A stretch of DNA of 64,000 nt from Myxococcus fulvus. GTDB taxonomy: Bacteria > Myxococcota > Myxococcia > Myxococcales > Myxococcaceae. A model generated the notes under the pieces. The model did no database searches, was not told where the DNA came from, and saw nothing but the letters and a program-made list of their open reading frames with translations. Made by a program: the position numbers and the translations under genes. How positions within the stretch are numbered: position 1 is the stretch's first letter; every line of letters begins with the position of its first letter. This document shows, piece after piece, positions 1-64,000 of the stretch. The stretch is from the NCBI RefSeq assembly GCF_900111765.1, contig NZ_FOIB01000001.1:310001-374000 (forward strand), written 5' to 3'.

Positions 1-59
1 CGACCGCCCGGAACCTGAGACCCCAGGCCCGTCCCCTCGAGGACGTGGCCGAAGGTACC

Positions 60-95
60 AGGGCCGGGCTCCCCCAGAGGGAACCCGGCCCTTCT
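60..95 (+). terminator. Strong GC hairpin, possible terminator
   Basis: A 9-bp perfect stem (AGGGCCGGG at 60-68 with CCCGGCCCT at 84-92) is followed by a short T-rich stretch. It would end a transcript that enters from left of the window and separates it from the tRNA cluster starting at 128. The U tract is weak, as is usual at this GC content. Confidence 0.4.
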
Positions 96-127
96 CACGT
101 TTCGGGCCTCCCGCCCCCCCAGCACAC

Positions 128-199
128 GCAGCCTTGGCCGAGAGGCGAGGCACCTGAGCGCCACTCAGGACCACGCGGGTTCGACTCCCGCAGGCTGCT
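128..199 (+). tRNA. tRNA-Gly(GCC)-like, position 33 not U
   Basis: All four arms fold: acceptor GCAGCCT (128-134) with AGGCTGC (192-198), a 3-bp D stem, anticodon stem CCTGA/TCAGG (153-157/165-169) and T stem GCGGG/CCCGC. The anticodon loop is GCGCCAC, so the anticodon at 160-162 is GCC (glycine). U73 at 199 and the A37-C38 after the anticodon fit tRNA-Gly. Positions 32-33 are G-C instead of the usual pyrimidine-U, and G32 could even pair with C38. CCA is not encoded. It may be a poorly decoding or non-proteogenic Gly tRNA, or a decaying copy. Confidence 0.6.
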
Positions 200-226
200 T
201 CACGAACAACACAGCAGGGACGCATC

Positions 227-298
227 GCAGCCTTGGCCGAGGGGAAAGGCACCTGAGAGCCACTCAGGACCGCGCGGGTTCGACTCCCGCAGGCTGCT
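227..298 (+). tRNA. tRNA-Gly(GCC)-like, second copy, position 33 not U
   Basis: This is a near-duplicate of the tRNA at 128-199, with identical acceptor, anticodon and T stems. The D loop differs and the anticodon loop is GAGCCAC (257-263), giving anticodon GCC at 259-261 with A at position 33. U73 is again present. Two neighbouring copies that keep perfect stems but both lack U33 argue for a conserved odd loop rather than random decay. Glycine identity is inferred from anticodon and discriminator. Confidence 0.6.
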
Positions 299-313
299 TC
301 ACGAGACACATTG

Positions 314-385
314 GGGGTCGTAGCTCAGCGGGAGAGCGCTCGGTTCGCATCCGAGAGGTCCCGGGTTCAATCCCCGGCGGCTCCA
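314..385 (+). tRNA. tRNA-Ala(CGC)
   Basis: Acceptor GGGGTCG (314-320) pairs with CGGCTCC (378-384), with A73 at 385. The anticodon stem CTCGG/CCGAG encloses loop TTCGCAT with anticodon CGC (346-348), reading GCG alanine codons. The D and T arms are regular (GGTTCAA T loop). Pair 3:70 is G-T, the G3:U70 identity element of alanine tRNA, which makes the isotype secure. Confidence 0.85.
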
Positions 386-411
386 TTCAATCACAGTCGT
401 CTGTTTCAAAC

Positions 412-485
412 GCCGCGGTAGCCCAATTGGTAGAGGTGCTGCGCTCAGAACGCAGAGGTTGCGGGTTCGACTCCCGCCCGCGGCA
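412..485 (+). tRNA. tRNA with Leu anticodon CAG but short variable arm
   Basis: Acceptor GCCGCGG (412-418) pairs with CCGCGGC (478-484), A73 at 485. Anticodon stem CTGCG/CGCAG encloses CTCAGAA, anticodon CAG (446-448), which reads the leucine codon CTG. The variable region is only 5 nt (456-460), whereas bacterial tRNA-Leu normally has a long class II arm. It may be a Leu acceptor of unusual build, or a body of another isotype with a changed anticodon. The actual amino acid cannot be decided from sequence. Confidence 0.65.
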
Positions 486-495
486 TGGTGTTTCA

Positions 496-571
496 CGGGA
501 CGTAGCTCAGCTTGGACAAGAGCGCGCGCTTGGGGTGCGCGAGGCCGCTGGTTCGAATCCAGTCGTCCCGA
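496..571 (+). tRNA. tRNA-Pro(GGG)
   Basis: Acceptor CGGGACG (496-502) pairs with CGTCCCG (564-570), A73 at 571. The C1:G72 pair with A73 is the bacterial proline signature. The anticodon loop TTGGGGT carries GGG (532-534), reading CCC and CCT. U33 is present and the arms are regular. Confidence 0.85.
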
Positions 572-595
572 CTCGCAGCAGGCAGTGGTGGTTTC

Positions 596-670
596 CTGGA
601 TGTAGCTCAGTCTGGCCAGAGCGCACGGTTCGGATCCGTGAGGTCGCAGGTTCAAATCCTGTCATCCAGA
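596..670 (+). tRNA. tRNA-Pro(CGG)
   Basis: Acceptor CTGGATG (596-602) pairs with CATCCAG (663-669), A73 at 670, again with the C1:G72 pair of proline tRNAs. Loop TTCGGAT carries anticodon CGG (631-633), reading CCG. Structure is regular with U33. Confidence 0.85.
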
Positions 671-685
671 TGTGAAGTGTTTCAT

Positions 686-756
686 GCTCCGGGATGCGAT
701 TGGATCGCAGCACGGCCGTCTACCGTGTGAACAGGGTTCGATTCCCTGTCGGAGCG
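686..756 (+). tRNA. tRNA-Asp(GTC)-like, short D loop, C33
   Basis: Acceptor GCTCCGG (686-692) pairs with TCGGAGC (749-755), with G73 at 756, the discriminator of aspartate tRNAs. Anticodon stem CACGG/CCGTG encloses CCGTCTA, anticodon GTC (718-720), but position 33 is C. The D arm folds as TGCGA/TCGCA around a loop of only five bases, much shorter than usual, although the GG pair is kept. The gene is 71 nt. It may be functional but atypical, or degenerate. Confidence 0.6.
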
Positions 757-773
757 CTGGCAGCACCCCTTCA

Positions 774-844
774 GGGACCGTGGTTCAACGGGAGAATGCT
801 CGGATGGCATCCGAGCGGTCCGGGTTCGATTCCCGGCGGTTCCA
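774..844 (+). tRNA. tRNA-Ala(GGC)
   Basis: Acceptor GGGACCG (774-780) pairs with CGGTTCC (837-843), A73 at 844, and pair 3:70 is G-T as in alanine tRNAs. Anticodon stem CTCGG/CCGAG encloses ATGGCAT with anticodon GGC (806-808), reading GCC and GCT. It is the last member of the first cluster and ends six bases before the convergent VOC gene stop. Confidence 0.85.
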
Positions 845-850
845 TTCACC

Positions 851-1240
851 TCAGGCGGAGATGGGGGAGCAGATCTCCACCAGCACGCCGTTGAGGTCCT
901 GCACGTAGGCCACCGACTGTCCCCAGGGCTTCTGCTTGGGTGGATGGACGGGGCTCGCGCCTGCCTTCACCGAGTGCTCGTAGGCGCCCGCGACATCGGG
1001 CGTGACGAGCGCCACCTCCACCGCGGCGGGAGTCTCCTTCGGCCGGTGGAAGCGCACGGTGAGCCCGTTCTGTCCGGCCATCTCCTCCGATGCGAAGGCC
1101 AGGGCGGTGGTGCCCGTGTCCAGCTCTCCGTACGTGTTGCTCTCGTGGAGGAATCGCCGCTTCAGGCCGAAGGCCTTCTCGTAGAACGCGAGGGTGGCGG
1201 GGACGTCCGGGACGTAGAGGATGACATAGCCGAGCTTCAT
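851..1240 (-). CDS. VOC (glyoxalase/bleomycin-resistance) family protein
   Basis: This 129-aa protein has the size and pattern of a single-chain vicinal-oxygen-chelate protein: two beta-alpha-beta-beta-beta modules, the first opening GYVILYVPDVPATLAFYE and the second ending QDLNGVLVEICSP. The C-terminal Glu is a usual metal ligand, but no His is present in the first strand, so substrate and metal are unclear. It lies 87 bases downstream of the AraC-type regulator on the same strand and may be its target. Glyoxalase, antibiotic-binding and dioxygenase roles are all possible. Confidence 0.85.
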   Translation of the reverse strand: MKLGYVILYVPDVPATLAFYEKAFGLKRRFLHESNTYGELDTGTTALAFASEEMAGQNGLTVRFHRPKETPAAVEVALVTPDVAGAYEHSVKAGASPVHPPKQKPWGQSVAYVQDLNGVLVEICSPISA

Positions 1241-1327
1241 GAGAGGGCTCCGAGGTGGGAGTGAGGACGCCGTTGGAGGCGGTCTCTCATGGGGCCGCTG
1301 GGGTGTCTTGAAGAAATCGGACGCGGC

Positions 1328-2095
1328 TCATTCCAGCAGGCCGGTGGGAGACACTCCCGCCAGCTCTCGGACCTCCCGGGTGAAGTGGGCCTGGTCCGCG
1401 TAGCCGCAGTCGAGCGCCACGGTGCTCAGCGCTGATTTCCCCGCGCGAAGCTGGCCCAGCGCTCGCTGGAAGCGCAGCACCCGGGCGAGCAGCTTGGGCG
1501 CGGTGCCTGCCTCCTCGAGGATGTCGCGGTGCAGGGTCCGCTCGCTGATGCCCAGCTCGCGCGCCAGCGCGGACATGCGCACCTGTCCGGCCGAGGCGTG
1601 GAGGCACTGGAGCGCGTGGGCGGTCCGAGCCTTCGGCAGGTGCCGCGGCGAGGCATTGCGGCGCAGGAGTTCCTGTTGGAGCAGGGCCTGGGCGTGCTCG
1701 AGGGAGCGGCAGGCGGACAGGCGTTGCTGGAGGGCGACGAGGGCCGGCGCGCAGTCCTTCACGGGGACGTTGAGGTTGCACAGCTCGCGAGGGCTCACGC
1801 CGAGCAGCGCGAGCGCCCAGCCGGGTTTGAGCCGGATTCCGAGGCTCACCGAGCCGGGGGTCTCCTTCACGAGCGCGAACGACTCCATGGGGCCGACCAC
1901 CGTCACGCGGGGTTCGTCGCCGCGTCCCAGGGTGCGCACGTCCGGGAAGCGCACGATGAGGTCCGTGCAGCCGTCGGGGAGGATGCGGTGGAGGCCTGGG
2001 GTGGCGGTGGAGGGCGTGACATAGCGCCAGAGCGCGTCCACCCGGTCGGCCATGAAGGCCGGCGGCGCCAGCTCCGTGTATCCACCCTCGAGCAT
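1328..2095 (-). CDS. AraC-family transcriptional regulator
   Basis: The 255-aa protein has an N-terminal sensing domain with the LPDGCTDLIVRF motif typical of DUF6597-type AraC regulators, and a C-terminal AraC helix-turn-helix pair (LARELGISERTLHRDI, then YADQAHFTREVRE near the end). The start MLEGGY at 2095 was chosen because GGAGGAG lies about 7 bases upstream; the longer reading frame to 2224 is low-complexity Pro/Ser and looks non-coding. The VOC gene follows on the same strand, suggesting a two-gene unit. The inducer is unknown. Confidence 0.88.
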   Translation of the reverse strand: MLEGGYTELAPPAFMADRVDALWRYVTPSTATPGLHRILPDGCTDLIVRFPDVRTLGRGDEPRVTVVGPMESFALVKETPGSVSLGIRLKPGWALALLGVSPRELCNLNVPVKDCAPALVALQQRLSACRSLEHAQALLQQELLRRNASPRHLPKARTAHALQCLHASAGQVRMSALARELGISERTLHRDILEEAGTAPKLLARVLRFQRALGQLRAGKSALSTVALDCGYADQAHFTREVRELAGVSPTGLLE

Positions 2096-2289
2096 CCCTC
2101 GGTCTCCTCCTGGGGAGAGGATAGTACCGGGCGGCTCATTCCGCGCGGGCTTCGAGCCGGGCGAAGGGGATGGCGCCGGAGGGCTCGCCGGCCGCTGCGC
2201 ACGGGGTGCTCGCATCGAAGACACATGTCTTTGTCAGACGGAGAAGTCGAGCACGTCTGTCGTTGGCGAAAGGAGCGGTGAATCTGCCG

Positions 2290-2445
2290 ATGGTGAATCC
2301 GATGAGCCCGATGAATCTCAAGCGCAAGAACGACACTGTCCGCGGCATCGCCGTGCTGTTCGCGAACACCGAGCAGGACACCGTCTCCGAGGACGAGCTG
2401 TGGGAGGGAATCGCTTCCTTCCGTAGCGTTCCACCCGGCCGTTGA
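2290..2445 (+). CDS. Small hypothetical protein next to the tRNA cluster
   Basis: A 51-aa frame starts MVNPMSPMNLKRKND and ends at 2445. It has an acidic second half (NTEQDTVSEDELWEGI) and no signal peptide or membrane segment. AAAGGAG at 2268-2274 is a possible ribosome site, and a GTG at 2278 or the later ATGs are other start options. Amino-acid composition looks protein-like, unlike the surrounding shadow frames. It is divergent from the AraC regulator and 55 bases upstream of tRNA-Glu. Function is not recognised. Confidence 0.5.
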   Translation: MVNPMSPMNLKRKNDTVRGIAVLFANTEQDTVSEDELWEGIASFRSVPPGR

Positions 2446-2500
2446 GCTTCCTGGCTACGTCTCGATGACGTGGCCAGGCGGTTTCAGAGGCCGGGCTCCC

Positions 2501-2573
2501 GCCCCGTTCGTCTATTGGCGCAGGACACCGCACTCTCTATGCGGGAAGACGGGTTCGACTCCCGTACGGGGCA
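2501..2573 (+). tRNA. tRNA-Glu(CTC)
   Basis: Acceptor GCCCCGT (2501-2507) pairs with ACGGGGC (2566-2572), A at 2573. The D arm TTCGTCTATTGGCGCAGGACA is the classic glutamate D arm. Stem CCGCA/TGCGG encloses CTCTCTA with anticodon CTC (2535-2537), reading GAG. U33 is present. Many bacteria use only the UUC anticodon for Glu, so this is an extra isoacceptor for GAG. Confidence 0.85.
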
Positions 2574-2591
2574 CTCTTCGCGACATCTTCA

Positions 2592-2666
2592 GGTCCTGTA
2601 GCTCAGCGGATTCAGAGCGCTCGGGTGCGAACCGAGAGGCCGCAGGTTCGATTCCTGCCAGGACCA
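2592..2666 (+). tRNA. tRNA-Arg(GCG), unusual anticodon
   Basis: Acceptor GGTCCTG (2592-2598) pairs with CAGGACC (2659-2665), A73 at 2666. Stem CTCGG/CCGAG encloses GTGCGAA, anticodon GCG (2627-2629), reading CGC and CGT. Bacteria normally read these with an ACG anticodon edited to inosine, so a G34 form is rare. Other parts of the tRNA are regular, with U33. Confidence 0.75.
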
Positions 2667-2684
2667 CTGTTTCATCTGTTTCAT

Positions 2685-2757
2685 GCACGCCGAGCCAGCG
2701 GGCGACGGCATCGGTTCGACATACCGACATGGCCGGGTTCGACTCCCGGGGCGTGCA
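2685..2757 (+). tRNA. tRNA-Val(GAC)-like, C33
   Basis: Acceptor GCACGCC (2685-2691) pairs with GGCGTGC (2750-2756), A73 at 2757. Stem TCGGT/ACCGA (2711-2715/2723-2727) encloses TCGACAT, anticodon GAC (2718-2720), reading GTC. Position 33 is C rather than U. The D stem is 3 bp (GCC/GGC) and the T arm is regular. Valine identity rests on the anticodon and A73. Confidence 0.6.
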
Positions 2758-2768
2758 CTCCCGAAACC

Positions 2769-3728
2769 TCACGCGGTCGCGGACGGTCGCTCCGGCAGCC
2801 GCTCCAGCGCGGGCAGCGCGTCGGGCCGGTCCCACAGCACGAAGTGGCTGCACCCGTCGAGCGTCACCACCTCGAGCTCCGGGCGGCCCTTCTGCGCGCT
2901 CTCCAGCATCGACTTGGACTCCAGCACCCGGTCCTTCCCCGGGACGAGCACGGTGCCGCGCCGCACGTTGCGGAACAGCGACTCATCGCGCTCGTCGAAC
3001 CAGCGGGCCAGGTCCACCAGGTTGGTCAGCATGGTCGACACCCGCTTCGGATTGAACGGGAACGCCATGATGAGCTCGCGCTTGCGCGCATCCTCCAGCG
3101 GTCCCCACGCCCCCCGGTTGTGCCGGGAGATGGGCGCCATGCGCCACAGCGGGATGAAGAACGGCAGCAGCCAGAGCTGCGCCCGCGTGAGGCTGGTGTA
3201 CGCACGAGCCCGCGGGAGCACGGGCGCCTCCAGCACCACCTCCACCTTCTCGAACAGGTCCGGCCGCAGCTTCGCCGCCTCCAGCACCACCGCGCCTCCA
3301 CGCGAGTGCCCATGGACGCGCACCTGGTCCGTCCTCGGCAGATGCTCCAGTGCCTGCACCAGCACGGCGGCGTCGTGGGCAATCGTGCCCTCCGGTGCGC
3401 TCGGCACCTTCGCCCAGGGCGCGGGCACCTCGCGAGGACCTGTAATCGGCAGGTGGTAGTCGCAGCTCGTCACCAGGATGAGCTGGAGCCCCGGGTCCTC
3501 ATAGTGGCGCGTGAAGTAGCGCATGTCCGCCACGAAGCCGTGCATGCACAGCACCGTGGCGCGCGGGTTCTCACAGCGCCGCTCCGCGATGACCGCCTTG
3601 CCCACCCGGTGGATGTGCCCGTCGAAGGCCTCGCTCGGGCAGGGCGTGCACTCGCGGACGAGCAGCCACTGCCGCAGGGCGAGCGCGAGGACGACGATGC
3701 CGACGAGGACTGCGATGGCCACGGACAT
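2769..3728 (-). CDS. Membrane-anchored alpha/beta hydrolase
   Basis: The 319-aa protein begins with one hydrophobic segment (residues about 3-23) that should anchor it in the inner membrane. The rest is an alpha/beta hydrolase: oxyanion region CMHGF (61-65), nucleophile elbow GHSRGG with Ser142, and a late His in GCSHFVLWD. The substrate (ester, lipid or peptide) is not readable. It is on the same strand as the acyl-CoA dehydrogenase upstream, 36 bases away, so it may be the last gene of that unit and could release an acid for the pathway; this is inference. Confidence 0.85.
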   Translation of the reverse strand: MSVAIAVLVGIVVLALALRQWLLVRECTPCPSEAFDGHIHRVGKAVIAERRCENPRATVLCMHGFVADMRYFTRHYEDPGLQLILVTSCDYHLPITGPREVPAPWAKVPSAPEGTIAHDAAVLVQALEHLPRTDQVRVHGHSRGGAVVLEAAKLRPDLFEKVEVVLEAPVLPRARAYTSLTRAQLWLLPFFIPLWRMAPISRHNRGAWGPLEDARKRELIMAFPFNPKRVSTMLTNLVDLARWFDERDESLFRNVRRGTVLVPGKDRVLESKSMLESAQKGRPELEVVTLDGCSHFVLWDRPDALPALERLPERPSATA

Positions 3729-3764
3729 GCAAACTCCCAGGGGCCAGGCCTCGTGACGGACGGC

Positions 3765-4922
3765 TCAGCTCGCCTCACGCATCATATTTCGCGCGATGAC
3801 CAGCTGCTGAATCTGGCTGGTGCCCTCATACAGGCGGAACAGGCGCACGTCGCGGTAGAAGCGCTCGATGCCGTAGTCCGCGATGTACCCCGCCCCTCCG
3901 AAAATCTGCACCGCGCGGTCCGCGACGCGCCCCACCATCTCGCTCGCGAACAGCTTGCAGCAGGACGCCTCGGTGCTGATGTTCTGGCCCTCGTCCCTGC
4001 GCCGGGCCGCGTCCAGCACCATGCAGCGCGCCGCGTAGGCCTCCATGCGGCTGTCCGCCAGCATGGCCTGGATGAGCTGGAACTCCGCGATGGGCTTGCC
4101 GAACTGCTCGCGCTCCATGGCGTAGCGCAGGCTCTCCCGGATGAGCCGCTCGGCCACGCCCACGCACACCGCCGCGATGTGGAGCCGGCCCCGGTCCAGC
4201 ACCTTCATCGCCGTCTTGAAGCCCTGTCCCTCCACGCCGCCCAACAGCTGCGTCGCGGGGACACGGCAGTCCTCGAAGAGCACGTCCGCGGTGTGCGTCC
4301 CCTTCTGTCCCATCTTCCGGTCCGATGGACCGATGATGAGCCCCGGGGTGCCCGCCTCGACGAGGAACGCGGAGATGCCCGCGGCCCCCTTCTCGTCCGG
4401 GTTGGTGCGCGCCATCACCGTGAACAGCCCCGCCTCGGGCGCATTGGTGATGAAGCGCTTGGTTCCGTTGAGCACGTACACGTCGCCCTCGCGCCGGGCC
4501 GTGGTCCTCAACGAGGAAGCATCCGACCCCGCGTTGGGCTCCGTCAGCGCGAACGCGCCGACAATCTCTCCCGAGGCCAAGAGCGGAAGGTACTTGCGCC
4601 GCTGCTCCTCCGTGCCATCCAGGATGATGCCCTGTGAGCCGATGCCGTTGTTGGTGCCGATGAGCGAGCGGAAGGCGGGCGACGTCTGTCCGAGCACGAA
4701 GGCCACCTGCACCTCCTGGCTCATGTTCAGTCCGACGCCACCGAACTCCACCGGCGTGGACAGACCGAACAGGCCCAGGGCGCGCATCTCCTCGATGATG
4801 TCCCGGGGGATGGCGTCCTCGTCCGCCACGCGGTGCTCGTTGGGAATCAGGCGCTCCTTCACGAAGCGCTCCAGCATGGAGAGCAACTGCTCCAGGGTCT
4901 CATCCTCGCGGGCGGTGAGCAT
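3765..4922 (-). CDS. Acyl-CoA dehydrogenase
   Basis: A 385-aa FAD enzyme of standard length that makes the 2,3-enoyl-CoA in beta-oxidation. Visible family marks are FALTEPNAGSD, RFITNA, FGKPIAEFQ, IFGGAGYI and the C-terminal YEGTSQIQ containing the likely catalytic Glu. The start MLTARED at 4922 fits the family N-terminus and has AAGGA just upstream; the frame continues to 5192 but that part is a shadow of the IclR gene. It begins 12 bases after the IclR stop, so the two are probably one transcript. It supplies the enoyl-CoA for the hydratase encoded divergently at 5892. Confidence 0.93.
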   Translation of the reverse strand: MLTAREDETLEQLLSMLERFVKERLIPNEHRVADEDAIPRDIIEEMRALGLFGLSTPVEFGGVGLNMSQEVQVAFVLGQTSPAFRSLIGTNNGIGSQGIILDGTEEQRRKYLPLLASGEIVGAFALTEPNAGSDASSLRTTARREGDVYVLNGTKRFITNAPEAGLFTVMARTNPDEKGAAGISAFLVEAGTPGLIIGPSDRKMGQKGTHTADVLFEDCRVPATQLLGGVEGQGFKTAMKVLDRGRLHIAAVCVGVAERLIRESLRYAMEREQFGKPIAEFQLIQAMLADSRMEAYAARCMVLDAARRRDEGQNISTEASCCKLFASEMVGRVADRAVQIFGGAGYIADYGIERFYRDVRLFRLYEGTSQIQQLVIARNMMREAS

Positions 4923-4933
4923 GGCGGTCCTTG

Positions 4934-5785
4934 TCAGCGGTGCTGCAGCGCCGCCTCGACGTTGCGCACCAGGTTCACCAGCCGGGGGCCGATGTCCAGC
5001 AGCAGCCGCTGACGAGGCAGCAGGAACGACGGCCCGCCACAGTTGAAGGCCAGCAGCCCGCTGCCATCCGGCGCGACGAACGGCACGCCCACCGCGTTGA
5101 CATCCCGGTCCCAGTCTCCGACGGAGAGCGTGAAGCCGTGTGTGCGGTACTCCTCCAGCGCCTGCTCGATGCTCGCCTGGATGCGCGGCCACTTCTCCGG
5201 CTCACGCTTGGCCATGTGGCCCATGAGGTAGCGGCGCTCGCCCTCCGGGAGCGCGGCGAGCAGCGCCCGTCCCATGGCGGTGGTGGCCAGTGGCAGCCTG
5301 GAACCGATATCCAGCCGCAGCGTCACCGCGGCGGTGGACCGACAGTGCTCCACGTACACCACGTTGAGCCGGTCCCGACTGCCCAGCGACACCGGGACGT
5401 TCGCGTAGTCCGCCAGGTCCTGCATCAGCGGCCGGGCCACGTCGCGCACGCCCATGTTGGAGAGCGCCGCGAAGCCGAGCGCGAGCACTCGCGTGCCGAG
5501 CTGATACTTGCCCAGCCGCTCCGAGTACGTGAGGTACCCCAGCCGCGTCAGCGTATGGGTCAGCCGCGAGATGGTGGGCTTGGGCAGCCCCGTGCTCGCC
5601 GCGAGCTCCTGGTTGCCGAGCATGGGGCGCTGCGGGGTGAAGGCCCGCAGAATCTCCAACCCACGCGCGAGCGCCGTCACGAATTGACGGTCCTTCACTT
5701 CCTCTTCGCTCACCTGTTCCAGTGACTCCACGAAGGGGGCACCGGCGTCGCTGGGCGGAGATGAGGGGGCTGCGAAGCGTCTCAT
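4934..5785 (-). CDS. IclR-family transcriptional regulator
   Basis: A 283-aa protein with an N-terminal winged helix-turn-helix (ALARGLEILRAF, LAASTGLPKPTISRLTHTL at about 55-95) and a C-terminal IclR effector domain (TTAMGRALLAALP, then VGVPFVAPDG). The first about 40 residues are an extra Pro/Ser-rich extension. Start ATG at 5785 has AGGA nearby. The gene is divergent from the beta-oxidation operon, and palindromes with TTTCGC/GCGAAA halves fill the space between them and recur before the ABC transporter operon. IclR proteins of this type sense aromatic or acyl compounds and may repress or activate. Confidence 0.92.
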   Translation of the reverse strand: MRRFAAPSSPPSDAGAPFVESLEQVSEEEVKDRQFVTALARGLEILRAFTPQRPMLGNQELAASTGLPKPTISRLTHTLTRLGYLTYSERLGKYQLGTRVLALGFAALSNMGVRDVARPLMQDLADYANVPVSLGSRDRLNVVYVEHCRSTAAVTLRLDIGSRLPLATTAMGRALLAALPEGERRYLMGHMAKREPEKWPRIQASIEQALEEYRTHGFTLSVGDWDRDVNAVGVPFVAPDGSGLLAFNCGGPSFLLPRQRLLLDIGPRLVNLVRNVEAALQHR

Positions 5786-5848
5786 GACAGTCCTGACAAG
5801 AGCGGGATTGCCATCACGATAAACAGACAGTACAAATGGGTCAAGGTC

Positions 5849-5875
5849 TGCGAAATTCAGTTTCGCATAGCGAAA
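5849..5875. promoter_or_regulatory. Likely IclR operator, three half-sites
   Basis: Two overlapping palindromes lie here: TGCGAAA-5-TTTCGCA (5849-5867) and TTTCGC-ATA-GCGAAA (5861-5875), both perfect. They sit 16 bases before the ATG of the enoyl-CoA hydratase and 64 bases before the IclR start, where a regulator could control both directions. The same TTTCGC-N3-GCGAAA pattern occurs before the ABC-importer operon at 20492-20506. Binding by the IclR protein is inferred. Confidence 0.7.
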
Positions 5876-5891
5876 CAAGGAATATCCAACC

Positions 5892-6662
5892 ATGTCCCAC
5901 GTGCTCGTCGAGAGGCCCGAGGAAGGCATCGCCTTGGTGCGACTGCATCGTCCCGAGGTCCGCAATGCATTGGGATTGGAGCTGCGCCAGGAATTGGCCG
6001 CGGGTTTCCGGGAGCTGGGCGCGGACGCGGCGGTGCGTTGCATCGTGCTGACGGGCGGGCCGGAGTTCTTCGCGGCGGGCGCGGACCTGCGGGCCCTGGT
6101 GGACGCGACGCCGGTGGACCTGTTGCTGCGAGACACCCAGCGGCTCTGGCAGTCCCTGGTGGAGTGCCCCGCGCCGGTCATCGCCGCGGTGAATGGCTTC
6201 GCGCTCGGAGGTGGCTGCGAGCTGGCGATGCACGCGGACATGATTGTCGCGGGAGAGAGCGCCAGCTTCGGTCAGCCGGAGATTCGGGTGGGCATCATGC
6301 CGGGGGCGGGAGGCACGCAGCGACTGACGCGCGCGGTGGGGAAGTTCAAGGCGATGAAGCTGCTGCTCACCGGCGAGCCGATGACGGCGCGGGAGGCGGA
6401 GGCCATGGGTCTGGTCACCGAGGTGGTCCCCGACGCGGAGGTGTTGGAGCGGGCGCTCACGCTCGCGCGGAAGGTGGCGCACATGCCGCCCCTGGCCGTG
6501 CGCCAGATAAAGGAGGTGGTCCTCGCGGGACAGGACGCGTCCCTCGCGGAGGCGCTGCTCCTGGAGCGCAAGGCCTTCCAGCTCCTCTTCGCCACGCGCG
6601 ACCAGAAGGAGGGCATGTGGGCCTTCCTGGACAAGCGCAAGCCCGCCTTCGAGGGACGCTGA
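5892..6662 (+). CDS. paaF: Enoyl-CoA hydratase, PaaF-like
   Basis: A 256-aa crotonase-fold enzyme that adds water to a 2,3-enoyl-CoA. It shows the oxyanion-hole segment FFAAGADLRAL, the NGFALGGGCELAM turn with one catalytic Glu, and PEIRVGIMPGAGGTQRL with the second. The whole length, including the DQKEGMWAFLDKRKPAF end, resembles PaaF (2,3-dehydroadipyl-CoA hydratase) of phenylacetate catabolism more than general FadB-type hydratases. Start 5892 follows AAGGA. It is the first gene of a five-gene operon, and the next start is only one base after its stop. The paaF name is by resemblance; no ring-oxidation genes are nearby. Confidence 0.9.
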   Translation: MSHVLVERPEEGIALVRLHRPEVRNALGLELRQELAAGFRELGADAAVRCIVLTGGPEFFAAGADLRALVDATPVDLLLRDTQRLWQSLVECPAPVIAAVNGFALGGGCELAMHADMIVAGESASFGQPEIRVGIMPGAGGTQRLTRAVGKFKAMKLLLTGEPMTAREAEAMGLVTEVVPDAEVLERALTLARKVAHMPPLAVRQIKEVVLAGQDASLAEALLLERKAFQLLFATRDQKEGMWAFLDKRKPAFEGR

Positions 6663-6663
6663 C

Positions 6664-8187
6664 ATGGTCGACGTCCAAGCACCCTCGCTCACGTTGGGAC
6701 TGGTCGGCACGGGCGTCATGGGGCGAGGCATCGCCCAGCTCGCCGCGCAGGCGGGAATCACCGTCCGCCTGTTCGATGCGCGTCCCCAGGCCGCGGAGGA
6801 GGCCCGCGCATCGGTTTCATCGACGCTCGACATGCTGGTGACGAAGGGGCGCCTGTCGCCCGAGGAGGCGCGCGCGGCGACGGCCCGGCTCGAGCCTGTT
6901 CCCTACGAAGCGTCGCTGGCGGGCTGTGAGGTGGTGGTGGAGGCGATTGTCGAGGACCTCGGCGCGAAGCAGGCGCTGTTCACCCGGCTGGAAGGCATCG
7001 TCGGGCCGGGCTGTCTGCTGGCCACGAACACCTCGTCACTCTCGGTGACGGCCATCGCCTCGGTGTGCGAGCGGCCGGGCCGCGTGGGTGGCTTCCACTT
7101 CTTCAACCCGGTGCCGTTGATGAAGGTGGTGGAGGTCATCGAGGGCGCGCGCACGGAGCCCTGGGTGGGCGAGGCGCTCGTGCTGCTCGCGAGGCGACTG
7201 GGTCACCGGCCGGTGCGCGCGGCGGATACCCCGGGCTTCATCGTGAACCACGCGGGGCGCGGCTTCGGCACGGAGGCGCTGCGCATCCTCCAGGAGGGCG
7301 TGGCCTCGTTCGAGGTGATCGACCGCGTGCTGCGAGACGCGGCGGGCTTCCGGATGGGGCCGTTCGAGCTGCTGGACCTCACGGGGCTGGATGTCTCGCA
7401 CCCGGTGATGGAGTCCGTGTACGAGCAGTTCTACCAGGAGCCGCGCTTCCGTCCGTCGTACGTGCTGCGTCAGCGGCTCACGGCGGGGCTGCTCGGGCGC
7501 AAGAGCGGGCAGGGCTTCTACTCCCACGAGGGAGGACGGCCTCGCGCCGTGCCGGAGCCCGCGCTTCCGAAGGGAGAGCAGCGACCGGTGTGGGTCGCCG
7601 CCGATGAGCCCGGCTGGAGGGAGGCGCTGCTGTCCCTGGTGCGCGCGGCGGGTTGGTTCCCGGACGACGGAGAGCATCCCGCACCGGAGTCGCTGTGCCT
7701 GCTCGCGCCGTTGGGCCGGGACGCCACGACCACGGCACTGGCGCTGGAGTTGGACCCCGAGCGCACGGTGGCGGTGGACCTGTTGTTCGGTCCGGAGCGC
7801 CGGCGCACGGTGATGACGACGCCGGTGACGCGGCCCGCGTTCCTGGACTCGGCGCTCGCGCTGCTCGGGGCGGATGGAACGCCTGTGGCGCGCATCCACG
7901 ACAGCACGGGCTTCGTCGCGCAGCGGGTGCTCGCCACCGTGGTGAACATCGCGTGCGACATCGCGCAGCAGCGCATCGCGAGCCCGGAGGACATCGATGC
8001 CGCGGTGACGCTCGGGCTGGGGTATCCGCTCGGACCGCTGGCCTGGGGTGACGCGCTCGGTCCGCGACGCGTGTTGAAGGTGCTGGAGGCCATCCACGCC
8101 GCCTCCGGGGACCCGCGCTATCGCGCGAGCCCGTGGTTGTCCCGCCGAGCCCGGCTCGGTGTCTCCCTCCTCACGCCGGAGAGGTGA
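6664..8187 (+). CDS. paaH: 3-Hydroxyacyl-CoA dehydrogenase, PaaH/PaaC-like
   Basis: A 507-aa NAD enzyme oxidising 3-hydroxyacyl-CoA to 3-oxoacyl-CoA. The N-terminal Rossmann motif is GTGVMGRGIAQLAA (about 16-29), followed by NTSSLSVT, HFFNPVPLMKVVEV and TPGFIVN. Length of about 500 residues with two 3HCDH C-terminal domains (DLTGLDVSHPV in the middle and TLGLGYPLGPLAWGD near the end) is that of PaaH/PaaC, the 3-hydroxyadipyl-CoA dehydrogenase, rather than the short 280-aa form. It is tightly packed between the hydratase and thiolase genes. Confidence 0.9.
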   Translation: MVDVQAPSLTLGLVGTGVMGRGIAQLAAQAGITVRLFDARPQAAEEARASVSSTLDMLVTKGRLSPEEARAATARLEPVPYEASLAGCEVVVEAIVEDLGAKQALFTRLEGIVGPGCLLATNTSSLSVTAIASVCERPGRVGGFHFFNPVPLMKVVEVIEGARTEPWVGEALVLLARRLGHRPVRAADTPGFIVNHAGRGFGTEALRILQEGVASFEVIDRVLRDAAGFRMGPFELLDLTGLDVSHPVMESVYEQFYQEPRFRPSYVLRQRLTAGLLGRKSGQGFYSHEGGRPRAVPEPALPKGEQRPVWVAADEPGWREALLSLVRAAGWFPDDGEHPAPESLCLLAPLGRDATTTALALELDPERTVAVDLLFGPERRRTVMTTPVTRPAFLDSALALLGADGTPVARIHDSTGFVAQRVLATVVNIACDIAQQRIASPEDIDAAVTLGLGYPLGPLAWGDALGPRRVLKVLEAIHAASGDPRYRASPWLSRRARLGVSLLTPER

Positions 8188-8192
8188 TTTGC

Positions 8193-9389
8193 ATGAGCGC
8201 CTATATCTACGATGGGTTGCGCACGCCGTTCGGCCGTCACGCGGGAGCGCTGGCTCCCATCCGTCCCGATGACCTGCTCTCCGGAGTCATCCGCGCGCTG
8301 CTCACGCGCGGCCCGTTCGAGCTGGGTGACATCGAGGACGTCGTCATCGGCTGCACCAACCAGGCGGGGGAGGACAGCCGCAACGTGGCGCGCCACGCCG
8401 CGTTGCTCGCGGGGCTGCCCATCGAGGTGGGGGGTGTGACGGTGAACCGGCTGTGCGGCAGCGGTCTCGCCGCGGTGCTGGACGCGGCGCGTGCGGTCAT
8501 GACGGGGCAGGGTGAGCTCTTCGTCGCCGGGGGCGTGGAGAGCATGAGTCGCGCGCCCTTCGTGTTGCCCAAGGCCGAAGCGGCGTTCAGCCGCGACACC
8601 CAGGTGTTCGACACGACGATGGGCGCCAGGTTCCCGAACCCCCGTGTGGTGGCTCGCTTTGGTGGTGACACGATGCCGGAGACGGCGGACAACATCGCGC
8701 GCGACCTGGGCATCGGCCGCGCGGCGTCGGACCGGTTCGCGCTGGCCTCGCAGCAGAAGTTCGCGACGGCGCAGGCACGGGGCTTCTTCACCGGAGAGCT
8801 GGTCCCCGTGGAGCTGCCGGGACGCAAGGGTGCCGTCACCACGGTGACGGTCGACGAGCATCCCCGTCCGGAGACGACTCTCGACAAGTTATCCACACTC
8901 AAGCCGCTGGCGGCGGAGGGCGTCGTCACGGCGGGCAACGCCTCGGGCATCAATGACGGCGCGGCGGCGCTGCTCGTCGGCTCGATTTGTGTGGGCGAGT
9001 CCGTGGGGTGCAAGCCGCTGGCGCGCATCGTCTCGGCCGCCGTCGCGGGAGTTCCGCCGCGCACCATGGGACTCGGGCCCGTGCCGGCCGCGCGCAAGGC
9101 GCTGGAGCGGGCGCAGCTGGCGCTGTCGGACATGGACGTCATCGAAATCAACGAGGCCTTCGCGGTGCAGGTGCTCGGCTGTCTCAAGTTGCTGGAGCTG
9201 GACGAGGACGACAGTCGGGTGAACCCGAACGGCGGAGCCATCGCCGTGGGGCATCCGCTGGGAGCCTCAGGTGCGCGACTGGCCCTCACGGCCGCGCGAC
9301 AGCTCCAGGTCTCGGGTGGGCGCTACGCGCTCGTCAGCATGTGCATCGGGGTGGGGCAGGGCATCGCGGCCGTCCTCGAGCGCGTGTGA
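8193..9389 (+). CDS. paaJ: Beta-ketoadipyl-CoA-type thiolase
   Basis: A 398-aa thiolase that cleaves 3-oxoacyl-CoA with CoA. The active Cys lies in NRLCGSGL, and the C-terminal GGAIAVGHPLGASGAR and CIGVGQG carry the His and second Cys. Segments such as CTNQAGEDSRNVARHAALLAG and DEHPRPETTLDKLSTLKP match the PaaJ/PcaF group, which makes acetyl-CoA and succinyl-CoA from 3-oxoadipyl-CoA. Start MSAYIYDG at 8193 is 5 bases after the previous stop, with GGAGAGG upstream; an earlier start at 8133 would only overlap the dehydrogenase gene. Confidence 0.92.
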   Translation: MSAYIYDGLRTPFGRHAGALAPIRPDDLLSGVIRALLTRGPFELGDIEDVVIGCTNQAGEDSRNVARHAALLAGLPIEVGGVTVNRLCGSGLAAVLDAARAVMTGQGELFVAGGVESMSRAPFVLPKAEAAFSRDTQVFDTTMGARFPNPRVVARFGGDTMPETADNIARDLGIGRAASDRFALASQQKFATAQARGFFTGELVPVELPGRKGAVTTVTVDEHPRPETTLDKLSTLKPLAAEGVVTAGNASGINDGAAALLVGSICVGESVGCKPLARIVSAAVAGVPPRTMGLGPVPAARKALERAQLALSDMDVIEINEAFAVQVLGCLKLLELDEDDSRVNPNGGAIAVGHPLGASGARLALTAARQLQVSGGRYALVSMCIGVGQGIAAVLERV

Positions 9390-9421
9390 GTGGCTTCCTC
9401 TTCTGACGTTGGGAGAACCGA

Positions 9422-10840
9422 ATGCAGGTCTACGACAAGCTCTACATCCAGGGTGAGTGGGTGGCGTCGCGAGGCGGTGGGCACATCGACGTGCTCAGCG
9501 CCTCCACAGAAGAGGTGATGGGACGCGTTCCCGAGGGCACTGCGGAGGACGTGGACCGCGCGGTGCGCGCGGCGCGTGGTGCCTTCGAGGCCTGGGCCTC
9601 CCTTCCCATCCCGGAGCGGGCGGCGTTCTTGCGGAGGCTCCAGGCGGGGCTGACGGAGCGACAGGATGCGCTCGCGAGGACGATGACGGGCGAGGTGGGC
9701 ATGCCCCTGGCGCTGTCGAAGGCCATCCAGGTGGGCACGCCCATCACCGTGACGGGGACCTACGTGCAGCTCCTCCAGGAGCACGCCTTCGAGGAGCAGG
9801 TGGGCAACTCGCTGGTGGTGCGCGAGCCGGTGGGCGTCGTCGCCTGCATCACGCCGTGGAACTATCCGCTGCATCAGATTGTCGCGAAGGTGGCGCCGGC
9901 GCTGGCGGCGGGTTGCACCGTGGTGCTCAAGCCCAGCGAGGTGGCGCCGCTCAACGCGTTCATGCTCGCGGAGATCCTCCACGAGGCGGGGTTGCCTCCG
10001 GGCGTCTTCAACCTCGTGTCCGGAACAGGGCCGGTGGTGGGCGAGGCGCTCGTGCGTCACCCCGAGGTGGACATGGTGTCCTTCACGGGGTCGACGCGAG
10101 CGGGACGCCGGGTGTCGGAGCTGGCGGCGGCCACGGTGAAGCGCGTGTCGCTGGAGCTGGGGGGCAAGTCCGCGTCCATCATCCTCGCGGATGCGAACCT
10201 CAAGAACGCGGTGAAGCGGACGGTGGGCAACTGCTTCCTCAACTCGGGGCAGACGTGCACGGCGCACACGCGCATGTTGGTGCCTCGGGCGTTGCATGAG
10301 GAGGCGGCGCGCCTCGCCGCGGAGGTGGCCGCGAGCTTCACCGTGGGCGACCCGTTCCAGGGCGAGGCGAAGCTCGGTCCCGTCATCTCCGAGGCGCAGC
10401 GTGCGCGCGTGCGTGAGTACATCCAGCAGGGCCTCCGTGAAGGCGCGAAGCTCGTCGCCGGTGGCCCCGAGCAGCCCGAGGGCCTGCCGAAGGGCTACTA
10501 CGTGAAGCCCACCATCTTCGCGGGCGTGACGCCGGAGATGACCATCGCGCGGGAGGAGATCTTCGGCCCCGTGCTCGCCATCCTGCCGTACGACGACGAG
10601 GACGACGCGGTCCGCATCGCGAACAGCACCATCTACGGCCTGGCCGGAGGAGTCTGGTCGGAGGACGTGGAGCACGCGAAGCGAATCGCGCGCCGGATGC
10701 GCACCGGACAGGTGGACATCAACGGCGGGCGCTTCAACCCACTGGCTCCGTTCGGTGGGTATCGACAGTCCGGGAACGGTCGAGAGCTCGGCCGATACGG
10801 GCTGGAGGAGTTCCAGGAGCTCAAGGCGATGCAGCTCTGA
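9422..10840 (+). CDS. NAD(P)-dependent aldehyde dehydrogenase
   Basis: A 472-aa member of the aldehyde dehydrogenase superfamily, converting an aldehyde to a carboxylate. Visible are TPWNYPLHQ, the cofactor loop FTGSTRAGR, the general-base segment LELGGKSA and the nucleophile in [10 protein letters not shown], with the late [10 protein letters not shown] motif. It is fourth in the beta-oxidation operon and is followed by an alcohol dehydrogenase, so together they could oxidise a terminal alcohol to an acid before CoA activation. The exact substrate is not readable. Confidence 0.92.
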
Positions 10841-10873
10841 CGCAGTCCCCCCTCATCCGAGTCAGGAGTCCCC

Positions 10874-11968
10874 ATGAAGGCCGCGGTGTGTTTCGAGAAG
10901 GACGTGCTGACCGTCACCGACGTGAGCTTCGAGCCGCCGAAGGCGCGCGAGGTGCTCGTCCGCATGGTGGCGTGTGGTGTCTGTCACACGGACCTGTCGG
11001 TGGTGAACGGCACGGTGAAGATGAAGCTGCCCTGTGTGCTGGGGCACGAGGGCGCGGGCATCGTCGAGGAGGTCGGGGAGGAGGTCACCCATCTGCGGAA
11101 GGGGGACAAGGTCGTCCTCTCGTGGGTGGCGCAGTGTGGCGAGTGCTACTTCTGTCGCATCCAACGGCCGAACCTGTGCGAGCTCGGCGAGCGCATCAAC
11201 GCGGGCAACCGGATGCCGGACGGGAGCACCCGGCTGCGCAAGGACTCGCGCGAGCTGAACGTGTTCTCCGCGCTGGGCGCGCTGTCGGAGTACGCGGTGG
11301 TGCCGGCGCGGGCGGCGGTGAAGCTCCCCGAGGATGCGCCGCTCGACAAGGCCGCGCTGGTGGGCTGCGCGGTGACGACGGGTGTGGGGGCGGTGTTCAA
11401 CACGGCGCAGATGCCGCCAGGGGCTACGGTGGCGGTGTTCGGCACGGGCGGCGTGGGATTGAACATCATCCAGGGCGCGGTGATTGCTGGCGCCGAGCGA
11501 ATCATCGCGGTGGACGTGCACCCGAAGAAGCTGGAGTTCGCCAAGGTGTTCGGCGCGACGGACGTCATCGACGCGACGAGCGTGGACCCGGTGGTGGGCA
11601 TCCGCGAGCTGACGCGCGGGCGAGGCGCGGACTATGCGTACGAAGCAGTGGGCCGCAAGGAGACCATCGAGCAGGCCTACCAGTGCACGCGCAAGGCGGG
11701 GACGTGCGTCGTCGTCGGCGTGGGGAGCGTGAAGGAGCAGATCTCCCTCAACGTCTTCGTGCTACCGCTGTTCGAGAAGCGGCTGCTCGGCTCCTGGTTC
11801 GGCACGGCGGATGTGCACCGCGACATGCCCCGGCTGCTGGACCTCTACAAGCAGAAGAAGCTCAAGCTGGATGAGCTGGTGACGACGACCTACAAGCTGG
11901 ACCAGCTCGACCAGGCCTTCACGGACATGAAGAACGGAGTGAATGCACGGGGCGTGGTCCTGTTCTGA
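10874..11968 (+). CDS. Zinc-dependent alcohol dehydrogenase
   Basis: A 364-aa medium-chain (MDR) alcohol dehydrogenase. Catalytic-zinc ligands are in GVCHTDLS and GHEGAGIV, the structural zinc in CGECYFCRIQRPNLC, and the NAD site is GTGGVGLN. It resembles the aryl/benzyl or class III-like alcohol dehydrogenases with the long insert (INAGNRMPDGSTRL). As the last gene of the operon it would feed an aldehyde to the neighbouring dehydrogenase. A role with omega-hydroxy acids, like ChnD in cyclohexanol breakdown, is one possibility but is inference. Confidence 0.92.
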   Translation: MKAAVCFEKDVLTVTDVSFEPPKAREVLVRMVACGVCHTDLSVVNGTVKMKLPCVLGHEGAGIVEEVGEEVTHLRKGDKVVLSWVAQCGECYFCRIQRPNLCELGERINAGNRMPDGSTRLRKDSRELNVFSALGALSEYAVVPARAAVKLPEDAPLDKAALVGCAVTTGVGAVFNTAQMPPGATVAVFGTGGVGLNIIQGAVIAGAERIIAVDVHPKKLEFAKVFGATDVIDATSVDPVVGIRELTRGRGADYAYEAVGRKETIEQAYQCTRKAGTCVVVGVGSVKEQISLNVFVLPLFEKRLLGSWFGTADVHRDMPRLLDLYKQKKLKLDELVTTTYKLDQLDQAFTDMKNGVNARGVVLF

Positions 11969-12011
11969 GGAACGTGCCGCTCTCGCGAAGAGCGAGGTAG
12001 GCTCGACGGAT

Positions 12012-12659
12012 ATGCCTTCTTCCGTCGAAGCCATCCTCGCCCAGTGGGACCAGGCCGCTGAGGACTATGTCTTCCCCATGCTGGACAATGGGTACGTGTA
12101 TCCGGTGGACACCCGCCTGCATGTCTTCGCGGATGCCGAGCAGTGGGCGCTGGTCATCGAGGTCGTTGGCTACTCACCTCGTGCCTTGGCGCTGGACAAC
12201 GCGCTTCATTTCTATGGTGAGCCGTTGAACCGGCAGCCGGGGCCAGCGAACTCGGACATTTTCTATCCCGTGGAGGGAGTCCTCGTGAATGCCGACAATC
12301 CAGAGCGAGTGATGCCCGGGTTGACGGAGGTGAGCATTCGCGGGCAGACGGTCTCACTTCCTCCCCGCGAAGATCCCGAGAACATCGTCGAGCTCTACCG
12401 GAGCCTGGTGCCAGTGCACCGCGACCTGCTCTTCGCCACCGAGGACGAGCTTCGCTCCCGCCTCTCGCCGGGCCTTCCCAAGTTGCTGCAGCTCGAAGCC
12501 TGGCATCACCCGGACCTGGCGGGTGAGGAGCGGCCCAGCGGAAGCGAGACCTTCGTCCAGCTTGCTCACGTCATCGCGGCACGTGACGTTTCCTTGTATC
12601 GGCCCTCGCGGCAGCCCAATACGCACTGGAAGAACTGGCCGGATGGGGGAACGCTCTAA
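12012..12659 (+). CDS. Conserved hypothetical protein (DUF7003-like)
   Basis: A 215-aa soluble protein starting MPSSVEAILAQWDQ and containing FPMLDNGYVYPVDTRLHVF and WALVIEVVGYSPRA. I recall this pattern from a family of bacterial proteins of unknown role (probably DUF7003), often found as free-standing genes. No signal peptide, membrane segment or catalytic motif is evident. The start at 12012 is preferred because an earlier one at 11943 overlaps the alcohol dehydrogenase. It lies 43 bases after that gene but may not belong to the pathway. Confidence 0.75.
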   Translation: MPSSVEAILAQWDQAAEDYVFPMLDNGYVYPVDTRLHVFADAEQWALVIEVVGYSPRALALDNALHFYGEPLNRQPGPANSDIFYPVEGVLVNADNPERVMPGLTEVSIRGQTVSLPPREDPENIVELYRSLVPVHRDLLFATEDELRSRLSPGLPKLLQLEAWHHPDLAGEERPSGSETFVQLAHVIAARDVSLYRPSRQPNTHWKNWPDGGTL

Positions 12660-12674
12660 CGCGTCGCGAGCCAT

Positions 12675-12699
12675 CCGGGAGACGCGGTCCGTCTCCCGG
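12675..12699. terminator. Bidirectional hairpin between convergent genes
   Basis: A perfect 9-bp stem, CCGGGAGAC (12675-12683) with GTCTCCCGG (12691-12699), sits between two convergent stops at 12659 and 12713. It can end transcripts from both directions; the U tract is poor on either side. Confidence 0.5.
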
Positions 12700-12712
12700 T
12701 GACTTGCCCGCC

Positions 12713-13630
12713 TTAGAAGAACACGTGCGTGAACCGAGCGCCGATGAACTGGCTCTTCGTCACGCCCTCGGACGCGGCGACGTCCGGCTGGAACTGGAGC
12801 ATCAGCGTGGAGGCCTTCTCCAGTCGGATGCCCATCGTCAGCCGCAGCGACTGCACCGTGGTGCTCTTGGCGATCTCCAGCTCACCCGCCGACGTGTCGA
12901 TGGTGCGCTTGCCCGATGCCTCGACGATGTAGCCCGCGCCCGTGAAGAACGTGGAGGACAGGTCCATGCCCAGGTGGAAGATGCCGCCGAACGACGGCGC
13001 CTGGCTCATCACCACCTTCGAGCCACCCTCCGCGCTCGGAATCAGGAACTCGTCGTTGTCCCCCTGGAACGCCACGCTGCCCATCAGCTCCGCCGTGAAG
13101 ATCTTCTTGAAGCGCTGACCCGCGACCAGCTGCGGACGCACCACCCACCGATTCGCTCCGATGTTCACCAGCCGGTTGCTGTCATAGCTGCCCACCGGCA
13201 CCGTGACGTACGGCGTGAGCGCGAACCACGTGTGCGTGTTGTCCTCCGCGTTCTGCACCAACCCATATCCAATCGTCGGGATGTACGTCACATCCCCCAC
13301 GCCCGAGGCGCGCAGCGCCGTCTTCGGTCCCGAGGGCGACGCCGGGTTGCCCTGGAACACCGTCACGTCCACCACCGGCAGGCTCAAGTCCAGTGGCACC
13401 ACCACCAGGTCGCCGAACTTGAGCACGTACGTGGCGCGGAAGGCCGCTTGGAGTTGTGAGAAGTCACGCTCGCCGGACGCGGAGACGTGACGCAGATACA
13501 TGTTGGTGATGATGCCCCGGTGCGGGACGAAAAATCCCGCCTCGTAGTCTCGCAGGTCCGCCTGCTGGGCCTGAGCCCCGGTGGCCGAGAACAGCACTGC
13601 GAACAGGACACTGAGCAGCATGCGCTTCAT
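12713..13630 (-). CDS. Outer-membrane protein, phenol MetA-degradation family type
   Basis: The 305-aa protein has a clear Sec signal peptide (first 21 residues, ending GAQAQ) and alternating beta-strand segments ending in an aromatic residue (THVFF), as in outer-membrane beta-barrels. Segments YEAGFFVPHRG, PTIGYGL and MGIRLEKASTLMLQFQP resemble the MetA-pathway-of-phenol-degradation family often found beside aromatic or hydrocarbon catabolic genes. It is the last gene of the importer operon, 42 bases after livM, so it is probably the outer-membrane entry route for the substrate. Confidence 0.78.
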   Translation of the reverse strand: MKRMLLSVLFAVLFSATGAQAQQADLRDYEAGFFVPHRGIITNMYLRHVSASGERDFSQLQAAFRATYVLKFGDLVVVPLDLSLPVVDVTVFQGNPASPSGPKTALRASGVGDVTYIPTIGYGLVQNAEDNTHTWFALTPYVTVPVGSYDSNRLVNIGANRWVVRPQLVAGQRFKKIFTAELMGSVAFQGDNDEFLIPSAEGGSKVVMSQAPSFGGIFHLGMDLSSTFFTGAGYIVEASGKRTIDTSAGELEIAKSTTVQSLRLTMGIRLEKASTLMLQFQPDVAASEGVTKSQFIGARFTHVFF

Positions 13631-13672
13631 GGTGATTCCCTCCCTCGAGGAACATCGTCGATACGGTTTGCG

Positions 13673-14761
13673 TCAGTAACGGAATGGCCAGGCCTGGAAG
13701 TACCGGCGGACCCGCAGCCACACGCCGAAGAGCCCCAGGGGCTCGAGCACCAACACCAACACCACCACCAGCGACAGCAGCACCGTCGACTGCTGCGCGG
13801 ACGTGAGCTGATTCACGAAGGGAATCGCGCCGCCCACCGTCTCCGCCAACGGGCTCAGGAACGTGAACGCGAGCGCGCCGCTGACGGCGCCGAACACCGT
13901 GCCCACTCCGCCCAACACAATCATCGCGATGTACTGGATGGAGAGGTTCAAATCGAAGGGCGGCTCCACCGTGATGTATTGCTGCTGGAACGCGAACATC
14001 GCCCCCGCGATGCCCGCCAGGAACGACGACACGCCGAACGCCTGCAGCTTCGCCTGCGTCGTCCCCACCCCCAGCACCTCCGCCGCGAGGTCCTGGTCCC
14101 TCACCGCCATCATCGCCCTGCCACTGTCCGAGCGCTGGAGGTTCTTCGTCAGCCACACCGTGAACGCGGCGAGCCCGGCGAAGAGGAAGTACAGCTTCCG
14201 CTCGAAGCCGAAGCGCACGCCGCCCACGCTCCACGCGGTGCTCATCGACGCCGCCGCGCCTGTCTCATCGCGGAACCACCAGTACATCGGCACCGCCGTC
14301 CCGCTCAGCCCGCTCGTCACCTCCGGATACGCCAGCAACACGTGCTGCGTCAGGAACACCAGGCCCAACGTGACGATGGCCAGGTACAGCCCCTTGAGCC
14401 GCAGCGCGAACGCGCCAATCACCACGCCCACGAGCGCGGACACAGCTCCCGCCAGCGGCAACGCCAACCAGAACGGCCAGCCCAGCTTCGCGCCGAGCAC
14501 CGCCGCCGTGTACGCGCCCAGCGCGAGGAAGGCCGCGTGCCCCAGGCTCACCTGTCCCGCGAGCCCCGTGAGCACCATCAGCGACGCGGCGCCCACGATG
14601 GCCACCAGCCCCAGGTTGCCCACGGTGAGCCACCGCGTGCTCACCAGCCACGGGTAGCTCAGTCCCACGGCCAGCGTCAGCAGCAGCCCCGCCCGCTGCC
14701 ACAGGCCGGGAAAGAGCTTCAGGTCGTCCTCGTACCGAATCACCAGGGGGCGCGTTGGCAT
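13673..14761 (-). CDS. livM: Liv-type ABC transporter permease (LivM)
   Basis: A 362-aa multi-spanning membrane protein with the LivM hallmarks: GQVSLGHAAFLALGAYTAA, ALRLKGLYLAIVTLG and GGVGTVFGAVSGA. It pairs with the LivH-like permease encoded just upstream (21-base gap). Family members import branched-chain or hydrophobic amino acids, aromatic acids, amides or urea; the neighbouring CoA ligase and beta-oxidation genes suggest an organic acid here. Confidence 0.92.
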   Translation of the reverse strand: MPTRPLVIRYEDDLKLFPGLWQRAGLLLTLAVGLSYPWLVSTRWLTVGNLGLVAIVGAASLMVLTGLAGQVSLGHAAFLALGAYTAAVLGAKLGWPFWLALPLAGAVSALVGVVIGAFALRLKGLYLAIVTLGLVFLTQHVLLAYPEVTSGLSGTAVPMYWWFRDETGAAASMSTAWSVGGVRFGFERKLYFLFAGLAAFTVWLTKNLQRSDSGRAMMAVRDQDLAAEVLGVGTTQAKLQAFGVSSFLAGIAGAMFAFQQQYITVEPPFDLNLSIQYIAMIVLGGVGTVFGAVSGALAFTFLSPLAETVGGAIPFVNQLTSAQQSTVLLSLVVVLVLVLEPLGLFGVWLRVRRYFQAWPFRY

Positions 14762-14782
14762 GATGTCGTCTCGCTCGCGTCG

Positions 14783-15676
14783 TCAGACGCGGCGCACCTC
14801 GTGCTCGCCCCACAGCCCGCGCGGACGCAGGACCAGGAACAGAATCATCGCGGCGTAGGGGAAGACGGCGTGGAAGTTGTGCCCGAAGGCGCCCAGGTGT
14901 GGATTCACATACGCCTGCGACAGCACCTCCAAGAGCCCCAGCATGAACGCGGCCACCACCGCGCCCACCACCGACTCCAGCCCTCCGACGATGATGGCGG
15001 GGAACGCTCTCAACGCCACGTAGCCCAGGTTCGAATCGACCGAGCGCGGGAACATCCCCAGGAACACGCCGGCCACCGCCGCCGTCGCTCCCGCCAGGAA
15101 CCACGTGAAGCCGAGCACCCGGCCCACCGGAATCCCCAGCACCAGCGCCACCTCCTGGTTCTCGCTCGCCGCCCGCATCGCCACGCCCAGCGGCGTGCGC
15201 TGCACCAGCGCGTGCATCCCCACCAGCACCACCGTCGTCGCGCCCAGGGACACGAGTGAGGACAACAGCACGGTGGCGTTGCCCACCTGCACCTCCGCCA
15301 TCGCGTCCCACGGCGTGGGCATGCCGCGCGTGTCCGTGCCGAACGCGATGACGATGCCCGCGCGCAGCAGCAGCCCCAGGAACAGCGTCAGGATGATGGT
15401 GGTGAAGACGGGGCGCCCCACCATGCGGCGCAGCACCGTGCGCTCCAGGAGCGCGGCCAGGCCGCCGGTGAGACACGCGGACGCAGCGAGCGCCAGCCAC
15501 CAGGGCAGCACCTCGACGAGCGCCGTCATCAGGAACGCGCCCAGCGCGAGCAGTTCGCCGTGCGCGAAGTTGAAGAGCCGGGAGGCCCGATACACCACGG
15601 AGAAGCCCAGGGCGATGAGCGCGTAGCTCGCCCCGAGCGCCAGTCCGGAGATGCCGAGCTGGAGAAGCTGCGTCAT
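14783..15676 (-). CDS. livH: Liv-type ABC transporter permease (LivH)
   Basis: A 297-aa inner-membrane permease with SRLFNFAHGELLALGAFL near the N-terminus, MRAASENQEVALVLGIP and FPAIIVGGLESVVGAVV, all characteristic of LivH. The start at 15676 overlaps the stop of the acyl-CoA ligase gene by four bases (ATGA), which implies translational coupling. The reading frame runs on to 16795, but that part is an alternative frame of the ligase. Confidence 0.92.
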   Translation of the reverse strand: MTQLLQLGISGLALGASYALIALGFSVVYRASRLFNFAHGELLALGAFLMTALVEVLPWWLALAASACLTGGLAALLERTVLRRMVGRPVFTTIILTLFLGLLLRAGIVIAFGTDTRGMPTPWDAMAEVQVGNATVLLSSLVSLGATTVVLVGMHALVQRTPLGVAMRAASENQEVALVLGIPVGRVLGFTWFLAGATAAVAGVFLGMFPRSVDSNLGYVALRAFPAIIVGGLESVVGAVVAAFMLGLLEVLSQAYVNPHLGAFGHNFHAVFPYAAMILFLVLRPRGLWGEHEVRRV

Positions 15677-17493
15677 TCGCGTGTCCTCGCGTACATCTCT
15701 TCCACCAGCTTGGAGTGCAGCTCGAGCACCGCCTTGCGGCGCACCTTGAGGGATGCCGTCACCTCGCCCGCGTCCTGTGTCATCTCGCGCTCGAGCAGTC
15801 GGAACGTCCGCACCTGCTCTACGCGCGCCAGCGTCTCGTTCGCGCGTGTGACTTCCTCCTCGATGAGCTTGCGCACCTCGGGCCGCTGCGTGAGGTCCGT
15901 GTACGAGGTGAAGGCCAGCTTGCGGCGCAGCGCCCAGTCCGCCACCGTCTCCGGGTCCACCTGCACCAGCGCGGTGACGAAGGGGCGCCGGTCGCCGATG
16001 GCCACCGCTTCCTTGATGTATGGGCTGTTCTTCAGTGCGTTCTGGATGCGCTCGGGCGACAGGTTCTTCCCACCCGACGTGATGAGGATTTCGCGCTTGC
16101 GGCCGGTGATGCGCAGATACCCGTCCGCGTCGATTTCGCCCAGGTCTCCGGTGCGCAGCCAGCCCTGCGCGTCGCGCACCTCGGCGGTGGCCTCCGGCTT
16201 GTTGAGGTAGCCGAGGAACACGTTGCTGCCGCGCACCAGCACCTCGCCGTCCTCGTCCAGCCGGCACTCCACGCCGGGCACGGGACGCCCCACGGTGCCG
16301 AGTCGCGTCGCGCCCGGGATGTTGAGGTGGCTGGTGCCCGCGCTCTCCGTCTGCCCGTAGCCCTCGTAGATGCGGACGCCCACGCTGTCGTACCAGGCGA
16401 GCAGCTCCGGGGAGATGGGCGCCGCGCCGGAGATGGGGAACCGGCAGCGCCTCAGTCCCAGTCGCTCCTGGAGCGGGCGGTAGACGAGCAAATCGCCCAC
16501 GCGCCACGCGAGCGCGTCCCACCAGCGCCGCTGACCTGTCCGCTCGCGCTCGCGAATCCCAGCGCCCAGGCGGGTGAAGGTCTCGAACAAGGTGCGCTTG
16601 AGCCACGAGGCGTCGCGCATCTTCACCATCACCACCGCGTGCATCTTCTCCCAGATGCGCGGCACGCCCAGGAACACCGTGGGGGACACCTCGGCCACGT
16701 CCTGCTGCACCGTCTCCAGCGCCTCGCCGAAGTGGACCTTGCCGCCGACGGCCAGGGGCAACAGCAGGCTGAACAGCTTCTCCGCGACGTGACACAGCGG
16801 CAGGTACGAGACGACGCTGTCCTCCTGCCCCAACCCGAGCTGCGCGGTGAAGGTCGCGGACCCCTCGAGCATGTTGCGGCTCGACACCAGCGCGCCCTTC
16901 GGTGCCCCCGTGGTGCCCGAGGTGTAGATGACCATCGCCGGCTCATCCGGACTGCGCGCGGCGAGCTGCGCCTTCAGCCACCCGGGCTCCCGCTCCAACA
17001 GCGCGCGCCCTTCCTCCAGGAAGTGCTCCCAGAGGCGCAGCCGTGAGTCCTCCACGCCGCGCAGGCCCCTCGGCTCGACGACGAGCACGTGCTCGACGGA
17101 GGGCGTCTCGTCGGCGACGGCGGTCACCTTGTCGTACTGCTCCTGGTCCTCGCAGAGCACCACGCGACAGCGCGCGTCGTTGAGGATGTACGCCACGTCC
17201 GCGGCGGGGTTCGTCTGGTAGATGCCCACGCCGCGCGCGCCGAGCACCTGCGCGCCCAGGTCCGTGAACAGCCACTCGGGCCGGTTGTCGCTGAGGATGG
17301 CGACCGAGTCACCGGCGCGCACGCCCAGCTCCCACAGCATCCTCGCCGTCCACCCGACGCGCTCCAGGTAGCCCTGGAAGGACAGCTCCCGCCAGATGCC
17401 CAGACGCTTCTCGCGGAGGGCCACCGCATGCGGATGCCGCTCCGCGCGCAGGTAGAGCTGGCCCGGCAGGCTCAGCGGCAACGCCGTGCTCAT
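15673..17493 (-). CDS. AMP-forming acyl-CoA ligase (long-chain type)
   Basis: A 606-aa adenylate-forming enzyme that activates a carboxylic acid with ATP and CoA. Motifs are YTSGTTGAPKGALVS (about residue 190), GYGQTES, and TGDLGEIDADGYLRITGRKREI followed by the GGKNLSPE segment with the likely catalytic Lys. Length and layout match the FACL/FadD15 group. It overlaps both neighbours (livG and livH) by four bases, so it is made together with the importer. This suggests the imported acid is activated on entry; similar importer-ligase operons exist in other proteobacteria. Confidence 0.92.
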   Translation of the reverse strand: MSTALPLSLPGQLYLRAERHPHAVALREKRLGIWRELSFQGYLERVGWTARMLWELGVRAGDSVAILSDNRPEWLFTDLGAQVLGARGVGIYQTNPAADVAYILNDARCRVVLCEDQEQYDKVTAVADETPSVEHVLVVEPRGLRGVEDSRLRLWEHFLEEGRALLEREPGWLKAQLAARSPDEPAMVIYTSGTTGAPKGALVSSRNMLEGSATFTAQLGLGQEDSVVSYLPLCHVAEKLFSLLLPLAVGGKVHFGEALETVQQDVAEVSPTVFLGVPRIWEKMHAVVMVKMRDASWLKRTLFETFTRLGAGIRERERTGQRRWWDALAWRVGDLLVYRPLQERLGLRRCRFPISGAAPISPELLAWYDSVGVRIYEGYGQTESAGTSHLNIPGATRLGTVGRPVPGVECRLDEDGEVLVRGSNVFLGYLNKPEATAEVRDAQGWLRTGDLGEIDADGYLRITGRKREILITSGGKNLSPERIQNALKNSPYIKEAVAIGDRRPFVTALVQVDPETVADWALRRKLAFTSYTDLTQRPEVRKLIEEEVTRANETLARVEQVRTFRLLEREMTQDAGEVTASLKVRRKAVLELHSKLVEEMYARTRE

Positions 17494-18260
17494 GCCGCCA
17501 CCGCCCCGCCGACGTACGCGCTGAGCACTCGCGAGTCCTCACGCAGCGCCGAGGGCGGCCCGTTCGCGATGACGCGCCCCCTGTCCAGCACCGTCACCTG
17601 TGTGGCCAGGTCCATCACGAAGCGCAGCTCGTGACCGATGAGCACCTGTGTCACCCCCAGCTCGTGACGGATGTCGAGCAGGTGGTTGGCCATGTCCTCG
17701 GTCTCCTCCTGGTTGAGCCCGGCGGTGGGCTCGTCCAGGAGCAGCAGCTTCGGTTCCATGCACAGCGCGCGGCCCAGCTCCACGCGCTTGCGGATGCCGT
17801 AGGGCAGCACCGACACGGGCATCCACCGGTAGTGCTCCAGCGAGAGGAAGTCGATGACCTCCTCGGCCTTCTCCCGGTGACGCACCTCTTCCGCCCGAGC
17901 GCCGCGCGTCCAGAAGAGGTGACGCAAGAGCCCCGTGCGGTACTTCGGGTGTCGGCCGAGCAGCAGGTTCTCCAGCACCGTGAGGTGCTCGAAGAGCGCC
18001 AGGTTCTGGAACATCCGCGACACGCCGCGACGGGCGATCTCCGGCGGCTCCAGGCCCGTGAGCGACTGTCCCTCCAATCGCACGCGCCCCTCCATGTGAC
18101 GGTGGATGCCGCTGACGCAGTTGAAGAGGCTGCTCTTGCCCGCGCCGTTGGGACCAATCACGGCGTGCAGCGCGCCGGCCTCGATGCAGAACGAGACTCC
18201 ATCCAGGGCTCGCACCCCGGAGAAGGACAGGCCCACGTTGTCGAGCTCCAGCAAGGCCAT
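17490..18260 (-). CDS. livG: Liv-type ABC transporter ATPase (LivG)
   Basis: A 256-aa ABC ATPase: Walker A GPNGAGKSS (about 36-44), signature LPYGIRKRVELGRAL, Walker B KLLLLDEPTAGL and switch His in IGHELRFVMDL. The GVSRMFQNLALF segment and the TAGLNQEE form after Walker B are LivG features. The stop overlaps the ligase start by four bases. The protein powers uptake together with LivF. Confidence 0.94.
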   Translation of the reverse strand: MALLELDNVGLSFSGVRALDGVSFCIEAGALHAVIGPNGAGKSSLFNCVSGIHRHMEGRVRLEGQSLTGLEPPEIARRGVSRMFQNLALFEHLTVLENLLLGRHPKYRTGLLRHLFWTRGARAEEVRHREKAEEVIDFLSLEHYRWMPVSVLPYGIRKRVELGRALCMEPKLLLLDEPTAGLNQEETEDMANHLLDIRHELGVTQVLIGHELRFVMDLATQVTVLDRGRVIANGPPSALREDSRVLSAYVGGAVAA

Positions 18261-18277
18261 GCTTCACCCTTCACGTT

Positions 18278-19084
18278 TCAAGACAGCCAGCGACGCTTGC
18301 GGCGGTAGCGCTTCAGCTCGTGGTAGCCGCGCTGCCCCTCGCGGCCGAAGCCCAGGTAGAACTCCTGCACGTCCGGGTCCTCGCGCAGCTTCTCGGCGGG
18401 CCCGTCCAACACCACCTTGCCCGTCTCCAGCACGTACCCGTGGCTGGCCATGCCCAGCGCCACGCGCGCGTTCTGCTCGACGAGCAGCACCGACACGCCC
18501 TCGGCGGCGATGCGCTGAATCAGCTCCGACACCTCGCCCACCGCCTTCGGCGACAGGCCCAGGAACGGCTCGTCCAACAACAACACCCGGGGCCTGCGCA
18601 TCAGCCCCCGACAGATGGCGAGCAGCTGCTGCTCACCGCCGGAGAGATAGCCCGCCTTCTGTCTCCGACGCTCGCGCAGCACCGGGAAGCGCGAGTACGC
18701 GGACTCGACCAGCTCCTTGCGCGCCTGCGCGCCCATGCCGAAGCCGCCCGCGAGCAGGTTCTCCTCCACGGACAGCTCGCCGAGGATGCGTCGGCCCTCC
18801 AGCACCTGCACCACGCCCGCGTGCACGCGGCCATCGGTGGACAGGGCCAGCAAGTCCCGCCCGGACAGCTCCACCCGACCCTGGGTGATGGCGCCGTCGT
18901 GCAGGTCCAGCAGGCCGCTGATGGCGCGCAACGCGGTGGACTTGCCCGCGCCGTTGGGCCCGAGGAGGGCCACCACGCCCTGGTGGGGGACCTCCAGGGT
19001 GATGCCTCGCAAGGCACGCACCGCCGAGTGGTAGACGACCTGGAGGTTCTGCACGCGCAGCAGCGGAGGACTACTTGCTGTCAT
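18278..19084 (-). CDS. livF: Liv-type ABC transporter ATPase (LivF)
   Basis: A 268-aa ABC ATPase: Walker A GPNGAGKST, signature LSGGEQQLLAICRGLM, Walker B RVLLLDEPFLGLSP and EQNARVALGMASHGYVLETG, all LivF-like. It is longer than most LivF at the C-terminus, ending in a basic RYRRKRRW stretch. The start overlaps the end of the substrate-binding protein gene by 14 bases. Confidence 0.93.
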   Translation of the reverse strand: MTASSPPLLRVQNLQVVYHSAVRALRGITLEVPHQGVVALLGPNGAGKSTALRAISGLLDLHDGAITQGRVELSGRDLLALSTDGRVHAGVVQVLEGRRILGELSVEENLLAGGFGMGAQARKELVESAYSRFPVLRERRRQKAGYLSGGEQQLLAICRGLMRRPRVLLLDEPFLGLSPKAVGEVSELIQRIAAEGVSVLLVEQNARVALGMASHGYVLETGKVVLDGPAEKLREDPDVQEFYLGFGREGQRGYHELKRYRRKRRWLS

Positions 19085-20363
19085 CGGCGGCCTTCGCGGC
19101 GGGCGTGCCCAGCGCCTTGGGCGGCGCGTAGCCCGCGACGACGCTCCAGCTCCCCTGGTCCAGCACGGGCTTGAGCACCCGCACCTGGAGGGCCGTCGCG
19201 TAGGGGAAGCGGGACAGGTCCACCGTCTCCGCCGTCAGTCCACCCGCGGTGGTGCGCTGGATGTTCTTGAGCGCCTTGAGGTAGCCGGCGCGCGTGACGT
19301 CCTTCGCCTCGAGGGCGGCCTTCAGCGCCTCCAACTGCACGCGGCCCTGGACGTAGGACGCCAGCGTGTAGAAGTCCTTCGGCGTGTCGGGGTACTTCGC
19401 GTGCAGCGCGACGAAGTCCTTCATGCCCGGCACGTCGTCACCCCAGAAGGTGAGCCCGGTGGCCCAGTAGAAGTTCGCGAAGACGGGCGCGGGGATGACC
19501 TTCGGGTCGAAGAAGCGGTCCACCCACGCGGGTGTCTGTCCAATCCAGGTCGGCTGATACTTGAGCTGCGCGGCCGTGCCGAGGATGGGACCGGAGGCCC
19601 CGGGCAGCACCGTGAGCAGCACGTAGTTTGCGCCGGACTGCTGGAGCGCGGTGACGACGGCGGCGAAGTCCTTCTGGCCTGGCGCCACGCTCTGCTGCGA
19701 GACGACGGTGACGCCGTGGTGCTTCGCGGCCTCCGTCCAGCCCTCCAGCCCGTCCTTCCCGTAGTCGTCACCCTGCGCGACGATGGCGGCCTTCACCTTG
19801 TCCGCGCCGCCCGCGTGCTCCACCGCCCAGTCGAGGGCGCGCATCGCCTCCAGCTTGTAGGACGCGCCGATGGGCGGCGTGTACTGGTGCCGCGCCATCT
19901 CCGACGACTGTGACGCGGGGAAGGCGACCAGGTTGTCCGCCGTGAGCTTGTCGCGCAGGGGCAGGGTGTTGGGCGTGCCGAAGCTGGTGCCCAGGAACAG
20001 CACCTGCTCGTGGATGTCGCTGTACGCCTGCACCGCGTTCTGCGGGTTGTAGGCGTGGTCGCGCTCCACCAGCTCCACGCGCCAGCCCGGAGGCAGCAGC
20101 CCCGAGTCGCCCGCGTTCACCTGTCTCGCGAGCAGCCGCTTGCCCGCGGCGAAGGGCTTGCCGATGGCGGCGCCAGGACCGCTCTCGTCGTTGAGCGCGC
20201 CGATGTAGACGACCTTCTTCTCCAGGTCGACACCCTTGTCTGTCTTGATGTCCGACAGGGCGGCGGGACGCGCCTGCGTGCCCTCCGGAGTCGGAGCTTC
20301 GTCCTTCTTGCAAGCCATCAAACAGAAAGCTGTCGCCAGGAGTCCGACCACGAGCCGTTGCAT
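19071..20363 (-). CDS. livK: Substrate-binding lipoprotein of the Liv-type importer
   Basis: A 430-aa periplasmic-binding protein of the LivK/Leu-Ile-Val type. The N-terminus MQRLVVGLLATAFCLMACKK is a lipoprotein signal with the acylated Cys in LMAC. Family segments include YIGALNDESGPGA and AIVAQGDDYGKDGLEGW. Start 20363 is preceded by GGAGGTT at good spacing; the frame upstream of it runs through the promoter and operators. It is the first gene of the seven-gene importer operon. The many aromatic residues in the second lobe suggest a hydrophobic ligand, which is inference. Confidence 0.92.
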   Translation of the reverse strand: MQRLVVGLLATAFCLMACKKDEAPTPEGTQARPAALSDIKTDKGVDLEKKVVYIGALNDESGPGAAIGKPFAAGKRLLARQVNAGDSGLLPPGWRVELVERDHAYNPQNAVQAYSDIHEQVLFLGTSFGTPNTLPLRDKLTADNLVAFPASQSSEMARHQYTPPIGASYKLEAMRALDWAVEHAGGADKVKAAIVAQGDDYGKDGLEGWTEAAKHHGVTVVSQQSVAPGQKDFAAVVTALQQSGANYVLLTVLPGASGPILGTAAQLKYQPTWIGQTPAWVDRFFDPKVIPAPVFANFYWATGLTFWGDDVPGMKDFVALHAKYPDTPKDFYTLASYVQGRVQLEALKAALEAKDVTRAGYLKALKNIQRTTAGGLTAETVDLSRFPYATALQVRVLKPVLDQGSWSVVAGYAPPKALGTPAAKAADDSK

Positions 20364-20450
20364 CGCAACCTCCCCGTCAGATTCGTGGCGGCACAGTAAC
20401 CACACTCGCTCGGAAGAGAAAAGACAGTCACCGGTAATTCGATGGCTGTA

Positions 20451-20506
20451 TTTCGCAGGGCGGAACTTCCCGGCGGCGTGTTTTGACTGTGTTTCGCACG
20501 GCGAAA
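20451..20506. promoter_or_regulatory. Likely IclR operators upstream of the importer operon
   Basis: Two copies of the palindrome found at 5861-5875 occur here: TTTCGC-AGG-GCGGAA (20451-20465, one mismatch) and TTTCGC-ACG-GCGAAA (20492-20506, perfect). Their starts are 41 bases apart, close to four helical turns. They lie 88-143 bases upstream of the livK start, inside a 323-base intergenic region (20364-20686) in which I see no gene. A shared regulator with the beta-oxidation arm is the simplest reading. Confidence 0.7.
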
Positions 20507-20686
20507 TGTCTCGCGCGGATGATGCATCGCGCAAGGCCGCGGCGCGCAGTCTGGATGTGCTTTGTCAGGAGGAGCGGACGGGGACACGCCGGTGGCGGCG
20601 GTCCTCCCAGTCCAGCGAACACGTGGCCCACCCGGGCGTGGCGGGTTTCCACCAGGTGGAAAGCCACGTGTCCTGTGCGCGGCGCT

Positions 20687-21187
20687 TCAGTCCAGCGACG
20701 ACTCCGGCAGCGCGGTCTCCGAGGTGACGATGCCATCCGCGTCCGCGTACAGGTGGTGTCCGGGGCGGAAGGTGACACCCGCGAAGCGCACCTCGACGTC
20801 GCGCTGGCCCTCGTTGCGCTTGAAGCTCTTGAGCGGATGCGTGCCCAGCGCCTTCACGCCGAGCGCCATGCGGCCCACCTCCTCCGAATCACGGATGCAG
20901 CCGTTCACCACCACGCCCGCCCAGCCGTTCTGTTGCGCGAGCAGCGCCAGCTGGTCCCCCACCAGCGCGCAGCGGCGGCTGCCGCCTCCATCCACCACGA
21001 GCACCCGACCGTTGCCCTTCTCCTCCAGGGCCTTGCGCACGAGCGAGTTGTCCTCGGGGGCGCGCACGGTGCTGATGGGACCGGTGAACGTGGTGCGTCC
21101 GCCGAAGTCGATGAAGCCGGGCTCGGCGACCTGGAAGTGGGTCGTGCCCGCGTGCGCGTCACACAGGTCCGCCGTCTTGAAGTCCAT
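20687..21187 (-). CDS. rraA: RraA-family protein
   Basis: A 166-aa protein matching RraA over its whole length (TADLCDAH at the start, [28 protein letters not shown] in the middle). RraA inhibits RNase E in E. coli, but the same fold also gives 4-hydroxy-4-methyl-2-oxoglutarate aldolases; the Arg-Asp of GCIRDS is the aldolase metal/substrate pair. Both roles are possible. It is on the same strand as the importer operon but 320 bases upstream with operators between, so it is a separate unit. Confidence 0.9.
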
Positions 21188-21437
21188 GGGCTGCTCTCCT
21201 GGGAAGGGTGGCCTCGGGGGCCGTCGTCGTCACAGCGCTGTATCACCACCATGTCCAGCCCCCGGGACATCGGCATCACGCCGATGTGCGTTCGGGTGTG
21301 ATTCCCCGGGGATACGTTGACGACGGGTCAACGTGGGGCGTCCCGGGGCCGGCGGTCGATGGGCCGCAGAAGGGGCGGGCATGGGGGCAGGCCACTCGGA
21401 GGGAGGCTCGCCTCGCGCCGCGTGCTATGGAACCCAC

Positions 21438-22733
21438 ATGAATCACGCTCACAGCCAGTCCCTGTTCGCCCGCGCGCAGGCGCGCATCCCGGGCGGAGTG
21501 AACTCCCCGGTGCGCGCCTTCCGTGGCGTCGGAGGAGACCCTGTCTTCTTCCGCGAGGGCTCGGGCGCCTGGCTCACCGACGTGGACGGCAACCGCTACG
21601 TCGACCTGGTGGGGAGCTGGGGGCCGCTCATCCTCGGCCACGCCTACCCGCCCATCGTCGAGGCCATCATCGAGTCGGCCCGTCGCGGCTCGTCGTTCGG
21701 CGCGCCGCACGCGGGCGAGGTGGAGTTCGCGGAGCTCATCTGCGCGACGATGCCGGCGGTGGAGATGGTGCGGCTGGTCTCCAGCGGCACCGAGGCCACC
21801 GTGGCCGCCATCCGCGTGGCGCGCGGCTTCACCGGCCGCGAGCACATCCTCAAGTTCGAGGGCTGCTTCCACGGCGCCGGAGACCCGTTCCTGGTGAAGG
21901 CGGGCAGCGGCGTGGAGACGCTGGGCCTGCCGGACTCACCGGGCGTGCCGGCGGCGCTGGCGAAGCTCACGCTCACCGCGCCCTTCAATGATCTGGCCGC
22001 GGTGGAGCGCATCTTCGAGGAGAAGGGGAAGGACATCGCCTGCGCCATCATCGAGCCGGTGGTGGGCAACATGGGCGTGCTGGTGCCCAAGCAGGGGTAT
22101 CTGCAGGGCTTGCAGGCGCTGTGTCAGAAGCACGGCGTGCTGCTGGTGCTCGACGAGGTGATGACGGGCTTCCGGCTGGCGCGCGGCGGGGCGCAGGAGC
22201 TGTACGGGCTGAAGCCGGACCTGACGACGATGGCGAAGGTGATTGGCGGCGGCATGCCGCTGGGCGCCTACGGTGGCCGCGCGGACATCATGCGCAAGGT
22301 GGCGCCGGCGGGGCCGGTGTACCAGTCCGGCACGTTGTCGGGGAACCCGGTGGCGGTGGCGGCGGGGCTCGCGTGCCTCAAGGCGCTGGCGGCGCCCGGG
22401 ACGTACGCGCGGCTGGAGCAGGTGAGCCGGATGTTGGAGGAGGGCTTCATCGCGGAGGCGAAGGAGGCGGGGGTGCCCGTCACCGTCAACCGTGTGGGCA
22501 GCATGCTGACGGTGTTCTTCACCGAGCAGCCGGTGTTCGACTACACGAGCGCGAAGACGTCCGACACGGGGCGCTTCGGTCGCTTCTTCCACGCCATGTT
22601 GGATGCGGGCGTGTACCTGCCGCCGAGCCAGTTCGAAGCGGCCTTCGTCTCGTTGGCGATGGGCGAGGCGGAGGTGGCGCACGTGCTGGGAGCGGCGAGA
22701 AAGGCCTTCCGCTCGCTTGGCCAGACCGGTTGA
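21438..22733 (+). CDS. hemL: Glutamate-1-semialdehyde 2,1-aminomutase
   Basis: A 431-aa PLP enzyme making 5-aminolevulinate in tetrapyrrole synthesis (C5 pathway). Diagnostic segments are RIPGGVNSPVRAF at the N-terminus, SSGTEATVAAIRVAR, KFEGCFHGAGDPFLVKAGSG and the PLP lysine in MAKVIGGGMPLGAYGG. Length equals the family norm with start 21438; a frame-open extension to 21333 lacks family similarity. The following kinase gene overlaps its 3' end. Confidence 0.95.
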   Translation: MNHAHSQSLFARAQARIPGGVNSPVRAFRGVGGDPVFFREGSGAWLTDVDGNRYVDLVGSWGPLILGHAYPPIVEAIIESARRGSSFGAPHAGEVEFAELICATMPAVEMVRLVSSGTEATVAAIRVARGFTGREHILKFEGCFHGAGDPFLVKAGSGVETLGLPDSPGVPAALAKLTLTAPFNDLAAVERIFEEKGKDIACAIIEPVVGNMGVLVPKQGYLQGLQALCQKHGVLLVLDEVMTGFRLARGGAQELYGLKPDLTTMAKVIGGGMPLGAYGGRADIMRKVAPAGPVYQSGTLSGNPVAVAAGLACLKALAAPGTYARLEQVSRMLEEGFIAEAKEAGVPVTVNRVGSMLTVFFTEQPVFDYTSAKTSDTGRFGRFFHAMLDAGVYLPPSQFEAAFVSLAMGEAEVAHVLGAARKAFRSLGQTG

Positions 22734-25482
22734 GCCTCCGCCCCTGGAGGGGCCCGTTCGTTTCGGTCCCTACACCCTGGTGCGCCGCATCGGCGCCGGG
22801 GGGATGGGGGAGGTCTTCCTCGCGCGCGAGGAGGGCCCTCGGCGCGCCTGTGTGGTGAAGAAGGTCCTGCCGCAGTTGATGGAGAGCCCCCAGTTCGTGG
22901 GGCGCTTCCGCGACGAGGCCCGGGTGGTGGTGCGGCTGACGCACCCGAACATCGCCCGGGTGTATGCGATGGGCGAGGTGGAGGGGCAGCTCTACCTGTC
23001 GATGGAGTACGTGCGCGGCAAGACGCTCAGCCGCCTGTCGTATCGGCTGCGGCAGCTCGCGCGGATGATGCCCTTGGGCATCGTGCTGCATCTGGGCGAG
23101 CGGCTGTGTGAGGGATTGGCGTACGCGCACGACGCGACGGACGAGGACGGGCACCCGTTGCATCTGGTGCACCGGGACTTGTCTCCGGCGAACGTGTGCA
23201 TCAGCTACGCGGGCGAGGTGAAGATCATCGACTTCGGCGCGGCGCAGTCCACGCTGAAGGAGCAGCAGACGGCGCCCCGGGTGGTGATTGGGAATCTGAC
23301 GTACATGTCGCCGGAGCAGGCGCGAAAGCGCTTCGTGGACCGGCGCGCGGACGTGTACGCGGTGGGGGTGTTGTTGTGGGAGCTGTTCGCGTGGAAGCCG
23401 TTGTCCCAGCGGGGAGACCCGGTGGAGCGGTGGCGGCGCGCGGCGTATCCGCAGTGGGAGCCGGCGGGGAAGCATCGGGAGGGGCTGCCGTCGAGCATCG
23501 AGGCGTTCCTGGCGAAGGCGCTGACGTCGGAGCCGGCGAACCGCTTCCCGGACGCGGCGGCGATGGGCGCGGAGCTGGCGCGCTTGAAGGCGAAGCTGGC
23601 GCCCGGGGTGGGAGACGCGGAGCTCGGGAAGTTGTTGGCGCTGGTGTTCCCGAGGGAGAAGAAGGCGGAGGAGACGCTGCTCGAGGAGTTGCTGCGCGAG
23701 GAGGCGAAGCGCACGAACACCGAGCCGCAGCTGGTGGCCACGCTGGCGCCGCCGACGGCGCTCGCGTTCGAGCACAACGCCATCTACACGCCGGATGACT
23801 TCGTCCCGTCCGAGCGCGTCCAGGTGGGCCCCGCGCCGACGGCCGAGGACGACGAGACGATTCGTGAGCGGGGTGGGACGGCGAGGGGCGGCGGGGCGAT
23901 TCGTGAGCGGGGTGGACGGACGGGTATCGGCGATGACGAGCCGACGCACGCGATGAGCAGGCCTGGGCGCGGAGACGAAGTCCCGACGCTTCGGAGCGGG
24001 CGCACAGGCACGAGTCATGTCGGTGGCCCATCGGGCCTGGGGGATGACGAGCCGACGCACGCGATGAGCAGGCCCGGGCGCGCGGATGAAGTGCCACCGC
24101 TTCGAGGCGGACGCACGGGCGCGAGTGATATCGGGCCGTCGCGTGTCGGCGGTTCATCCGGCCTCGGCGATGGCGAGCGGACGCACGCGGGTGGCAGGCC
24201 AGGGCTCCGTGGTGACCTCTCCACGCTGCGCGAAGGAGGGGCGGGGCCTGGCGACGATGAAGCGACGCACGCGAGTGGCAGGCCCGGACGCGGAGATGAA
24301 GTCCCCGCGCTTCGTGGTGGCGGCGCGGGCGCTGGTGACGATGAGCCAACACGGACGAGCGGCGGGCCTGGACGCGGAGATGAAGTCCCCACCCTTCGTG
24401 GTGGCGGTGCGGGCGCTGGCGACACTGAGCCAACACGCGCGAGTGGCAAGCCTGGGCGTGGAGATGAAGCTTCGGCGCTTCGTGGTGGCGGTGGCGACGA
24501 TGAGCCAACACGCGCGAATGGGAGGCCCGGGCTCGGAGACGACATCCCCACGCTTCGCGGAGGGAGCGCGACCCCGAGCGATGTCGAGTTGATACAGGCG
24601 CGCGGGACCCCGCGGCTCGGGGACGAAGCCCCGACGCTTCGGCAGGGCGGTACGGGGCCGGGCGATGACGAACCGACGCATGCCGTCGGCAGACCGGGGC
24701 GCGGAGTCGTCGAGCCGACTCCCTCGCACAGGGCTCGAGGCCCTGGCGACGACGAACCGACGCGCACTGAAACAGATGGACGCCGCTTGGGGCACGCGGG
24801 CCCGGACACCGAACCCATGCGCGGCATGGGACGGAGTGAGGTCACCCGTGGTCCCGGGGACGACGAGCCGACCCTCGCGATGCGAGGCCCAGCGACCACC
24901 CCTCCCAGCCGACCGGAATCGGGGCACGGAGAGGGATGGCGACTCGCCGACGAGGACGAACCCACCGCTGTCGCCGTGCCTCCGCGTGTGGTGGCGGCCG
25001 ACCCCTCCATCACCCTCCCGCTCGATATCGAGGCCATCGAGTCACGGACCGCGCAATATGGCGTCGACACCGGAGCGCCGCGAGCCGCGTCTAAACCCAA
25101 CATCGAAGCCACCGAGGCGCTCGATGCCGCGAAGGTCCTGGTGGCCATCGAGAAGCAGGCTCACGCCGCGCGGGCCAGCGCCCCAAGGCCCGAGGACACC
25201 GTGACGCCCGCCATGCCGAGCACGCACCCCAGGCGTGCCCCACGGGAGACGCAGGTGGGCTTCGGCATCGACATCTCGCAGACGGTGTCCACCCAGGCCA
25301 TCGAGGCCCGCAGGCTGGAGCTGGTCCGAGCCATCACCGGAGAAGACGAGGCGCCCGTCGTCGAACCCGAGCGCCCATCCGGACGCTGGCTCCAGGCGCC
25401 TCGACTCGGGCTCGCCCTGGCGCTGTTCGTGGGCGCGGCCCTGGTGGGCCTGTTCGTGGTCTGGCTGACGGTGTGGCGGTGA
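22717..25482 (+). CDS. Membrane-anchored Ser/Thr kinase with a long DDEPT repeat region
   Basis: A 922-aa protein if translation starts at TTG 22717, which overlaps hemL by 17 bases. No ATG lies between hemL and the kinase domain, so a rare start is required. The kinase domain (about 16-300) has GAGGMGEV, Lys in VVKKV, HRDLSPANV, IDFGAAQS and MSPEQ. Residues about 400-735 hold about 12 diverged repeats of 20-43 residues around DDEPTHA and DEVPTLR. A single hydrophobic segment near the C-terminus (ALALFVGAALVGLFVVWL) would anchor it with the kinase inside. The repeat Thr residues could be autophosphorylation sites. Confidence 0.88.
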   Translation: MARPVEPPPLEGPVRFGPYTLVRRIGAGGMGEVFLAREEGPRRACVVKKVLPQLMESPQFVGRFRDEARVVVRLTHPNIARVYAMGEVEGQLYLSMEYVRGKTLSRLSYRLRQLARMMPLGIVLHLGERLCEGLAYAHDATDEDGHPLHLVHRDLSPANVCISYAGEVKIIDFGAAQSTLKEQQTAPRVVIGNLTYMSPEQARKRFVDRRADVYAVGVLLWELFAWKPLSQRGDPVERWRRAAYPQWEPAGKHREGLPSSIEAFLAKALTSEPANRFPDAAAMGAELARLKAKLAPGVGDAELGKLLALVFPREKKAEETLLEELLREEAKRTNTEPQLVATLAPPTALAFEHNAIYTPDDFVPSERVQVGPAPTAEDDETIRERGGTARGGGAIRERGGRTGIGDDEPTHAMSRPGRGDEVPTLRSGRTGTSHVGGPSGLGDDEPTHAMSRPGRADEVPPLRGGRTGASDIGPSRVGGSSGLGDGERTHAGGRPGLRGDLSTLREGGAGPGDDEATHASGRPGRGDEVPALRGGGAGAGDDEPTRTSGGPGRGDEVPTLRGGGAGAGDTEPTRASGKPGRGDEASALRGGGGDDEPTRANGRPGLGDDIPTLRGGSATPSDVELIQARGTPRLGDEAPTLRQGGTGPGDDEPTHAVGRPGRGVVEPTPSHRARGPGDDEPTRTETDGRRLGHAGPDTEPMRGMGRSEVTRGPGDDEPTLAMRGPATTPPSRPESGHGEGWRLADEDEPTAVAVPPRVVAADPSITLPLDIEAIESRTAQYGVDTGAPRAASKPNIEATEALDAAKVLVAIEKQAHAARASAPRPEDTVTPAMPSTHPRRAPRETQVGFGIDISQTVSTQAIEARRLELVRAITGEDEAPVVEPERPSGRWLQAPRLGLALALFVGAALVGLFVVWLTVWR
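23925..24890 (+). repeat. Diverged tandem repeat inside the kinase gene
   Basis: In-frame repeats encode units of the form GDDEPTHAxxRPGRGDEVPTLRGG. About 12 units can be counted; the core is about 28 codons and two units carry longer spacers. Units have drifted (DDEAT, DTEPT, DVELI), so this is an old expansion, not a recent slippage tract. It falls between the kinase domain and the C-terminal membrane segment. Confidence 0.8.
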
Positions 25483-25513
25483 CGCCGCGCTGTTCATCGA
25501 GAGTCTCGGACCC

Positions 25514-26062
25514 ATGCGAATCGAACACGTCGAGAAGCTCACCGCGGCGGAGTTGAGCGGCTCGGATTTCTCGTTCGACGTAGAAGAAGAAGCCGTGGCT
25601 CCGTTCGACGGGCCCACCTTGAGCAGGACCGTCCCGGTCACGCGCTACACGAAGCGATACGAGCTGGAGGCCGACCTCGTCGAGACCACGGACCCGGCGC
25701 AGTCCTTGATTGTCGTGGCCCGGAGTGACGGCCAGGTCGCGGGCTACATCCTGGTCTCCCGCGCCTGGAATCACTGCGCCCAGGTCGATGACTTCGCGGT
25801 CGCGCGCTCCCATCGCCGTCAGGGGCTGGCTCGCGCCCTGATGGATGAGGCGGTCCGCTGGACGCGTGAGCGCGGTCTCCAGACGATTCGGCTCGAGACC
25901 CAGTCCAACAATGTCCCGGCGTGCCGCTTCTACGAGCGGTACGGTTTCAGGCTGGGCGGGTTCGACCGCTACCTCTACTCCGCGATTCCCTCCCAGCCAC
26001 GACCGGAGGTCGCCTTGTTCTGGTACCTCCGCGTCAGTCCGTCACCGCCATCCGGTAGCTGA
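25514..26062 (+). CDS. GNAT acetyltransferase, streptothricin-acetyltransferase-like
   Basis: A 182-aa GNAT protein. The acetyl-CoA binding segment is SHRRQGLARALMDEA, preceded by AWNHCAQVDDFAVA. The second half (IRLETQSNNVPACRFYERYGFRLGGFDRYLYS, ending VALFWYLR) follows the pattern of streptothricin N-acetyltransferases (Sat). It could give resistance to streptothricin-like lysine-rich antibiotics or acetylate another amine. Its 3' end overlaps the convergent outer-membrane protein gene by 29 bases. Confidence 0.85.
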   Translation: MRIEHVEKLTAAELSGSDFSFDVEEEAVAPFDGPTLSRTVPVTRYTKRYELEADLVETTDPAQSLIVVARSDGQVAGYILVSRAWNHCAQVDDFAVARSHRRQGLARALMDEAVRWTRERGLQTIRLETQSNNVPACRFYERYGFRLGGFDRYLYSAIPSQPRPEVALFWYLRVSPSPPSGS

Positions 26063-26870
26063 AGCCCAGGCTCACCGTGGCCGTGGAAATCCAGTTGCTG
26101 GTGAACCCGTCTCCGAACTCGTCGTCATTGTCATCCGACACGCCGCGCGCGCCGCCGCCCAGGTAGCGCAGGTTGAGGAAGGCCTCAAGCTGCGGCGTCA
26201 CCCGAATCCCCCCGCGCACCGACGCATCCAGCAGCGCGCCCGTGGTGTCCGAGTCGTCATCCCCGTTGATGAGGGCCGTGGGCGCATAGCTCCCATCCGC
26301 TTCCAATCCCAGCCACCACCGCTCGCTCAGCGCCCACTTCCCGCGCACCTTGAGCAGCGGCACCGGACCCACGTCGCGAGTCGCCCGTCGCAGCGTCCCA
26401 TCCGCCGACGTGAAGACGAAGTTCGCGTTGCGCAGCTGCAGCGAGAGGCCCACGGCCAGCTCGTCTTCGGAGACCCCGAGCAGGTCGAACAGGTAGCTGG
26501 CCCGATAGAACGGGAAGCTGTAGCGCACGTTCAGCGGAGTCCCCTCGGGGAAGGTGAGCGCGTCGATGCGCACGTCGCGGCGCAGCACCACGTCCGTGTC
26601 GAACAGCAGCGGCTGCACCAGGAACCCCACCGTGTGCCGCTTGCCGAGCGTCAGCTCCGCCGACAGGCGCACGAAGGTGTAGAGGTTGTCCTGTCCACCG
26701 TCCTCCGTGTAGCGGAACAGCGTCCCATCCCGACCCTGACGCAGGCTGTGCGAGAGCACGTCGAGGAAGCCCAGCTCACCCACGAACCGCAGGGACGTGC
26801 GTGGCTCCGCACGCGCGGGGATGCTCCCGAGACACAGCAACACGACCAGGACGCCGGTATGACGGAGCAT
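26034..26870 (-). CDS. Predicted outer-membrane or secreted beta-barrel protein
   Basis: A 278-aa protein with a Sec signal peptide (MLRHTGVLVVLLCLGSIPARA). The rest alternates short amphipathic strands rich in aromatic residues (LRFVGELGF, YLFDLLGV, WISTATVSLGFSYRM), consistent with a beta-barrel, with an acidic loop GDDDSD and another DDNDDE. The start at 26870 has AGGAAGG upstream. It is 20 bases downstream of the histidine kinase gene and probably cotranscribed. No specific family recognised. Confidence 0.72.
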   Translation of the reverse strand: MLRHTGVLVVLLCLGSIPARAEPRTSLRFVGELGFLDVLSHSLRQGRDGTLFRYTEDGGQDNLYTFVRLSAELTLGKRHTVGFLVQPLLFDTDVVLRRDVRIDALTFPEGTPLNVRYSFPFYRASYLFDLLGVSEDELAVGLSLQLRNANFVFTSADGTLRRATRDVGPVPLLKVRGKWALSERWWLGLEADGSYAPTALINGDDDSDTTGALLDASVRGGIRVTPQLEAFLNLRYLGGGARGVSDDNDDEFGDGFTSNWISTATVSLGFSYRMAVTD

Positions 26871-26890
26871 GGACCTTCCTTCTCGAGGAC

Positions 26891-29527
<2,637 letters not shown>

Positions 29528-29794
29528 GGCACCCACGACTCTTCCACCGCATGCAAGGGTCGAGAAGTGCACCCGCCCGCGCCTTGATGACCAGACTACA
29601 GACGCGGCCAACGCCTCGCGGTTTTCCCTTACATCCAATCCTTGTCGGGTGCATCCAATCGCTTGGACAGTCCTCGAGTGGATGAAAGGGAATGCGGGCG
29701 GGCCACCCTCCCGCAGCCACGCCCGCAAGTCATTGACGCGGAAGCCCGCCCGTACTCCCAGCGGGCAGGCTCACGGCACCTTCAGGCGCTCAGC

Positions 29795-30313
29795 TCAGGC
29801 CGACGCGCCCGGCACCGCCTCGGCGGCGCGGTGGTGGACCTTCTCGTACAGGCCGATGAGCTCCGCCTGCCCCAGGATGTGCCCCTCCATGGCCTTGAGC
29901 AGGTCCCGGCGGGTGGGGCGCCCCAGGTTCGGCAGCACCAGGTCCAGCGCGTACAGCTTGAAGTAGTAGCGGTGCCGGCCGACGGGAGGCATGGGGCCGC
30001 CGTAGGCCTGGTGGCCGAAGTCGTTCAGGCCCACGCGAATCCCAGGGGGCATCGTGTCCAGCTGGGCGCCTTCGGGCAGCTCCCGGGCGCCCGGGGGGAT
30101 GTTGTAGAGCACCTGGTGGCAGAAGACGCGCTGGGGCCGCTGGGGGTCCGGCGCGTCCGGGTCCTCGACGATGAGCGCCAGGCTCTTGGTCCCCGCGGGC
30201 GGGTTCTCCCAGCGCAGGGGTGGAGCGATGTCCTCACCCTCGCCAGTGAAGGCGATGGGGATGAGGTCCCCGTCGTTGAAGCGGGGGGACGTCAGCACGA
30301 GGGGCTTGGGCAT
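29795..30313 (-). CDS. YbhB/YbcL-type PEBP family protein
   Basis: A 172-aa protein of the phosphatidylethanolamine-binding (Raf kinase inhibitor-like) family. Family segments are SLALIVEDPDAPDP, NDFGHQAYGGPMPPVGRHRYYFKLYALD and the closing MEGHILGQAELIGLYEK. Bacterial members are small soluble ligand-binding proteins of unclear role. The 283-base region to the next gene (30314-30596) shows no gene. Confidence 0.92.
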   Translation of the reverse strand: MPKPLVLTSPRFNDGDLIPIAFTGEGEDIAPPLRWENPPAGTKSLALIVEDPDAPDPQRPQRVFCHQVLYNIPPGARELPEGAQLDTMPPGIRVGLNDFGHQAYGGPMPPVGRHRYYFKLYALDLVLPNLGRPTRRDLLKAMEGHILGQAELIGLYEKVHHRAAEAVPGASA

Positions 30314-30638
30314 GGAGTCCTCCGAAGTGAGCTAGGAGCAAGCTGGCGACGCGCCCACCCCGGCGCGGATGGGCGACATCCCAGCCGCTGGAGCGCCGGG
30401 CACCAGGGGGACTCAGCGGCCGGGCCCTCGGTGTGGCCCGGGGAGTCCTGCCTGCCCGCGCTGGAGGTGATAGCTGGGCTTGCCGGTGCCTCAACCCCCG
30501 CTGGGGGTGGCCCGTCCCGTGACCTTGTACTGGTTGCACCTGTCGCGCATTCGGTGTTAAGCGGCGCCCGCGTGTGAAGGGGTTGGATCGGGTGGCATGG
30601 AAATCCGAGGGTTTCCCAGGGTTTGGGGAGGCGTCCGA

Positions 30639-30899
30639 ATGGTGGCGAAGGAACCCCGGGAGCAGTCGGATGGGAGCGAGCTGGGGACCACGGCTCGCCA
30701 GATGAGGGCGGCGCAGCCCTACATCAACGCGGTGTGGAAGCTGGTGGGCGGGGCGGTGGTGGGGGTGCTGGGAGGCTACTGGCTGGACCGGAAGCTGGGG
30801 TCGGGGCCGTGGTTGCTGGTGGGGTTGAGCTTCCTGGGTATCTGCGTGGGCTTCTACGGATTCCTCCTCGAGATGGCCCGACTGGGGAAGCGCAAGTGA
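30639..30899 (+). CDS. atpZ: AtpZ/AtpI-type ATP synthase accessory protein
   Basis: An 86-aa protein (100 aa if the start at 30597 is used) with two membrane helices around GGAVVGVLGGYWLDRKLGSGPWLLVGLSFLGICVGFYGF. The YWLDRK-LGSGPW turn is the signature of AtpZ, which together with AtpI helps assemble the Fo ring and carry Mg or Ca ions. It opens the Fo gene cluster. Its stop overlaps the GTG of the next gene. Confidence 0.85.
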   Translation: MVAKEPREQSDGSELGTTARQMRAAQPYINAVWKLVGGAVVGVLGGYWLDRKLGSGPWLLVGLSFLGICVGFYGFLLEMARLGKRK

Positions 30900-31303
30900 C
30901 GGGGCAGGACGGCGAGGAGAAGGACCCGTTCAAGTCCCACGCGGGGCTGGCGGCCGGGGTGATGGTGGTGGGCGTGGCGGTGGCGGGGCTGTTCCCGACC
31001 GTGGTGGAGGACCGGGTTTCGGCGTTGTGGGGCGTGGGGCTGGCGGCGGTGACGGGTGTGGTGGCGCTGGTGCTCAAGCGGCGGGCGATGAGGCAGGACC
31101 TCAAGGCGGCGTTGAAGGTGGTGGGGGTGGTGTTCGGCCTGAGGATGGTGGCGGTGGTGGCGGGGCTGTTGGGGATGGTGTCGCGAGGCATGCAGCCGGT
31201 GCCGTTCGTCGCCGGCTTCTTCGGCGTCTACTTCGCGCTGCAATGGATTGAAGTCAGCTACGTGATGGCCGCGTCCAAGGGCGCGGCGGGCGGAGACGAG
31301 TGA
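30896..31303 (+). CDS. AtpI-like membrane protein of the Fo operon
   Basis: A 135-aa protein starting with GTG at 30896, overlapping the atpZ stop by four bases. It has about four hydrophobic segments (GVMVVGVAVAGLF, LWGVGLAAVTGVVALVL, VVGVVFGLRMVAVVAGLL, PFVAGFFGVYFALQWIEVSYV), the arrangement of ATP synthase subunit I. Sequence similarity to known AtpI is weak to the eye, so the name rests on position and topology. Its stop overlaps the atpB start. Confidence 0.75.
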   Translation: MTGQDGEEKDPFKSHAGLAAGVMVVGVAVAGLFPTVVEDRVSALWGVGLAAVTGVVALVLKRRAMRQDLKAALKVVGVVFGLRMVAVVAGLLGMVSRGMQPVPFVAGFFGVYFALQWIEVSYVMAASKGAAGGDE

Positions 31304-32349
31304 TGCGCAAGGCAATGGTGCTGTTCGCCAGTCTGTTCGTGGCCACCGCGTGGGCCGCCGGGTCGGGAGGCCACGGCGAGGGGCACGAGCCGAGTGTGCC
31401 GGATTACATCCTCCACCACGTCTCGGACACGAACGACTTCGAGCTCGAAGTCCCCCTGAGCCAGCCCATCCACCTGGGCGCGCTTCCCCCCATCCGCATC
31501 GGCAGCTGCGAGCCGGTGATGACGGACCACGGGCTGGTGGCCCCGTCCGGCTGGGGAGGCCTGTTCCAGGGCTGCCTGGACCTCTCCATCACCAAGCACA
31601 CGGTGATGATGTGGCTGGCGGCGCTGCTGCTCCTGGGCACCATGATGGTCTGGAGCAACCGGGACAAGACCAAGCTGGTGCCGCGCGGCACGGGCGCCAA
31701 CCTCATCGAGATGCTGGTCCTCTTCGTCCGGGACGAGATGGCCATCAAGAACATCGGCAAGGAGGACGGCCCGCGCTACGTGCCGTACCTGCTCACCGCG
31801 TTCTTCTTCATCCTCTTCATGAACCTCCTGGGCCTGGTGCCCTGGATGGCCACGGCGACGGGCAACCTGGCCGTGACGGCGGGCCTGGCCATCTGCACCT
31901 TCATCGTCACGCAGGCGGCGGGCATCCGCGCGGCGGGCCTGGGCGGCTACCTGAAGCACCTGACGGGCGGCGTCCACTGGTCGCTGTGGATCATCATGAT
32001 TCCGGTGGAGATCCTGGGCCTGTTCACCAAGCCCTTCGCCCTCACGATGCGTCTGTTCGCCAACATGCTGGCGGGCCACATCGTCCTCTTCTTCCTCATC
32101 GGCCTCATCTTCATCCTCGGCCACCCCGCGGTCGCGGTCATCAGCGTGCCCTTCGCGTTCGCCATCTACCTGCTGGAGCTGTTCGTGGCCTTCGTGCAGG
32201 CGTACGTGTTCACGCTGCTGTCGGCGCTCTTCATCGGCATGGCGGTGGCCACCGGTCACCACCACGACGAGCACGGCCACGCGGATGACCACGGCCACGG
32301 GCACTCGGAGCTGGGCCCCAGCCACGACCACGGCAAGGCGCACGCCTGA
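31303..32349 (+). CDS. atpB: ATP synthase Fo subunit a
   Basis: A 348-aa subunit a, which forms the proton half-channels. The essential Arg is in the helix FALTMRLFANMLAGHIVLF. It has a signal-like N-terminus (MRKAMVLFASLFVATAWA) and a roughly 60-residue extracytoplasmic stretch before the first helix, longer than in E. coli. The C-terminus ends in a His/Asp-rich tail (about 28 residues after VATGHHHDEHGHADD). The ATG at 31303 shares its A with the previous stop, showing tight coupling. Confidence 0.95.
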   Translation: MRKAMVLFASLFVATAWAAGSGGHGEGHEPSVPDYILHHVSDTNDFELEVPLSQPIHLGALPPIRIGSCEPVMTDHGLVAPSGWGGLFQGCLDLSITKHTVMMWLAALLLLGTMMVWSNRDKTKLVPRGTGANLIEMLVLFVRDEMAIKNIGKEDGPRYVPYLLTAFFFILFMNLLGLVPWMATATGNLAVTAGLAICTFIVTQAAGIRAAGLGGYLKHLTGGVHWSLWIIMIPVEILGLFTKPFALTMRLFANMLAGHIVLFFLIGLIFILGHPAVAVISVPFAFAIYLLELFVAFVQAYVFTLLSALFIGMAVATGHHHDEHGHADDHGHGHSELGPSHDHGKAHA

Positions 32350-32394
32350 GACAAGTTAGCGGGGCGCCAGCGGTCAGGCGCTCCGGTCGGAGAC

Positions 32395-32417
32395 CTGGCG
32401 ATTCGAAAGGTCGCCAG
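32395..32417 (+). promoter_or_regulatory. Hairpin between atpB and atpE
   Basis: A 7-bp perfect stem CTGGCGA (32395-32401) with TCGCCAG (32411-32417) sits in the 137-base gap before atpE. It could stabilise or process the mRNA so that subunit c is made in excess, as known for other atp operons; no U tract follows, so it is unlikely to be a full terminator. Confidence 0.35.
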
Positions 32418-32486
32418 AGGTAGTCCTGAAGGGCATCACGACCCCCCCACAAGCGGGTCCTTCGCTACGAAAAGAGAAGCACCGCC

Positions 32487-32717
32487 ATGACCAACCTCGC
32501 TCTTGCCTTCCTCGCCGCCGGCCTCGGTGCCGGTCTCTCCATCATCGGCGCCGCCCTCGGCATCGGTAAGCTCGCCGCCGCGGCCATGGACGCGACGGGC
32601 CGTCAGCCCGCCGCCGGTGGCGACATCCGCACCACGATGATCATCGCCGCGGCCCTCATCGAAGGCGCCACGCTGTTCGCGCTGGTCGTTTGCGTGCTTC
32701 TGGCCGTCAAGTCGTAA
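32487..32717 (+). CDS. atpE: ATP synthase Fo subunit c
   Basis: A 76-aa, two-helix proteolipid. Helix 1 has the GLGAGLSIIGAALGIG glycine pattern, the polar loop is ATGRQP, and helix 2 carries the ion-binding Glu in AALIEGATLFALVVC. No Gln is seen in helix 1 at the place used by sodium-type rotors, which favours protons. AGAGAAG lies upstream of the start. Confidence 0.96.
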   Translation: MTNLALAFLAAGLGAGLSIIGAALGIGKLAAAAMDATGRQPAAGGDIRTTMIIAAALIEGATLFALVVCVLLAVKS

Positions 32718-32836
32718 GGCCGTTTCGTAGGAAGCCTGGAGCGTGCCGGTGCTCGCCGCGAGCGGGCGCCGGTGCCTCCTGGTGGTAGAACCCCAAGACT
32801 TTCGCCGTCTGACTCCCTCACGCCGGACACGCCGCC

Positions 32837-33388
32837 ATGTTCCTGCCCAACGTCCTCGCCGCCAGCAACCTCGTGAGCGTCCAGCCGGGCCTCATCTTCT
32901 GGACCCTCGTCACCTTCGTCATCGTCTTCTTCGTCCTGAAGTCGAAGGCGTGGGGCCCCATCCTCCAGTTGGTCGAGGAGCGTGAGAAGCAGATCTCCGC
33001 CGCCGTGGAGAGCGCCAAGCGTGAGCGCGCCGAGGCGGAGAAGCTGCTGGCCGACCAGAAGACGGCCATCGCCGAGGCCCGCCGTCAGGCCGCCGAGGAG
33101 ACGCGCCGCAACCAGCAGGAGATGGAGAAGTTCCGCGAGGAGCTGATGGCCAAGAGCCGCAAGGAGGCGGAGGAGCTGAAGCTGTCTGCGCGTCGCGAAA
33201 TCGACGAGCAGAAGACCAAGGCCATCGCCGAGGTGCGCTCCATGGCCGTGGACCTGGCGATGGAAGTGGCCGGCAAGCTCATCAACGAGCGCATGGACGA
33301 CAGCAAGCACCGCGCGCTGGCCGAGCAGTTCGTGCAGGGCCTCCCCCTGAGCGGCACCGGCAACGCCGGCGTTCGCCGGTCGGCCTAG
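32837..33388 (+). CDS. atpF: ATP synthase Fo subunit b
   Basis: A 183-aa peripheral-stalk protein: one N-terminal membrane helix (GLIFWTLVTFVIVFFVLKS) followed by a long charged coiled coil rich in Glu, Arg, Ala and Lys. Length and layout are typical. It is the last gene of the Fo cluster; atpH, atpA, atpG, atpD and atpC do not follow, and a hairpin terminator comes directly after. Confidence 0.95.
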   Translation: MFLPNVLAASNLVSVQPGLIFWTLVTFVIVFFVLKSKAWGPILQLVEEREKQISAAVESAKRERAEAEKLLADQKTAIAEARRQAAEETRRNQQEMEKFREELMAKSRKEAEELKLSARREIDEQKTKAIAEVRSMAVDLAMEVAGKLINERMDDSKHRALAEQFVQGLPLSGTGNAGVRRSA

Positions 33389-33395
33389 TTCGGGG

Positions 33396-33417
33396 AAGCG
33401 CGCCTTGGGGCGCGCTT
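33396..33417 (+). terminator. Terminator after atpF
   Basis: A perfect 9-bp stem, AAGCGCGCC (33396-33404) and GGCGCGCTT (33409-33417), with a TTGG tetraloop, is followed by GTT. It lies 8 bases after the atpF stop and 17 bases before the ychF start, so ychF needs its own promoter or read-through. Confidence 0.7.
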
Positions 33418-33433
33418 GTTCCAGGGAAACACC

Positions 33434-34543
33434 ATGGCGCTATCCATCGGCATCGTCGGGCTGCCCAACGTGGGCAAGTCCACCCTGTTCAACGCGTTGT
33501 CGGCCGCGGGCGCGCAGGCGGCCAACTACCCGTTCTGCACCATCGAGCCCAACGTGGGCGTGGTGCCGGTGCCGGATGAGCGCCTGGACAAGCTTTCCGA
33601 GCTCATCAAGCCGCTGAAGAAGATCCCCACGTCGCTGGAGTTCGTGGACATCGCGGGCCTGGTGCGCGGCGCCTCCAAGGGCGAGGGCCTGGGCAACCAG
33701 TTCCTGGGCAACATCCGGCAGGTGGACGCGGTGCTGCATGTGCTGCGCTGCTTCGAGGACGACAACGTCACCCACGTCGAGGGCGGGGTGAATCCGGTGA
33801 GGGACCGGGACGTGGTCGACACGGAGCTGTGCCTGAAGGACCTGGAGACGGTGGAGAAGCGCCGCGAGCGCACCCAGAAGAACACGAAGATGGGTGGCAA
33901 GGCGGGCGACGAGGCCAAGGCGGAGATGGCGCTGCTGGACCGCGTGAAGGCGGGGCTGGACAACGGCATCACGGTTCGCGCGCAGAAGCTGACGGAGGAG
34001 GAGAAGGCGGTCATCCATGACCTGTTCCTCCTGACGGACAAGCCGGTGCTGTACGTGGCGAACATCGGGGAAGGGGAGATTGGGAAGGAGGACGCCAACA
34101 AGCACGTCGCGGCGGTGAAGGAGATGGCCGCGAAGGAGGGCTTTGAGGTGGTGGTGTTGGCGGCGGCGCTGGAGTCGGAGATTCAGCAGCTGCCCGAGGC
34201 CGAGCGTCCGGGCTTCCTGGAGAGCGCGGGGCTGACGGAGCCGGGTCTGCACAAGGTGGTGCGGGCGGGCTACAAGCTGCTCGGCCTGTGGACGTACTTC
34301 ACGGTGGGCGAGCAGGAGTGCCGCGCGTGGACGATCCACCAGGGCTACAAGGCGCCGCAGGCGGCGGGCGTCATCCACTCGGACTTCGAGCGCGGCTTCA
34401 TCAAGGCCGAGGTGATGCGCTGGGAGGACCTGGTGAAGCTGGGCAGTGAGTCCGCGGTGAAGGAGAAGGGGCTCTTGCGCATGGAAGGCAAGGAGTACCT
34501 GGTGCAGGACGGCGACTGCATGCACTTCCGCTTCAACGTGTGA
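33434..34543 (+). CDS. ychF: Redox-regulated ATPase/GTPase YchF (Obg family)
   Basis: A 369-aa TRAFAC P-loop protein. It has IVGLPNVGKSTLFNAL (P-loop), VDIAGLVRGASKGEGLGNQFL (switch II with the YchF pattern), a coiled-coil insert and the C-terminal TGS-like domain starting about GLWTYFTVGEQECRAWTI. YchF prefers ATP and binds ribosomes; it modulates stress responses. Start ATG at 33434 is the family start; the open frame to 33416 is not needed. Confidence 0.96.
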   Translation: MALSIGIVGLPNVGKSTLFNALSAAGAQAANYPFCTIEPNVGVVPVPDERLDKLSELIKPLKKIPTSLEFVDIAGLVRGASKGEGLGNQFLGNIRQVDAVLHVLRCFEDDNVTHVEGGVNPVRDRDVVDTELCLKDLETVEKRRERTQKNTKMGGKAGDEAKAEMALLDRVKAGLDNGITVRAQKLTEEEKAVIHDLFLLTDKPVLYVANIGEGEIGKEDANKHVAAVKEMAAKEGFEVVVLAAALESEIQQLPEAERPGFLESAGLTEPGLHKVVRAGYKLLGLWTYFTVGEQECRAWTIHQGYKAPQAAGVIHSDFERGFIKAEVMRWEDLVKLGSESAVKEKGLLRMEGKEYLVQDGDCMHFRFNV

Positions 34544-34548
34544 CGGTG

Positions 34549-34566
34549 GCGGCCCTTGGGGGCCGC
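34549..34566 (+). terminator. Terminator after ychF
   Basis: GCGGCCC (34549-34555) pairs with GGGCCGC (34560-34566) around a TTGG tetraloop, directly after the ychF stop at 34543. Loop and style match the atpF terminator. No U tract follows. Confidence 0.45.
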
Positions 34567-34642
34567 GAGCCGGGTGTACCGCGCGGGCGCGTTCTGGAGG
34601 GCCTTGGGGCCGTCTGGGAGCGCCCGCGAGGCGTTTGTGGGG

Positions 34643-34939
34643 TCAGAGGGTGATGCGGGGGCCGCGCACGGCGGTGAAGACCCAGAGGCCCAGGCCGACG
34701 AGGGCGATGAGGGTGGTGAAGATGGCCGCGCGCCGGGCCTGGGGGGCGGTGTCCGTCTGGCGGGAGGCGTAGAGCCACATGCCGCCCACGCGGAGGACGA
34801 AGAAGAGGGTGATGAGGATGCCGCCGACCACGGCCCAGCCCGTGGGGCGGGACAGGAGCACGCCCCAAGAGGCGAGGAAGGCGATGTTGCCCAAGAGGGC
34901 GGCGACGGCGAAGCGCGGGTAGGTGCGTCGAGGGTCCAC
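34643..34939 (-). CDS. Small membrane protein of unknown function
   Basis: A 98-aa protein from GTG 34939 with three predicted membrane helices (FAVAALLGNIAFLASWGVLL, WAVVGGILITLFFVLRVGGMWLYA, AAIFTTLIALVGLGLWVFT). No family recognised. The start is not certain; the frame is open to 35059, but the extra part is Pro/His/Gln-rich and unlike the mature protein. It converges with ychF. Confidence 0.65.
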   Translation of the reverse strand: MDPRRTYPRFAVAALLGNIAFLASWGVLLSRPTGWAVVGGILITLFFVLRVGGMWLYASRQTDTAPQARRAAIFTTLIALVGLGLWVFTAVRGPRITL

Positions 34940-35083
34940 GACGGACAGTGTCCACCGTGGAGGGCCGCTGGCCAACCCGGGAGTGAGTGGGGTGGTCGGA
35001 AGGTGACAGCCGTGCTGGGAATGGCGATCTTGGGCTGCTCGCAGCTTGCGCCAAGTCATCTACAACGGCTGATTTGTGCACTG

Positions 35084-35115
35084 GAGTCCCTGACTCTCAG
35101 ATGAGTCAGGGACTC
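35084..35115. terminator. Perfect 13-bp inverted repeat
   Basis: GAGTCCCTGACTC (35084-35096) and GAGTCAGGGACTC (35103-35115) form a perfect hairpin with a six-base loop. It stands 25 bases after the stop of the leftward gene ending at 35141 and probably terminates that transcript. It also marks the left edge of a lower-GC block. Confidence 0.55.
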
Positions 35116-35140
35116 TGGTGCCGATTCCGCGAGTGCTTGT

Positions 35141-35590
35141 TCACTTCAAGAGTCTACCGAAACTGTCGCAGCGCTCCTTCTGCGGCTTTTGATTCGGCTT
35201 CAGCTTTGTCGAATACAACATGAAACCTCCTCCGCACTCAAAGTGCCAGAATGAGTGCCCTTGAATGCGGCATGGCTTCCCGTGCTTTGCGCTACTACAA
35301 GCCTGCTCAACGGCACGGCGCAGCGGAGAATCAGGCGCCAGGCGGTCCTCCGCCCGAACCTCATGTAGCCATACGCTCATCACTAGATTCTGGTCGCCTT
35401 CGACGATGGCTCCGAGTCGGTACGCATTCGACGCGAACATGTGTGTAGAAAACCACGCATGCTCCTGCTCGGATTGAGTCCGCCAGCCCGCAGCCCTCAC
35501 GCTATCCGCTGACTGCCCAGGAACAGGTAGACAAAGACCCAGGATTGCGAGTCCGGCACAAATCGATGCCATGGATGTTGCTCCAGTCAA
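35141..35590 (-). CDS. Hypothetical secreted protein in a lower-GC block
   Basis: A 149-aa protein with a signal peptide (MASICAGLAILGLCLPVPG; the start may be 35590 or the ATG at 35572). Mature residues include three or four Cys (CSSAKHGKPC, FECGGG, RCDSF) that could make disulfides in the envelope. No family recognised. GC content here is visibly lower (mid-50s percent) than in neighbours, with codons such as AGA and TTG, suggesting transfer. It follows the 298-aa unknown gene on the same strand, 75 bases away. Confidence 0.6.
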   Translation of the reverse strand: MTGATSMASICAGLAILGLCLPVPGQSADSVRAAGWRTQSEQEHAWFSTHMFASNAYRLGAIVEGDQNLVMSVWLHEVRAEDRLAPDSPLRRAVEQACSSAKHGKPCRIQGHSFWHFECGGGFMLYSTKLKPNQKPQKERCDSFGRLLK

Positions 35591-35665
35591 TCACTATCGG
35601 GGGAATGGGGTTTCACCAGTCCACATCGCAGATGCCACTGAGGAAGTGTTTCCTGACGGCGCAGG

Positions 35666-36562
35666 TCAGTGGTCAAGTAGCAGCCGCAGTTCCGCCAGAA
35701 GGCTCTGGAGGACTGTATTCGCCGTCCTTCCTGTGAACGTGCCCAACGGTAAATCCCTCTCGAGCATCAGGATTTCTTGGTCAGAGGGGTCGTGGGCGGG
35801 TCTCCCCTTTTGCTGAGGGAAGGTTGATTGGATTCGATAGTGCTCGATTCGCCAAAGGCGGCTGAAGTATTTGCGTGCGCTCGGCAGCGCTCGACAGATT
35901 TCAATCCTGAGCCTGAGTTCTTCTCCTCCGACCACCATTGGTTCCAGATCGAGGGTACGAACCACTTCACTACCAACCACGACCTTGGATGTTCGCCTGG
36001 GAGCGCGCTTGGCGCTTCGAGTGCGTGCAGTGGAAACTTTCTTCTGGGGTGGCATGGATGAGCTGTTCATACGGGAGATGGGTGATGGTCGGGTTTCCCG
36101 TCGGCGGTCGACCTCGACGGTGAGCATTGCCTTCAGGTTTTGGCGGGTGAGGGCGTTGGCTGTCTCCAGTGCGCTTCGCGCTCGAACGAGCATGTGCTCT
36201 GCCTCGGAGACATCCATGGGCGAGCATGACGATGCCCACTTCCAGTATTCCGCTGCCGCGAACGTAAAGCGGCTCACCCCCAAGGGATACTCCAGGAAGG
36301 CGCGGAGGGCCTCGCGGACGGTGCGGCGGTTCTTCTTCCAGTGAGTCGCGCAGAAGAAGGCCTCCTCGGCCAGTGCCCGTCGCATCTGTATCTCTGGCAC
36401 ACGTCCCCAATGACGTCTTTCCAGGCGACGAAGTCCCTGGCGGTAGTGACTCCAATGCAGCTTCGCGAGCGCGCTGTTCTCTTCCATGGCGACTCTGAAG
36501 GCTCGCCAGTCTTCGTCATGAAGCGTCGGGTCTGTCGGGCCCTCGTTCAGGTTCTTGTCCAT
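35666..36562 (-). CDS. Hypothetical protein coupled to the citrate synthase-like gene
   Basis: A 298-aa protein with no signal peptide or membrane segment. The N-terminal half is Trp/Arg-rich and probably helical (ALAKLHWSHYRQGLRRLERRHWGRV); a middle basic Ser/Lys/Arg linker (about 165-195) separates a second domain with VVGGEELRLRIEICRALPSARKYF. The ATG at 36562 overlaps the stop of the upstream citrate synthase-like gene by one base (TGATG), implying coupled translation. GC and codon use are lower than in the upstream gene. No function can be assigned. Confidence 0.7.
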   Translation of the reverse strand: MDKNLNEGPTDPTLHDEDWRAFRVAMEENSALAKLHWSHYRQGLRRLERRHWGRVPEIQMRRALAEEAFFCATHWKKNRRTVREALRAFLEYPLGVSRFTFAAAEYWKWASSCSPMDVSEAEHMLVRARSALETANALTRQNLKAMLTVEVDRRRETRPSPISRMNSSSMPPQKKVSTARTRSAKRAPRRTSKVVVGSEVVRTLDLEPMVVGGEELRLRIEICRALPSARKYFSRLWRIEHYRIQSTFPQQKGRPAHDPSDQEILMLERDLPLGTFTGRTANTVLQSLLAELRLLLDH

Positions 36563-37884
36563 CACGGCCCTTTTCCTCGCGCCATTACCTTGTCGGCGGC
36601 GGACCCGTCTGGTGCGACATATCGCGCCCTGGGGCGCAGCAGGTGTCCCTGCTCTCGTTGCTCCAGGATATGCGCGACCCAGCCTGTCATCCGACCCACG
36701 GCGAAGAGTGTGGCCGCGGCTCCAGGCGGGAGGCCGAGTGCTTCCGCGAGCATCACCAGTCCCAGGTCTATTGTCGGCTCCGGATGCCCGGCCTTGCGCA
36801 TCGCATCGAGGACCGCCCTCGCCACACGCACACTTTGCGCTTCGGGCTTCACCTCTCGCGCCGCGTCCATGATGGGCGGAGATCTCGGGTCGCCGTCGGG
36901 ATACAGCTGATGCCCGAAGCCTGGCACCGCGTCACCTCGACGCAGGCGCTCGTGCACCACTGCTGTCGCTCGCTCCGGCTTCCCCACTTCCGCCAACAAC
37001 GCCTCTACCCTGTCACAGGCCCCTCCGTGCCTCGGTCCGGACAACGCCGCCATCGCGGCGCTCACGCAGGCATACAGGTCCGCTCCCGAGGACGCTGTCA
37101 CCCGGGCCGTGAACGTCGACACGTTCAGCTCATGGTCCGCGCATAACACCAGTGCTCGATTGAGCAGCTCCGGTGCTCGCTTCACCTTGGTGTCCCACGC
37201 GATTACCAGTGACTCGGCCACTGTCGGCGCTCGCAGGGCTCGTGCCACTCGTCCCGGTGCTTGCGCCACGCTCACCCAGCCCGCCAACTGTCGCAACAGT
37301 CTCCGCGCCCGCGCCTTCTCCTGCTCCGGCGGCGCCGCGAAGCGCCCCACATCCCTTGCCGCGAGCAACGGCACCAGCGCCGACAACGCCGCCACCGGCG
37401 TCGTTCCTCGCGGCAACAATCTCGCCAGCTCGGACGGCGGCAGCGCGGGCTCCTCGCTTGCCCAGCTTGGGTCCTCTTCGGGCAGAGCCCCCGACCACAG
37501 CAACTCCGCGACGGACTCGAGGCTCCTCCCACTCGTCGCCAGCGCCACCGCGGAGTGCCCTCGGTACGCGAGCCCCTCCGCTCCCACCTGGGACACCGAC
37601 GAATCGATGACCGGCTCTCCCCACCTCAGTGCCCCTGACGCCACCGCCGCGTGTCCCGCTCGCGCGTCGTGCCGGACCTTCAATCGCTCCAGGTCCGCGC
37701 GCACATAGCGGTTCTCCTTCGAGCCCGGCTCCGGCACGCAGCGCACGAGCCCTCGGCTCACGTAGGTGTAGAGCGTCGCCCGCTTCACTCCCAGGAACGT
37801 CGCCGCCTCCACCGCCGTCACCAGCTCGTCCTCAGGTCGATGGACGAATCGAGATTGAGAGCGTCCACCCTTGCGTCTACTCAT
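36562..37884 (-). CDS. Citrate synthase-like protein with N-terminal helix-turn-helix
   Basis: A 440-aa protein. Residues about 18-70 are a MerR/excisionase-type DNA-binding fold (VTAVEAATFLGVKRATLYTYVSRGLV, then a wing ending LERLKVRH). From about residue 85 it is citrate synthase: ALSGPRHGGACDRV with one catalytic His, VPGFGHQLYPDGDPR with the second, and TIDLGLVMLAEALGLPPGAA near the end. It may be a citrate or 2-methylcitrate synthase with DNA-binding ability, or a metabolite-sensing regulator. Start 37884 is the first Met after an unlike upstream stretch. It is divergent from a methyltransferase gene. Confidence 0.88.
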   Translation of the reverse strand: MSRRKGGRSQSRFVHRPEDELVTAVEAATFLGVKRATLYTYVSRGLVRCVPEPGSKENRYVRADLERLKVRHDARAGHAAVASGALRWGEPVIDSSVSQVGAEGLAYRGHSAVALATSGRSLESVAELLWSGALPEEDPSWASEEPALPPSELARLLPRGTTPVAALSALVPLLAARDVGRFAAPPEQEKARARRLLRQLAGWVSVAQAPGRVARALRAPTVAESLVIAWDTKVKRAPELLNRALVLCADHELNVSTFTARVTASSGADLYACVSAAMAALSGPRHGGACDRVEALLAEVGKPERATAVVHERLRRGDAVPGFGHQLYPDGDPRSPPIMDAAREVKPEAQSVRVARAVLDAMRKAGHPEPTIDLGLVMLAEALGLPPGAAATLFAVGRMTGWVAHILEQREQGHLLRPRARYVAPDGSAADKVMARGKGP

Positions 37885-37992
37885 TCTCTCGCAACCTCCT
37901 GACCCTCGATTCTCGACTCGACTCGATTCACCTGTCGATGTGAGTCTTTCCGCTCGCGTCCCACTCGTGATTGCGCCGAGAGGAGCACCGTC

Positions 37993-38775
37993 ATGCCTTC
38001 TGTCGTCGACTTCGGCCGCACGTCCTCCGACTACTCGAAACACCGCCAGGGCTTCCCGGACGCCTTCTTCACCCGACTCGCTCGTGAAGGTGTCCTGCGC
38101 TCCGGCTTGCGCGCCGTCGATGTCGGCTCCGGAACCGGCACCGTCGCCCGAGGGCTCGCACGTCATGGCTGCGCCGTCACCGCGACCGATATCTCGGCGA
38201 ACATGCTCTCGGCGGCCCGTCAGCTCGCCTCGGACGCGGCGCTCTCCATGGACTTTCGCGAAGCTTCCGCCGAGTCCACGGGGCTCCCCGCCAATGCGTT
38301 CGACCTCGTGACCGCCGGACAGTGCTGGCACTGGTTCGACCGGCCTGCTGCTGCTCGTGAGGCGCTGCGTCTGCTCGCTCCTGGCGGTCGGCTCGTCATC
38401 GCCCATCTCGACTGGCTGCAACTGCCTGGCAATGTCGTCGAGGCCACCGAGGCGCTCATGAGTGCCTTCAATCCCGACCCTCCCGACCACGCGCGCTTCG
38501 GCTGCGGAGTAGGGCTCTATCCGCAGTGGCTCCGTGACGTCACCGACGCTGGCTTCACGCCCCTGGAGACCTTCTCCTTCGACGTGCTGCTGCCCTACAC
38601 CCACGAGTCCTGGCGCGGTCGCTGCCGTGCCAGTGCCCTGGTCGCCGCGACCCTGCCTCCCGCAGACGTGGAGCGCTTCGACGCCGCTCACGCTCGGCTC
38701 CTCTCCGAGCGCTTCCCACACGACGTGCTCGACATCCCTCACCGGGTCTTCGCGCTCCTCGCCACGCGTCCCTGA
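37993..38775 (+). CDS. Class I SAM-dependent methyltransferase
   Basis: A 260-aa methyltransferase with motif I AVDVGSGTGTVARGLA, the acidic post-I TATDIS, and the motif II/III area FDLVTAGQCWHWFDRP followed by LRLLAPGGRLVIAHLDW. The QCWHWFD form is typical of the UbiE/YcgJ-like group acting on small molecules. Substrate unknown. It is divergent from the citrate synthase-like gene with 108 bases between. Confidence 0.9.
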   Translation: MPSVVDFGRTSSDYSKHRQGFPDAFFTRLAREGVLRSGLRAVDVGSGTGTVARGLARHGCAVTATDISANMLSAARQLASDAALSMDFREASAESTGLPANAFDLVTAGQCWHWFDRPAAAREALRLLAPGGRLVIAHLDWLQLPGNVVEATEALMSAFNPDPPDHARFGCGVGLYPQWLRDVTDAGFTPLETFSFDVLLPYTHESWRGRCRASALVAATLPPADVERFDAAHARLLSERFPHDVLDIPHRVFALLATRP

Positions 38776-38824
38776 GAGAGCGAGTCGTCATGTCACCTCG
38801 CCCTCTTCGCCACGCGTCCCTGAG
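38759..38824 (+). repeat. Direct repeat of the methyltransferase 3' end
   Basis: The 18-mer TCGCCACGCGTCCCTGAG, which includes the stop codon, occurs at 38759-38776 and again at 38807-38824, 48 bases apart. This looks like a local duplication after the gene end. Confidence 0.7.
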
Positions 38825-38884
38825 TCACACCTCTGTGCTCGCGCCTTGATCTCCGCACCTCCCTTGCCCCTCGGAGCACATCCC

Positions 38885-39388
38885 ATGTCCGCCCATCCCC
38901 ACGTCGTCCACGAGCCAGACCTCCCGTGGACCGAAGTCACCCAAGGCCCTCGCGTGGCCTACCGCCGCAAGCAGCTCGGTGCCGCCGCGAAGGGACAGAA
39001 GCTCGGGTGCAGCCTCATGGAGCTCGCGCCGGGCAAGCACGCCTTCCCGCTCCACTTCCACCTGGCCAACGAGGAGGCCTACCTCATCCTCTCCGGCACC
39101 GGCCTCCTGCGCCTTGGTGACTCGACGCTCCCTGTGAAAGCCGGTGACTACGTGGCCCTGCCTCCGGGCGCGCAGTCCGCGCACCAGCTCCTCAACGACG
39201 GCACCGAGACGCTCCGCTACCTCGCGTTCTCCACCATGGTGGAGCCGGACGTCATGGTGTACCCGGACTCGAAGAAGCTCTGTGTCACCGCGGGCTCCGC
39301 GCCCGGGGGCGACAAGGCCTCTCGAACGCTGTTCACCGTCCTGCCCCTCTCCGCCGAAGTGGACTACTGGAGCGGCGAGGAGCGATAG
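38885..39388 (+). CDS. Cupin-domain protein
   Basis: A 167-aa single-domain cupin. The metal-binding motif 1 is HFHLANEEAYLILSGTGLLRLG and motif 2 is GDYVALPPGAQSAHQLLN. Cupins of this length act as small enzymes or ligand-binding regulators; the conserved histidines suggest a bound metal. The start at 38885 gives MSAHPHVVHEPDLPW, typical of the family. The next gene begins 13 bases later. Confidence 0.88.
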   Translation: MSAHPHVVHEPDLPWTEVTQGPRVAYRRKQLGAAAKGQKLGCSLMELAPGKHAFPLHFHLANEEAYLILSGTGLLRLGDSTLPVKAGDYVALPPGAQSAHQLLNDGTETLRYLAFSTMVEPDVMVYPDSKKLCVTAGSAPGGDKASRTLFTVLPLSAEVDYWSGEER

Positions 39389-39401
39389 GCTCCGCGCCCT
39401 C

Positions 39402-39899
39402 ATGTCCTCCCTGCTCGACACCCTCGCCCAGGAGCGCCTCCTCAAGGACCGCGATGACGCCGCCGAGCTCGTGCGCCCCGGCGAGCCGCCCCACGTCTCC
39501 CTGCTGCGCCTGTGCGACGCGGGCCTCCTCCAGGGCGGCCTCTCCGTCGCCTACGGCGTCCGTCCCGATGAGCTCATGGGCCCCCTCACCACCGCCATGG
39601 GCGGCCCCGCTCGCAACCTCAAGGTCGTCGACGTCCGCGAGCGCCCCGTCCTCGAGCTGCACGTCCAGGCCGGCGACGTCACCGAGAAGTGGGAGGTGGA
39701 GGACCTCTCCGTCCTCGTCCACAACCTCAACGACCTCTACCGGGACGCCCCCGACGCCCGCGCCATCGCCGAGCTGGGCGAGTGGGAGGACGCACTCCAG
39801 CTCTGGTGTGTCGACAAGCGCACCCTGCAACGCTTCGCGCGGCAGCCCTTCTTCGCCCCTCGGAACGCCCGGGACCTCCGCTCCCGCACGGGGGACTGA
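39402..39899 (+). CDS. Conserved hypothetical protein
   Basis: A 165-aa acidic soluble protein starting MSSLLDTLAQERLLKDRD. The middle (LKVVDVRERPVLELHVQAGDVTEKWEVEDLSVLVHNLNDLYRD) looks like a small alpha/beta domain. No motif recognised. It is 13 bases after the cupin gene on the same strand and likely cotranscribed. Composition and codon use are those of a real gene. Confidence 0.75.
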   Translation: MSSLLDTLAQERLLKDRDDAAELVRPGEPPHVSLLRLCDAGLLQGGLSVAYGVRPDELMGPLTTAMGGPARNLKVVDVRERPVLELHVQAGDVTEKWEVEDLSVLVHNLNDLYRDAPDARAIAELGEWEDALQLWCVDKRTLQRFARQPFFAPRNARDLRSRTGD

Positions 39900-39961
39900 G
39901 GTGCGGGAAGACCCTGCACGCTCTCGCGATAATCCCGGGTTCTGGGGCAGCATGGGGGGAC

Positions 39962-42355
39962 ATGCGTCTCGTGTCCTGTCTCCCGATGCTGTTGCTGTGG
40001 TCCTCGGCCGCCCTGGCCGAGCCTGACTCGTTCGGTCTGGGCGACGCGCTCAACGGCGCGCTCAGCGTCACCACCGCCAATACCCGCATCAACACCGCGA
40101 TGCCCCTGGCGCTCGGCTCGGCGCGCGGGGACAGGTCGCTCGCGGTGACGTCCTCCGCGGCGCCTCCGGTGGGGGGCCTGGTGATGGTGCACCAGACGAT
40201 GGGCTTCCCGGCGAGCACCCCCTCGGGCAGCACCGGCCAGACGAGCCCCGGCGCCGTGGGTCGCTGGGAGTTCGCGCGCGTGTCCCAGGTGACGATTGGC
40301 AGTCCCACCGTGCTCGAGCTCTCCGCGCCGCTCGTGAACCCCTACACCGCGCCCGGCGCGCAGGTCGTCACGGTGCCCGAGTACACCCGCGTCACCGTGT
40401 CCTCCTCCGGCTCGCTCGTCGCGCGGCCCTGGGATGGGAGCTCCGGAGGCATCGTGGCCTTCCTCGCCACGGGCGCGGTGAGCCTCGAGGGCAACATCTC
40501 CGCCGACGGCGCGGGCTTTCGTGGCGGCGCCGCCATCAACAACATCTCGAGGTCCGGCTGCGCGGGAAACGACCTGGCTCCGTCCCAGGGCGGCACCTTC
40601 AAGGGCGAGGGCGTGGTGGTGCAGCGCTACGGCACGGCCTCCGGACGCGGCAACCTGGTGAACGCGGGCGGCGGCGGTATCTGCCACAACTCGGGCGGTG
40701 GCGGTGGCGGCCACCGGGGCTTCGGTGGAACGGGCGGACGCTCCTCCTCCACGCTCGACATCTCGCGTGACGTGGGCGGCCTGGGCGGCACGTTGATGGA
40801 GTACTCCATCGTCGACGCCTTCCTCTTCGGCGGAGGTGGCGGCGCGGGCGAGGGCGACAACAACGTGGCGACCGGAGGCGGCGCGGGCGGCGGCGCGGTG
40901 TTCTTCCGGAGCGCCTCCCTCTCCGGAGGTGGGAACATCACCGCCAACGGTCAGGCCGCGCTCTCGGTCACTGGCGAGGACGGTGCGGGCGGCGGCGGCG
41001 CGGGCGGCTCGGTCATCGTGAGGACCTCGGGCACGCTGACGTGCAAGGTCGCGGTGCTCGGCGGGCGCGGAGGCGATGTGCGCGGCACCACCAACCAGTT
41101 CGGACCGGGCGGTGGCGGTGCGGGCGGCTCCGTGTTGCTCAATGGCTCGTCGGTCTCGTGCGACATGGGGAACTCGGGAGGCGCCGCGGGGGTGACGTCC
41201 ACGGTGGGGGCGCATGGCCCCACGCACGGCGCGGGGGTCGGCGGTGGAGGTGACACAACGCTGTACACGTATGCGTATGCCACGCCGACCCAGCCCAGCA
41301 TCACCTCACCGACCGCCAACGAGACCAACGTCTCCGAGCGCCCCCGCATCACGGGCCTCGCGGACCCGGGAATGCGCGTCGTCATCTACGTGGATGGCGT
41401 GGAACTGGCCCAGGTGACCGCGGGCGCCAGTGGCAACTTCTCCGCCTCGGTGGGCGATGGGCAGCCGCCCCTGTCCTCGGGAGGCCACTCCGTCACGGCC
41501 ATCGCCGACTCGCTGGGCGCGTACAGCAAGCCCGCGGACCTGGTGGCCTTCAATGTCTCGGGGCCGGATGCGGGCGCCATTCCACAGCCCATCATCGTCG
41601 TGCCCGAGGAGGGCGAAGTGGTGGGGCCCACCCCTTACATCGCGGGCGTGGCCCCCAACGCGAGCACGGTGGGCTTGTATGTGGATGACCGCAAGGAGGT
41701 CATCGTCTCCGCGGATGCGTTCGGTCGCTTCCGCTACCAGATTCCAGACGACGCGCCGCTCGGGCCGGGCCCCCACCGCGTCAACGCGCATGGGCATGGC
41801 GTGAACAGCCAGGACTACGGACCGGACTCTCCCAACACCGTCTTCGAGGTGGTGGAGGACGCGGACGGAGGGACGACCTCCCCTGATTCAGGCTCGCAAC
41901 CCGACTCGGGAACGCCGGGGCCCGACGCGGGCTCGCCGGGAGATGGTGGCTCGGTGTTCTCGGGTGACACGCCGGTGCTGGTGGTTCCCGCGGAAGGTGA
42001 GGTTGTCGACCCGACGCCCTTGTTCGCGGGCGTGGCCCGGCCCGGTGCCTCCGTGTCGCTGGATGTGGACGGGACTCGCGTGGCCACCGTCACCGCCGAC
42101 TCGACGGGCGCGTTCCGACACTCGGTGCCCAACGACGGCGCGCTGGCCTTTGGAGCGCATGCCGTGTCCGCGTACATGCTCAACGGCGAGTCGGGGACGC
42201 CTGGGCCCCGGTCCGAGGACACGGGGTTCCAGGTGCGCGGGCCCACGGCGCTGGACGTGGGCTGCGGCGGTTGCGGCGCATCGCCCGTGAGCGCGGCGGG
42301 TGCATGGGTGCTGCTCGTGGGCGGGTTGACGCTCCTGCGCCGTCGGCGCAGCTAG
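39962..42355 (+). CDS. Glycine-rich cell-surface protein with MYXO-CTERM-like tail
   Basis: A 797-aa exported protein: signal peptide (MRLVSCLPMLLLWSSAALA), a glycine-rich region (about 160-430) with many GGGG runs resembling a beta-helix or adhesin, then three Ig-like repeats of the type TPYIAGVAPNASTVGLYVDDRK, joined by an Asp/Ser/Pro/Gly linker. The end has GCGGCGAS, a hydrophobic helix and RRRRS, the three-part MYXO-CTERM sorting pattern. It is probably processed and anchored at the cell surface. It shares architecture with gliding-motility protein AgmC-type proteins, but that link is tentative. Confidence 0.82.
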   Translation: MRLVSCLPMLLLWSSAALAEPDSFGLGDALNGALSVTTANTRINTAMPLALGSARGDRSLAVTSSAAPPVGGLVMVHQTMGFPASTPSGSTGQTSPGAVGRWEFARVSQVTIGSPTVLELSAPLVNPYTAPGAQVVTVPEYTRVTVSSSGSLVARPWDGSSGGIVAFLATGAVSLEGNISADGAGFRGGAAINNISRSGCAGNDLAPSQGGTFKGEGVVVQRYGTASGRGNLVNAGGGGICHNSGGGGGGHRGFGGTGGRSSSTLDISRDVGGLGGTLMEYSIVDAFLFGGGGGAGEGDNNVATGGGAGGGAVFFRSASLSGGGNITANGQAALSVTGEDGAGGGGAGGSVIVRTSGTLTCKVAVLGGRGGDVRGTTNQFGPGGGGAGGSVLLNGSSVSCDMGNSGGAAGVTSTVGAHGPTHGAGVGGGGDTTLYTYAYATPTQPSITSPTANETNVSERPRITGLADPGMRVVIYVDGVELAQVTAGASGNFSASVGDGQPPLSSGGHSVTAIADSLGAYSKPADLVAFNVSGPDAGAIPQPIIVVPEEGEVVGPTPYIAGVAPNASTVGLYVDDRKEVIVSADAFGRFRYQIPDDAPLGPGPHRVNAHGHGVNSQDYGPDSPNTVFEVVEDADGGTTSPDSGSQPDSGTPGPDAGSPGDGGSVFSGDTPVLVVPAEGEVVDPTPLFAGVARPGASVSLDVDGTRVATVTADSTGAFRHSVPNDGALAFGAHAVSAYMLNGESGTPGPRSEDTGFQVRGPTALDVGCGGCGASPVSAAGAWVLLVGGLTLLRRRRS

Positions 42356-42379
42356 CCCCATACGGGCCCCTGCGAGGCA

Positions 42380-42452
42380 TTCCGGAAGCAGGGCTCGAAC
42401 CTGCGTCGAGCCGGAGTCTGAGCCGGCCGTTCTACCGCTGAACTATTCCGGA
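42380..42452 (-). tRNA. tRNA (Gln-type body) with an 8-nt anticodon loop
   Basis: On the minus strand acceptor TCCGGAA pairs with TTCCGGA, A73 (complement of 42380), with D and T arms almost identical to the tRNA at 42517-42588. The anticodon stem GCCGG/CCGGC encloses eight bases, CTCAGACT (42415-42422), instead of seven. Read from U33 the anticodon would be CAG (Leu); aligned to its neighbour (CTCTGAC) it has one extra base. Expanded loops are known in frameshift-suppressor tRNAs. It may also be a damaged copy. Confidence 0.6.
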
Positions 42453-42516
42453 GCAATTCGAGACGGGCCTTGCTCCTGCACCGGCGCAAGGCCCGTCCTG
42501 CTTCAATCGAGAGACA

Positions 42517-42588
42517 TTCCGGAAGCAGGGCTCGAACCTGCGTCCAACCGGGTCAGAGCCGGCCGTTCTACCACTGAACTATTCCGGA
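42517..42588 (-). tRNA. tRNA-Gln(CTG)
   Basis: Minus-strand tRNA with acceptor TCCGGAA/TTCCGGA, A73, D arm GTTCAGTGGTAGAAC and anticodon stem GCCGG/CCGGT around CTCTGAC. Anticodon CTG (complement of 42554-42556) reads CAG glutamine codons. U33 present, all stems intact. It lies upstream of the near-identical tRNA at 42380-42452 in the direction of transcription. Confidence 0.8.
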
Positions 42589-42621
42589 GCATTCCCAGGG
42601 GGAGTCACGCGGCAAGTGCAC

Positions 42622-44043
42622 TCAATGCCGAGGCTCCTCCACTTCAACCGCTGTCACACCCACCACCGCGCCCTGCTCATCTCGTCGCACCACGAACGGG
42701 CCCACATCATCGTCGAGCCCCTTGCCCGGCTTGCCCGAGAACCACCCCGCCTTCTTGATCGCGGAGGCGAGCTGGGGATGCGAGACGACCACTCCGTGCA
42801 CCAGCTCCGGCGTGGGTGAGAACGGCACTGCTCGCCGCTGACCCGGATGCGACGTCCAGCCCTTCAGCTCCGGGTCCACACCGTGCTTCCGACAGACCCG
42901 CTCGACGTAGGAACGCGTGCACCTCTGACGGCCGGTGAGCACCTCCCACGGGGGCGGCAGCTCGGACCAGATGAGCGTGTCGGGCTCGAGGTCGCCTCCC
43001 GACCTCGCGTGCCAACGCACGACATCCGAGGCCATGAGCCGCATGACCTTGCCCAGACACATCATGTCCACGGCGTCATGCATCCCCAAGGCGTGCGCGA
43101 GCCCCAGCCAGCCCTGCCGGGCCGAGTTCCATGCTCCCGCCGTCGCGTTCCAGGTGCTCGAGTCATCACCCCGCTGAACGACCATCGTCGAGCGGTCGAA
43201 GAGACTCCGCTCCCACGTGTGTCGCAACAGGTCCGCGATGTCGTGGAGCATCGCGAGCCAGGTGACGAAGAGCCCCATCTTGTCCACGTCGGACAGATGC
43301 CTGACGACGTCCACATCGGGCAGCACATGCGCGATGGCGCGCCAGCCCTCCGTGCACGGGTTCTGCTTGAAGCGCGTGAGCAACATGTCCGCGATTTCGT
43401 CGAGCGCGCGGTCCTGGCCGGTGTTGGTGAAGACACTCCGACGGTTCCGTCGCGCGGTGAAATAGGCGATGAAGCACGCCGCATCCCGTGACTTCGAGAA
43501 GTCCTCCCAGGACAGCCGCGTCGCCAGGCTCGACTTCGCGATGCGCGTGGCCTCGTACTTGCGCTGCTCGAGCCGGTACGTCTCCAGCTTCTCCTCGAAG
43601 CGCGCCAGGAAGCGGAAGAGCTTGTTGTAGCGCCGACGCGAAATCTCCAGCCCCGCGCTCAGGCGCGCCTCCTTGTTGAGGCGGTCCCCCGCGAAGTCAC
43701 TCTTCTGGAACTGCTTGCGAATCTCCGCGCCCAACCGGGCGACGAAGGCGCTCACCTTCTCCACATCGGCGGCGTCCTCGTCCGAGAGCACCGGTGCATG
43801 CGTGAACAGCTCAACCGCCTTGCGCACCTTGCGCATGGGGGGAGCAGGGCGCTCGAAGTCCTGAGCCATGGAGGTGAGCTGATGCACGCCGCGCTTCAGC
43901 GAGCCGCTGGCCGCCTTCATCAACAGGTGCGTCTGCGACCGCGTCAGCTCCGGGCCCAGCTCGGTGAGGACGAGCTCCGCGACATCCTCCGGGCGCATGC
44001 GCCGCTGGAGGGACTCGAAGAGGGCGCGCAGGGTCGAAGACAT
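42622..44043 (-). CDS. Hypothetical protein, 473 aa
   Basis: A soluble protein from MSSTLRALFESL (start 44043). The N-terminal 200 residues are Arg/Lys/Glu-rich and helical (LEISRRRYNKLFRFLARFEEKLETYRLEQRKYEATR). The rest has Trp-rich segments (WRAIAHVLPDVDVVRHLSDVDKMGLFVTWLAMLHDIADLL, PPPWEVLTGRQRCTRSYVERVC). HDIAD recalls an HD pair but the other HD-domain residues are not evident. No known family. It lies 33 bases upstream of the tRNA pair in the same direction, so they may share a transcript. Confidence 0.75.
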   Translation of the reverse strand: MSSTLRALFESLQRRMRPEDVAELVLTELGPELTRSQTHLLMKAASGSLKRGVHQLTSMAQDFERPAPPMRKVRKAVELFTHAPVLSDEDAADVEKVSAFVARLGAEIRKQFQKSDFAGDRLNKEARLSAGLEISRRRYNKLFRFLARFEEKLETYRLEQRKYEATRIAKSSLATRLSWEDFSKSRDAACFIAYFTARRNRRSVFTNTGQDRALDEIADMLLTRFKQNPCTEGWRAIAHVLPDVDVVRHLSDVDKMGLFVTWLAMLHDIADLLRHTWERSLFDRSTMVVQRGDDSSTWNATAGAWNSARQGWLGLAHALGMHDAVDMMCLGKVMRLMASDVVRWHARSGGDLEPDTLIWSELPPPWEVLTGRQRCTRSYVERVCRKHGVDPELKGWTSHPGQRRAVPFSPTPELVHGVVVSHPQLASAIKKAGWFSGKPGKGLDDDVGPFVVRRDEQGAVVGVTAVEVEEPRH

Positions 44044-44082
44044 GGCCCAGCGACGCAGCCACGTCCCGGCGCATGACAACCC

Positions 44083-44113
44083 GGCAGCGGAGGTCGCACG
44101 GCCCTCCGCTGCC
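44083..44113 (-). terminator. Terminator after the AIM24-type gene
   Basis: An 11-bp perfect stem, GGCAGCGGAGG (44083-44093) with CCTCCGCTGCC (44103-44113), lies 18 bases downstream of the leftward stop at 44132 and before the start of the next leftward gene at 44043. Confidence 0.6.
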
Positions 44114-44131
44114 GCGAGGGGACGCCCGTCC

Positions 44132-44926
44132 TCAGTCGTCGCCGAGCAGCGAGCCCAGGCCGACGTTGCCGAGCACGCTGCCCTCGTCACGTGCGCCACC
44201 CGGGCGCGCGGCGGAGAGGATGCGGCCCGCGAGCCGGCTGAAGGGCAGCGACTGGAGCCACACCTTGCCCGGGCCTCGCAGCGTGGCGAAGAACAGGCCC
44301 TCGCCGCCGAAGAAGGCCGTCTTGATGCCGCTCACCATCTGGATGTCGTAGTCCACCGTCGGCTGGAACGCGACGATACAGCCGGTGTCCACGCGCAGCA
44401 CCTCGCCCGGGCCCAGCGTGCGCTCGCGCAGCGTGCCACCCGCGTGGATGAACGCGAGGCCGTCACCCTGCAGCCGCTGCATGATGAAGCCCTCGCCGCC
44501 GAACAGGCCCGTGCCCAGCTTCTTCTGGAACGCGATGCCCAGCGACACGCCCTTCGCCGCCGCGAGGAAGCTGTCCTTCTGTGCAATCAGCTCACCGCCG
44601 AGCTCACCCAGGTTCACCGGGATGATCTTCCCGGGGTAGGGCGCCGCGAAGGCCACCTTGCGCTTGCCGCCGCCCCGGTTGAGGAACACGGTGGTGAACA
44701 GCGACTCGCCCGTCAGCAGCCGCTTGCCCGCGCCGAGCAGCGAGCCCAGGAAGCCGCTCTTCTTCTCCGAGCCGTCACCGAAGATGGTCTCCATCTCGAT
44801 GCCGTCCTCCATGTACATGAGGGTGCCGGCCTCGGCCACCGCCGCTTCCTGCGGGTCCAACTCCACCTCGACGAACTGCAGGTCATCGCCGTAGATGTGG
44901 AAGTCGACCTCGTGCATCTGCGCCAT
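44132..44926 (-). CDS. AIM24/TIGR00266-family protein
   Basis: A 264-aa protein of the TIGR00266 (AIM24) family, a beta-rich fold. Typical segments are [74 protein letters not shown] and [25 protein letters not shown]. Related mitochondrial Aim24 supports inner-membrane organisation; the bacterial role is unknown. Start 44926 has GGAG 12 bases upstream; the earlier in-frame Met at 44986 is less likely. Confidence 0.92.
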
Positions 44927-44993
44927 GAAATCTCGCTCCGTCGGAAAAGGGTCGGCGCACCATAGCCGCCCTCTCGCGGGGCTCAACCCATGT

Positions 44994-45527
44994 CTACTGC
45001 GCGAGCACGATGGAGAGCGCGGTGACCAGCCCGGTGTCGTCCTCGGCCAGCGCGGGCGGAATGGACAGCGTCACCGCGTTGTCCAACCGGCCGCCGCAGG
45101 TGCGCCAGCCGGTGTAGAGGTCCTTGCCCTTGTTCTTGGTGACGAGCTCGTAGCTGCACCGGCCGATGTTTCCGGCAATCTGGTCGGGGCTCACCCGGAA
45201 GTTGGAGAGCTGGCCGCCGAACGTCCCCACGGCCTCGAGCATGTCGCCCTCCTCCGTCACCTTCAGGTCCACCGGCCCCTGGCCATAGATGCCCCTCACG
45301 GTGTCGTCCTCCACCTTGAGGTTCACCGGTCGGCCGAAGGCCCGGCCGCGCACGACGTCATCGCCGAAGTAGAGCTGGAGCTGAGGCCCGGAGAGGTTGT
45401 CCTCCGTGACGCGGAGGCTCACGGCACGCTCCCGCGTCCGCAGGTCGAGGTACTGGTCCGGGGAGTTCGCCGCCAGCACGGGAGCGCTGGCGAGCAGGCC
45501 GAGGGCGAGGAAGCGCGAGGGTTTCAT
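44994..45527 (-). CDS. Hypothetical secreted protein
   Basis: A 177-aa protein with a signal peptide ([20 protein letters not shown]). The mature part is built of short hydrophilic beta strands ([57 protein letters not shown]) with two Cys near the end that may form a disulfide. It looks like a small periplasmic beta-sandwich. No family recognised. Confidence 0.78.
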
Positions 45528-45563
45528 GTCCTTGAACCTACGCAGCCCGTGGCGTGGGTGTGC

Positions 45564-46010
45564 TCAGTCCGCTGGCAGGGCGGGCGTGCTGCCTCCCGCT
45601 GGCAGCTCCACGGAATCTCCTCCCTCCGGACGCAGCACCAGCCTGCGCAGCGTCCACGTCTCCGAGGTGTAGACCACCTGGGCCTCCAGCACGCCGCGCC
45701 CCTTGGGGCCCTGCACGGTGAGGTCGAAGTCCACCTGGCCTCCCCGGCGGTCGGTGGCGTCATGGGAGCGAAGGGTGATGAAGCTGCTCGTCAGGGGCGT
45801 GCCCAGCCGCTCGGTGGCGAGCGGGGTGGCCTCCGCGGTGCGCAGCGCGAGCCGGTGCACGTCGTCGCGGCGCAGCGTCTGTTCGATGTCCTGGAAGAGC
45901 GAGCGTGACACCCAGGACACCCCCGTGGCGAAGCAGCCGAGCCCGCCCAGGACGAGCGCGGCCGCCACCATCCAGCTCTGCCAGGGGCTGTCCACGCGGC
46001 GCGAAGGCAT
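45564..46010 (-). CDS. Membrane-anchored Coa1-like protein
   Basis: A 148-aa protein with one N-terminal membrane helix (WMVAAALVLGGLGCFATGVSWV) and a C-terminal domain with VDFDLTVQGPKGRGVLEAQVVYTSETWTLRRLVL, the pattern of the cytochrome-oxidase-assembly Coa1/Tim21 family. Bacterial members occur near many genes and have no proven role. Start at 46010 leaves a 103-base divergent gap to the metallophosphoesterase gene. Confidence 0.75.
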   Translation of the reverse strand: MPSRRVDSPWQSWMVAAALVLGGLGCFATGVSWVSRSLFQDIEQTLRRDDVHRLALRTAEATPLATERLGTPLTSSFITLRSHDATDRRGGQVDFDLTVQGPKGRGVLEAQVVYTSETWTLRRLVLRPEGGDSVELPAGGSTPALPAD

Positions 46011-46113
46011 TCGGGTCTCCGGAGAGCCCCACACTAACGGGCGGGCGCGCGGGTTGCCGGGCAGGCGACACGGGCGGCCATTATGCTCCGCGTTCGCACC
46101 GGAGGTGCTGGAC

Positions 46114-47331
46114 GTGGCGGAGCAGTCTCGAGCGGTGGAGCAGGAGTCACGACAGCGCCGCGCGGGCCCTGGACGGGTGCTGCGCTGGCTGATGTCCCTG
46201 GGCGGCATCCTCGCGCTGATGGGCGGGCTGCACGCGTACCTGGCGGTGCGGCTGTTCGTGAGCCCGGCGTGGCCCTCGCCCTGGGGTGTGCTGGGCGGGG
46301 TGCTGATGGCGCTGCTCTTCGTGTCGATTCCGGCCGGCCTGTTCGCGGGGCGGGGTGAGTCCTCGACGGCCCAGCGCGTGTTGCAGTGGACGTCGTTCCT
46401 GTGGCTGGGGAGCTTCGGCATCCTGCTCAGCGCCGTGGTGGTGGCGGACCTCGTGGGCGCGGTGCTGGGGTGGACGGGCGTGGTGCCGGACGCGCTGGTG
46501 CTCGCGCGAGGCAAGGCGCTGGTGGTGGGCGCGGTGACGATGCCCGCGGTGCTCTATGCGTTCGTGACGGCGCGGGGGCGCGCGACGGTGGAGCGCGTGA
46601 CGGTGCCCATGACGGGGCTCGGGCCGGGGCTCGATGGCCTGCGGGTGGTGCAGATTTCGGATGTCCACGTGGGCCCCACGCTGGATGGCCGGTGGCTGCG
46701 GCGCGTGGTGGAGCAGGTGAACGCGCTGAAGCCCGACATCATCGCGGTGACGGGGGACCTGGTCGACGGACACGTGGAGGCGCTGCGCGAGGAGGTGCGC
46801 CCCCTGGCGGAGCTGCGCGCGTCGCTCGGCGTGTTCTACGTGACGGGCAATCACGAGTACTACCACGGTGGTCCCGCCTGGGAGGCGGAGGTGGCGCGGC
46901 TGGGGCTCACCGTGCTGCGCAACTCGCATCGGGTGGTGGAGCGTGATGGCGCGCGGCTGGTCGTCGCGGGCGTGACGGACCATGATGCGGGACACATCAT
47001 TCCCGCGCATGCGAGTCGTCCCTCGGCCGCGCTCGCGAACGCTCCCGAGGGCGTGCCGGTGGTGTTGCTGGCGCATCAGCCCCGCTCGGCGCTGCACGTG
47101 GCGCGCGATGGCGTGCGCGTGGACCTGCAGCTGTCCGGACATACGCATGGCGGGCAGGTGTTCCCGTTCATGTTCTTCATCAAGCTGCAGCAGCCCGTGG
47201 TGCGAGGGCTCGCGACCGTCGCCGGCGTGCGTGTGTACACCCACCGGGGCACGGGGTACTGGGGCCCGCCGCTGCGCCTGGGGCCGTCGCCCGAAATCGC
47301 CGAGCTGACGCTGGTGCCGGCCACGGCGTGA
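46114..47331 (+). CDS. Membrane-bound metallophosphoesterase
   Basis: A 405-aa protein starting at GTG 46114, which has GGAGGT seven bases upstream. Four N-terminal membrane helices (about 30-150) precede a calcineurin-like phosphoesterase domain with all metal motifs: ISDVHVG, VTGDLVDG, TGNHEYYHGG, LLAHQP and SGHTHGGQ. The pattern is that of YkuE/LpxH-related enzymes acting on lipid or nucleotide phosphates at the membrane. An ATG later at the membrane region is possible but lacks a ribosome site. Confidence 0.9.
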   Translation: MAEQSRAVEQESRQRRAGPGRVLRWLMSLGGILALMGGLHAYLAVRLFVSPAWPSPWGVLGGVLMALLFVSIPAGLFAGRGESSTAQRVLQWTSFLWLGSFGILLSAVVVADLVGAVLGWTGVVPDALVLARGKALVVGAVTMPAVLYAFVTARGRATVERVTVPMTGLGPGLDGLRVVQISDVHVGPTLDGRWLRRVVEQVNALKPDIIAVTGDLVDGHVEALREEVRPLAELRASLGVFYVTGNHEYYHGGPAWEAEVARLGLTVLRNSHRVVERDGARLVVAGVTDHDAGHIIPAHASRPSAALANAPEGVPVVLLAHQPRSALHVARDGVRVDLQLSGHTHGGQVFPFMFFIKLQQPVVRGLATVAGVRVYTHRGTGYWGPPLRLGPSPEIAELTLVPATA

Positions 47332-47392
47332 ACGGGTCCGGGCGTGTCATGCTCGGCGACGTGCCATCGTCGAGCCGTGGGGAGGTGTTCAC

Positions 47393-48205
47393 ATGACGTC
47401 TTCGGGATTCGAGGCGCTCCTCGAGGCCGTGCGCGGACCGGCCTCGGTGAATGTCCTGGTCATCACGGGCGCGGGCATCAGTCTGGCCAGTGGCATTCCG
47501 ACGTTCCGGGGCACGGACCCGGGCGCGGTCTGGTCCAACGAGGTGATGGAGAAGGGGACGCACGCGTTCTTCCAGCGCGCGCCGCACGAGTCCTGGAAGA
47601 TGTACCTCCAGCGCTTCGAGCTGGCGCGGGCCGCGAAGCCGAACGCCGCGCACCGGGCGCTCGTGGCGTGGGAGGCGTGGCAGGAGGCTCAGGGACGCGG
47701 CTTCGCCGTCGTCACACAGAACGTGGACTCGCTGCACGAGGACGCCGGGAGCCGGCAGCTCGTGAAGGTGCACGGGAGTCTGCGATTGGCGCGCTGCTCG
47801 GCCCAGGGTTGTGAGCTGGGCGCGCCTCGCGGCACGGTGCCGATGGCGTCGGTGGACTTCTCGGCGTTCCACGCGAGCCCGAGCCCGGAGACGGTGCCGC
47901 GCTGCCCTCGCTGCGACAGCCGCCTGCGACCCCACGTGCTCTGGTTCGATGAGAACTACACGGAGCACGACACCTACGAAATCGAGCGGACGCTCATCCT
48001 GGCGCGACAGAGCCGCGTGATTGTCTTCGTCGGGACGTCCTTCTCCGTGGGCGTGACGGAGCTCGTCTACCGGCGAGGCCGGAAGCTGGATGCGCGGATG
48101 TTCAGCATCGACCCCTCGAACGCGTCGCTGGACCGGGGCATCGAGCCGGTGACGGCCCGCGCCGAGGAGGCCCTGCCCGAGCTGGTCCGCGTGCTCCAGT
48201 CCTGA
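47393..48205 (+). CDS. Sirtuin, NAD-dependent protein deacylase
   Basis: A 270-aa SIR2-family enzyme: NAD-binding GAGISLASGIPTFRG, TQNVDSLHEDAG, the catalytic His in KVHGSLRLARC, four zinc cysteines (ARCSAQGC and PRCPRCDS), and VGTSFSVGVTELV. It removes acyl groups from lysines using NAD. Between the zinc motifs lies a region with HVLWFDENY similar to class III or U sirtuins, so the acyl preference is open. It stands alone with a terminator after it. Confidence 0.93.
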   Translation: MTSSGFEALLEAVRGPASVNVLVITGAGISLASGIPTFRGTDPGAVWSNEVMEKGTHAFFQRAPHESWKMYLQRFELARAAKPNAAHRALVAWEAWQEAQGRGFAVVTQNVDSLHEDAGSRQLVKVHGSLRLARCSAQGCELGAPRGTVPMASVDFSAFHASPSPETVPRCPRCDSRLRPHVLWFDENYTEHDTYEIERTLILARQSRVIVFVGTSFSVGVTELVYRRGRKLDARMFSIDPSNASLDRGIEPVTARAEEALPELVRVLQS

Positions 48206-48213
48206 GTCACCCC

Positions 48214-48248
48214 AGCACCTCCGGGCACCCTTGCGGCTCGGAGGTGCT
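48214..48248 (+). terminator. Terminator after the sirtuin gene
   Basis: A 10-bp stem AGCACCTCCG (48214-48223) with CGGAGGTGCT (48239-48248) starts nine bases after the sirtuin stop. Confidence 0.5.
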
Positions 48249-48366
48249 GCTGTATGTCGAAGCGAGGCACGCCGACGCACCTGTCAGGTCGCTGAGAAAA
48301 CCCTCGTCGGGTGTCGGCCGCTGTCGGGCGGCTTCTGTTCACACGACATGACGAGGGAGCGTAACC

Positions 48367-49977
48367 GTGACGACCTTCGCAGTGGACGCCGTCGAGGAAG
48401 CAAGGACTCCGCTGGACACCGTTCCATTGGGGACGCTGGTGGAAGAGACGCTCTGGATGGCGCCTGGCGCGGACACCCCGGTGGTGGACCCCGAGGGCAT
48501 CCACCCGCTGCTCGCCGCGGTGCATCGGGCCTTCGCCGAGCACCGGCCCCTCGCGCTCTCTCCCGACGTGGTGTGGCTCACGCTGGCGCAGGGCGTGGCC
48601 CAGCACATCCGGTTGAATGCCGGGCATCTCCGGGATCGACTCGTCCGTCACGAGGAGCGCCGGAACCTCCAGGTCGACGTGTCCGCGGTGCCTCGGACTG
48701 ACGCGGACTTCCGCGCCATCCTCGAGACCTTCCGAGGGCTGCTCCGCGAGGCGCTGGGGCCGGGGCTCCCCCGCCTGATGTCCTGTGACTTCTCCACCAG
48801 CACCGACATCGAGCGCATGGCCGGCGATGTGGTCCTGATGGATGCGATGTCGCCGTACTTCGACTTCACGTTGGCCATCCGGTGCGGCATCCCCCGGGTC
48901 ACCCTGCTGGGCACGCCCGAGGACTGGCGGGCCATCCGTCGCCGCATCGACGTCATCGCCGAGCTGGACCTGTCCTGGTGGACGTCCTCGCTCATCCCCA
49001 TCGCGGACGAGCTGGTGCGCGCCTCGGAGGGGCAGCCGGACCGTCAGCTCTGGACGGAGCTCTACAAGCCCGCGGCCGCGTATGGCTGGGACCGCATGGC
49101 GGGCTGGGTGATGCGGCTGTTCCCCTACATCGGCCAGTCCGGACGCTTCGACCAGCGAAACCCCCTGCTCGCGCAGTCCCACGCGGAGTTCTTGAAGTCG
49201 CGGGACGCGGCCCTGGACGACTTCGATGTGCCGGGCGTCGCGCTGCACTGGGTCCCCGCGGGCTTGTCGTGTGTGCCATTGCGCGTCCACGACGAGCCGA
49301 TGACCTGGCGGGAGACGTGGTCCCTGGAGGCGGGCGTGCTCGCGGTGACGGTGGATGCCGACGGGGCCCTCATGCCGCGCGCGGGCGTCATGGTCCGCTC
49401 GGGAGGCGCCTCGGTGGACCAGCTCATCGAGCGGCTCGTCGCGGAGCACTCCGTCGTCCGAGCCACCCAGCCGAGCACGTACTGGGGCCTCGCGGAGCTC
49501 AACGCGTTCCATGACCACCTGGCCAGCGCCACGCTCTTCCCGGGGACACGGCCCTGGCGCGTACGGCCCACCTCCGAGCATGCCGAGGTCCACATCCCCC
49601 TCGATGGCGACGACTTCACGCCGGTGCGCTGCGTGGTGGACCTGCCGGACGGGACGGTGCTCGCTTTGCGCTCTTGCAGTGGCCGGCGTCCCTCCTGCTT
49701 CGTTCGGCTGCGCGCGGATGCGCTCGAGCCGATGGAGTTGCCGCCCGGCGTGACGGCCGCCGAGACGGTGCTGCTGGACTGCGAGACGCTGCGCACCCCA
49801 CTGCGCTCCCGCCAGCGGGCCTCGGACATCCCCGTCGTGGGGACCTCGCTCACGGCGCTGCTCCTCCAGGCGATGGAGCAGGGCGGCTCCACCGAGCTGC
49901 CTGCCTTGGGCACCCTGGCTGATCAGCTGGAGGACTGGGAGAGCCCTTCCGCCCGAAGGCCACTGTCGTCTCTCTGA
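48367..49977 (+). CDS. DUF4419-domain protein
   Basis: A 536-aa protein. The N-terminal half contains HPLLAAVHRAFAEHRPLALSPDVVWLTLAQGVAQHI and LMSCDFSTSTDIERMAGDVVLMDAMSPYFDFTLAIRCGIPRVTLLGTPEDW, which mark the DUF4419 family found in bacteria and fungi, function unknown. The C-terminal 200 residues are less conserved and have no signature I recognise. No signal peptide or membrane helix. Confidence 0.88.
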   Translation: MTTFAVDAVEEARTPLDTVPLGTLVEETLWMAPGADTPVVDPEGIHPLLAAVHRAFAEHRPLALSPDVVWLTLAQGVAQHIRLNAGHLRDRLVRHEERRNLQVDVSAVPRTDADFRAILETFRGLLREALGPGLPRLMSCDFSTSTDIERMAGDVVLMDAMSPYFDFTLAIRCGIPRVTLLGTPEDWRAIRRRIDVIAELDLSWWTSSLIPIADELVRASEGQPDRQLWTELYKPAAAYGWDRMAGWVMRLFPYIGQSGRFDQRNPLLAQSHAEFLKSRDAALDDFDVPGVALHWVPAGLSCVPLRVHDEPMTWRETWSLEAGVLAVTVDADGALMPRAGVMVRSGGASVDQLIERLVAEHSVVRATQPSTYWGLAELNAFHDHLASATLFPGTRPWRVRPTSEHAEVHIPLDGDDFTPVRCVVDLPDGTVLALRSCSGRRPSCFVRLRADALEPMELPPGVTAAETVLLDCETLRTPLRSRQRASDIPVVGTSLTALLLQAMEQGGSTELPALGTLADQLEDWESPSARRPLSSL

Positions 49978-50025
49978 CACTGTGTCGAATGGGCCTGAGT
50001 TGAAAGAGACCCACTGAACGGATGG

Positions 50026-50063
50026 CACATCCCACGGACCTGTGACGGGGCTCGTGGGATGTG
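50026..50063 (+). terminator. Terminator after the DUF4419 gene
   Basis: An 11-bp perfect stem, CACATCCCACG (50026-50036) with CGTGGGATGTG (50053-50063), lies 49 bases after the stop. An AT-rich stretch at about 50095-50140 follows and could hold the promoter of the next gene. Confidence 0.5.
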
Positions 50064-50149
50064 GCATGGCTCCGGGGAGCAAGAGCGGACTAGTCGGATA
50101 ATTGAAGTGAAATTTGATATTTCCGCTATTGCTGGCTACAGTCCGATGC

Positions 50150-50662
50150 GTGCCCCCCTCCACGATTGCCCAGCCCCGGCTGCTCGAGTCCGTTTCCGCG
50201 CCTCGCTTGAGGGAGGTGGGAGTCCTGGGCGTGTCTGGGGCACGACGTTCCCTGAAGGGCTCGGGTGGGCCGACGGTGATGGTGGTCTCCGAGTCGCCGT
50301 TCTCGCGGCTGATGATGGGGCGGGAGCTGGCGCCGTCCTTCGGGTTGCTCCACGCGCAGGGCGTGGCGTCGGCGGGGCGCAGGCTGGAGATGGGGACGGT
50401 GCCAGCGGCGGTGGTGGTGGACCTGGACTCGGAGCCTCGCGCCGTGTCGCACGCGTTCCTGGCGCGGCTGGTGGAGAAGGACTTCCAGGGGCCTCGGGTG
50501 CTGGTGTCGTCGCGCTTCTGTCCGGAGCTGGCGGAGGCGTTCAGCGGCTCGTGCTTGACGCACTTCGCGCTTGCGCGGCCCTGGCGCCCGGGGATGCTGC
50601 GCTCGCTGGTGGAGTCGGTGCTGGGGCAGCGCGCACCGCTTCGCGCTGCCGCGGGGCGCTGA
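50150..50662 (+). CDS. Receiver-like hypothetical protein
   Basis: A 170-aa protein (GTG start at 50150 assumed; TTG 50114 or ATG 50279 are alternatives). From about residue 42 it reads like a CheY-type fold: PTVMVVSESPFSRLMMGREL, a central AAVVVDLDSEP with an Asp where the phospho-acceptor would be, PRVLVSSRF, and FALARPWRPGMLRSLVESVL, with Arg-Pro where receivers have Lys-Pro. It may be a degenerate receiver. It is 10 bases upstream of the DUF4157 gene and likely cotranscribed. Confidence 0.6.
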   Translation: MPPSTIAQPRLLESVSAPRLREVGVLGVSGARRSLKGSGGPTVMVVSESPFSRLMMGRELAPSFGLLHAQGVASAGRRLEMGTVPAAVVVDLDSEPRAVSHAFLARLVEKDFQGPRVLVSSRFCPELAEAFSGSCLTHFALARPWRPGMLRSLVESVLGQRAPLRAAAGR

Positions 50663-50672
50663 GGGTTTTGTC

Positions 50673-51449
50673 GTGAGCTGGGTGTCTGGGTTTCCCGCCC
50701 GTCTGGCGGACGCGGGGTGGGGTCTGCTCACGGGTGCGTTGAGCGCCGTGCGCGGACTGGTGCTGGGTTTGGTGGTGGTGCTCTCGGGTGTGGCGCGAGG
50801 GTTGGTGGCGCTCGTCCTGGGGCGTCGGCGCGAGGGCTGGTTCCAGCTGCGACGGGGACTGGTGCGCGTGGCGCAGCTGCCGGTGGACGTGGTGCTGATG
50901 CTGGCCGGGCGGCTGGTCAGCGCGGTGCAGGTGCTGCTGGGCCTGGAGCCGGTGGGGCGTCGACTCACGGGCTTCGAGGTGGCGCTGCTGCGGCCCGTGT
51001 TCGGCACGAGCCTGGACTACGCGGCGGTGCGGGTGAAGGAGGGACCGGCGGGCGTGCTGGGGATTCCCGGGCGCGCCTTCGTGCATGGTGACACCGTGTT
51101 CATCCCGCCGAGGAGCGGGCCCCCGGACGCGGCGCTGCTGGCGCACGAGCTGACGCACGTGTGGCAACACCAGCATGGAGGCACGGCGTACTTGAGCGCC
51201 GCGCTCGCCGCGCAGTTCTGGGGAGACGGGTACGACTGGCGCAAGGGCGTGCGCGACGGGTTGCGCTGGGAGGAGCTCAATCCCGAGCAGCAGGCGCAGT
51301 TCATCGAGGATGCCACCGTGGCGGGCCTGGTCCATCCAGGCAACGCGGAGCTGTCCGAACGGGTCCGGTTGAATGGGTGGACCCAGTCCGCGCTGCCGGT
51401 GCTCGATGAGGCCCTCGCGAGTCTGCGCACAGGACGAGGCGCGCCGTAG
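50673..51449 (+). CDS. DUF4157 (eCIS-core-type) metallopeptidase-like protein
   Basis: A 258-aa protein starting at GTG 50673. The first about 100 residues have two or three hydrophobic helices (LLTGALSAVRGLVLGLVVVLSGVARGLVALVLG and VDVVLMLAGRLVSAVQVLLG) and basic loops. Then comes a DUF4157-like domain: FVHGDTVFIPPRSGPPDAALLAHELTHVWQHQHGG with the zinc-binding HExxH form HELTH. DUF4157 domains are found in effectors and cores of extracellular contractile injection systems and in other bacterial proteins. No eCIS genes are near. Probably a membrane-linked zinc protein. Confidence 0.75.
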   Translation: MSWVSGFPARLADAGWGLLTGALSAVRGLVLGLVVVLSGVARGLVALVLGRRREGWFQLRRGLVRVAQLPVDVVLMLAGRLVSAVQVLLGLEPVGRRLTGFEVALLRPVFGTSLDYAAVRVKEGPAGVLGIPGRAFVHGDTVFIPPRSGPPDAALLAHELTHVWQHQHGGTAYLSAALAAQFWGDGYDWRKGVRDGLRWEELNPEQQAQFIEDATVAGLVHPGNAELSERVRLNGWTQSALPVLDEALASLRTGRGAP

Positions 51450-51454
51450 GTTGC

Positions 51455-52159
51455 TCAGGCCTGGGTGGCGTAGGCGAGGCACTGCGCGGCCTCGCTCGCC
51501 GCGCAGCCGTTGAGCCCGGCGCCCCAGGCGGCGTTGGCTTCGAGGAGGACCCAGCCTCTTCCCTCGATGAGCGCCGCGTCGAGGACACACGTTCGCGGGA
51601 GCTTCTCCCACGTCGCGACCGAGCTCAGGAATGCGCGAGCGTCCTCGACGCTGCCTTCGCCTTCGTACAGTGCGCACGTGAGCACGCGGCCCTCGAGCAT
51701 CCACGCGCGGGCCTCTGCTCTCACGACGACGACCTCGGACGACAGCACCGGTGTCTCGGGCGGCAATCCCCGACATTCTTCCATCAAGGGGGCGGGACCG
51801 GGCCACACGGCCGCGCGGAACACCTTGGGGACCAGCGGCTTGATGAAGCGTGGAAAGGAACCGGAGGCGACACGCTCCAGCGTGGAGCCATGCACCTCAC
51901 GCTTCACCCAGGCCGCCTCCGCCTGGAGCAACAGGTCATCGGGCGGAGAGACGAGGGTGAGCCCCAGCTTCTGGGCGACCACGAGGCAGAACGTGTCGTT
52001 GCCATACAGACGGGTCCGCGCGGGCTCGACGTCGGGCGGGCTCCAGAAGCGGTCGAGTCGCAGCACCGTGCCGCCCCCACCTTCCCAGGCGCGCGCCACG
52101 GCGTCGCGCTCCGGGTCGACCTTGGCTGGAATCAACAACTGGAGTCCCTGGAACATCAT
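51455..52159 (-). CDS. ATP-grasp-domain protein
   Basis: A 234-aa protein resembling the small ATP-grasp family DUF4343: RFIKPLVPKVFRAAVWPG, SSEVVVVRAEARAWMLEGRVLTCALYEGE, TCVLDAALIEGRGWVLLEANAAWGAGLNGC. The LLEANAAWGAGLNG end carries the likely Mg-binding Glu-x-Asn. Relatives join or modify small molecules or proteins with ATP. Its stop is 6 bases from the convergent stop of the DUF4157 gene. The Met at 52156 may be the start instead. Confidence 0.78.
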   Translation of the reverse strand: MMFQGLQLLIPAKVDPERDAVARAWEGGGGTVLRLDRFWSPPDVEPARTRLYGNDTFCLVVAQKLGLTLVSPPDDLLLQAEAAWVKREVHGSTLERVASGSFPRFIKPLVPKVFRAAVWPGPAPLMEECRGLPPETPVLSSEVVVVRAEARAWMLEGRVLTCALYEGEGSVEDARAFLSSVATWEKLPRTCVLDAALIEGRGWVLLEANAAWGAGLNGCAASEAAQCLAYATQA

Positions 52160-52210
52160 CGCCTCGACGTTAACGCATCCCGCGCGGACCCAAGGTGACG
52201 AGGACGCCGG

Positions 52211-52510
52211 CTACAGCTTCGGAGGCGCGATGGGGTCGTGCTCGGAGAGCATCTTCGCCACCCGCGCCTCGTCCAGGCGGGCGCCGAGCTGCTCCATCTC
52301 GTGCTGGTCGCGCACCGTCTTCGACAAGCTGAACGCGGAGCCCACGCTGAACAGCAACCCCATGGCCATGAAGGACTTCACCCACGTGTCCACCGGCAGG
52401 TGCCAGATGCCGATGGCGGTGACACCCACGGAGAGGGCGAAGGACAGCCAGGTCTGGATGACCCAGGCGGAGCTGTGCGCGACGACGACCTTGGGCGTGG
52501 AACGGGACAT
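52211..52510 (-). CDS. YiaA/YiaB-family inner-membrane protein
   Basis: A 99-aa protein with two membrane helices (WVIQTWLSFALSVGVTAIGIWHL and WVKSFMAMGLLFSVGSAFSLSKTVRDQHE), matching the YiaAB two-helix family. The SLSKTVRDQHE ending of helix 2 is a family mark. Start 52510 has GAGGAGAAA upstream. It is divergent from a LysR regulator that may control it. Confidence 0.88.
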   Translation of the reverse strand: MSRSTPKVVVAHSSAWVIQTWLSFALSVGVTAIGIWHLPVDTWVKSFMAMGLLFSVGSAFSLSKTVRDQHEMEQLGARLDEARVAKMLSEHDPIAPPKL

Positions 52511-52616
52511 GGTTTCTCCTCGGAAGCGAGCCTTGGCTCGCTGATGGGGAAAACATGCCGCGTCCCATCGCAAAGCGCATGGAACTAATCGATGCGTGAT
52601 TGATAACCTGGAGTGC

Positions 52617-53492
52617 ATGATTCAGCTCCAGCGCCTCGAGGGCTTCTACCGCGTCGCCCGCGCCGAAGGCTACGCGCGAGCCGTCCGCTCATTCCCGTAC
52701 CCCATCACCCAGCCCGGCATCCATCAGCAGGTCAAGCGACTGGAGTCCGAGGTGGGCGTGGCGCTCTTCGAGCGCGTGGGCAAGGACCGCGTGGTGCTCA
52801 CTCCCGAGGGCCGCGCGCTGTACTCGCACGTCGCGCCGTTCCTGGAAGGGCTCGACGCCGTGGTGCAGTCGCTGCGCAAGGGCGAGGTGGGCGGCACGCT
52901 GCGCATCCACGCCTCCGGTCACGTCCTGCGCCACCTGCTGCCCGCGTGGCTGCGGCGACTGCAGGCCCGCCGCCCCGACATCGAGGTCGTCCTGCACGAG
53001 TCCAAGGTGCCCGCCGTGGACATCCTCTCCGCAGGCGACACGGACCTGGTGGTGGACCACCTCCCCGAGGTGCCCGAGGACGTGGAGGCCCGCGTCGTGG
53101 GCCACACCGCGCCCTTCCTGGTGCTGCCCTCGAATCACCCCCAGGCGAAGAGCCGGCGCGTGCGGCTGGACCTGCTCCGGGACGACGCCTTCATCGCGTA
53201 CAGCACGGACAAGTACCTGCGGGAACTCCAACTGGCGGAGCTGGCGCGCGCGGGAGTCCGGCCCCGGCGGCTGCACGCGGCGGACTCGTCGGAGACCATC
53301 CTCGGCTTCGTGTCGGCGGGGCTGGGCTATTCGCTGCTCGCCTCGCTGCTCCCGGGAGGTCCTCGCGAAGCGGGCGTGGTGGCGCGGCCGTTGCCGGGCG
53401 CTCCGTCGGGCGCGATTCATGCCGCGTGGCGGCGCTCCTCCGCGCGCAGCCCGCTCATCCAGGCGGCGCTCACGCTCGCGCCGAAGCCTTGA
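52617..53492 (+). CDS. LysR-family transcriptional regulator
   Basis: A 291-aa LysR-type protein. The winged helix covers residues about 1-62 (MIQLQRLEGFYRVARAEGYARA, ITQPGIHQQVKRLESEVGVALFERVGKDRVVLTPEGRALYSHVAPFL); the rest is a periplasmic-binding-like effector domain. The recognition helix has the unusual PYPITQPGIHQQV. Start 52617 has GGAG just upstream; an in-frame GTG at 52596 is possible. The 106-base gap to the divergent YiaA-like gene is short, so it probably regulates both. Confidence 0.9.
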   Translation: MIQLQRLEGFYRVARAEGYARAVRSFPYPITQPGIHQQVKRLESEVGVALFERVGKDRVVLTPEGRALYSHVAPFLEGLDAVVQSLRKGEVGGTLRIHASGHVLRHLLPAWLRRLQARRPDIEVVLHESKVPAVDILSAGDTDLVVDHLPEVPEDVEARVVGHTAPFLVLPSNHPQAKSRRVRLDLLRDDAFIAYSTDKYLRELQLAELARAGVRPRRLHAADSSETILGFVSAGLGYSLLASLLPGGPREAGVVARPLPGAPSGAIHAAWRRSSARSPLIQAALTLAPKP

Positions 53493-53506
53493 GGCGCCGA
53501 CGTGCG

Positions 53507-53547
53507 ACGGGGCCTCGCTTCCGCGCGTGGCGGAGGCGAAGCCCCGT
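53507..53547. terminator. Bidirectional terminator between convergent genes
   Basis: ACGGGGC (53507-53513) pairs with GCCCCGT (53541-53547), and inner segments TCGC and TTCCGC/GCGGAG extend the stem. It separates the LysR gene from the convergent LysM peptidase gene. Confidence 0.55.
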
Positions 53548-53573
53548 GGGGACAGCGAAGGCTCGGTGTGGGC

Positions 53574-54260
53574 TCAGCCCTGGTACTGGTGCACCGACAT
53601 GATGGGGTAGTTCATGCTGCTGATGGTGATGCGCTGCGAGCCGTCGGAGTTGACGTTGTTGGAGCCGATGAACATCGGCTTGCCGTTCTCCCAACCCGCG
53701 AACATCACCACGTGCTGGCCGCTGCCCACCTTCATGGAGACCACGTCGCCGGGCTTGGCGTCCTGGAGCGACACGCGCTTGAAGTTCGGGTCCCGGTCCA
53801 GCTTGGCCTGCAGGCCCATCACGCTGTTGTCGTGCTGCGCGTCGGAAATCTGGCCCGCCTGCTCCAGACACGCGGAGACGAAGTTGGCGCAGTTGACGTT
53901 GTTGGGGACCCAGTCCTCCATGTCCGCGCCAACTCCGCTGCCCTCGAGCTTCAGCGAGCCCGCGTTCTTGTTCAGGTGCGAGCGCGCGATGTCGAACGGG
54001 CTGCCACCGGGGCCCTTGGTGCCCTCGCCCGTCGTCATGTTGGCGGGCTGGTTCGTCGTGCCGCCCGTGAGGTTCGGACCCGAGCGCGACGGCGACGAGT
54101 CGAAGCCGTCCTTGGCGCCGGGGATGTTGAGCGTGTCCCCCGTGTAGATGAGGTCCACGTCCTTGATTTGGGGATTCGCCTTCTGCAGGGCGTCCACGGT
54201 GGTGCCGTAGCGAAGGGCGAGCGTGGACAGGTTGTCGCCGGACTGGACGCGGTAGCTCAT
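53574..54260 (-). CDS. LysM-domain cysteine peptidase (CHAP/NlpC-like)
   Basis: A 228-aa protein. An N-terminal LysM domain (YRVQSGDNLSTLALRYGTTVDALQKANPQI, about 2-45) should bind peptidoglycan. After a Ser/Gly/Pro/Thr linker comes a catalytic domain with NVNCANFVSACLEQAG (likely active Cys) and GQHVVMFAGWENGKPMFIGSNN (His and Asn), the arrangement of CHAP/NlpC amidases or endopeptidases. There is no signal peptide, so export would need lysis or another secretion route. A role in prey cell-wall lysis or in wall remodelling is inferred. Confidence 0.85.
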   Translation of the reverse strand: MSYRVQSGDNLSTLALRYGTTVDALQKANPQIKDVDLIYTGDTLNIPGAKDGFDSSPSRSGPNLTGGTTNQPANMTTGEGTKGPGGSPFDIARSHLNKNAGSLKLEGSGVGADMEDWVPNNVNCANFVSACLEQAGQISDAQHDNSVMGLQAKLDRDPNFKRVSLQDAKPGDVVSMKVGSGQHVVMFAGWENGKPMFIGSNNVNSDGSQRITISSMNYPIMSVHQYQG

Positions 54261-54489
54261 GTGCAAGGGCTCCGAAGGGGGGCGGTGACGCGCGAGGGAG
54301 TTCGCGTACGACTTGCCCCTATTCTCGGAAGGCAAGAGCCCGAGTTGCGTGGACGCCGGCCCGATTCCACTGATCTGTCGATCATCCCACGCATGTCGCG
54401 CACTTGCGCGAGCGCGGCTCACGGAGGGTGTGACCTCGGCTCCCTGCGTCATCCACCAAAGGTCCTTGAACAGGTGGGTCGGTCCGCGC

Positions 54490-55593
54490 ATGGTGGCCGG
54501 CGTGAGCACCTCCATTCCCCATCCCGATTTCGCGGCCGAGCGGTTCACCCGCTGCCCGGACGCTCGCTTCGAACCCGCGCCCGCGGACGGCGTGCTGCCG
54601 GAGGGCTTCTTCACCACCACCAACCTGCCCACCTACGTACGGGTCGACGGCGCGTGGCGCATGCCTCGCGAGCCGCGGATGGACGGCGCGCTGGTGCTGG
54701 ATGCACAGGGTGAGTTGTGGATTCGCGAGGGGCGCCGCGTGAAGGCGGGCGAGCGCGTGGTGGTGGGACACGCGGAGGACGGCTCCGAGGGCGTGTACGT
54801 GAACATGGCCTACCTCGGCGGAGGCGGGGAGGGCGAGTTCAAGTTCATGACGAGCGAGGTGTCTCGCGAGAAGCCCATCGACTACGCGCAGATGGCGCGG
54901 GTGTTGGTGGAGGAGCGCGAGCGCGGCGGCTACCCCATCTGGGTGACGGGGCCGGCGCTGGTGCACTCGCGGGCGCGCGCGGACATGACGTGGTTCATCG
55001 CCAACGGCTTCGTGGGCGCGCTGCTCGCGGGCAACGCGGTGGCGGTGCACGACATCGAGGCGTCCATCTTCGGCACCACCCTGGGCATGAGCGGCACGGG
55101 CGAGGCCACCAGCGGAGGCCACGGCCTGCACATGCGCGCCATCAACAAGGTGCGCGCGGCGGGCTCCATCGCCAAGGCGGTGGAGGCGGGCGTCATCACC
55201 AACGGCATCATGCACGCGTGCGTGGTGCACAAGGTGCCCTTCGTCCTCACCGGCTCCATCCGCGATGACGGCCCGCTGCCGGACGTGGTGACGGACAACG
55301 TGGGCGGCCAGGACGCCATGCGCCAGCACGCGAAGAAGGCCACCATGGCGGTGCTGGTGGCCACCGCGCTGCACGCCATCGCCACCGGCAACATGCTGCC
55401 CGCGTTCGTCACGGAGAAGGACGGCTCGCTGCGCGAGCTGGCCACCATCTGCGTGGACTCGTCCGAGTTCGTGGTCAGCAAGCTGAAGGACCGCGGCACG
55501 CACCAGGCCTTCGGCGTGGTGACCAACGCCCAGGACTTCATGCACATCCTGCGGCTGTACGTGGAGCGCGAGCTGTCCGCCCGGAAGGCCTGA
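54490..55593 (+). CDS. TIGR00300-family (LOR/SDH-like) protein
   Basis: A 367-aa protein of the TIGR00300 type: RFTRCPDARFEPAPADGVLPEGFFTTTNLPTYV at the N-terminus (LOR/SDH conserved region), GGGGEGEFKFMTSEVSREKP, and the NAD-binding-like C-terminal half with VHDIEASIFGTTLGMSGTG. Related archaeal proteins have ornithine cyclodeaminase activity and others arginine dihydrolase fusions, so an amino-acid role is likely. Start ATG 54490 fits the family; GTG 54502 is also possible. Confidence 0.85.
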   Translation: MVAGVSTSIPHPDFAAERFTRCPDARFEPAPADGVLPEGFFTTTNLPTYVRVDGAWRMPREPRMDGALVLDAQGELWIREGRRVKAGERVVVGHAEDGSEGVYVNMAYLGGGGEGEFKFMTSEVSREKPIDYAQMARVLVEERERGGYPIWVTGPALVHSRARADMTWFIANGFVGALLAGNAVAVHDIEASIFGTTLGMSGTGEATSGGHGLHMRAINKVRAAGSIAKAVEAGVITNGIMHACVVHKVPFVLTGSIRDDGPLPDVVTDNVGGQDAMRQHAKKATMAVLVATALHAIATGNMLPAFVTEKDGSLRELATICVDSSEFVVSKLKDRGTHQAFGVVTNAQDFMHILRLYVERELSARKA

Positions 55594-55599
55594 GCCGCA

Positions 55600-55631
55600 C
55601 GTGGGCCCGGGCTCGAGCGCCGGGGCCCACG
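55600..55631. terminator. Bidirectional terminator
   Basis: GTGGGCCC (55601-55608) pairs with GGGCCCAC (55623-55630), plus flanking C-G, between the convergent stops at 55593 and 55636. Confidence 0.55.
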
Positions 55632-55635
55632 CGCT

Positions 55636-56838
55636 TCACCTCTGACAGGACAATGCCTCGGCGGTGACGCAGCGGCCGTCCTCGCAGGCGTTGATGCTTT
55701 CGCAGAGGCCCACCGTGGGACCGCAAGGCTCTCCCTCGCGGACGATGGGGAGGCAGCGCGATGTTGTGCCGCCTCCGAGGCATTCGTAGCCCCTGGGGCA
55801 GAAGCGGCCCTCGAAATTGTCGCATGCGTCGTCGGGTCCCGTTGCCTTCGCGCAGATGCCCCAGACACCCGCTTGGGGACGGGCGTCCTTGCACAGCAGA
55901 CCTTCGGCACACTCGCTGTCCAGACGGCACTCCTGCCGCTCGGTGCGGCGGGGACGGCACAGGCCGGGGCTTTCGGGGTCCGCGTCGCAGAAGAGCTCGC
56001 GCTGGCACACGACCTGCTGGAACGCGGAGCTCTCGTCGTAGGCGGGGGCGGTGCAGTAGTGCCCCTCCCTCACGGGCTGCGCGCAGCGGTTGTCATTGCA
56101 CACCAGCGAGGGGCCACAGGGGTAGTATTGCCAGTTCTCACAGATGTCGCCCTCCGCGCCCACGCGCCGGCAGGTCCGGTAGCCGGACACGTCGCACCAC
56201 AGCCCGCGCGCGCAGGGCTGCGGAAGAATCGCGCCGTTGCCCGACTGGAGGGTGCATGGGGCGTTCTCCTCCAGTGGCCGGACGCACCTCGAAGGGCTGC
56301 CCGCGAGCACGAGCCCGGATGCGCACATCCAGGGACGGGTGACGGTCTGGTCCTCCGCTCCTCGTGGCGTGCACACCCCCTCGCAGGCGTTCTGCGAGGT
56401 GTGGCCGCAGTAGCCCTCCGGGCCGCAGTCCAGGTTCATCCCGCACTCGCTCGAGGAACCCTGCCGCGCGAACAGCTGACAGGCCGGCTCATACTCGATG
56501 CCGTACCACCACGCGGCGTCGGACAGGGCGGGCTCGGAGCAGCTCCTGCCGCGGAGCGCGTCCAGACAGCGCCGGGCCGCGGCCCCATCGAAGCGCAGCC
56601 GACCGGCCTCCAGCGAGTCCTCGTACCGCGTCCCCAGCCCCAGGGCCGCGGGCCGGTTCCACCGGCGCATGTCGTCCTCGCACGCGCTCGCCCGGACGTA
56701 TTCGCCGCACCGCTGGGCCCGCGCGCAGAGCGCCTGGACGACCTGGGTGCCGAACTCCTCCATCGGCACGTCATCGTCGCCGCCACACGCCCACAACCCC
56801 GCCAGCATCACCACGAGTACCGCTCGCCAGTCGCGCAT
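55636..56838 (-). CDS. Cysteine-rich lipoprotein
   Basis: A 400-aa exported protein. MRDWRAVLVVMLAGLWAC is a lipoprotein signal with the modified Cys at LWAC, followed by GGDDD. The mature chain has about 30 cysteines in repeating blocks (ECGMNLDCGPEGYC, CARGLWCDVSGYRTC, ECRLDSECAEGLLC, RFCPRGYECLGG), typical of the Dickkopf-like disulfide repeats common in myxobacterial surface proteins. Asp after the Cys may affect sorting between membranes. Role unknown. Confidence 0.82.
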   Translation of the reverse strand: MRDWRAVLVVMLAGLWACGGDDDVPMEEFGTQVVQALCARAQRCGEYVRASACEDDMRRWNRPAALGLGTRYEDSLEAGRLRFDGAAARRCLDALRGRSCSEPALSDAAWWYGIEYEPACQLFARQGSSSECGMNLDCGPEGYCGHTSQNACEGVCTPRGAEDQTVTRPWMCASGLVLAGSPSRCVRPLEENAPCTLQSGNGAILPQPCARGLWCDVSGYRTCRRVGAEGDICENWQYYPCGPSLVCNDNRCAQPVREGHYCTAPAYDESSAFQQVVCQRELFCDADPESPGLCRPRRTERQECRLDSECAEGLLCKDARPQAGVWGICAKATGPDDACDNFEGRFCPRGYECLGGGTTSRCLPIVREGEPCGPTVGLCESINACEDGRCVTAEALSCQR

Positions 56839-56973
56839 CGCTCGCCTGCCCATCCGTGATGGGGCCCGGCCCAGGAGGCCCCGCCTTCGACATACGGACC
56901 GAATCCATACTTCAGGCCAGGCCGGCGCCGCACCCCCTCGACGAGGTGCGGCGGACGCGCGACGACTCGCGAC

Positions 56974-58791
56974 TCAGTACGACTCCTCGGGGACCTCCAT
57001 GAGGTCCAGCGTGCCGGACTCCACCATGCGCGCGGCGTGGGCGAGGCCCGGGAGCACCTCCGCGCAGTACCAGCGCGCGCTGGCCAGCTTGCCCACGTAG
57101 AAGGCGCGGTCACCGGGGTTGGACTTCATCCGCTCCAGCGCGACGCCCGCGTGACGCACCAGGAGCCAGCCGATGACCACCTCCGCCACGCCCGCCAGCA
57201 CGCGGTTGCCCTGCAGGCCCACGTGGTAGACGGACTCGCCCAGCTTGCCGATCAGCGTGCCGAGCATCAGCTCCAAGTCGCCCAGCGCCTTGCCCAGCGC
57301 GGCGCGCTCCGCCTGGAGCTCCTTGCCGCCCAGCTCCCCCTCGGCCGTCTCGCGCACCTGGCCGAGCAGCGCCTGCAGCGTCGCGCCGCCGTCGCGCGCC
57401 ACCTTGCGCATGAGCAGGTCCAACGCCTGGATGTGAGTGGTGCCCTCGTAGAGCGTGTCGATCTTCTGGTCCCGGATGTACTGCTCCACCGGGTAGTCCG
57501 TCAGGTAGCCGGAGCCGCCGTGCACCTGGAGGCTCAGCGCGAGCAGCTCGTACGCCTTCTCCGAGCAGTAGCCCTTCACCAGCGGCAGCAGCATGTCGTT
57601 GAGCGCGTCCATCTCACCGGCCTCGGTGGCGCGGTGGCCGCCCTTGAGCTCCACGCCGTCCTGCACGGCGGCGGTGTAGAGGCACAGGGCGCGCATGCCC
57701 TCGGCGAACGCCTTCTGGGTCATCAGCATGCGCCGCACGTCCGGGTGTCGGAAGATGGGCACGCGCGGCGCCGTCTTGTCGCGCGCCTGCAGCAGGTCCG
57801 CGCCCTGGAGCCGGTCCTTGGAGAACGCCAGCGCGCGCTGGTAGCCCGCCGACAGCGTGGCCATGGACTTCACGCCCACCGCCATGCGCGCCTGCTCGAT
57901 GATGTAGAACATCTGGCGCATGCCGTCGTGGACCTCGCCCAGCAGCAGGCCGCGCGAGGGCTTGCCGTCGCCGAACGTCAGCTCGCACGTGACGGAGCCC
58001 TTCAGGCCCATCTTCTTCTCGAGCTTGGTGCACACCACGCCGTTGTGCTCACCCAGGCTGCCGTCCTCGTTCACCCAGTACTTGGGGACGACGAACAGCG
58101 ACAGGCCCTTGGTGCCAGGCGGACCGCCCTCCGGACGCGCCAGCACCATGTGGATGACGTTCTCGGACATGTCCGAGTCGCCGTTGGTGATGAAGCGCTT
58201 GACGCCTTCAATCTCCCAGACGTCGCCGCCCACCGGACGCGCCTTGGTGCGCGCGGCGCCCACGTCGCTGCCGGCGTCGGGCTCGGTGAGCACCATGGTG
58301 CCGCTCCAGCGCTTGTCCAGCATGTGCGGCAGGAAGCGCTTCTTCTGCGCGTCCGTGCCCAGCCGGTCGATGATTCGCGCGAGCAGGTTGCCCAGCGTGT
58401 AGAAGGCGAGCGAGGAGTTGGCGCCCACCATCAGCTCGAACGCGGCCCAGCCCAAGGACGGCGGCGCGCCCAAACCGCCCAGGTGCGGCGGCTGCTCCAA
58501 CAGGTGCATGCCCGCGTCGAAGAACGCGTTCATGGACTTCTTCAGCCCCGGGGGCAGCGTCACCACGCCGTTCTCCAGCTTGGGCGGGTTGTGCTCCGCC
58601 TCGTCGAAGGACGGCGCCAGCTCGTTCGTGCACAGTACGGAGAACGTCTGGAGCATCTGCCGGGCGGACGTCTCGTCCAGGTCGCCGAAGGGCGCGCGCC
58701 CCAGCGAGGTTCCGCCGATGTCGAGGAACTCGAAGAGGTTGAACTCGATATCGCGCAGGTTGGGGACGTAGTGATTGGCGGACGACGACAT
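56974..58791 (-). CDS. Acyl-CoA dehydrogenase, large form
   Basis: A 605-aa FAD enzyme of the long acyl-CoA dehydrogenase group with an N-terminal cap and an about 130-residue C-terminal extension, like DmdC-type or AidB-related enzymes. Motifs are MVLTEPDAGSDVGAARTKA, KRFITNGD, LQVHGGSGYLTDYPVEQYIRDQKIDTLYEGTTHIQALDLL. The TLYEGTTHIQA Glu is the likely base. Its substrate is not clear and it is far from the other beta-oxidation genes; it stands alone. Confidence 0.93.
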   Translation of the reverse strand: MSSSANHYVPNLRDIEFNLFEFLDIGGTSLGRAPFGDLDETSARQMLQTFSVLCTNELAPSFDEAEHNPPKLENGVVTLPPGLKKSMNAFFDAGMHLLEQPPHLGGLGAPPSLGWAAFELMVGANSSLAFYTLGNLLARIIDRLGTDAQKKRFLPHMLDKRWSGTMVLTEPDAGSDVGAARTKARPVGGDVWEIEGVKRFITNGDSDMSENVIHMVLARPEGGPPGTKGLSLFVVPKYWVNEDGSLGEHNGVVCTKLEKKMGLKGSVTCELTFGDGKPSRGLLLGEVHDGMRQMFYIIEQARMAVGVKSMATLSAGYQRALAFSKDRLQGADLLQARDKTAPRVPIFRHPDVRRMLMTQKAFAEGMRALCLYTAAVQDGVELKGGHRATEAGEMDALNDMLLPLVKGYCSEKAYELLALSLQVHGGSGYLTDYPVEQYIRDQKIDTLYEGTTHIQALDLLMRKVARDGGATLQALLGQVRETAEGELGGKELQAERAALGKALGDLELMLGTLIGKLGESVYHVGLQGNRVLAGVAEVVIGWLLVRHAGVALERMKSNPGDRAFYVGKLASARWYCAEVLPGLAHAARMVESGTLDLMEVPEESY

Positions 58792-58904
58792 CTCAAGCTC
58801 CTCACGAGGACGAAAGGCCCACGAGGGTAGCCGAGATTGATTTTCGAGTCAGCCGAAGGCGCCCGCACCGCACGCATGGTGCATGACGCACGGAGCCGTG
58901 ATGC

Positions 58905-58944
58905 ACGAAGGGCCCCCGGGGAACCGGCCCCAGAGGCCCTTCGT
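58905..58944 (-). terminator. Terminator after the SPFH gene
   Basis: A 10-bp perfect stem ACGAAGGGCC (58905-58914) with GGCCCTTCGT (58935-58944), 24 bases downstream of the leftward SPFH stop at 58969. Confidence 0.6.
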
Positions 58945-58968
58945 CACGACAATGCTACGTGCGCGTGC

Positions 58969-60093
58969 TCAGCCCTTGAGCTGGAGCGACGGCACGGCGC
59001 CCTCGCCGAGGACCAGGTGGACCTGGCCCACCTTGGCGGCGAGGTCCTTGTAGGCCTCGAGCTCCTTGAGGCGCACGAGCAGCGGGTTCTCGGCGAGCAC
59101 CTTGGCCGTCTGGGCGAGCGAGCGCGTGGCGGCGGTCTCCTCGCGGCGGGTGATGACGTTGGCCTCGGCCTCCTTCTGGGCCTGGATGACGCGGTTGAGC
59201 AGCTCCTTCATCTCACCGGGCAGCACGACGTCCTTGATGCCGAAGCGCAACAGCTCCAGGCCCACCGACTCGGCGCGCTCCTTCACCTGGGCGAAGAGGC
59301 CGTCGGCCAGGGCCTCGCGGGAGGCGAGCAGCTCGTCGAGCGTGCGGGTGGCCACGGCCTCGCGGGCGGCCAGCTGCATGGCGAGGTAGAGGATGTCATC
59401 CGGCGCGCGGGCGACGACGGCGAGCCGGCGTGCGTCCGCGACGCGGAAGGCGGTGGACAGGTTGAGGCGCAGCGTGACGCGGTCCTGCGTCATGACCTCC
59501 TGGCCGGTGACGTGGAGCAGCCGCTCGCGCAGGTCGATGACGGCCAGCTGCACCTTGTGGGCGACGGTCCACGCGGCGTGGCGGCCCGCGGGCAGGACAG
59601 CGTCGAGCGTGCCGTCCACGTAGCGCAGCGTCACCGAGCCCTCCGTGGCCGTGGCCTCCACGTAGTCGCTGGCGGGGACGATGGCGCGTACGTCGTCGCG
59701 CAGGGGCGTGGTGGAGACACCGGTGGTGTCCACGCGCTCCACGCGCACGGTGGGCGTGGGCGGCGTCAGGGCGCGAGCGGGGACGTGCTCCACGGTCCAC
59801 ACCTGGTGCTGGCCGCGGCCGAGCCACTTCAGGGGGCGGCCCCGGTGGTAGAGGATGGCGCGCTCGTCGGCGCCCAGGTCGACGACCTGCAGGTCCGAGG
59901 GCGGCACGAGCGCGAGCAGCTCCGCGTCCAGGTTGGCCAGGGGCAGGCCCGTGGCGACGCGGACGACGCGCACGTTGCGGAAGGGGTAGGTGAGCCGGTA
60001 GCGGCCCGGCACGAGGTAGCGCGTCGGCACCTCGTCCACGAGGACGAACGCCCGCTCGTGCTGCACGACATCCACACGCATGAAGAAGCTCAT
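58969..60093 (-). CDS. SPFH-domain (slipin/stomatin-like) protein
   Basis: A 374-aa protein. The centre is an SPFH/band-7 domain (VIDLRERLLHVTGQEVMTQDRVTLRLNLSTAFRVADAR, then LAAREAVATRTLDELLASREALADGLFAQVKERAESVGLELLRFGIKDVVLPGEM) followed by a helical stretch (VIQAQKEAEANVITRREETAATRSLAQTAKV). Such proteins form membrane-associated cages and gather partners in microdomains. Unlike usual slipins, no clear N-terminal membrane helix is seen; instead about 120 residues precede the domain. The 332 bases upstream (60094-60425) hold no gene that I can see. Confidence 0.9.
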   Translation of the reverse strand: MSFFMRVDVVQHERAFVLVDEVPTRYLVPGRYRLTYPFRNVRVVRVATGLPLANLDAELLALVPPSDLQVVDLGADERAILYHRGRPLKWLGRGQHQVWTVEHVPARALTPPTPTVRVERVDTTGVSTTPLRDDVRAIVPASDYVEATATEGSVTLRYVDGTLDAVLPAGRHAAWTVAHKVQLAVIDLRERLLHVTGQEVMTQDRVTLRLNLSTAFRVADARRLAVVARAPDDILYLAMQLAAREAVATRTLDELLASREALADGLFAQVKERAESVGLELLRFGIKDVVLPGEMKELLNRVIQAQKEAEANVITRREETAATRSLAQTAKVLAENPLLVRLKELEAYKDLAAKVGQVHLVLGEGAVPSLQLKG

Positions 60094-60425
60094 CGCGCAC
60101 CTCCTTTCCCCGGCAAGGGGAGTGTTCGAGACCGGGACGCGAGGTGGCGCGAGAGGCGCGCGTCCCGGGGACTGCGAGAAAAGTGAAGGCCCCAGCCTTC
60201 GCGGGTGGAGAGCGCCGACTGCGTGCCCGGACCCCATCGACGCATCCCGCGCTCGCGGGCCGGACCGGGCGCGGACGACGACAGACATTCCGCTGACGGC
60301 GCGGAAGGGGACTGTCGTCCTGGCGGACGGCGTGGCTTCGCGGTGGGGGAAGGTTGGGAGGGGTGGGCCAGCGCTTCTACCGGCTCGGGATGGAGCCTTC
60401 TGGCGGAACCGATTTTTCAGATCGG

Positions 60426-60497
60426 GTCAGAACGAAGGATTCGAACCTTCTCCTCAAGATCCAATGTCTTGTGCTCTACCAGGTGAGCTAGTTCTGA
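60426..60497 (-). tRNA. tRNA-Gln(TTG)-like, A33, C73
   Basis: Minus-strand fold: acceptor TCAGAAC/GTTCTGA, D arm GCTCACCTGGTAGAGC, anticodon stem CAAGA/TCTTG and T arm GAAGG/CCTTC. The loop is CATTGGA, so anticodon TTG would read CAA (Gln). Position 33 is A and the discriminator is C, both odd for a Gln tRNA. The D arm and length are regular. Isotype is uncertain; it could be a divergent or inactive tRNA. Confidence 0.5.
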
Positions 60498-60790
60498 GCA
60501 GTCCCTGGAAGGGGTTGCTCGCTTTGGCTTTCGCGGCGGCCGGCCGGACGCCCCGATGTGAGGGAGTCACCGCGGACGATGGACCCGGGGGACACCCTGT
60601 CCGGGACACGAGCGCAGAGCACCCACGTCCGGATTCGGGAGCCCGGGGACAGCCCCGTGACACCTCTGGAATGCGTCGGGGGCGAGGGACGCGGGCGCGG
60701 CGTCGGGGCTGACAGCGGAAGATGCGAGGAGCGCACGGGCTCGGGCCGCCCGCGTCGTGATGGGCCACCCGAGCCACGCGGCGCTTCGAC

Positions 60791-61108
60791 TCAGTACGCG
60801 ATGAAGCTGGCGAACTCACCCGCCGCGAAGGTGCGCAGGGTGCCCAGGCCCACGGCCTGGCCGGTGCAGTCCGCGGTGCGGTACGCGAGGACCTGCTGGA
60901 CGTTGCTCCAGCCCACGAGCGAGTCCGCCTCGGCGGGGAACGCCGTGCAGGTGCCGTCCGGCTGCGCCACGTTCAGGACCGGCTGGGTGAACGTCCTGGC
61001 GTAGAACGTGAGCCCTGTCTGCCCGTCGTCGGACGAGGCCTGCGCCACGCCAGCGGTGAAGGCGGCTCCCATGAGCGCCACGGTGGTGAGGACGAGCTGC
61101 GAACGCAT
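60791..61108 (-). CDS. Small secreted protein
   Basis: A 105-aa protein with a signal peptide (MRSQLVLTTVALMGAAFTAGVAQA). The mature chain of about 80 residues has two Cys (DGTCTAFP, TADCTGQ) and short beta-like segments (GLTFYARTFTQPVLNV, VLAYRTADC), which resembles small secreted beta-sandwich proteins. No family recognised. The start was chosen for the signal peptide. Confidence 0.75.
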   Translation of the reverse strand: MRSQLVLTTVALMGAAFTAGVAQASSDDGQTGLTFYARTFTQPVLNVAQPDGTCTAFPAEADSLVGWSNVQQVLAYRTADCTGQAVGLGTLRTFAAGEFASFIAY

Positions 61109-61196
61109 AGCGGCATCTCCTGTAAAACGAGGAAATTCGCTGTGCATCCTGAACCCGTCGGATGGGAGGGTCAATCGAGGGTGAGGCCGGCCTGCT

Positions 61197-61604
61197 TCAG
61201 CTCATCTTCTCCAGCAGGGCCCGCAGCTCCGCCTGCTGGGCGGCGGTCAGCCGTCCGAGCTTCGTGCCGAACGCCTCCGAGAGCAGCGTCGTCCCCTGCT
61301 GCATGACCTTGCGGCCGGCCGAGGTGAGCTGCAGCCGGTGACGCCGCAGGTCCGCGGTATCAATTTCACGGCGCAGGAAGCCCGCGGCCTCGAGCCGCTT
61401 CACATAGAGCGTCACCGAGGGCTTGGGGATGCACAGGGACGCCGCCAGCTCGGCCGGGTAGGGGTGCTCGTCCACCTCCGCCAGCACGAACAGCTCCTTC
61501 GTCTCCACGCCCAACGCCGCGATGTCGGAGGCGACACTGGCTATCACCGACATCAACAGCCGGTGGTTCAACGACCAGATTCTCGCCGGGTCGATTTTCG
61601 ACAT
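61197..61604 (-). CDS. MarR-family transcriptional regulator
   Basis: A 135-aa winged helix-turn-helix protein: AELAASLCIPKPSVTLYVKRLEAAGFLRREIDTADLRRHRLQLTSAGRKV is the MarR DNA-binding core with the D-R-R wing. It is divergent from an aldo/keto reductase with a 92-base gap that contains an inverted repeat, so it probably represses that gene and itself. It has a single Cys (Cys in SLCIPKP) at the start of the recognition region, possibly redox-sensitive. Confidence 0.9.
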   Translation of the reverse strand: MSKIDPARIWSLNHRLLMSVIASVASDIAALGVETKELFVLAEVDEHPYPAELAASLCIPKPSVTLYVKRLEAAGFLRREIDTADLRRHRLQLTSAGRKVMQQGTTLLSEAFGTKLGRLTAAQQAELRALLEKMS

Positions 61605-61624
61605 GGCTCCTTGCGCGGAAATTG

Positions 61625-61654
61625 GTTCAACATTAACCCAGTTCCAGATTGAAC
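61625..61654. promoter_or_regulatory. Candidate MarR operator
   Basis: GTTCAA (61625-61630) and TTGAAC (61649-61654) are inverted halves in an AT-rich gap between the divergent MarR and aldo/keto reductase genes. They are about 43 bases before the reductase ATG. Binding is inferred from position. Confidence 0.45.
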
Positions 61655-61696
61655 TAAATCGCCGTCCCCACAATGTAGCACTCCTCTGGAGCCCAC

Positions 61697-62782
61697 ATGC
61701 CTCTCAACCACTACGTGACGCTGGGCCGCTCGGGCCTGCGCGTGAGCCCGCTGTGCCTTGGTGCCATGACGTTCGGTGAAGACCTCGGCTGGGGGTCCAG
61801 CGTGGAGGAGTCCCAGCAAATCATCGACCGCTACATCGAGCTCGGCGGCAACTTCATCGACACGGCCAACTTCTACACGAAGAGCCACTCCGAGAAGATT
61901 CTCGGCGACCACGTCGGCCGCCATCCCTCCCGGCGGGACCGGCTGGTCCTCGCGACGAAGTTCAGCGGGAATCTGTACCCGGGGGACCCGAACGGCGGCG
62001 GCTCGGGCCGCAAGTCCATCATCGCGGCCGCCGAGAACTCGCTGCGCCGCCTGCAGACCGACTACATCGACCTCTACTGGCTTCACAACTGGGACATCCA
62101 CACGCCGATTGAAGAGACCATGGCCGCGCTCGAGGACCTGGTGCGCGCCGGCAAGGTCCGCTACCTCGGCGTCTCCGACACGCCCGCGTGGAAGATCGCC
62201 CAGGCCAACGTGATGGCCCACTTCCGTGGGTGGTCCTCGTTCATCGGACTGCAAATCGAATACTCCCTGCTCGAGCGCAGCGTGGAGCAGGAGCTGGTGC
62301 CCATGGCGCTGGAGCTCGGGCTCGGTATCACCCCGTGGTCCCCGCTCAAGAGCGGCGCGCTCAGCGGCAAGTACACCCGCGCGAACGCCGGTCAGCAGAA
62401 GGGTGACCGCGGCGCCTTCGTGGAGTCGTACCTGAACGAGAAGACCTACGCCCTCGTCGACGCGCTCGGCGTCATCGCCAAGGAGCAGGGGAGCACCATC
62501 GCGCGGGTCGCGCTCGCCTGGGTGCAGGCGCAGCCGGGCGTGAGCTCGACCATCATCGGCGCCCGGCGCTTGTCTCAGCTCGAGGACAACGTGGGCGCCC
62601 TCGAGGTGAAGCTGAGCGCCGAGCAGCTTGGCCGGCTCGACGCGCTCAGCAAGCCGACCTTCGGGTTCCCCCAGAGCATGCAGCCCATCTTCCCCGCCAT
62701 CCACAACGGCGGCACGACGGTGAACGGCGTCTTCATGGAGCCGTCCCCGTTCGGTGTCGTGAAGGGCGAGAAGCCCTACTGA
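61697..62782 (+). CDS. Aldo/keto reductase
   Basis: A 361-aa NADPH-dependent aldo/keto reductase: GLRVSPLCLGAMTFG, GGNFIDTANFYTKSHSEKIL (catalytic Asp and Tyr), LATKFSGN (Lys), YIDLYWLHNWD (His), and GARRLSQLEDNVGAL near the end for cofactor binding. It reduces or oxidises sugars, aldehydes or xenobiotics; relatives often appear next to MarR/TetR regulators that sense toxic carbonyls. The last 7 bases overlap the convergent lipoprotein gene. Confidence 0.93.
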   Translation: MPLNHYVTLGRSGLRVSPLCLGAMTFGEDLGWGSSVEESQQIIDRYIELGGNFIDTANFYTKSHSEKILGDHVGRHPSRRDRLVLATKFSGNLYPGDPNGGGSGRKSIIAAAENSLRRLQTDYIDLYWLHNWDIHTPIEETMAALEDLVRAGKVRYLGVSDTPAWKIAQANVMAHFRGWSSFIGLQIEYSLLERSVEQELVPMALELGLGITPWSPLKSGALSGKYTRANAGQQKGDRGAFVESYLNEKTYALVDALGVIAKEQGSTIARVALAWVQAQPGVSSTIIGARRLSQLEDNVGALEVKLSAEQLGRLDALSKPTFGFPQSMQPIFPAIHNGGTTVNGVFMEPSPFGVVKGEKPY

Positions 62783-63738
62783 GGCTGGAGCCTGGGCAAG
62801 AGCGGCAGGGGCACCGAGGCCGTCGTCTGGGATTGCGCCGGAGGCACGAGCGTGGGCTCGGCCTCGGGCGGCTCGGCGGGCGTCATCGGCTGACAGCTCG
62901 CCGGCTCCCGTGCTGCTTCCGCATCGCTCGACGTCGTGGTCCGCGAGGCCCCGCGCTTCGCGGGCAGTGAGCACATGGATGACGCGGGCGTCGCCACCGT
63001 GGGCCGGGCCACGCGGGGCGGCGTCGCGTCACCGCGCGAGCGCGAGTCGCCTCGTGACTGCGAGTCGCTGCGCGTGTCCGACCTGCCTTCACTCGTCGAC
63101 GAGGAGGTGGCCGTCGCCACCGCGGACGGAGTCGGGCGCTTCGCCGCCTCTCCGAGCGCCGTCGCCAGTCGTCCGTTGCTCTCGTGCATCTGGTCCCGTG
63201 CGCGGTCCAGGCTCGCCTGCGAGTGCGCGCGCTGCTGGTCCATGCTGTCCTGGAGCCGCTCGCGCTCCTTCAGCAGCTCCGCCTGGGCGGCATCGCGCTG
63301 GGCATCCAGCTTCGCCCGGTACTGCTCCCGCTCCTGCTCCTGGTTGGCGCGCAGGCTGTCGCGCTCCTTGGAGACGTCGCTGAGCTGCGCCTCCAGCGCG
63401 CCCTTCTCCGCGGAGAGCATCCGCTCCGTGGTCACCATGCACGCCTCGAGCACCTTCTCGTCCGGCTCGCGCACGGGCAGGGGCTCACCCCGGTTCCACG
63501 CCACCATGGCGCTGCTCTGCCAGCGGTAGTCCGCGTGCATCACGCACTCCTGCACCAGTCGCGTGAGTCGGTCCGCGGACCACTCCGGCTTCGGCCGGGA
63601 GCACGGGCCCACCTCCTCCCTGAACGTGGAGGGGAAGGTGCGGGTCTGCTTCACCCAGCAACCGTCCCGCTGCTCCACCTTCACCGATGCGCACCCGCTC
63701 GCCGCCAGCACGAGCACCAACGCCGCCACTCGCCTCAT
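62776..63738 (-). CDS. Coiled-coil lipoprotein
   Basis: A 320-aa exported protein. MRRVAALVLVLAASGCAS is a lipoprotein signal with the modified Cys at SGC. Residues about 95-200 are an almost continuous coiled coil (LEAQLSDVSKERDSLRANQEQEREQYRAKLDAQRDAAQAELLKERERLQDSMDQQ), and the C-terminal third is Ser/Arg/Pro-rich, probably unstructured. A cell-envelope structural or spacer role is plausible; no family recognised. Confidence 0.8.
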   Translation of the reverse strand: MRRVAALVLVLAASGCASVKVEQRDGCWVKQTRTFPSTFREEVGPCSRPKPEWSADRLTRLVQECVMHADYRWQSSAMVAWNRGEPLPVREPDEKVLEACMVTTERMLSAEKGALEAQLSDVSKERDSLRANQEQEREQYRAKLDAQRDAAQAELLKERERLQDSMDQQRAHSQASLDRARDQMHESNGRLATALGEAAKRPTPSAVATATSSSTSEGRSDTRSDSQSRGDSRSRGDATPPRVARPTVATPASSMCSLPAKRGASRTTTSSDAEAAREPASCQPMTPAEPPEAEPTLVPPAQSQTTASVPLPLLPRLQPQ

Positions 63739-64000
63739 GACGCCCCTCCTCCGTCCCAACCCGCCGGCCCAGGCTCCGCGCTTCGCCCCGGGTGCACGGT
63801 AGGAACGCCACCAACACCTGCCCATTCGGCGCAGCCCTCACGCACCGGACGCATGTTGTGGAGCGAACGCCTGAAGGCAGACAGCCGAGCTCGCGATGAC
63901 CCATCCCCGTGTGCTGCCCAACGCTCCCGCGTGAATCCGAGGGCGGGCAGCCGGGCGAGGGCCCTGTGTCTTGCTCGTACACACCCGTCCCGAACTCTCG
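63739..64000. other. Right end, no gene seen
   Basis: The last 262 bases lie upstream of the coiled-coil lipoprotein gene and hold its promoter region. I see no convincing reading frame, hairpin or RNA gene in them. Confidence 0.5.

What the first reader, a model, noticed from the sequence alone, without database searches (positions are those of the whole stretch)
42380..42588. Tandem Gln-type tRNAs, one with an eight-base anticodon loop
The two minus-strand tRNAs are nearly identical, but the one at 42380-42452 has loop CTCAGACT between a perfect GCCGG/CCGGC stem. An enlarged loop with compensating stem change (GTT/CTC after the stem) suggests selection. Such tRNAs can shift reading frame by reading four bases.
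Basis: partly seen in the sequence, partly recalled or inferred. Interest (0 to 1): 0.55.

Follow-up and report, generated by a model that had tools for sequence, protein, structure and literature searches.

The report
Odd-looped tRNA with partner protein
The eight-base tRNA loop is real, and it belongs to a mobile pair, a dedicated tRNA with an often wrong-sized anticodon loop next to the gene of an uncharacterised protein, found in unrelated bacteria, plasmids and viral contigs.

Summary
In detail: 42380-42452 (-) is an intact tRNA with the 8-nt anticodon loop CTCAGACT; 42517-42588 is its 7-nt twin. Neither is the genome's canonical tRNA-Gln. Both lie behind a 473-aa ORF (42622-44043, -; 33 nt before the twin) without family match. 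In the genus, tRNA and ORF occur in the same 3 of 27 genomes, at two different loci. The protein's relatives in Streptomyces and Hymenobacter plasmids, Chryseobacterium and 16 viral contigs nearly always sit beside this tRNA type: 25 of 26 loci outside the Chryseobacterium family (22 with a loop of 6, 8 or 9 nt) and 30 of 30 inside it, mostly 8 nt. Reverse scans found the tRNA only beside the protein or a fragment of it (31 of 320 genomes; 7 of 7 viral contigs). Compensatory changes keep the cloverleaf; the 3' half of the loop is hypervariable. The protein model (pLDDT 86) has no significant PDB match, only two giant-virus matches. The module is solid; its mechanism is not. I favour a mis-looped tRNA mimic, held by its protein, in tRNA-targeting conflicts; four-base decoding is the main rival.

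The parts
42380..42452 (-). tRNA with 8-nt anticodon loop CTCAGACT (loop at 42415-42422), discriminator A73, no encoded CCA
   Evidence: ARAGORN and Rfam RF00005; family alignment A8
42517..42588 (-). twin tRNA, 7-nt loop CTCTGAC (loop at 42552-42558), Gln-like anticodon CUG
   Evidence: the single copies in G004 and G007 also have the 7-nt loop
42453..42516 (-). spacer between the two tRNAs with a 13-bp hairpin; no counterpart in G004 and G007, which have one tRNA
   Evidence: fold -33.5 kcal/mol, z -4.53 against 200 shuffles; alignment
42622..44043 (-). 473-aa partner protein (ORF473), ends 33 nt before the twin tRNA; start taken at the ATG that is conserved with G004 and G007
   Evidence: dN/dS 0.226-0.268; relatives

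Best explanation
Core, shown: the two tRNAs and the ORF upstream are one mobile two-part module, a dedicated tRNA whose anticodon loop is often of the wrong size (8, also 6 or 9 nt) plus a protein family without a recognised fold. Mechanism, inferred: the protein recognises its tRNA through the GGCUC/CCG of the anticodon arm and the elbow. The tRNA is a mimic of ordinary tRNAs that the altered loop keeps out of normal triplet decoding (in the best-sampled clade one loop is exactly a host Lys loop plus one C, another nearly a host Glu loop plus one C). The pair serves as decoy, bait or guard in conflicts in which tRNA anticodon loops are attacked. That would explain the spread over viral contigs, plasmids and chromosomes, the constant body and the fast-changing 3' half of the loop. 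In the window's genome the 8-nt copy is a second, so far genome-specific member of such a module. I put the core at 0.95 and this particular mechanism at about 0.35.
For: Linkage: tRNA in 3 of 27 genus genomes, ORF473 in the same 3 of 27, adjacent in all three. 25 of 26 loci outside the Chryseobacterium family carry the tRNA type, 22 with a non-7-nt loop (adjacency seen). 30 of 30 loci of that family carry it; 51 of 54 ARAGORN-called copies there have 8 nt. Reverse direction: tRNA pattern in 31 of 320 genomes, all 31 with the protein or a fragment, and in 0 of the 284 without a protein match; 7 viral contigs, all 7 with the protein. Mobility: AIM24 and CTERM genes without the unit in 24 of 27 genus genomes; G007 carries the unit elsewhere. 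Fold kept: 99.3% of 609 pair cells paired and 145 cells changed on both sides, each reached by 0 of 500 shuffles. Loop switching: at least 5 (slot A) and 8 (slot B) changes on the ORF tree of 29 loci with near-constant acceptors. Host loops CTTTTAA (Lys) and TTTTCAT (Glu, 4 of 6 copies seen) against CTCTTTAA and CTCTTCAT in the module. No conserved acceptor or N73. Purifying selection on ORF473.
Against: Nothing here shows binding, expression, charging or any link to a tRNA-attacking enzyme; no defence model matches (window protein only). G004, G007 and one viral locus (L124) have only 7-nt loops, so an odd loop is not required. The window's loop CTCAGACT does not follow the 'extra C' pattern, and no host Gln tRNA was seen to compare CTCTTGGA with. 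Some 7-nt members (CTCATAA, CTCGGGA, CTCCTAA) look like ordinary decoding loops. The constancy of GGCTC in the alignment is partly my selection, since my scanner asked for it; independent of it, 17 of 17 odd loops called by ARAGORN and 51 of 51 begin CTC after GG. One of the covariation measures (pairs with a change on both sides, 14) was reached by 5 of 500 shuffles, and related rows inflate such counts.
Confidence: 0.4

Rival explanations
1. Natural four-base decoding. The 8-nt loop tRNAs read NNAG quadruplets (AAAG, GAAG, CAAG, UCAG, CCAG; in the window UCUG) and shift the frame by +1 at chosen or stress-induced sites; ORF473 helps, for example by modifying the loop or holding the tRNA back.
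For: The commonest loop size is 8. In the Chryseobacterium family bases 37-38 go with the anticodon (TTAA, TCAC or TCAT, TGGA), as in host Lys and Glu. DeBenedictis 2022 (PMC9094753, passages read) reports that an engineered E. coli tRNA-Gln for CAAG works. UCUG is almost absent in frame near the window (1 of 7,327 codons of 12 ORFs I picked), so it would be tolerated there.
Against: Loops of 6 and 9 nt in the same family. AAAG 20.0 and GAAG 15.8 per 1000 codons in a host. No conserved discriminator or acceptor identity. CTCTTCTT (8 of 54 copies) fits no ordinary pair of bases 37-38.
Confidence: 0.25
2. Toxin-antitoxin-like module: ORF473 is an RNase or other toxin and the mis-looped tRNA its RNA antidote, or the tRNA is a frameshifting toxin that ORF473 sequesters.
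For: Patchy, two-part, on plasmids, viral contigs and chromosomes; gene and tRNA overlap by 10 nt in L102, L112 and L113.
Against: No toxin family match. G335 keeps the tRNAs with only a fragment of the protein, so the tRNA alone is not lethal there.
Confidence: 0.15
3. Loop trimming or repair: ORF473 removes the extra base(s) so that a normal 7-nt U34 tRNA results.
For: Removing the C of CTCTTTAA gives the host Lys loop CTTTTAA.
Against: 7-nt and 6-nt members would be spoiled; 9-nt loops need two bases removed.
Confidence: 0.1
4. The 8-nt copy in the window is only a decayed duplicate without function (a reading of this copy alone, compatible with any mechanism of the family).
For: The extra base is unique to this genome among 27 of the genus; the 7-nt form is the one in G004 and G007.
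Against: All stems are intact and both changes sit in the one part of the molecule where the family varies most.
Confidence: 0.15
5. Assembly or sequencing error of one base.
For: The genome is a 42-contig draft; reads were not available.
Against: A substitution accompanies the insertion, and 8 nt is the commonest size in the family.
Confidence: 0.02

Closest known systems
Frameshift-suppressor and quadruplet tRNAs (SufB2 and engineered qtRNAs)
   Same: One extra base in the anticodon loop of an otherwise normal tRNA (PMC7803779, start of abstract in a listing; PMC9094753, passages read)
   Different: Those are suppressor mutants or designs; here a natural, widespread family with 6-9 nt loops beside one protein family; decoding not shown
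Yeast mitochondrial tRNA-Thr1 with 8-nt loop
   Same: Natural 8-nt anticodon loop (PMC7609411, passages; PMC4267643, start of abstract in a listing)
   Different: Mitochondrial, reads CUN codons as Thr; no linked protein described in what I saw
Putative quadruplet-anticodon tRNAs of chloroplast genomes
   Same: Four-base anticodons predicted from genomes (PMC9840617, start of abstract in listings)
   Different: Other anticodons (UAUG, UGGG, AUAA, GCUA, GUUA), organellar; no partner protein mentioned in what I saw
Phage tRNAs that evade anticodon nucleases by loop mutations
   Same: Changed anticodon loops in mobile tRNAs, conflict setting (PMC10264068, passages read)
   Different: The terms 8-nt, expanded, loop length, insertion and quadruplet do not occur in its main text; no partner protein known to me
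Ro60/Rsr with tRNA-like Yrl RNAs (recalled)
   Same: Protein gene beside a tRNA-like RNA gene
   Different: No TROVE family among the Pfam matches of 17 members; here the RNA is a full tRNA

Membership tests
Quadruplet-decoding / +1 frameshift-suppressor tRNA | Anticodon loop enlarged to 8 nt with intact tRNA body | tested here: met
   (window copy and many family members; not the 6-, 7- and 9-nt ones)
Quadruplet-decoding / +1 frameshift-suppressor tRNA | Reads four bases or shifts frame in vivo | not testable with these tools
   needs a reporter
Quadruplet-decoding / +1 frameshift-suppressor tRNA | Charged by a cognate synthetase (identity elements) | tested here: inconclusive
   N73 is A, C, G or T across the family and acceptor stems are not conserved; charging itself untested
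Ro60/Rsr-Yrl | TROVE domain | tested here: not met
   no TROVE among the nine Pfam families that any of 17 members matched at E <= 1 (HMMER filters drop most matches above about 0.1)
Ro60/Rsr-Yrl | Ro60-like fold | tested here: inconclusive
   Foldseek PDB 0 of 172 matches at E <= 0.001; VIA best Z 6.5
Dedicated synthetase-tRNA pair | Class I or II synthetase fold in the partner protein | tested here: inconclusive
   no significant PDB match, no family match near a cut-off
Known anti-phage defence system | Match to a PADLOC model | tested here: not met
   0 families at E <= 1, window protein only

The most novel reading that the evidence does not exclude
A natural, dedicated system for reading or exploiting non-triplet anticodon loops: a protein of a new fold partners a hypervariable-loop tRNA, and the loop is retargeted again and again on a constant body, giving four-base recoding or loop-directed targeting that viruses, plasmids and bacteria trade as a cassette.
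Probability: 0.25. Interest if true: 0.97.

Novelty: categorically new. Interest (0 to 1): 0.85.

Why it matters
A conserved family of bacterial and viral tRNAs with 6-, 8- and 9-nt anticodon loops, tied to one uncharacterised protein family, does not appear in the titles and abstract starts that my eight paper searches listed (only the top 6-30 papers of each, open-licence PMC, hardly any preprints). It offers a natural test case for four-base decoding, or a new kind of tRNA-based conflict module. It would also explain some 'tRNA-???' calls that annotation programs leave undetermined.

Tried and rejected
Assembly error and plain decay: see rivals. Codon-usage supplement: unlikely, because the genome already has a canonical Gln(CTG) and a Gln(TTG) gene. 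Phage origin by DNA similarity: 25 INPHARED records match at 60-90% identity, none over 80% of the query, most of those listed under ordinary tRNA genes; no protein match there.

Known protein family: none at a curated cut-off in Pfam, NCBIfam, PHROGs or PADLOC (the best sub-threshold Pfam E-values are 0.011 and 0.015, each for one member). PDB by sequence: nothing below E 0.5. PDB by fold: 0 of 172 at E <= 0.001, best 0.29, VIA best Z 6.5. BFVD: two strong matches, Edafosvirus A0A3G4ZSE3 (3.8e-13) and Yasminevirus A0A5K0U9D9 (5.4e-13). Families not listed are not excluded.

Errors of mine: the pattern had one N too many, so its null result is void; the corrected pattern was checked on 30 of 30 loci and rerun. 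The hairpin pattern had the wrong spacer; one search found each arm once in the window. The lazy loop search misassigned some loop lengths; one search replaces it. A single-sequence fold gave pLDDT 43 and was not used. The G035 protein hit has no tRNA and no matching ORF that I could see, so I take it for chance. The tRNA scan of genome contigs found nothing (near genomes may be left out).

Rows and limits of the counts: the scanner searched whole stretches and asks for GGCTC; on control loci its first version also picked ordinary Met (CTCATAA) and one ordinary Gln tRNA, so 7-nt entries may include ordinary tRNAs. One 7-nt entry (L118 position 37, CTCATAA) is a Met tRNA far from the ORF. L110 (a 14-nt loop) is tRNA-like only by eye, not called by ARAGORN, Rfam or the scanner; L117 is called only by my scanner. 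Both are left out of alignment A8, which holds 29 chosen copies. The five Streptomyces plasmids are near-copies; L116 and L119 carry identical tRNAs; L103 and L119 lie on one contig, counted once. The scanner missed L130 (29 of 30 family loci), which the pattern finds. L159 (broken ORF) was dropped from the tree. The viral pattern recovers only 7 of the 16 protein-bearing contigs.

Full report
1. Observation. ARAGORN and Rfam both call two minus-strand tRNAs at 42380-42452 and 42517-42588. The first has loop CTCAGACT, 8 nt, in an intact cloverleaf; the second has CTCTGAC. They are 93% identical. Against the single tRNA of relative G004 the 8-nt copy differs only by T to A plus an inserted T, both in the loop; its 'changed' stem and CTC are shared with that 7-nt relative.

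2. Not the ordinary tRNA-Gln. The genome has 76 Rfam tRNA matches, among them a canonical Gln(CTG) with G73 and a Gln(TTG). Among 27 genomes of the genus the window's tRNA type was found in 3: the window's genome (two copies), G004 and G007 (one each, both 7-nt loop).

3. A linked protein. 33 nt upstream of the twin ends a 473-aa ORF, 42622-44043 (-), with no family match. The same 3 of 27 genomes carry it, each with the tRNA directly behind it; dN/dS is 0.226, 0.268 and 0.261 in the three comparisons. In 24 of 27 genus genomes the AIM24 and CTERM genes that flank the unit here lie in one stretch without ORF or tRNA; in G007 the CTERM stretch shows neither the unit nor AIM24. G007 carries the unit 3.4 Mb from its best CTERM match, beside other genes. 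ORF and tRNA therefore move together.

4. Beyond the genus. Relatives of the protein (33-57% identity) are found in two Chryseobacterium records, 16 IMG/VR contigs (one search added none), five Streptomyces plasmids, one Hymenobacter and one Miltoncostaea plasmid; none in 50,697 phage records; only the same 3 in 195 genomes of the window's phylum. In the family of G195 (the Chryseobacterium indologenes genome), 36 of 320 genomes match: 30 over 300 or more model positions (29 with a long intact ORF, G337 broken), the other 6 partial or weak.

5. The tRNA is nearly always there. Outside the Chryseobacterium family 25 of 26 protein loci have a tRNA of this type, and 22 have at least one with a loop other than 7 nt. 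Loop sizes were 8 (16), 9 (11), 7 (11, one of them unlinked) and 6 (1) (adjacency to the ORF). These loci are not all independent. Inside that family 30 of 30 loci have one or two; 51 of 54 ARAGORN-called copies have 8 nt and 3 have 7. In one of these hosts 30 of 30 tRNAs called in 1.2 Mb away from the module have 7-nt loops. In phage loci L102, L112 and L113 the tRNA overlaps the ORF's end by 10 nt; in L115, L121, L122 and L124-L126 the tRNAs lie upstream. Several viral loci also hold arrays of ordinary 7-nt tRNAs, so nearness to some tRNA is not remarkable there; the tRNA type is.

6. Reverse test. A pattern for the tRNA, verified on 30 of 30 loci, occurs in 31 of the same 320 genomes: the 30 above and G335, which keeps a protein fragment. 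It occurs in none of the 284 genomes without a protein match; five genomes with only a partial or weak protein match (G213, G242, G304, G365, G507) lack it. A general pattern in viral contigs found 7 contigs, all 7 already known to carry the protein; it recovers 7 of the 16 protein-bearing contigs. A pattern with the window's own loop was found in none.

7. Anatomy of the tRNA. In 29 chosen members 99.3% of 609 pair cells are paired and 145 cells changed on both sides, each reached by 0 of 500 shuffles; pairs with a double change (14) were reached by 5 of 500. So the cloverleaf is under selection. GGCTC (last two bases of the stem, first three of the loop) and CCG opposite are invariant in the alignment; my scanner asked for GGCTC, but 17 of 17 and 51 of 51 odd loops called by ARAGORN have it too. 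Acceptor stem and N73 are not conserved. The loop after CTC varies in sequence and length. In the Chryseobacterium family two slots have near-constant acceptors, yet their loops changed at least 5 and 8 times on the ORF tree of 29 loci, among CTCTTTAA, CTCTTCAC, CTCTTCAT, CTCTTGGA, CTCTTCTT and the 7-nt CTCTGGA and CTCTCTT. In host G309 the Lys loop is CTTTTAA and Glu loops are TTTTCAT (4) and CTTTCGA (2); no Gln tRNA was in the 1.2 Mb. So CTCTTTAA is a host Lys loop plus one C; CTCTTCAT is a host Glu loop plus one C and with C for T at position 32; for CTCTTGGA the likeness to Gln rests on recall.

8. The protein. With 17 sequences AlphaFold2 gives pLDDT 86.3, pTM 0.84, mostly helical; 48 columns are invariant. 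Foldseek finds nothing significant in the PDB but two giant-virus proteins at about 1e-13. VIA matches (best Z 6.5) are within what common arrangements give.

9. Mechanism. Shown: linkage in both directions, co-mobility, selection on fold and protein, loop hypervariability. Inferred: that the protein binds the tRNA. Against plain four-base decoding: 6- and 9-nt loops, variable N73, and quadruplets AAAG and GAAG at 20.0 and 15.8 per 1000 codons (553 mechanical ORFs of 250 aa or more, 273,540 codons) in a host whose two module tRNAs would read just these. For it: the predominance of 8 nt, bases 37-38 that go with the anticodon, and a working engineered CAAG tRNA in E. coli (PMC9094753, passages). 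I favour a mis-looped mimic used as decoy, bait or guard (about 0.35), then four-base decoding (0.25), then a toxin-antitoxin-like pair (0.15).

10. What is known. Natural 8-nt loops are noted for yeast mitochondrial tRNA-Thr (PMC7609411, passages), probable enlarged loops in mitochondria (PMC5009743, passages of the part held), putative quadruplet anticodons in chloroplasts (PMC9840617, start of abstract), phage tRNAs with loop mutations (PMC10264068, passages). The titles and abstract starts listed by my searches show no paper on this pair; preprint servers and most subscription journals were not searched.

11. Limits. One genome per species is held, so persistence of the window's 8-nt loop within its species is untested. 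IMG/VR contigs are computed viral calls. That Edafosvirus and Yasminevirus are giant viruses is recalled.

Noticed in passing
window 128-844 and 2501-2758: Tight arrays of divergent second-set tRNAs; several loops lack U33 (GCGCCAC, GAGCCAC, CCGTCTA, TCGACAT) and the Leu-anticodon tRNA has a short variable arm. A larger array of the same kind lies at G000:C1:1792636-1795705.
   Followed up: partly
window 60424-60497 (-): tRNA called Gln(TTG) with loop CATTGGA, without U33, apart from the other Gln(TTG) gene of the genome.
   Followed up: no
window 42453-42516 (-): Very stable 13-bp hairpin between the two tRNAs, -33.5 kcal/mol, without a T run; each arm occurs once in the window.
   Followed up: partly
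L100 4324-4393: The Chryseobacterium indologenes J31 tRNA looks like a fusion of the 5' half of slot A and the 3' half of slot B; its acceptor stem no longer pairs well.
   Followed up: no
L110 upstream of the ORF (about 2310-2400): tRNA-like sequence with what looks like a 14-nt loop, CTCTTTCCGACATT, in a Miltoncostaea plasmid; not called by ARAGORN, Rfam or my scanner.
   Followed up: partly
L113 4982-5055: tRNA with anticodon CTA (called Pyl) in the same viral contig as the module.
   Followed up: no
L246 about 6737-8997 (G309:C1:1126737-1128997): Cluster of divergent tRNAs, some of them second copies, in a Chryseobacterium-family genome, reminiscent of the arrays in the window's genome.
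   Followed up: no
G337, G335, G213, G242, G304: Broken or fragmentary copies of the protein in the Chryseobacterium family; G337 and G335 still match the tRNA pattern.
   Followed up: partly
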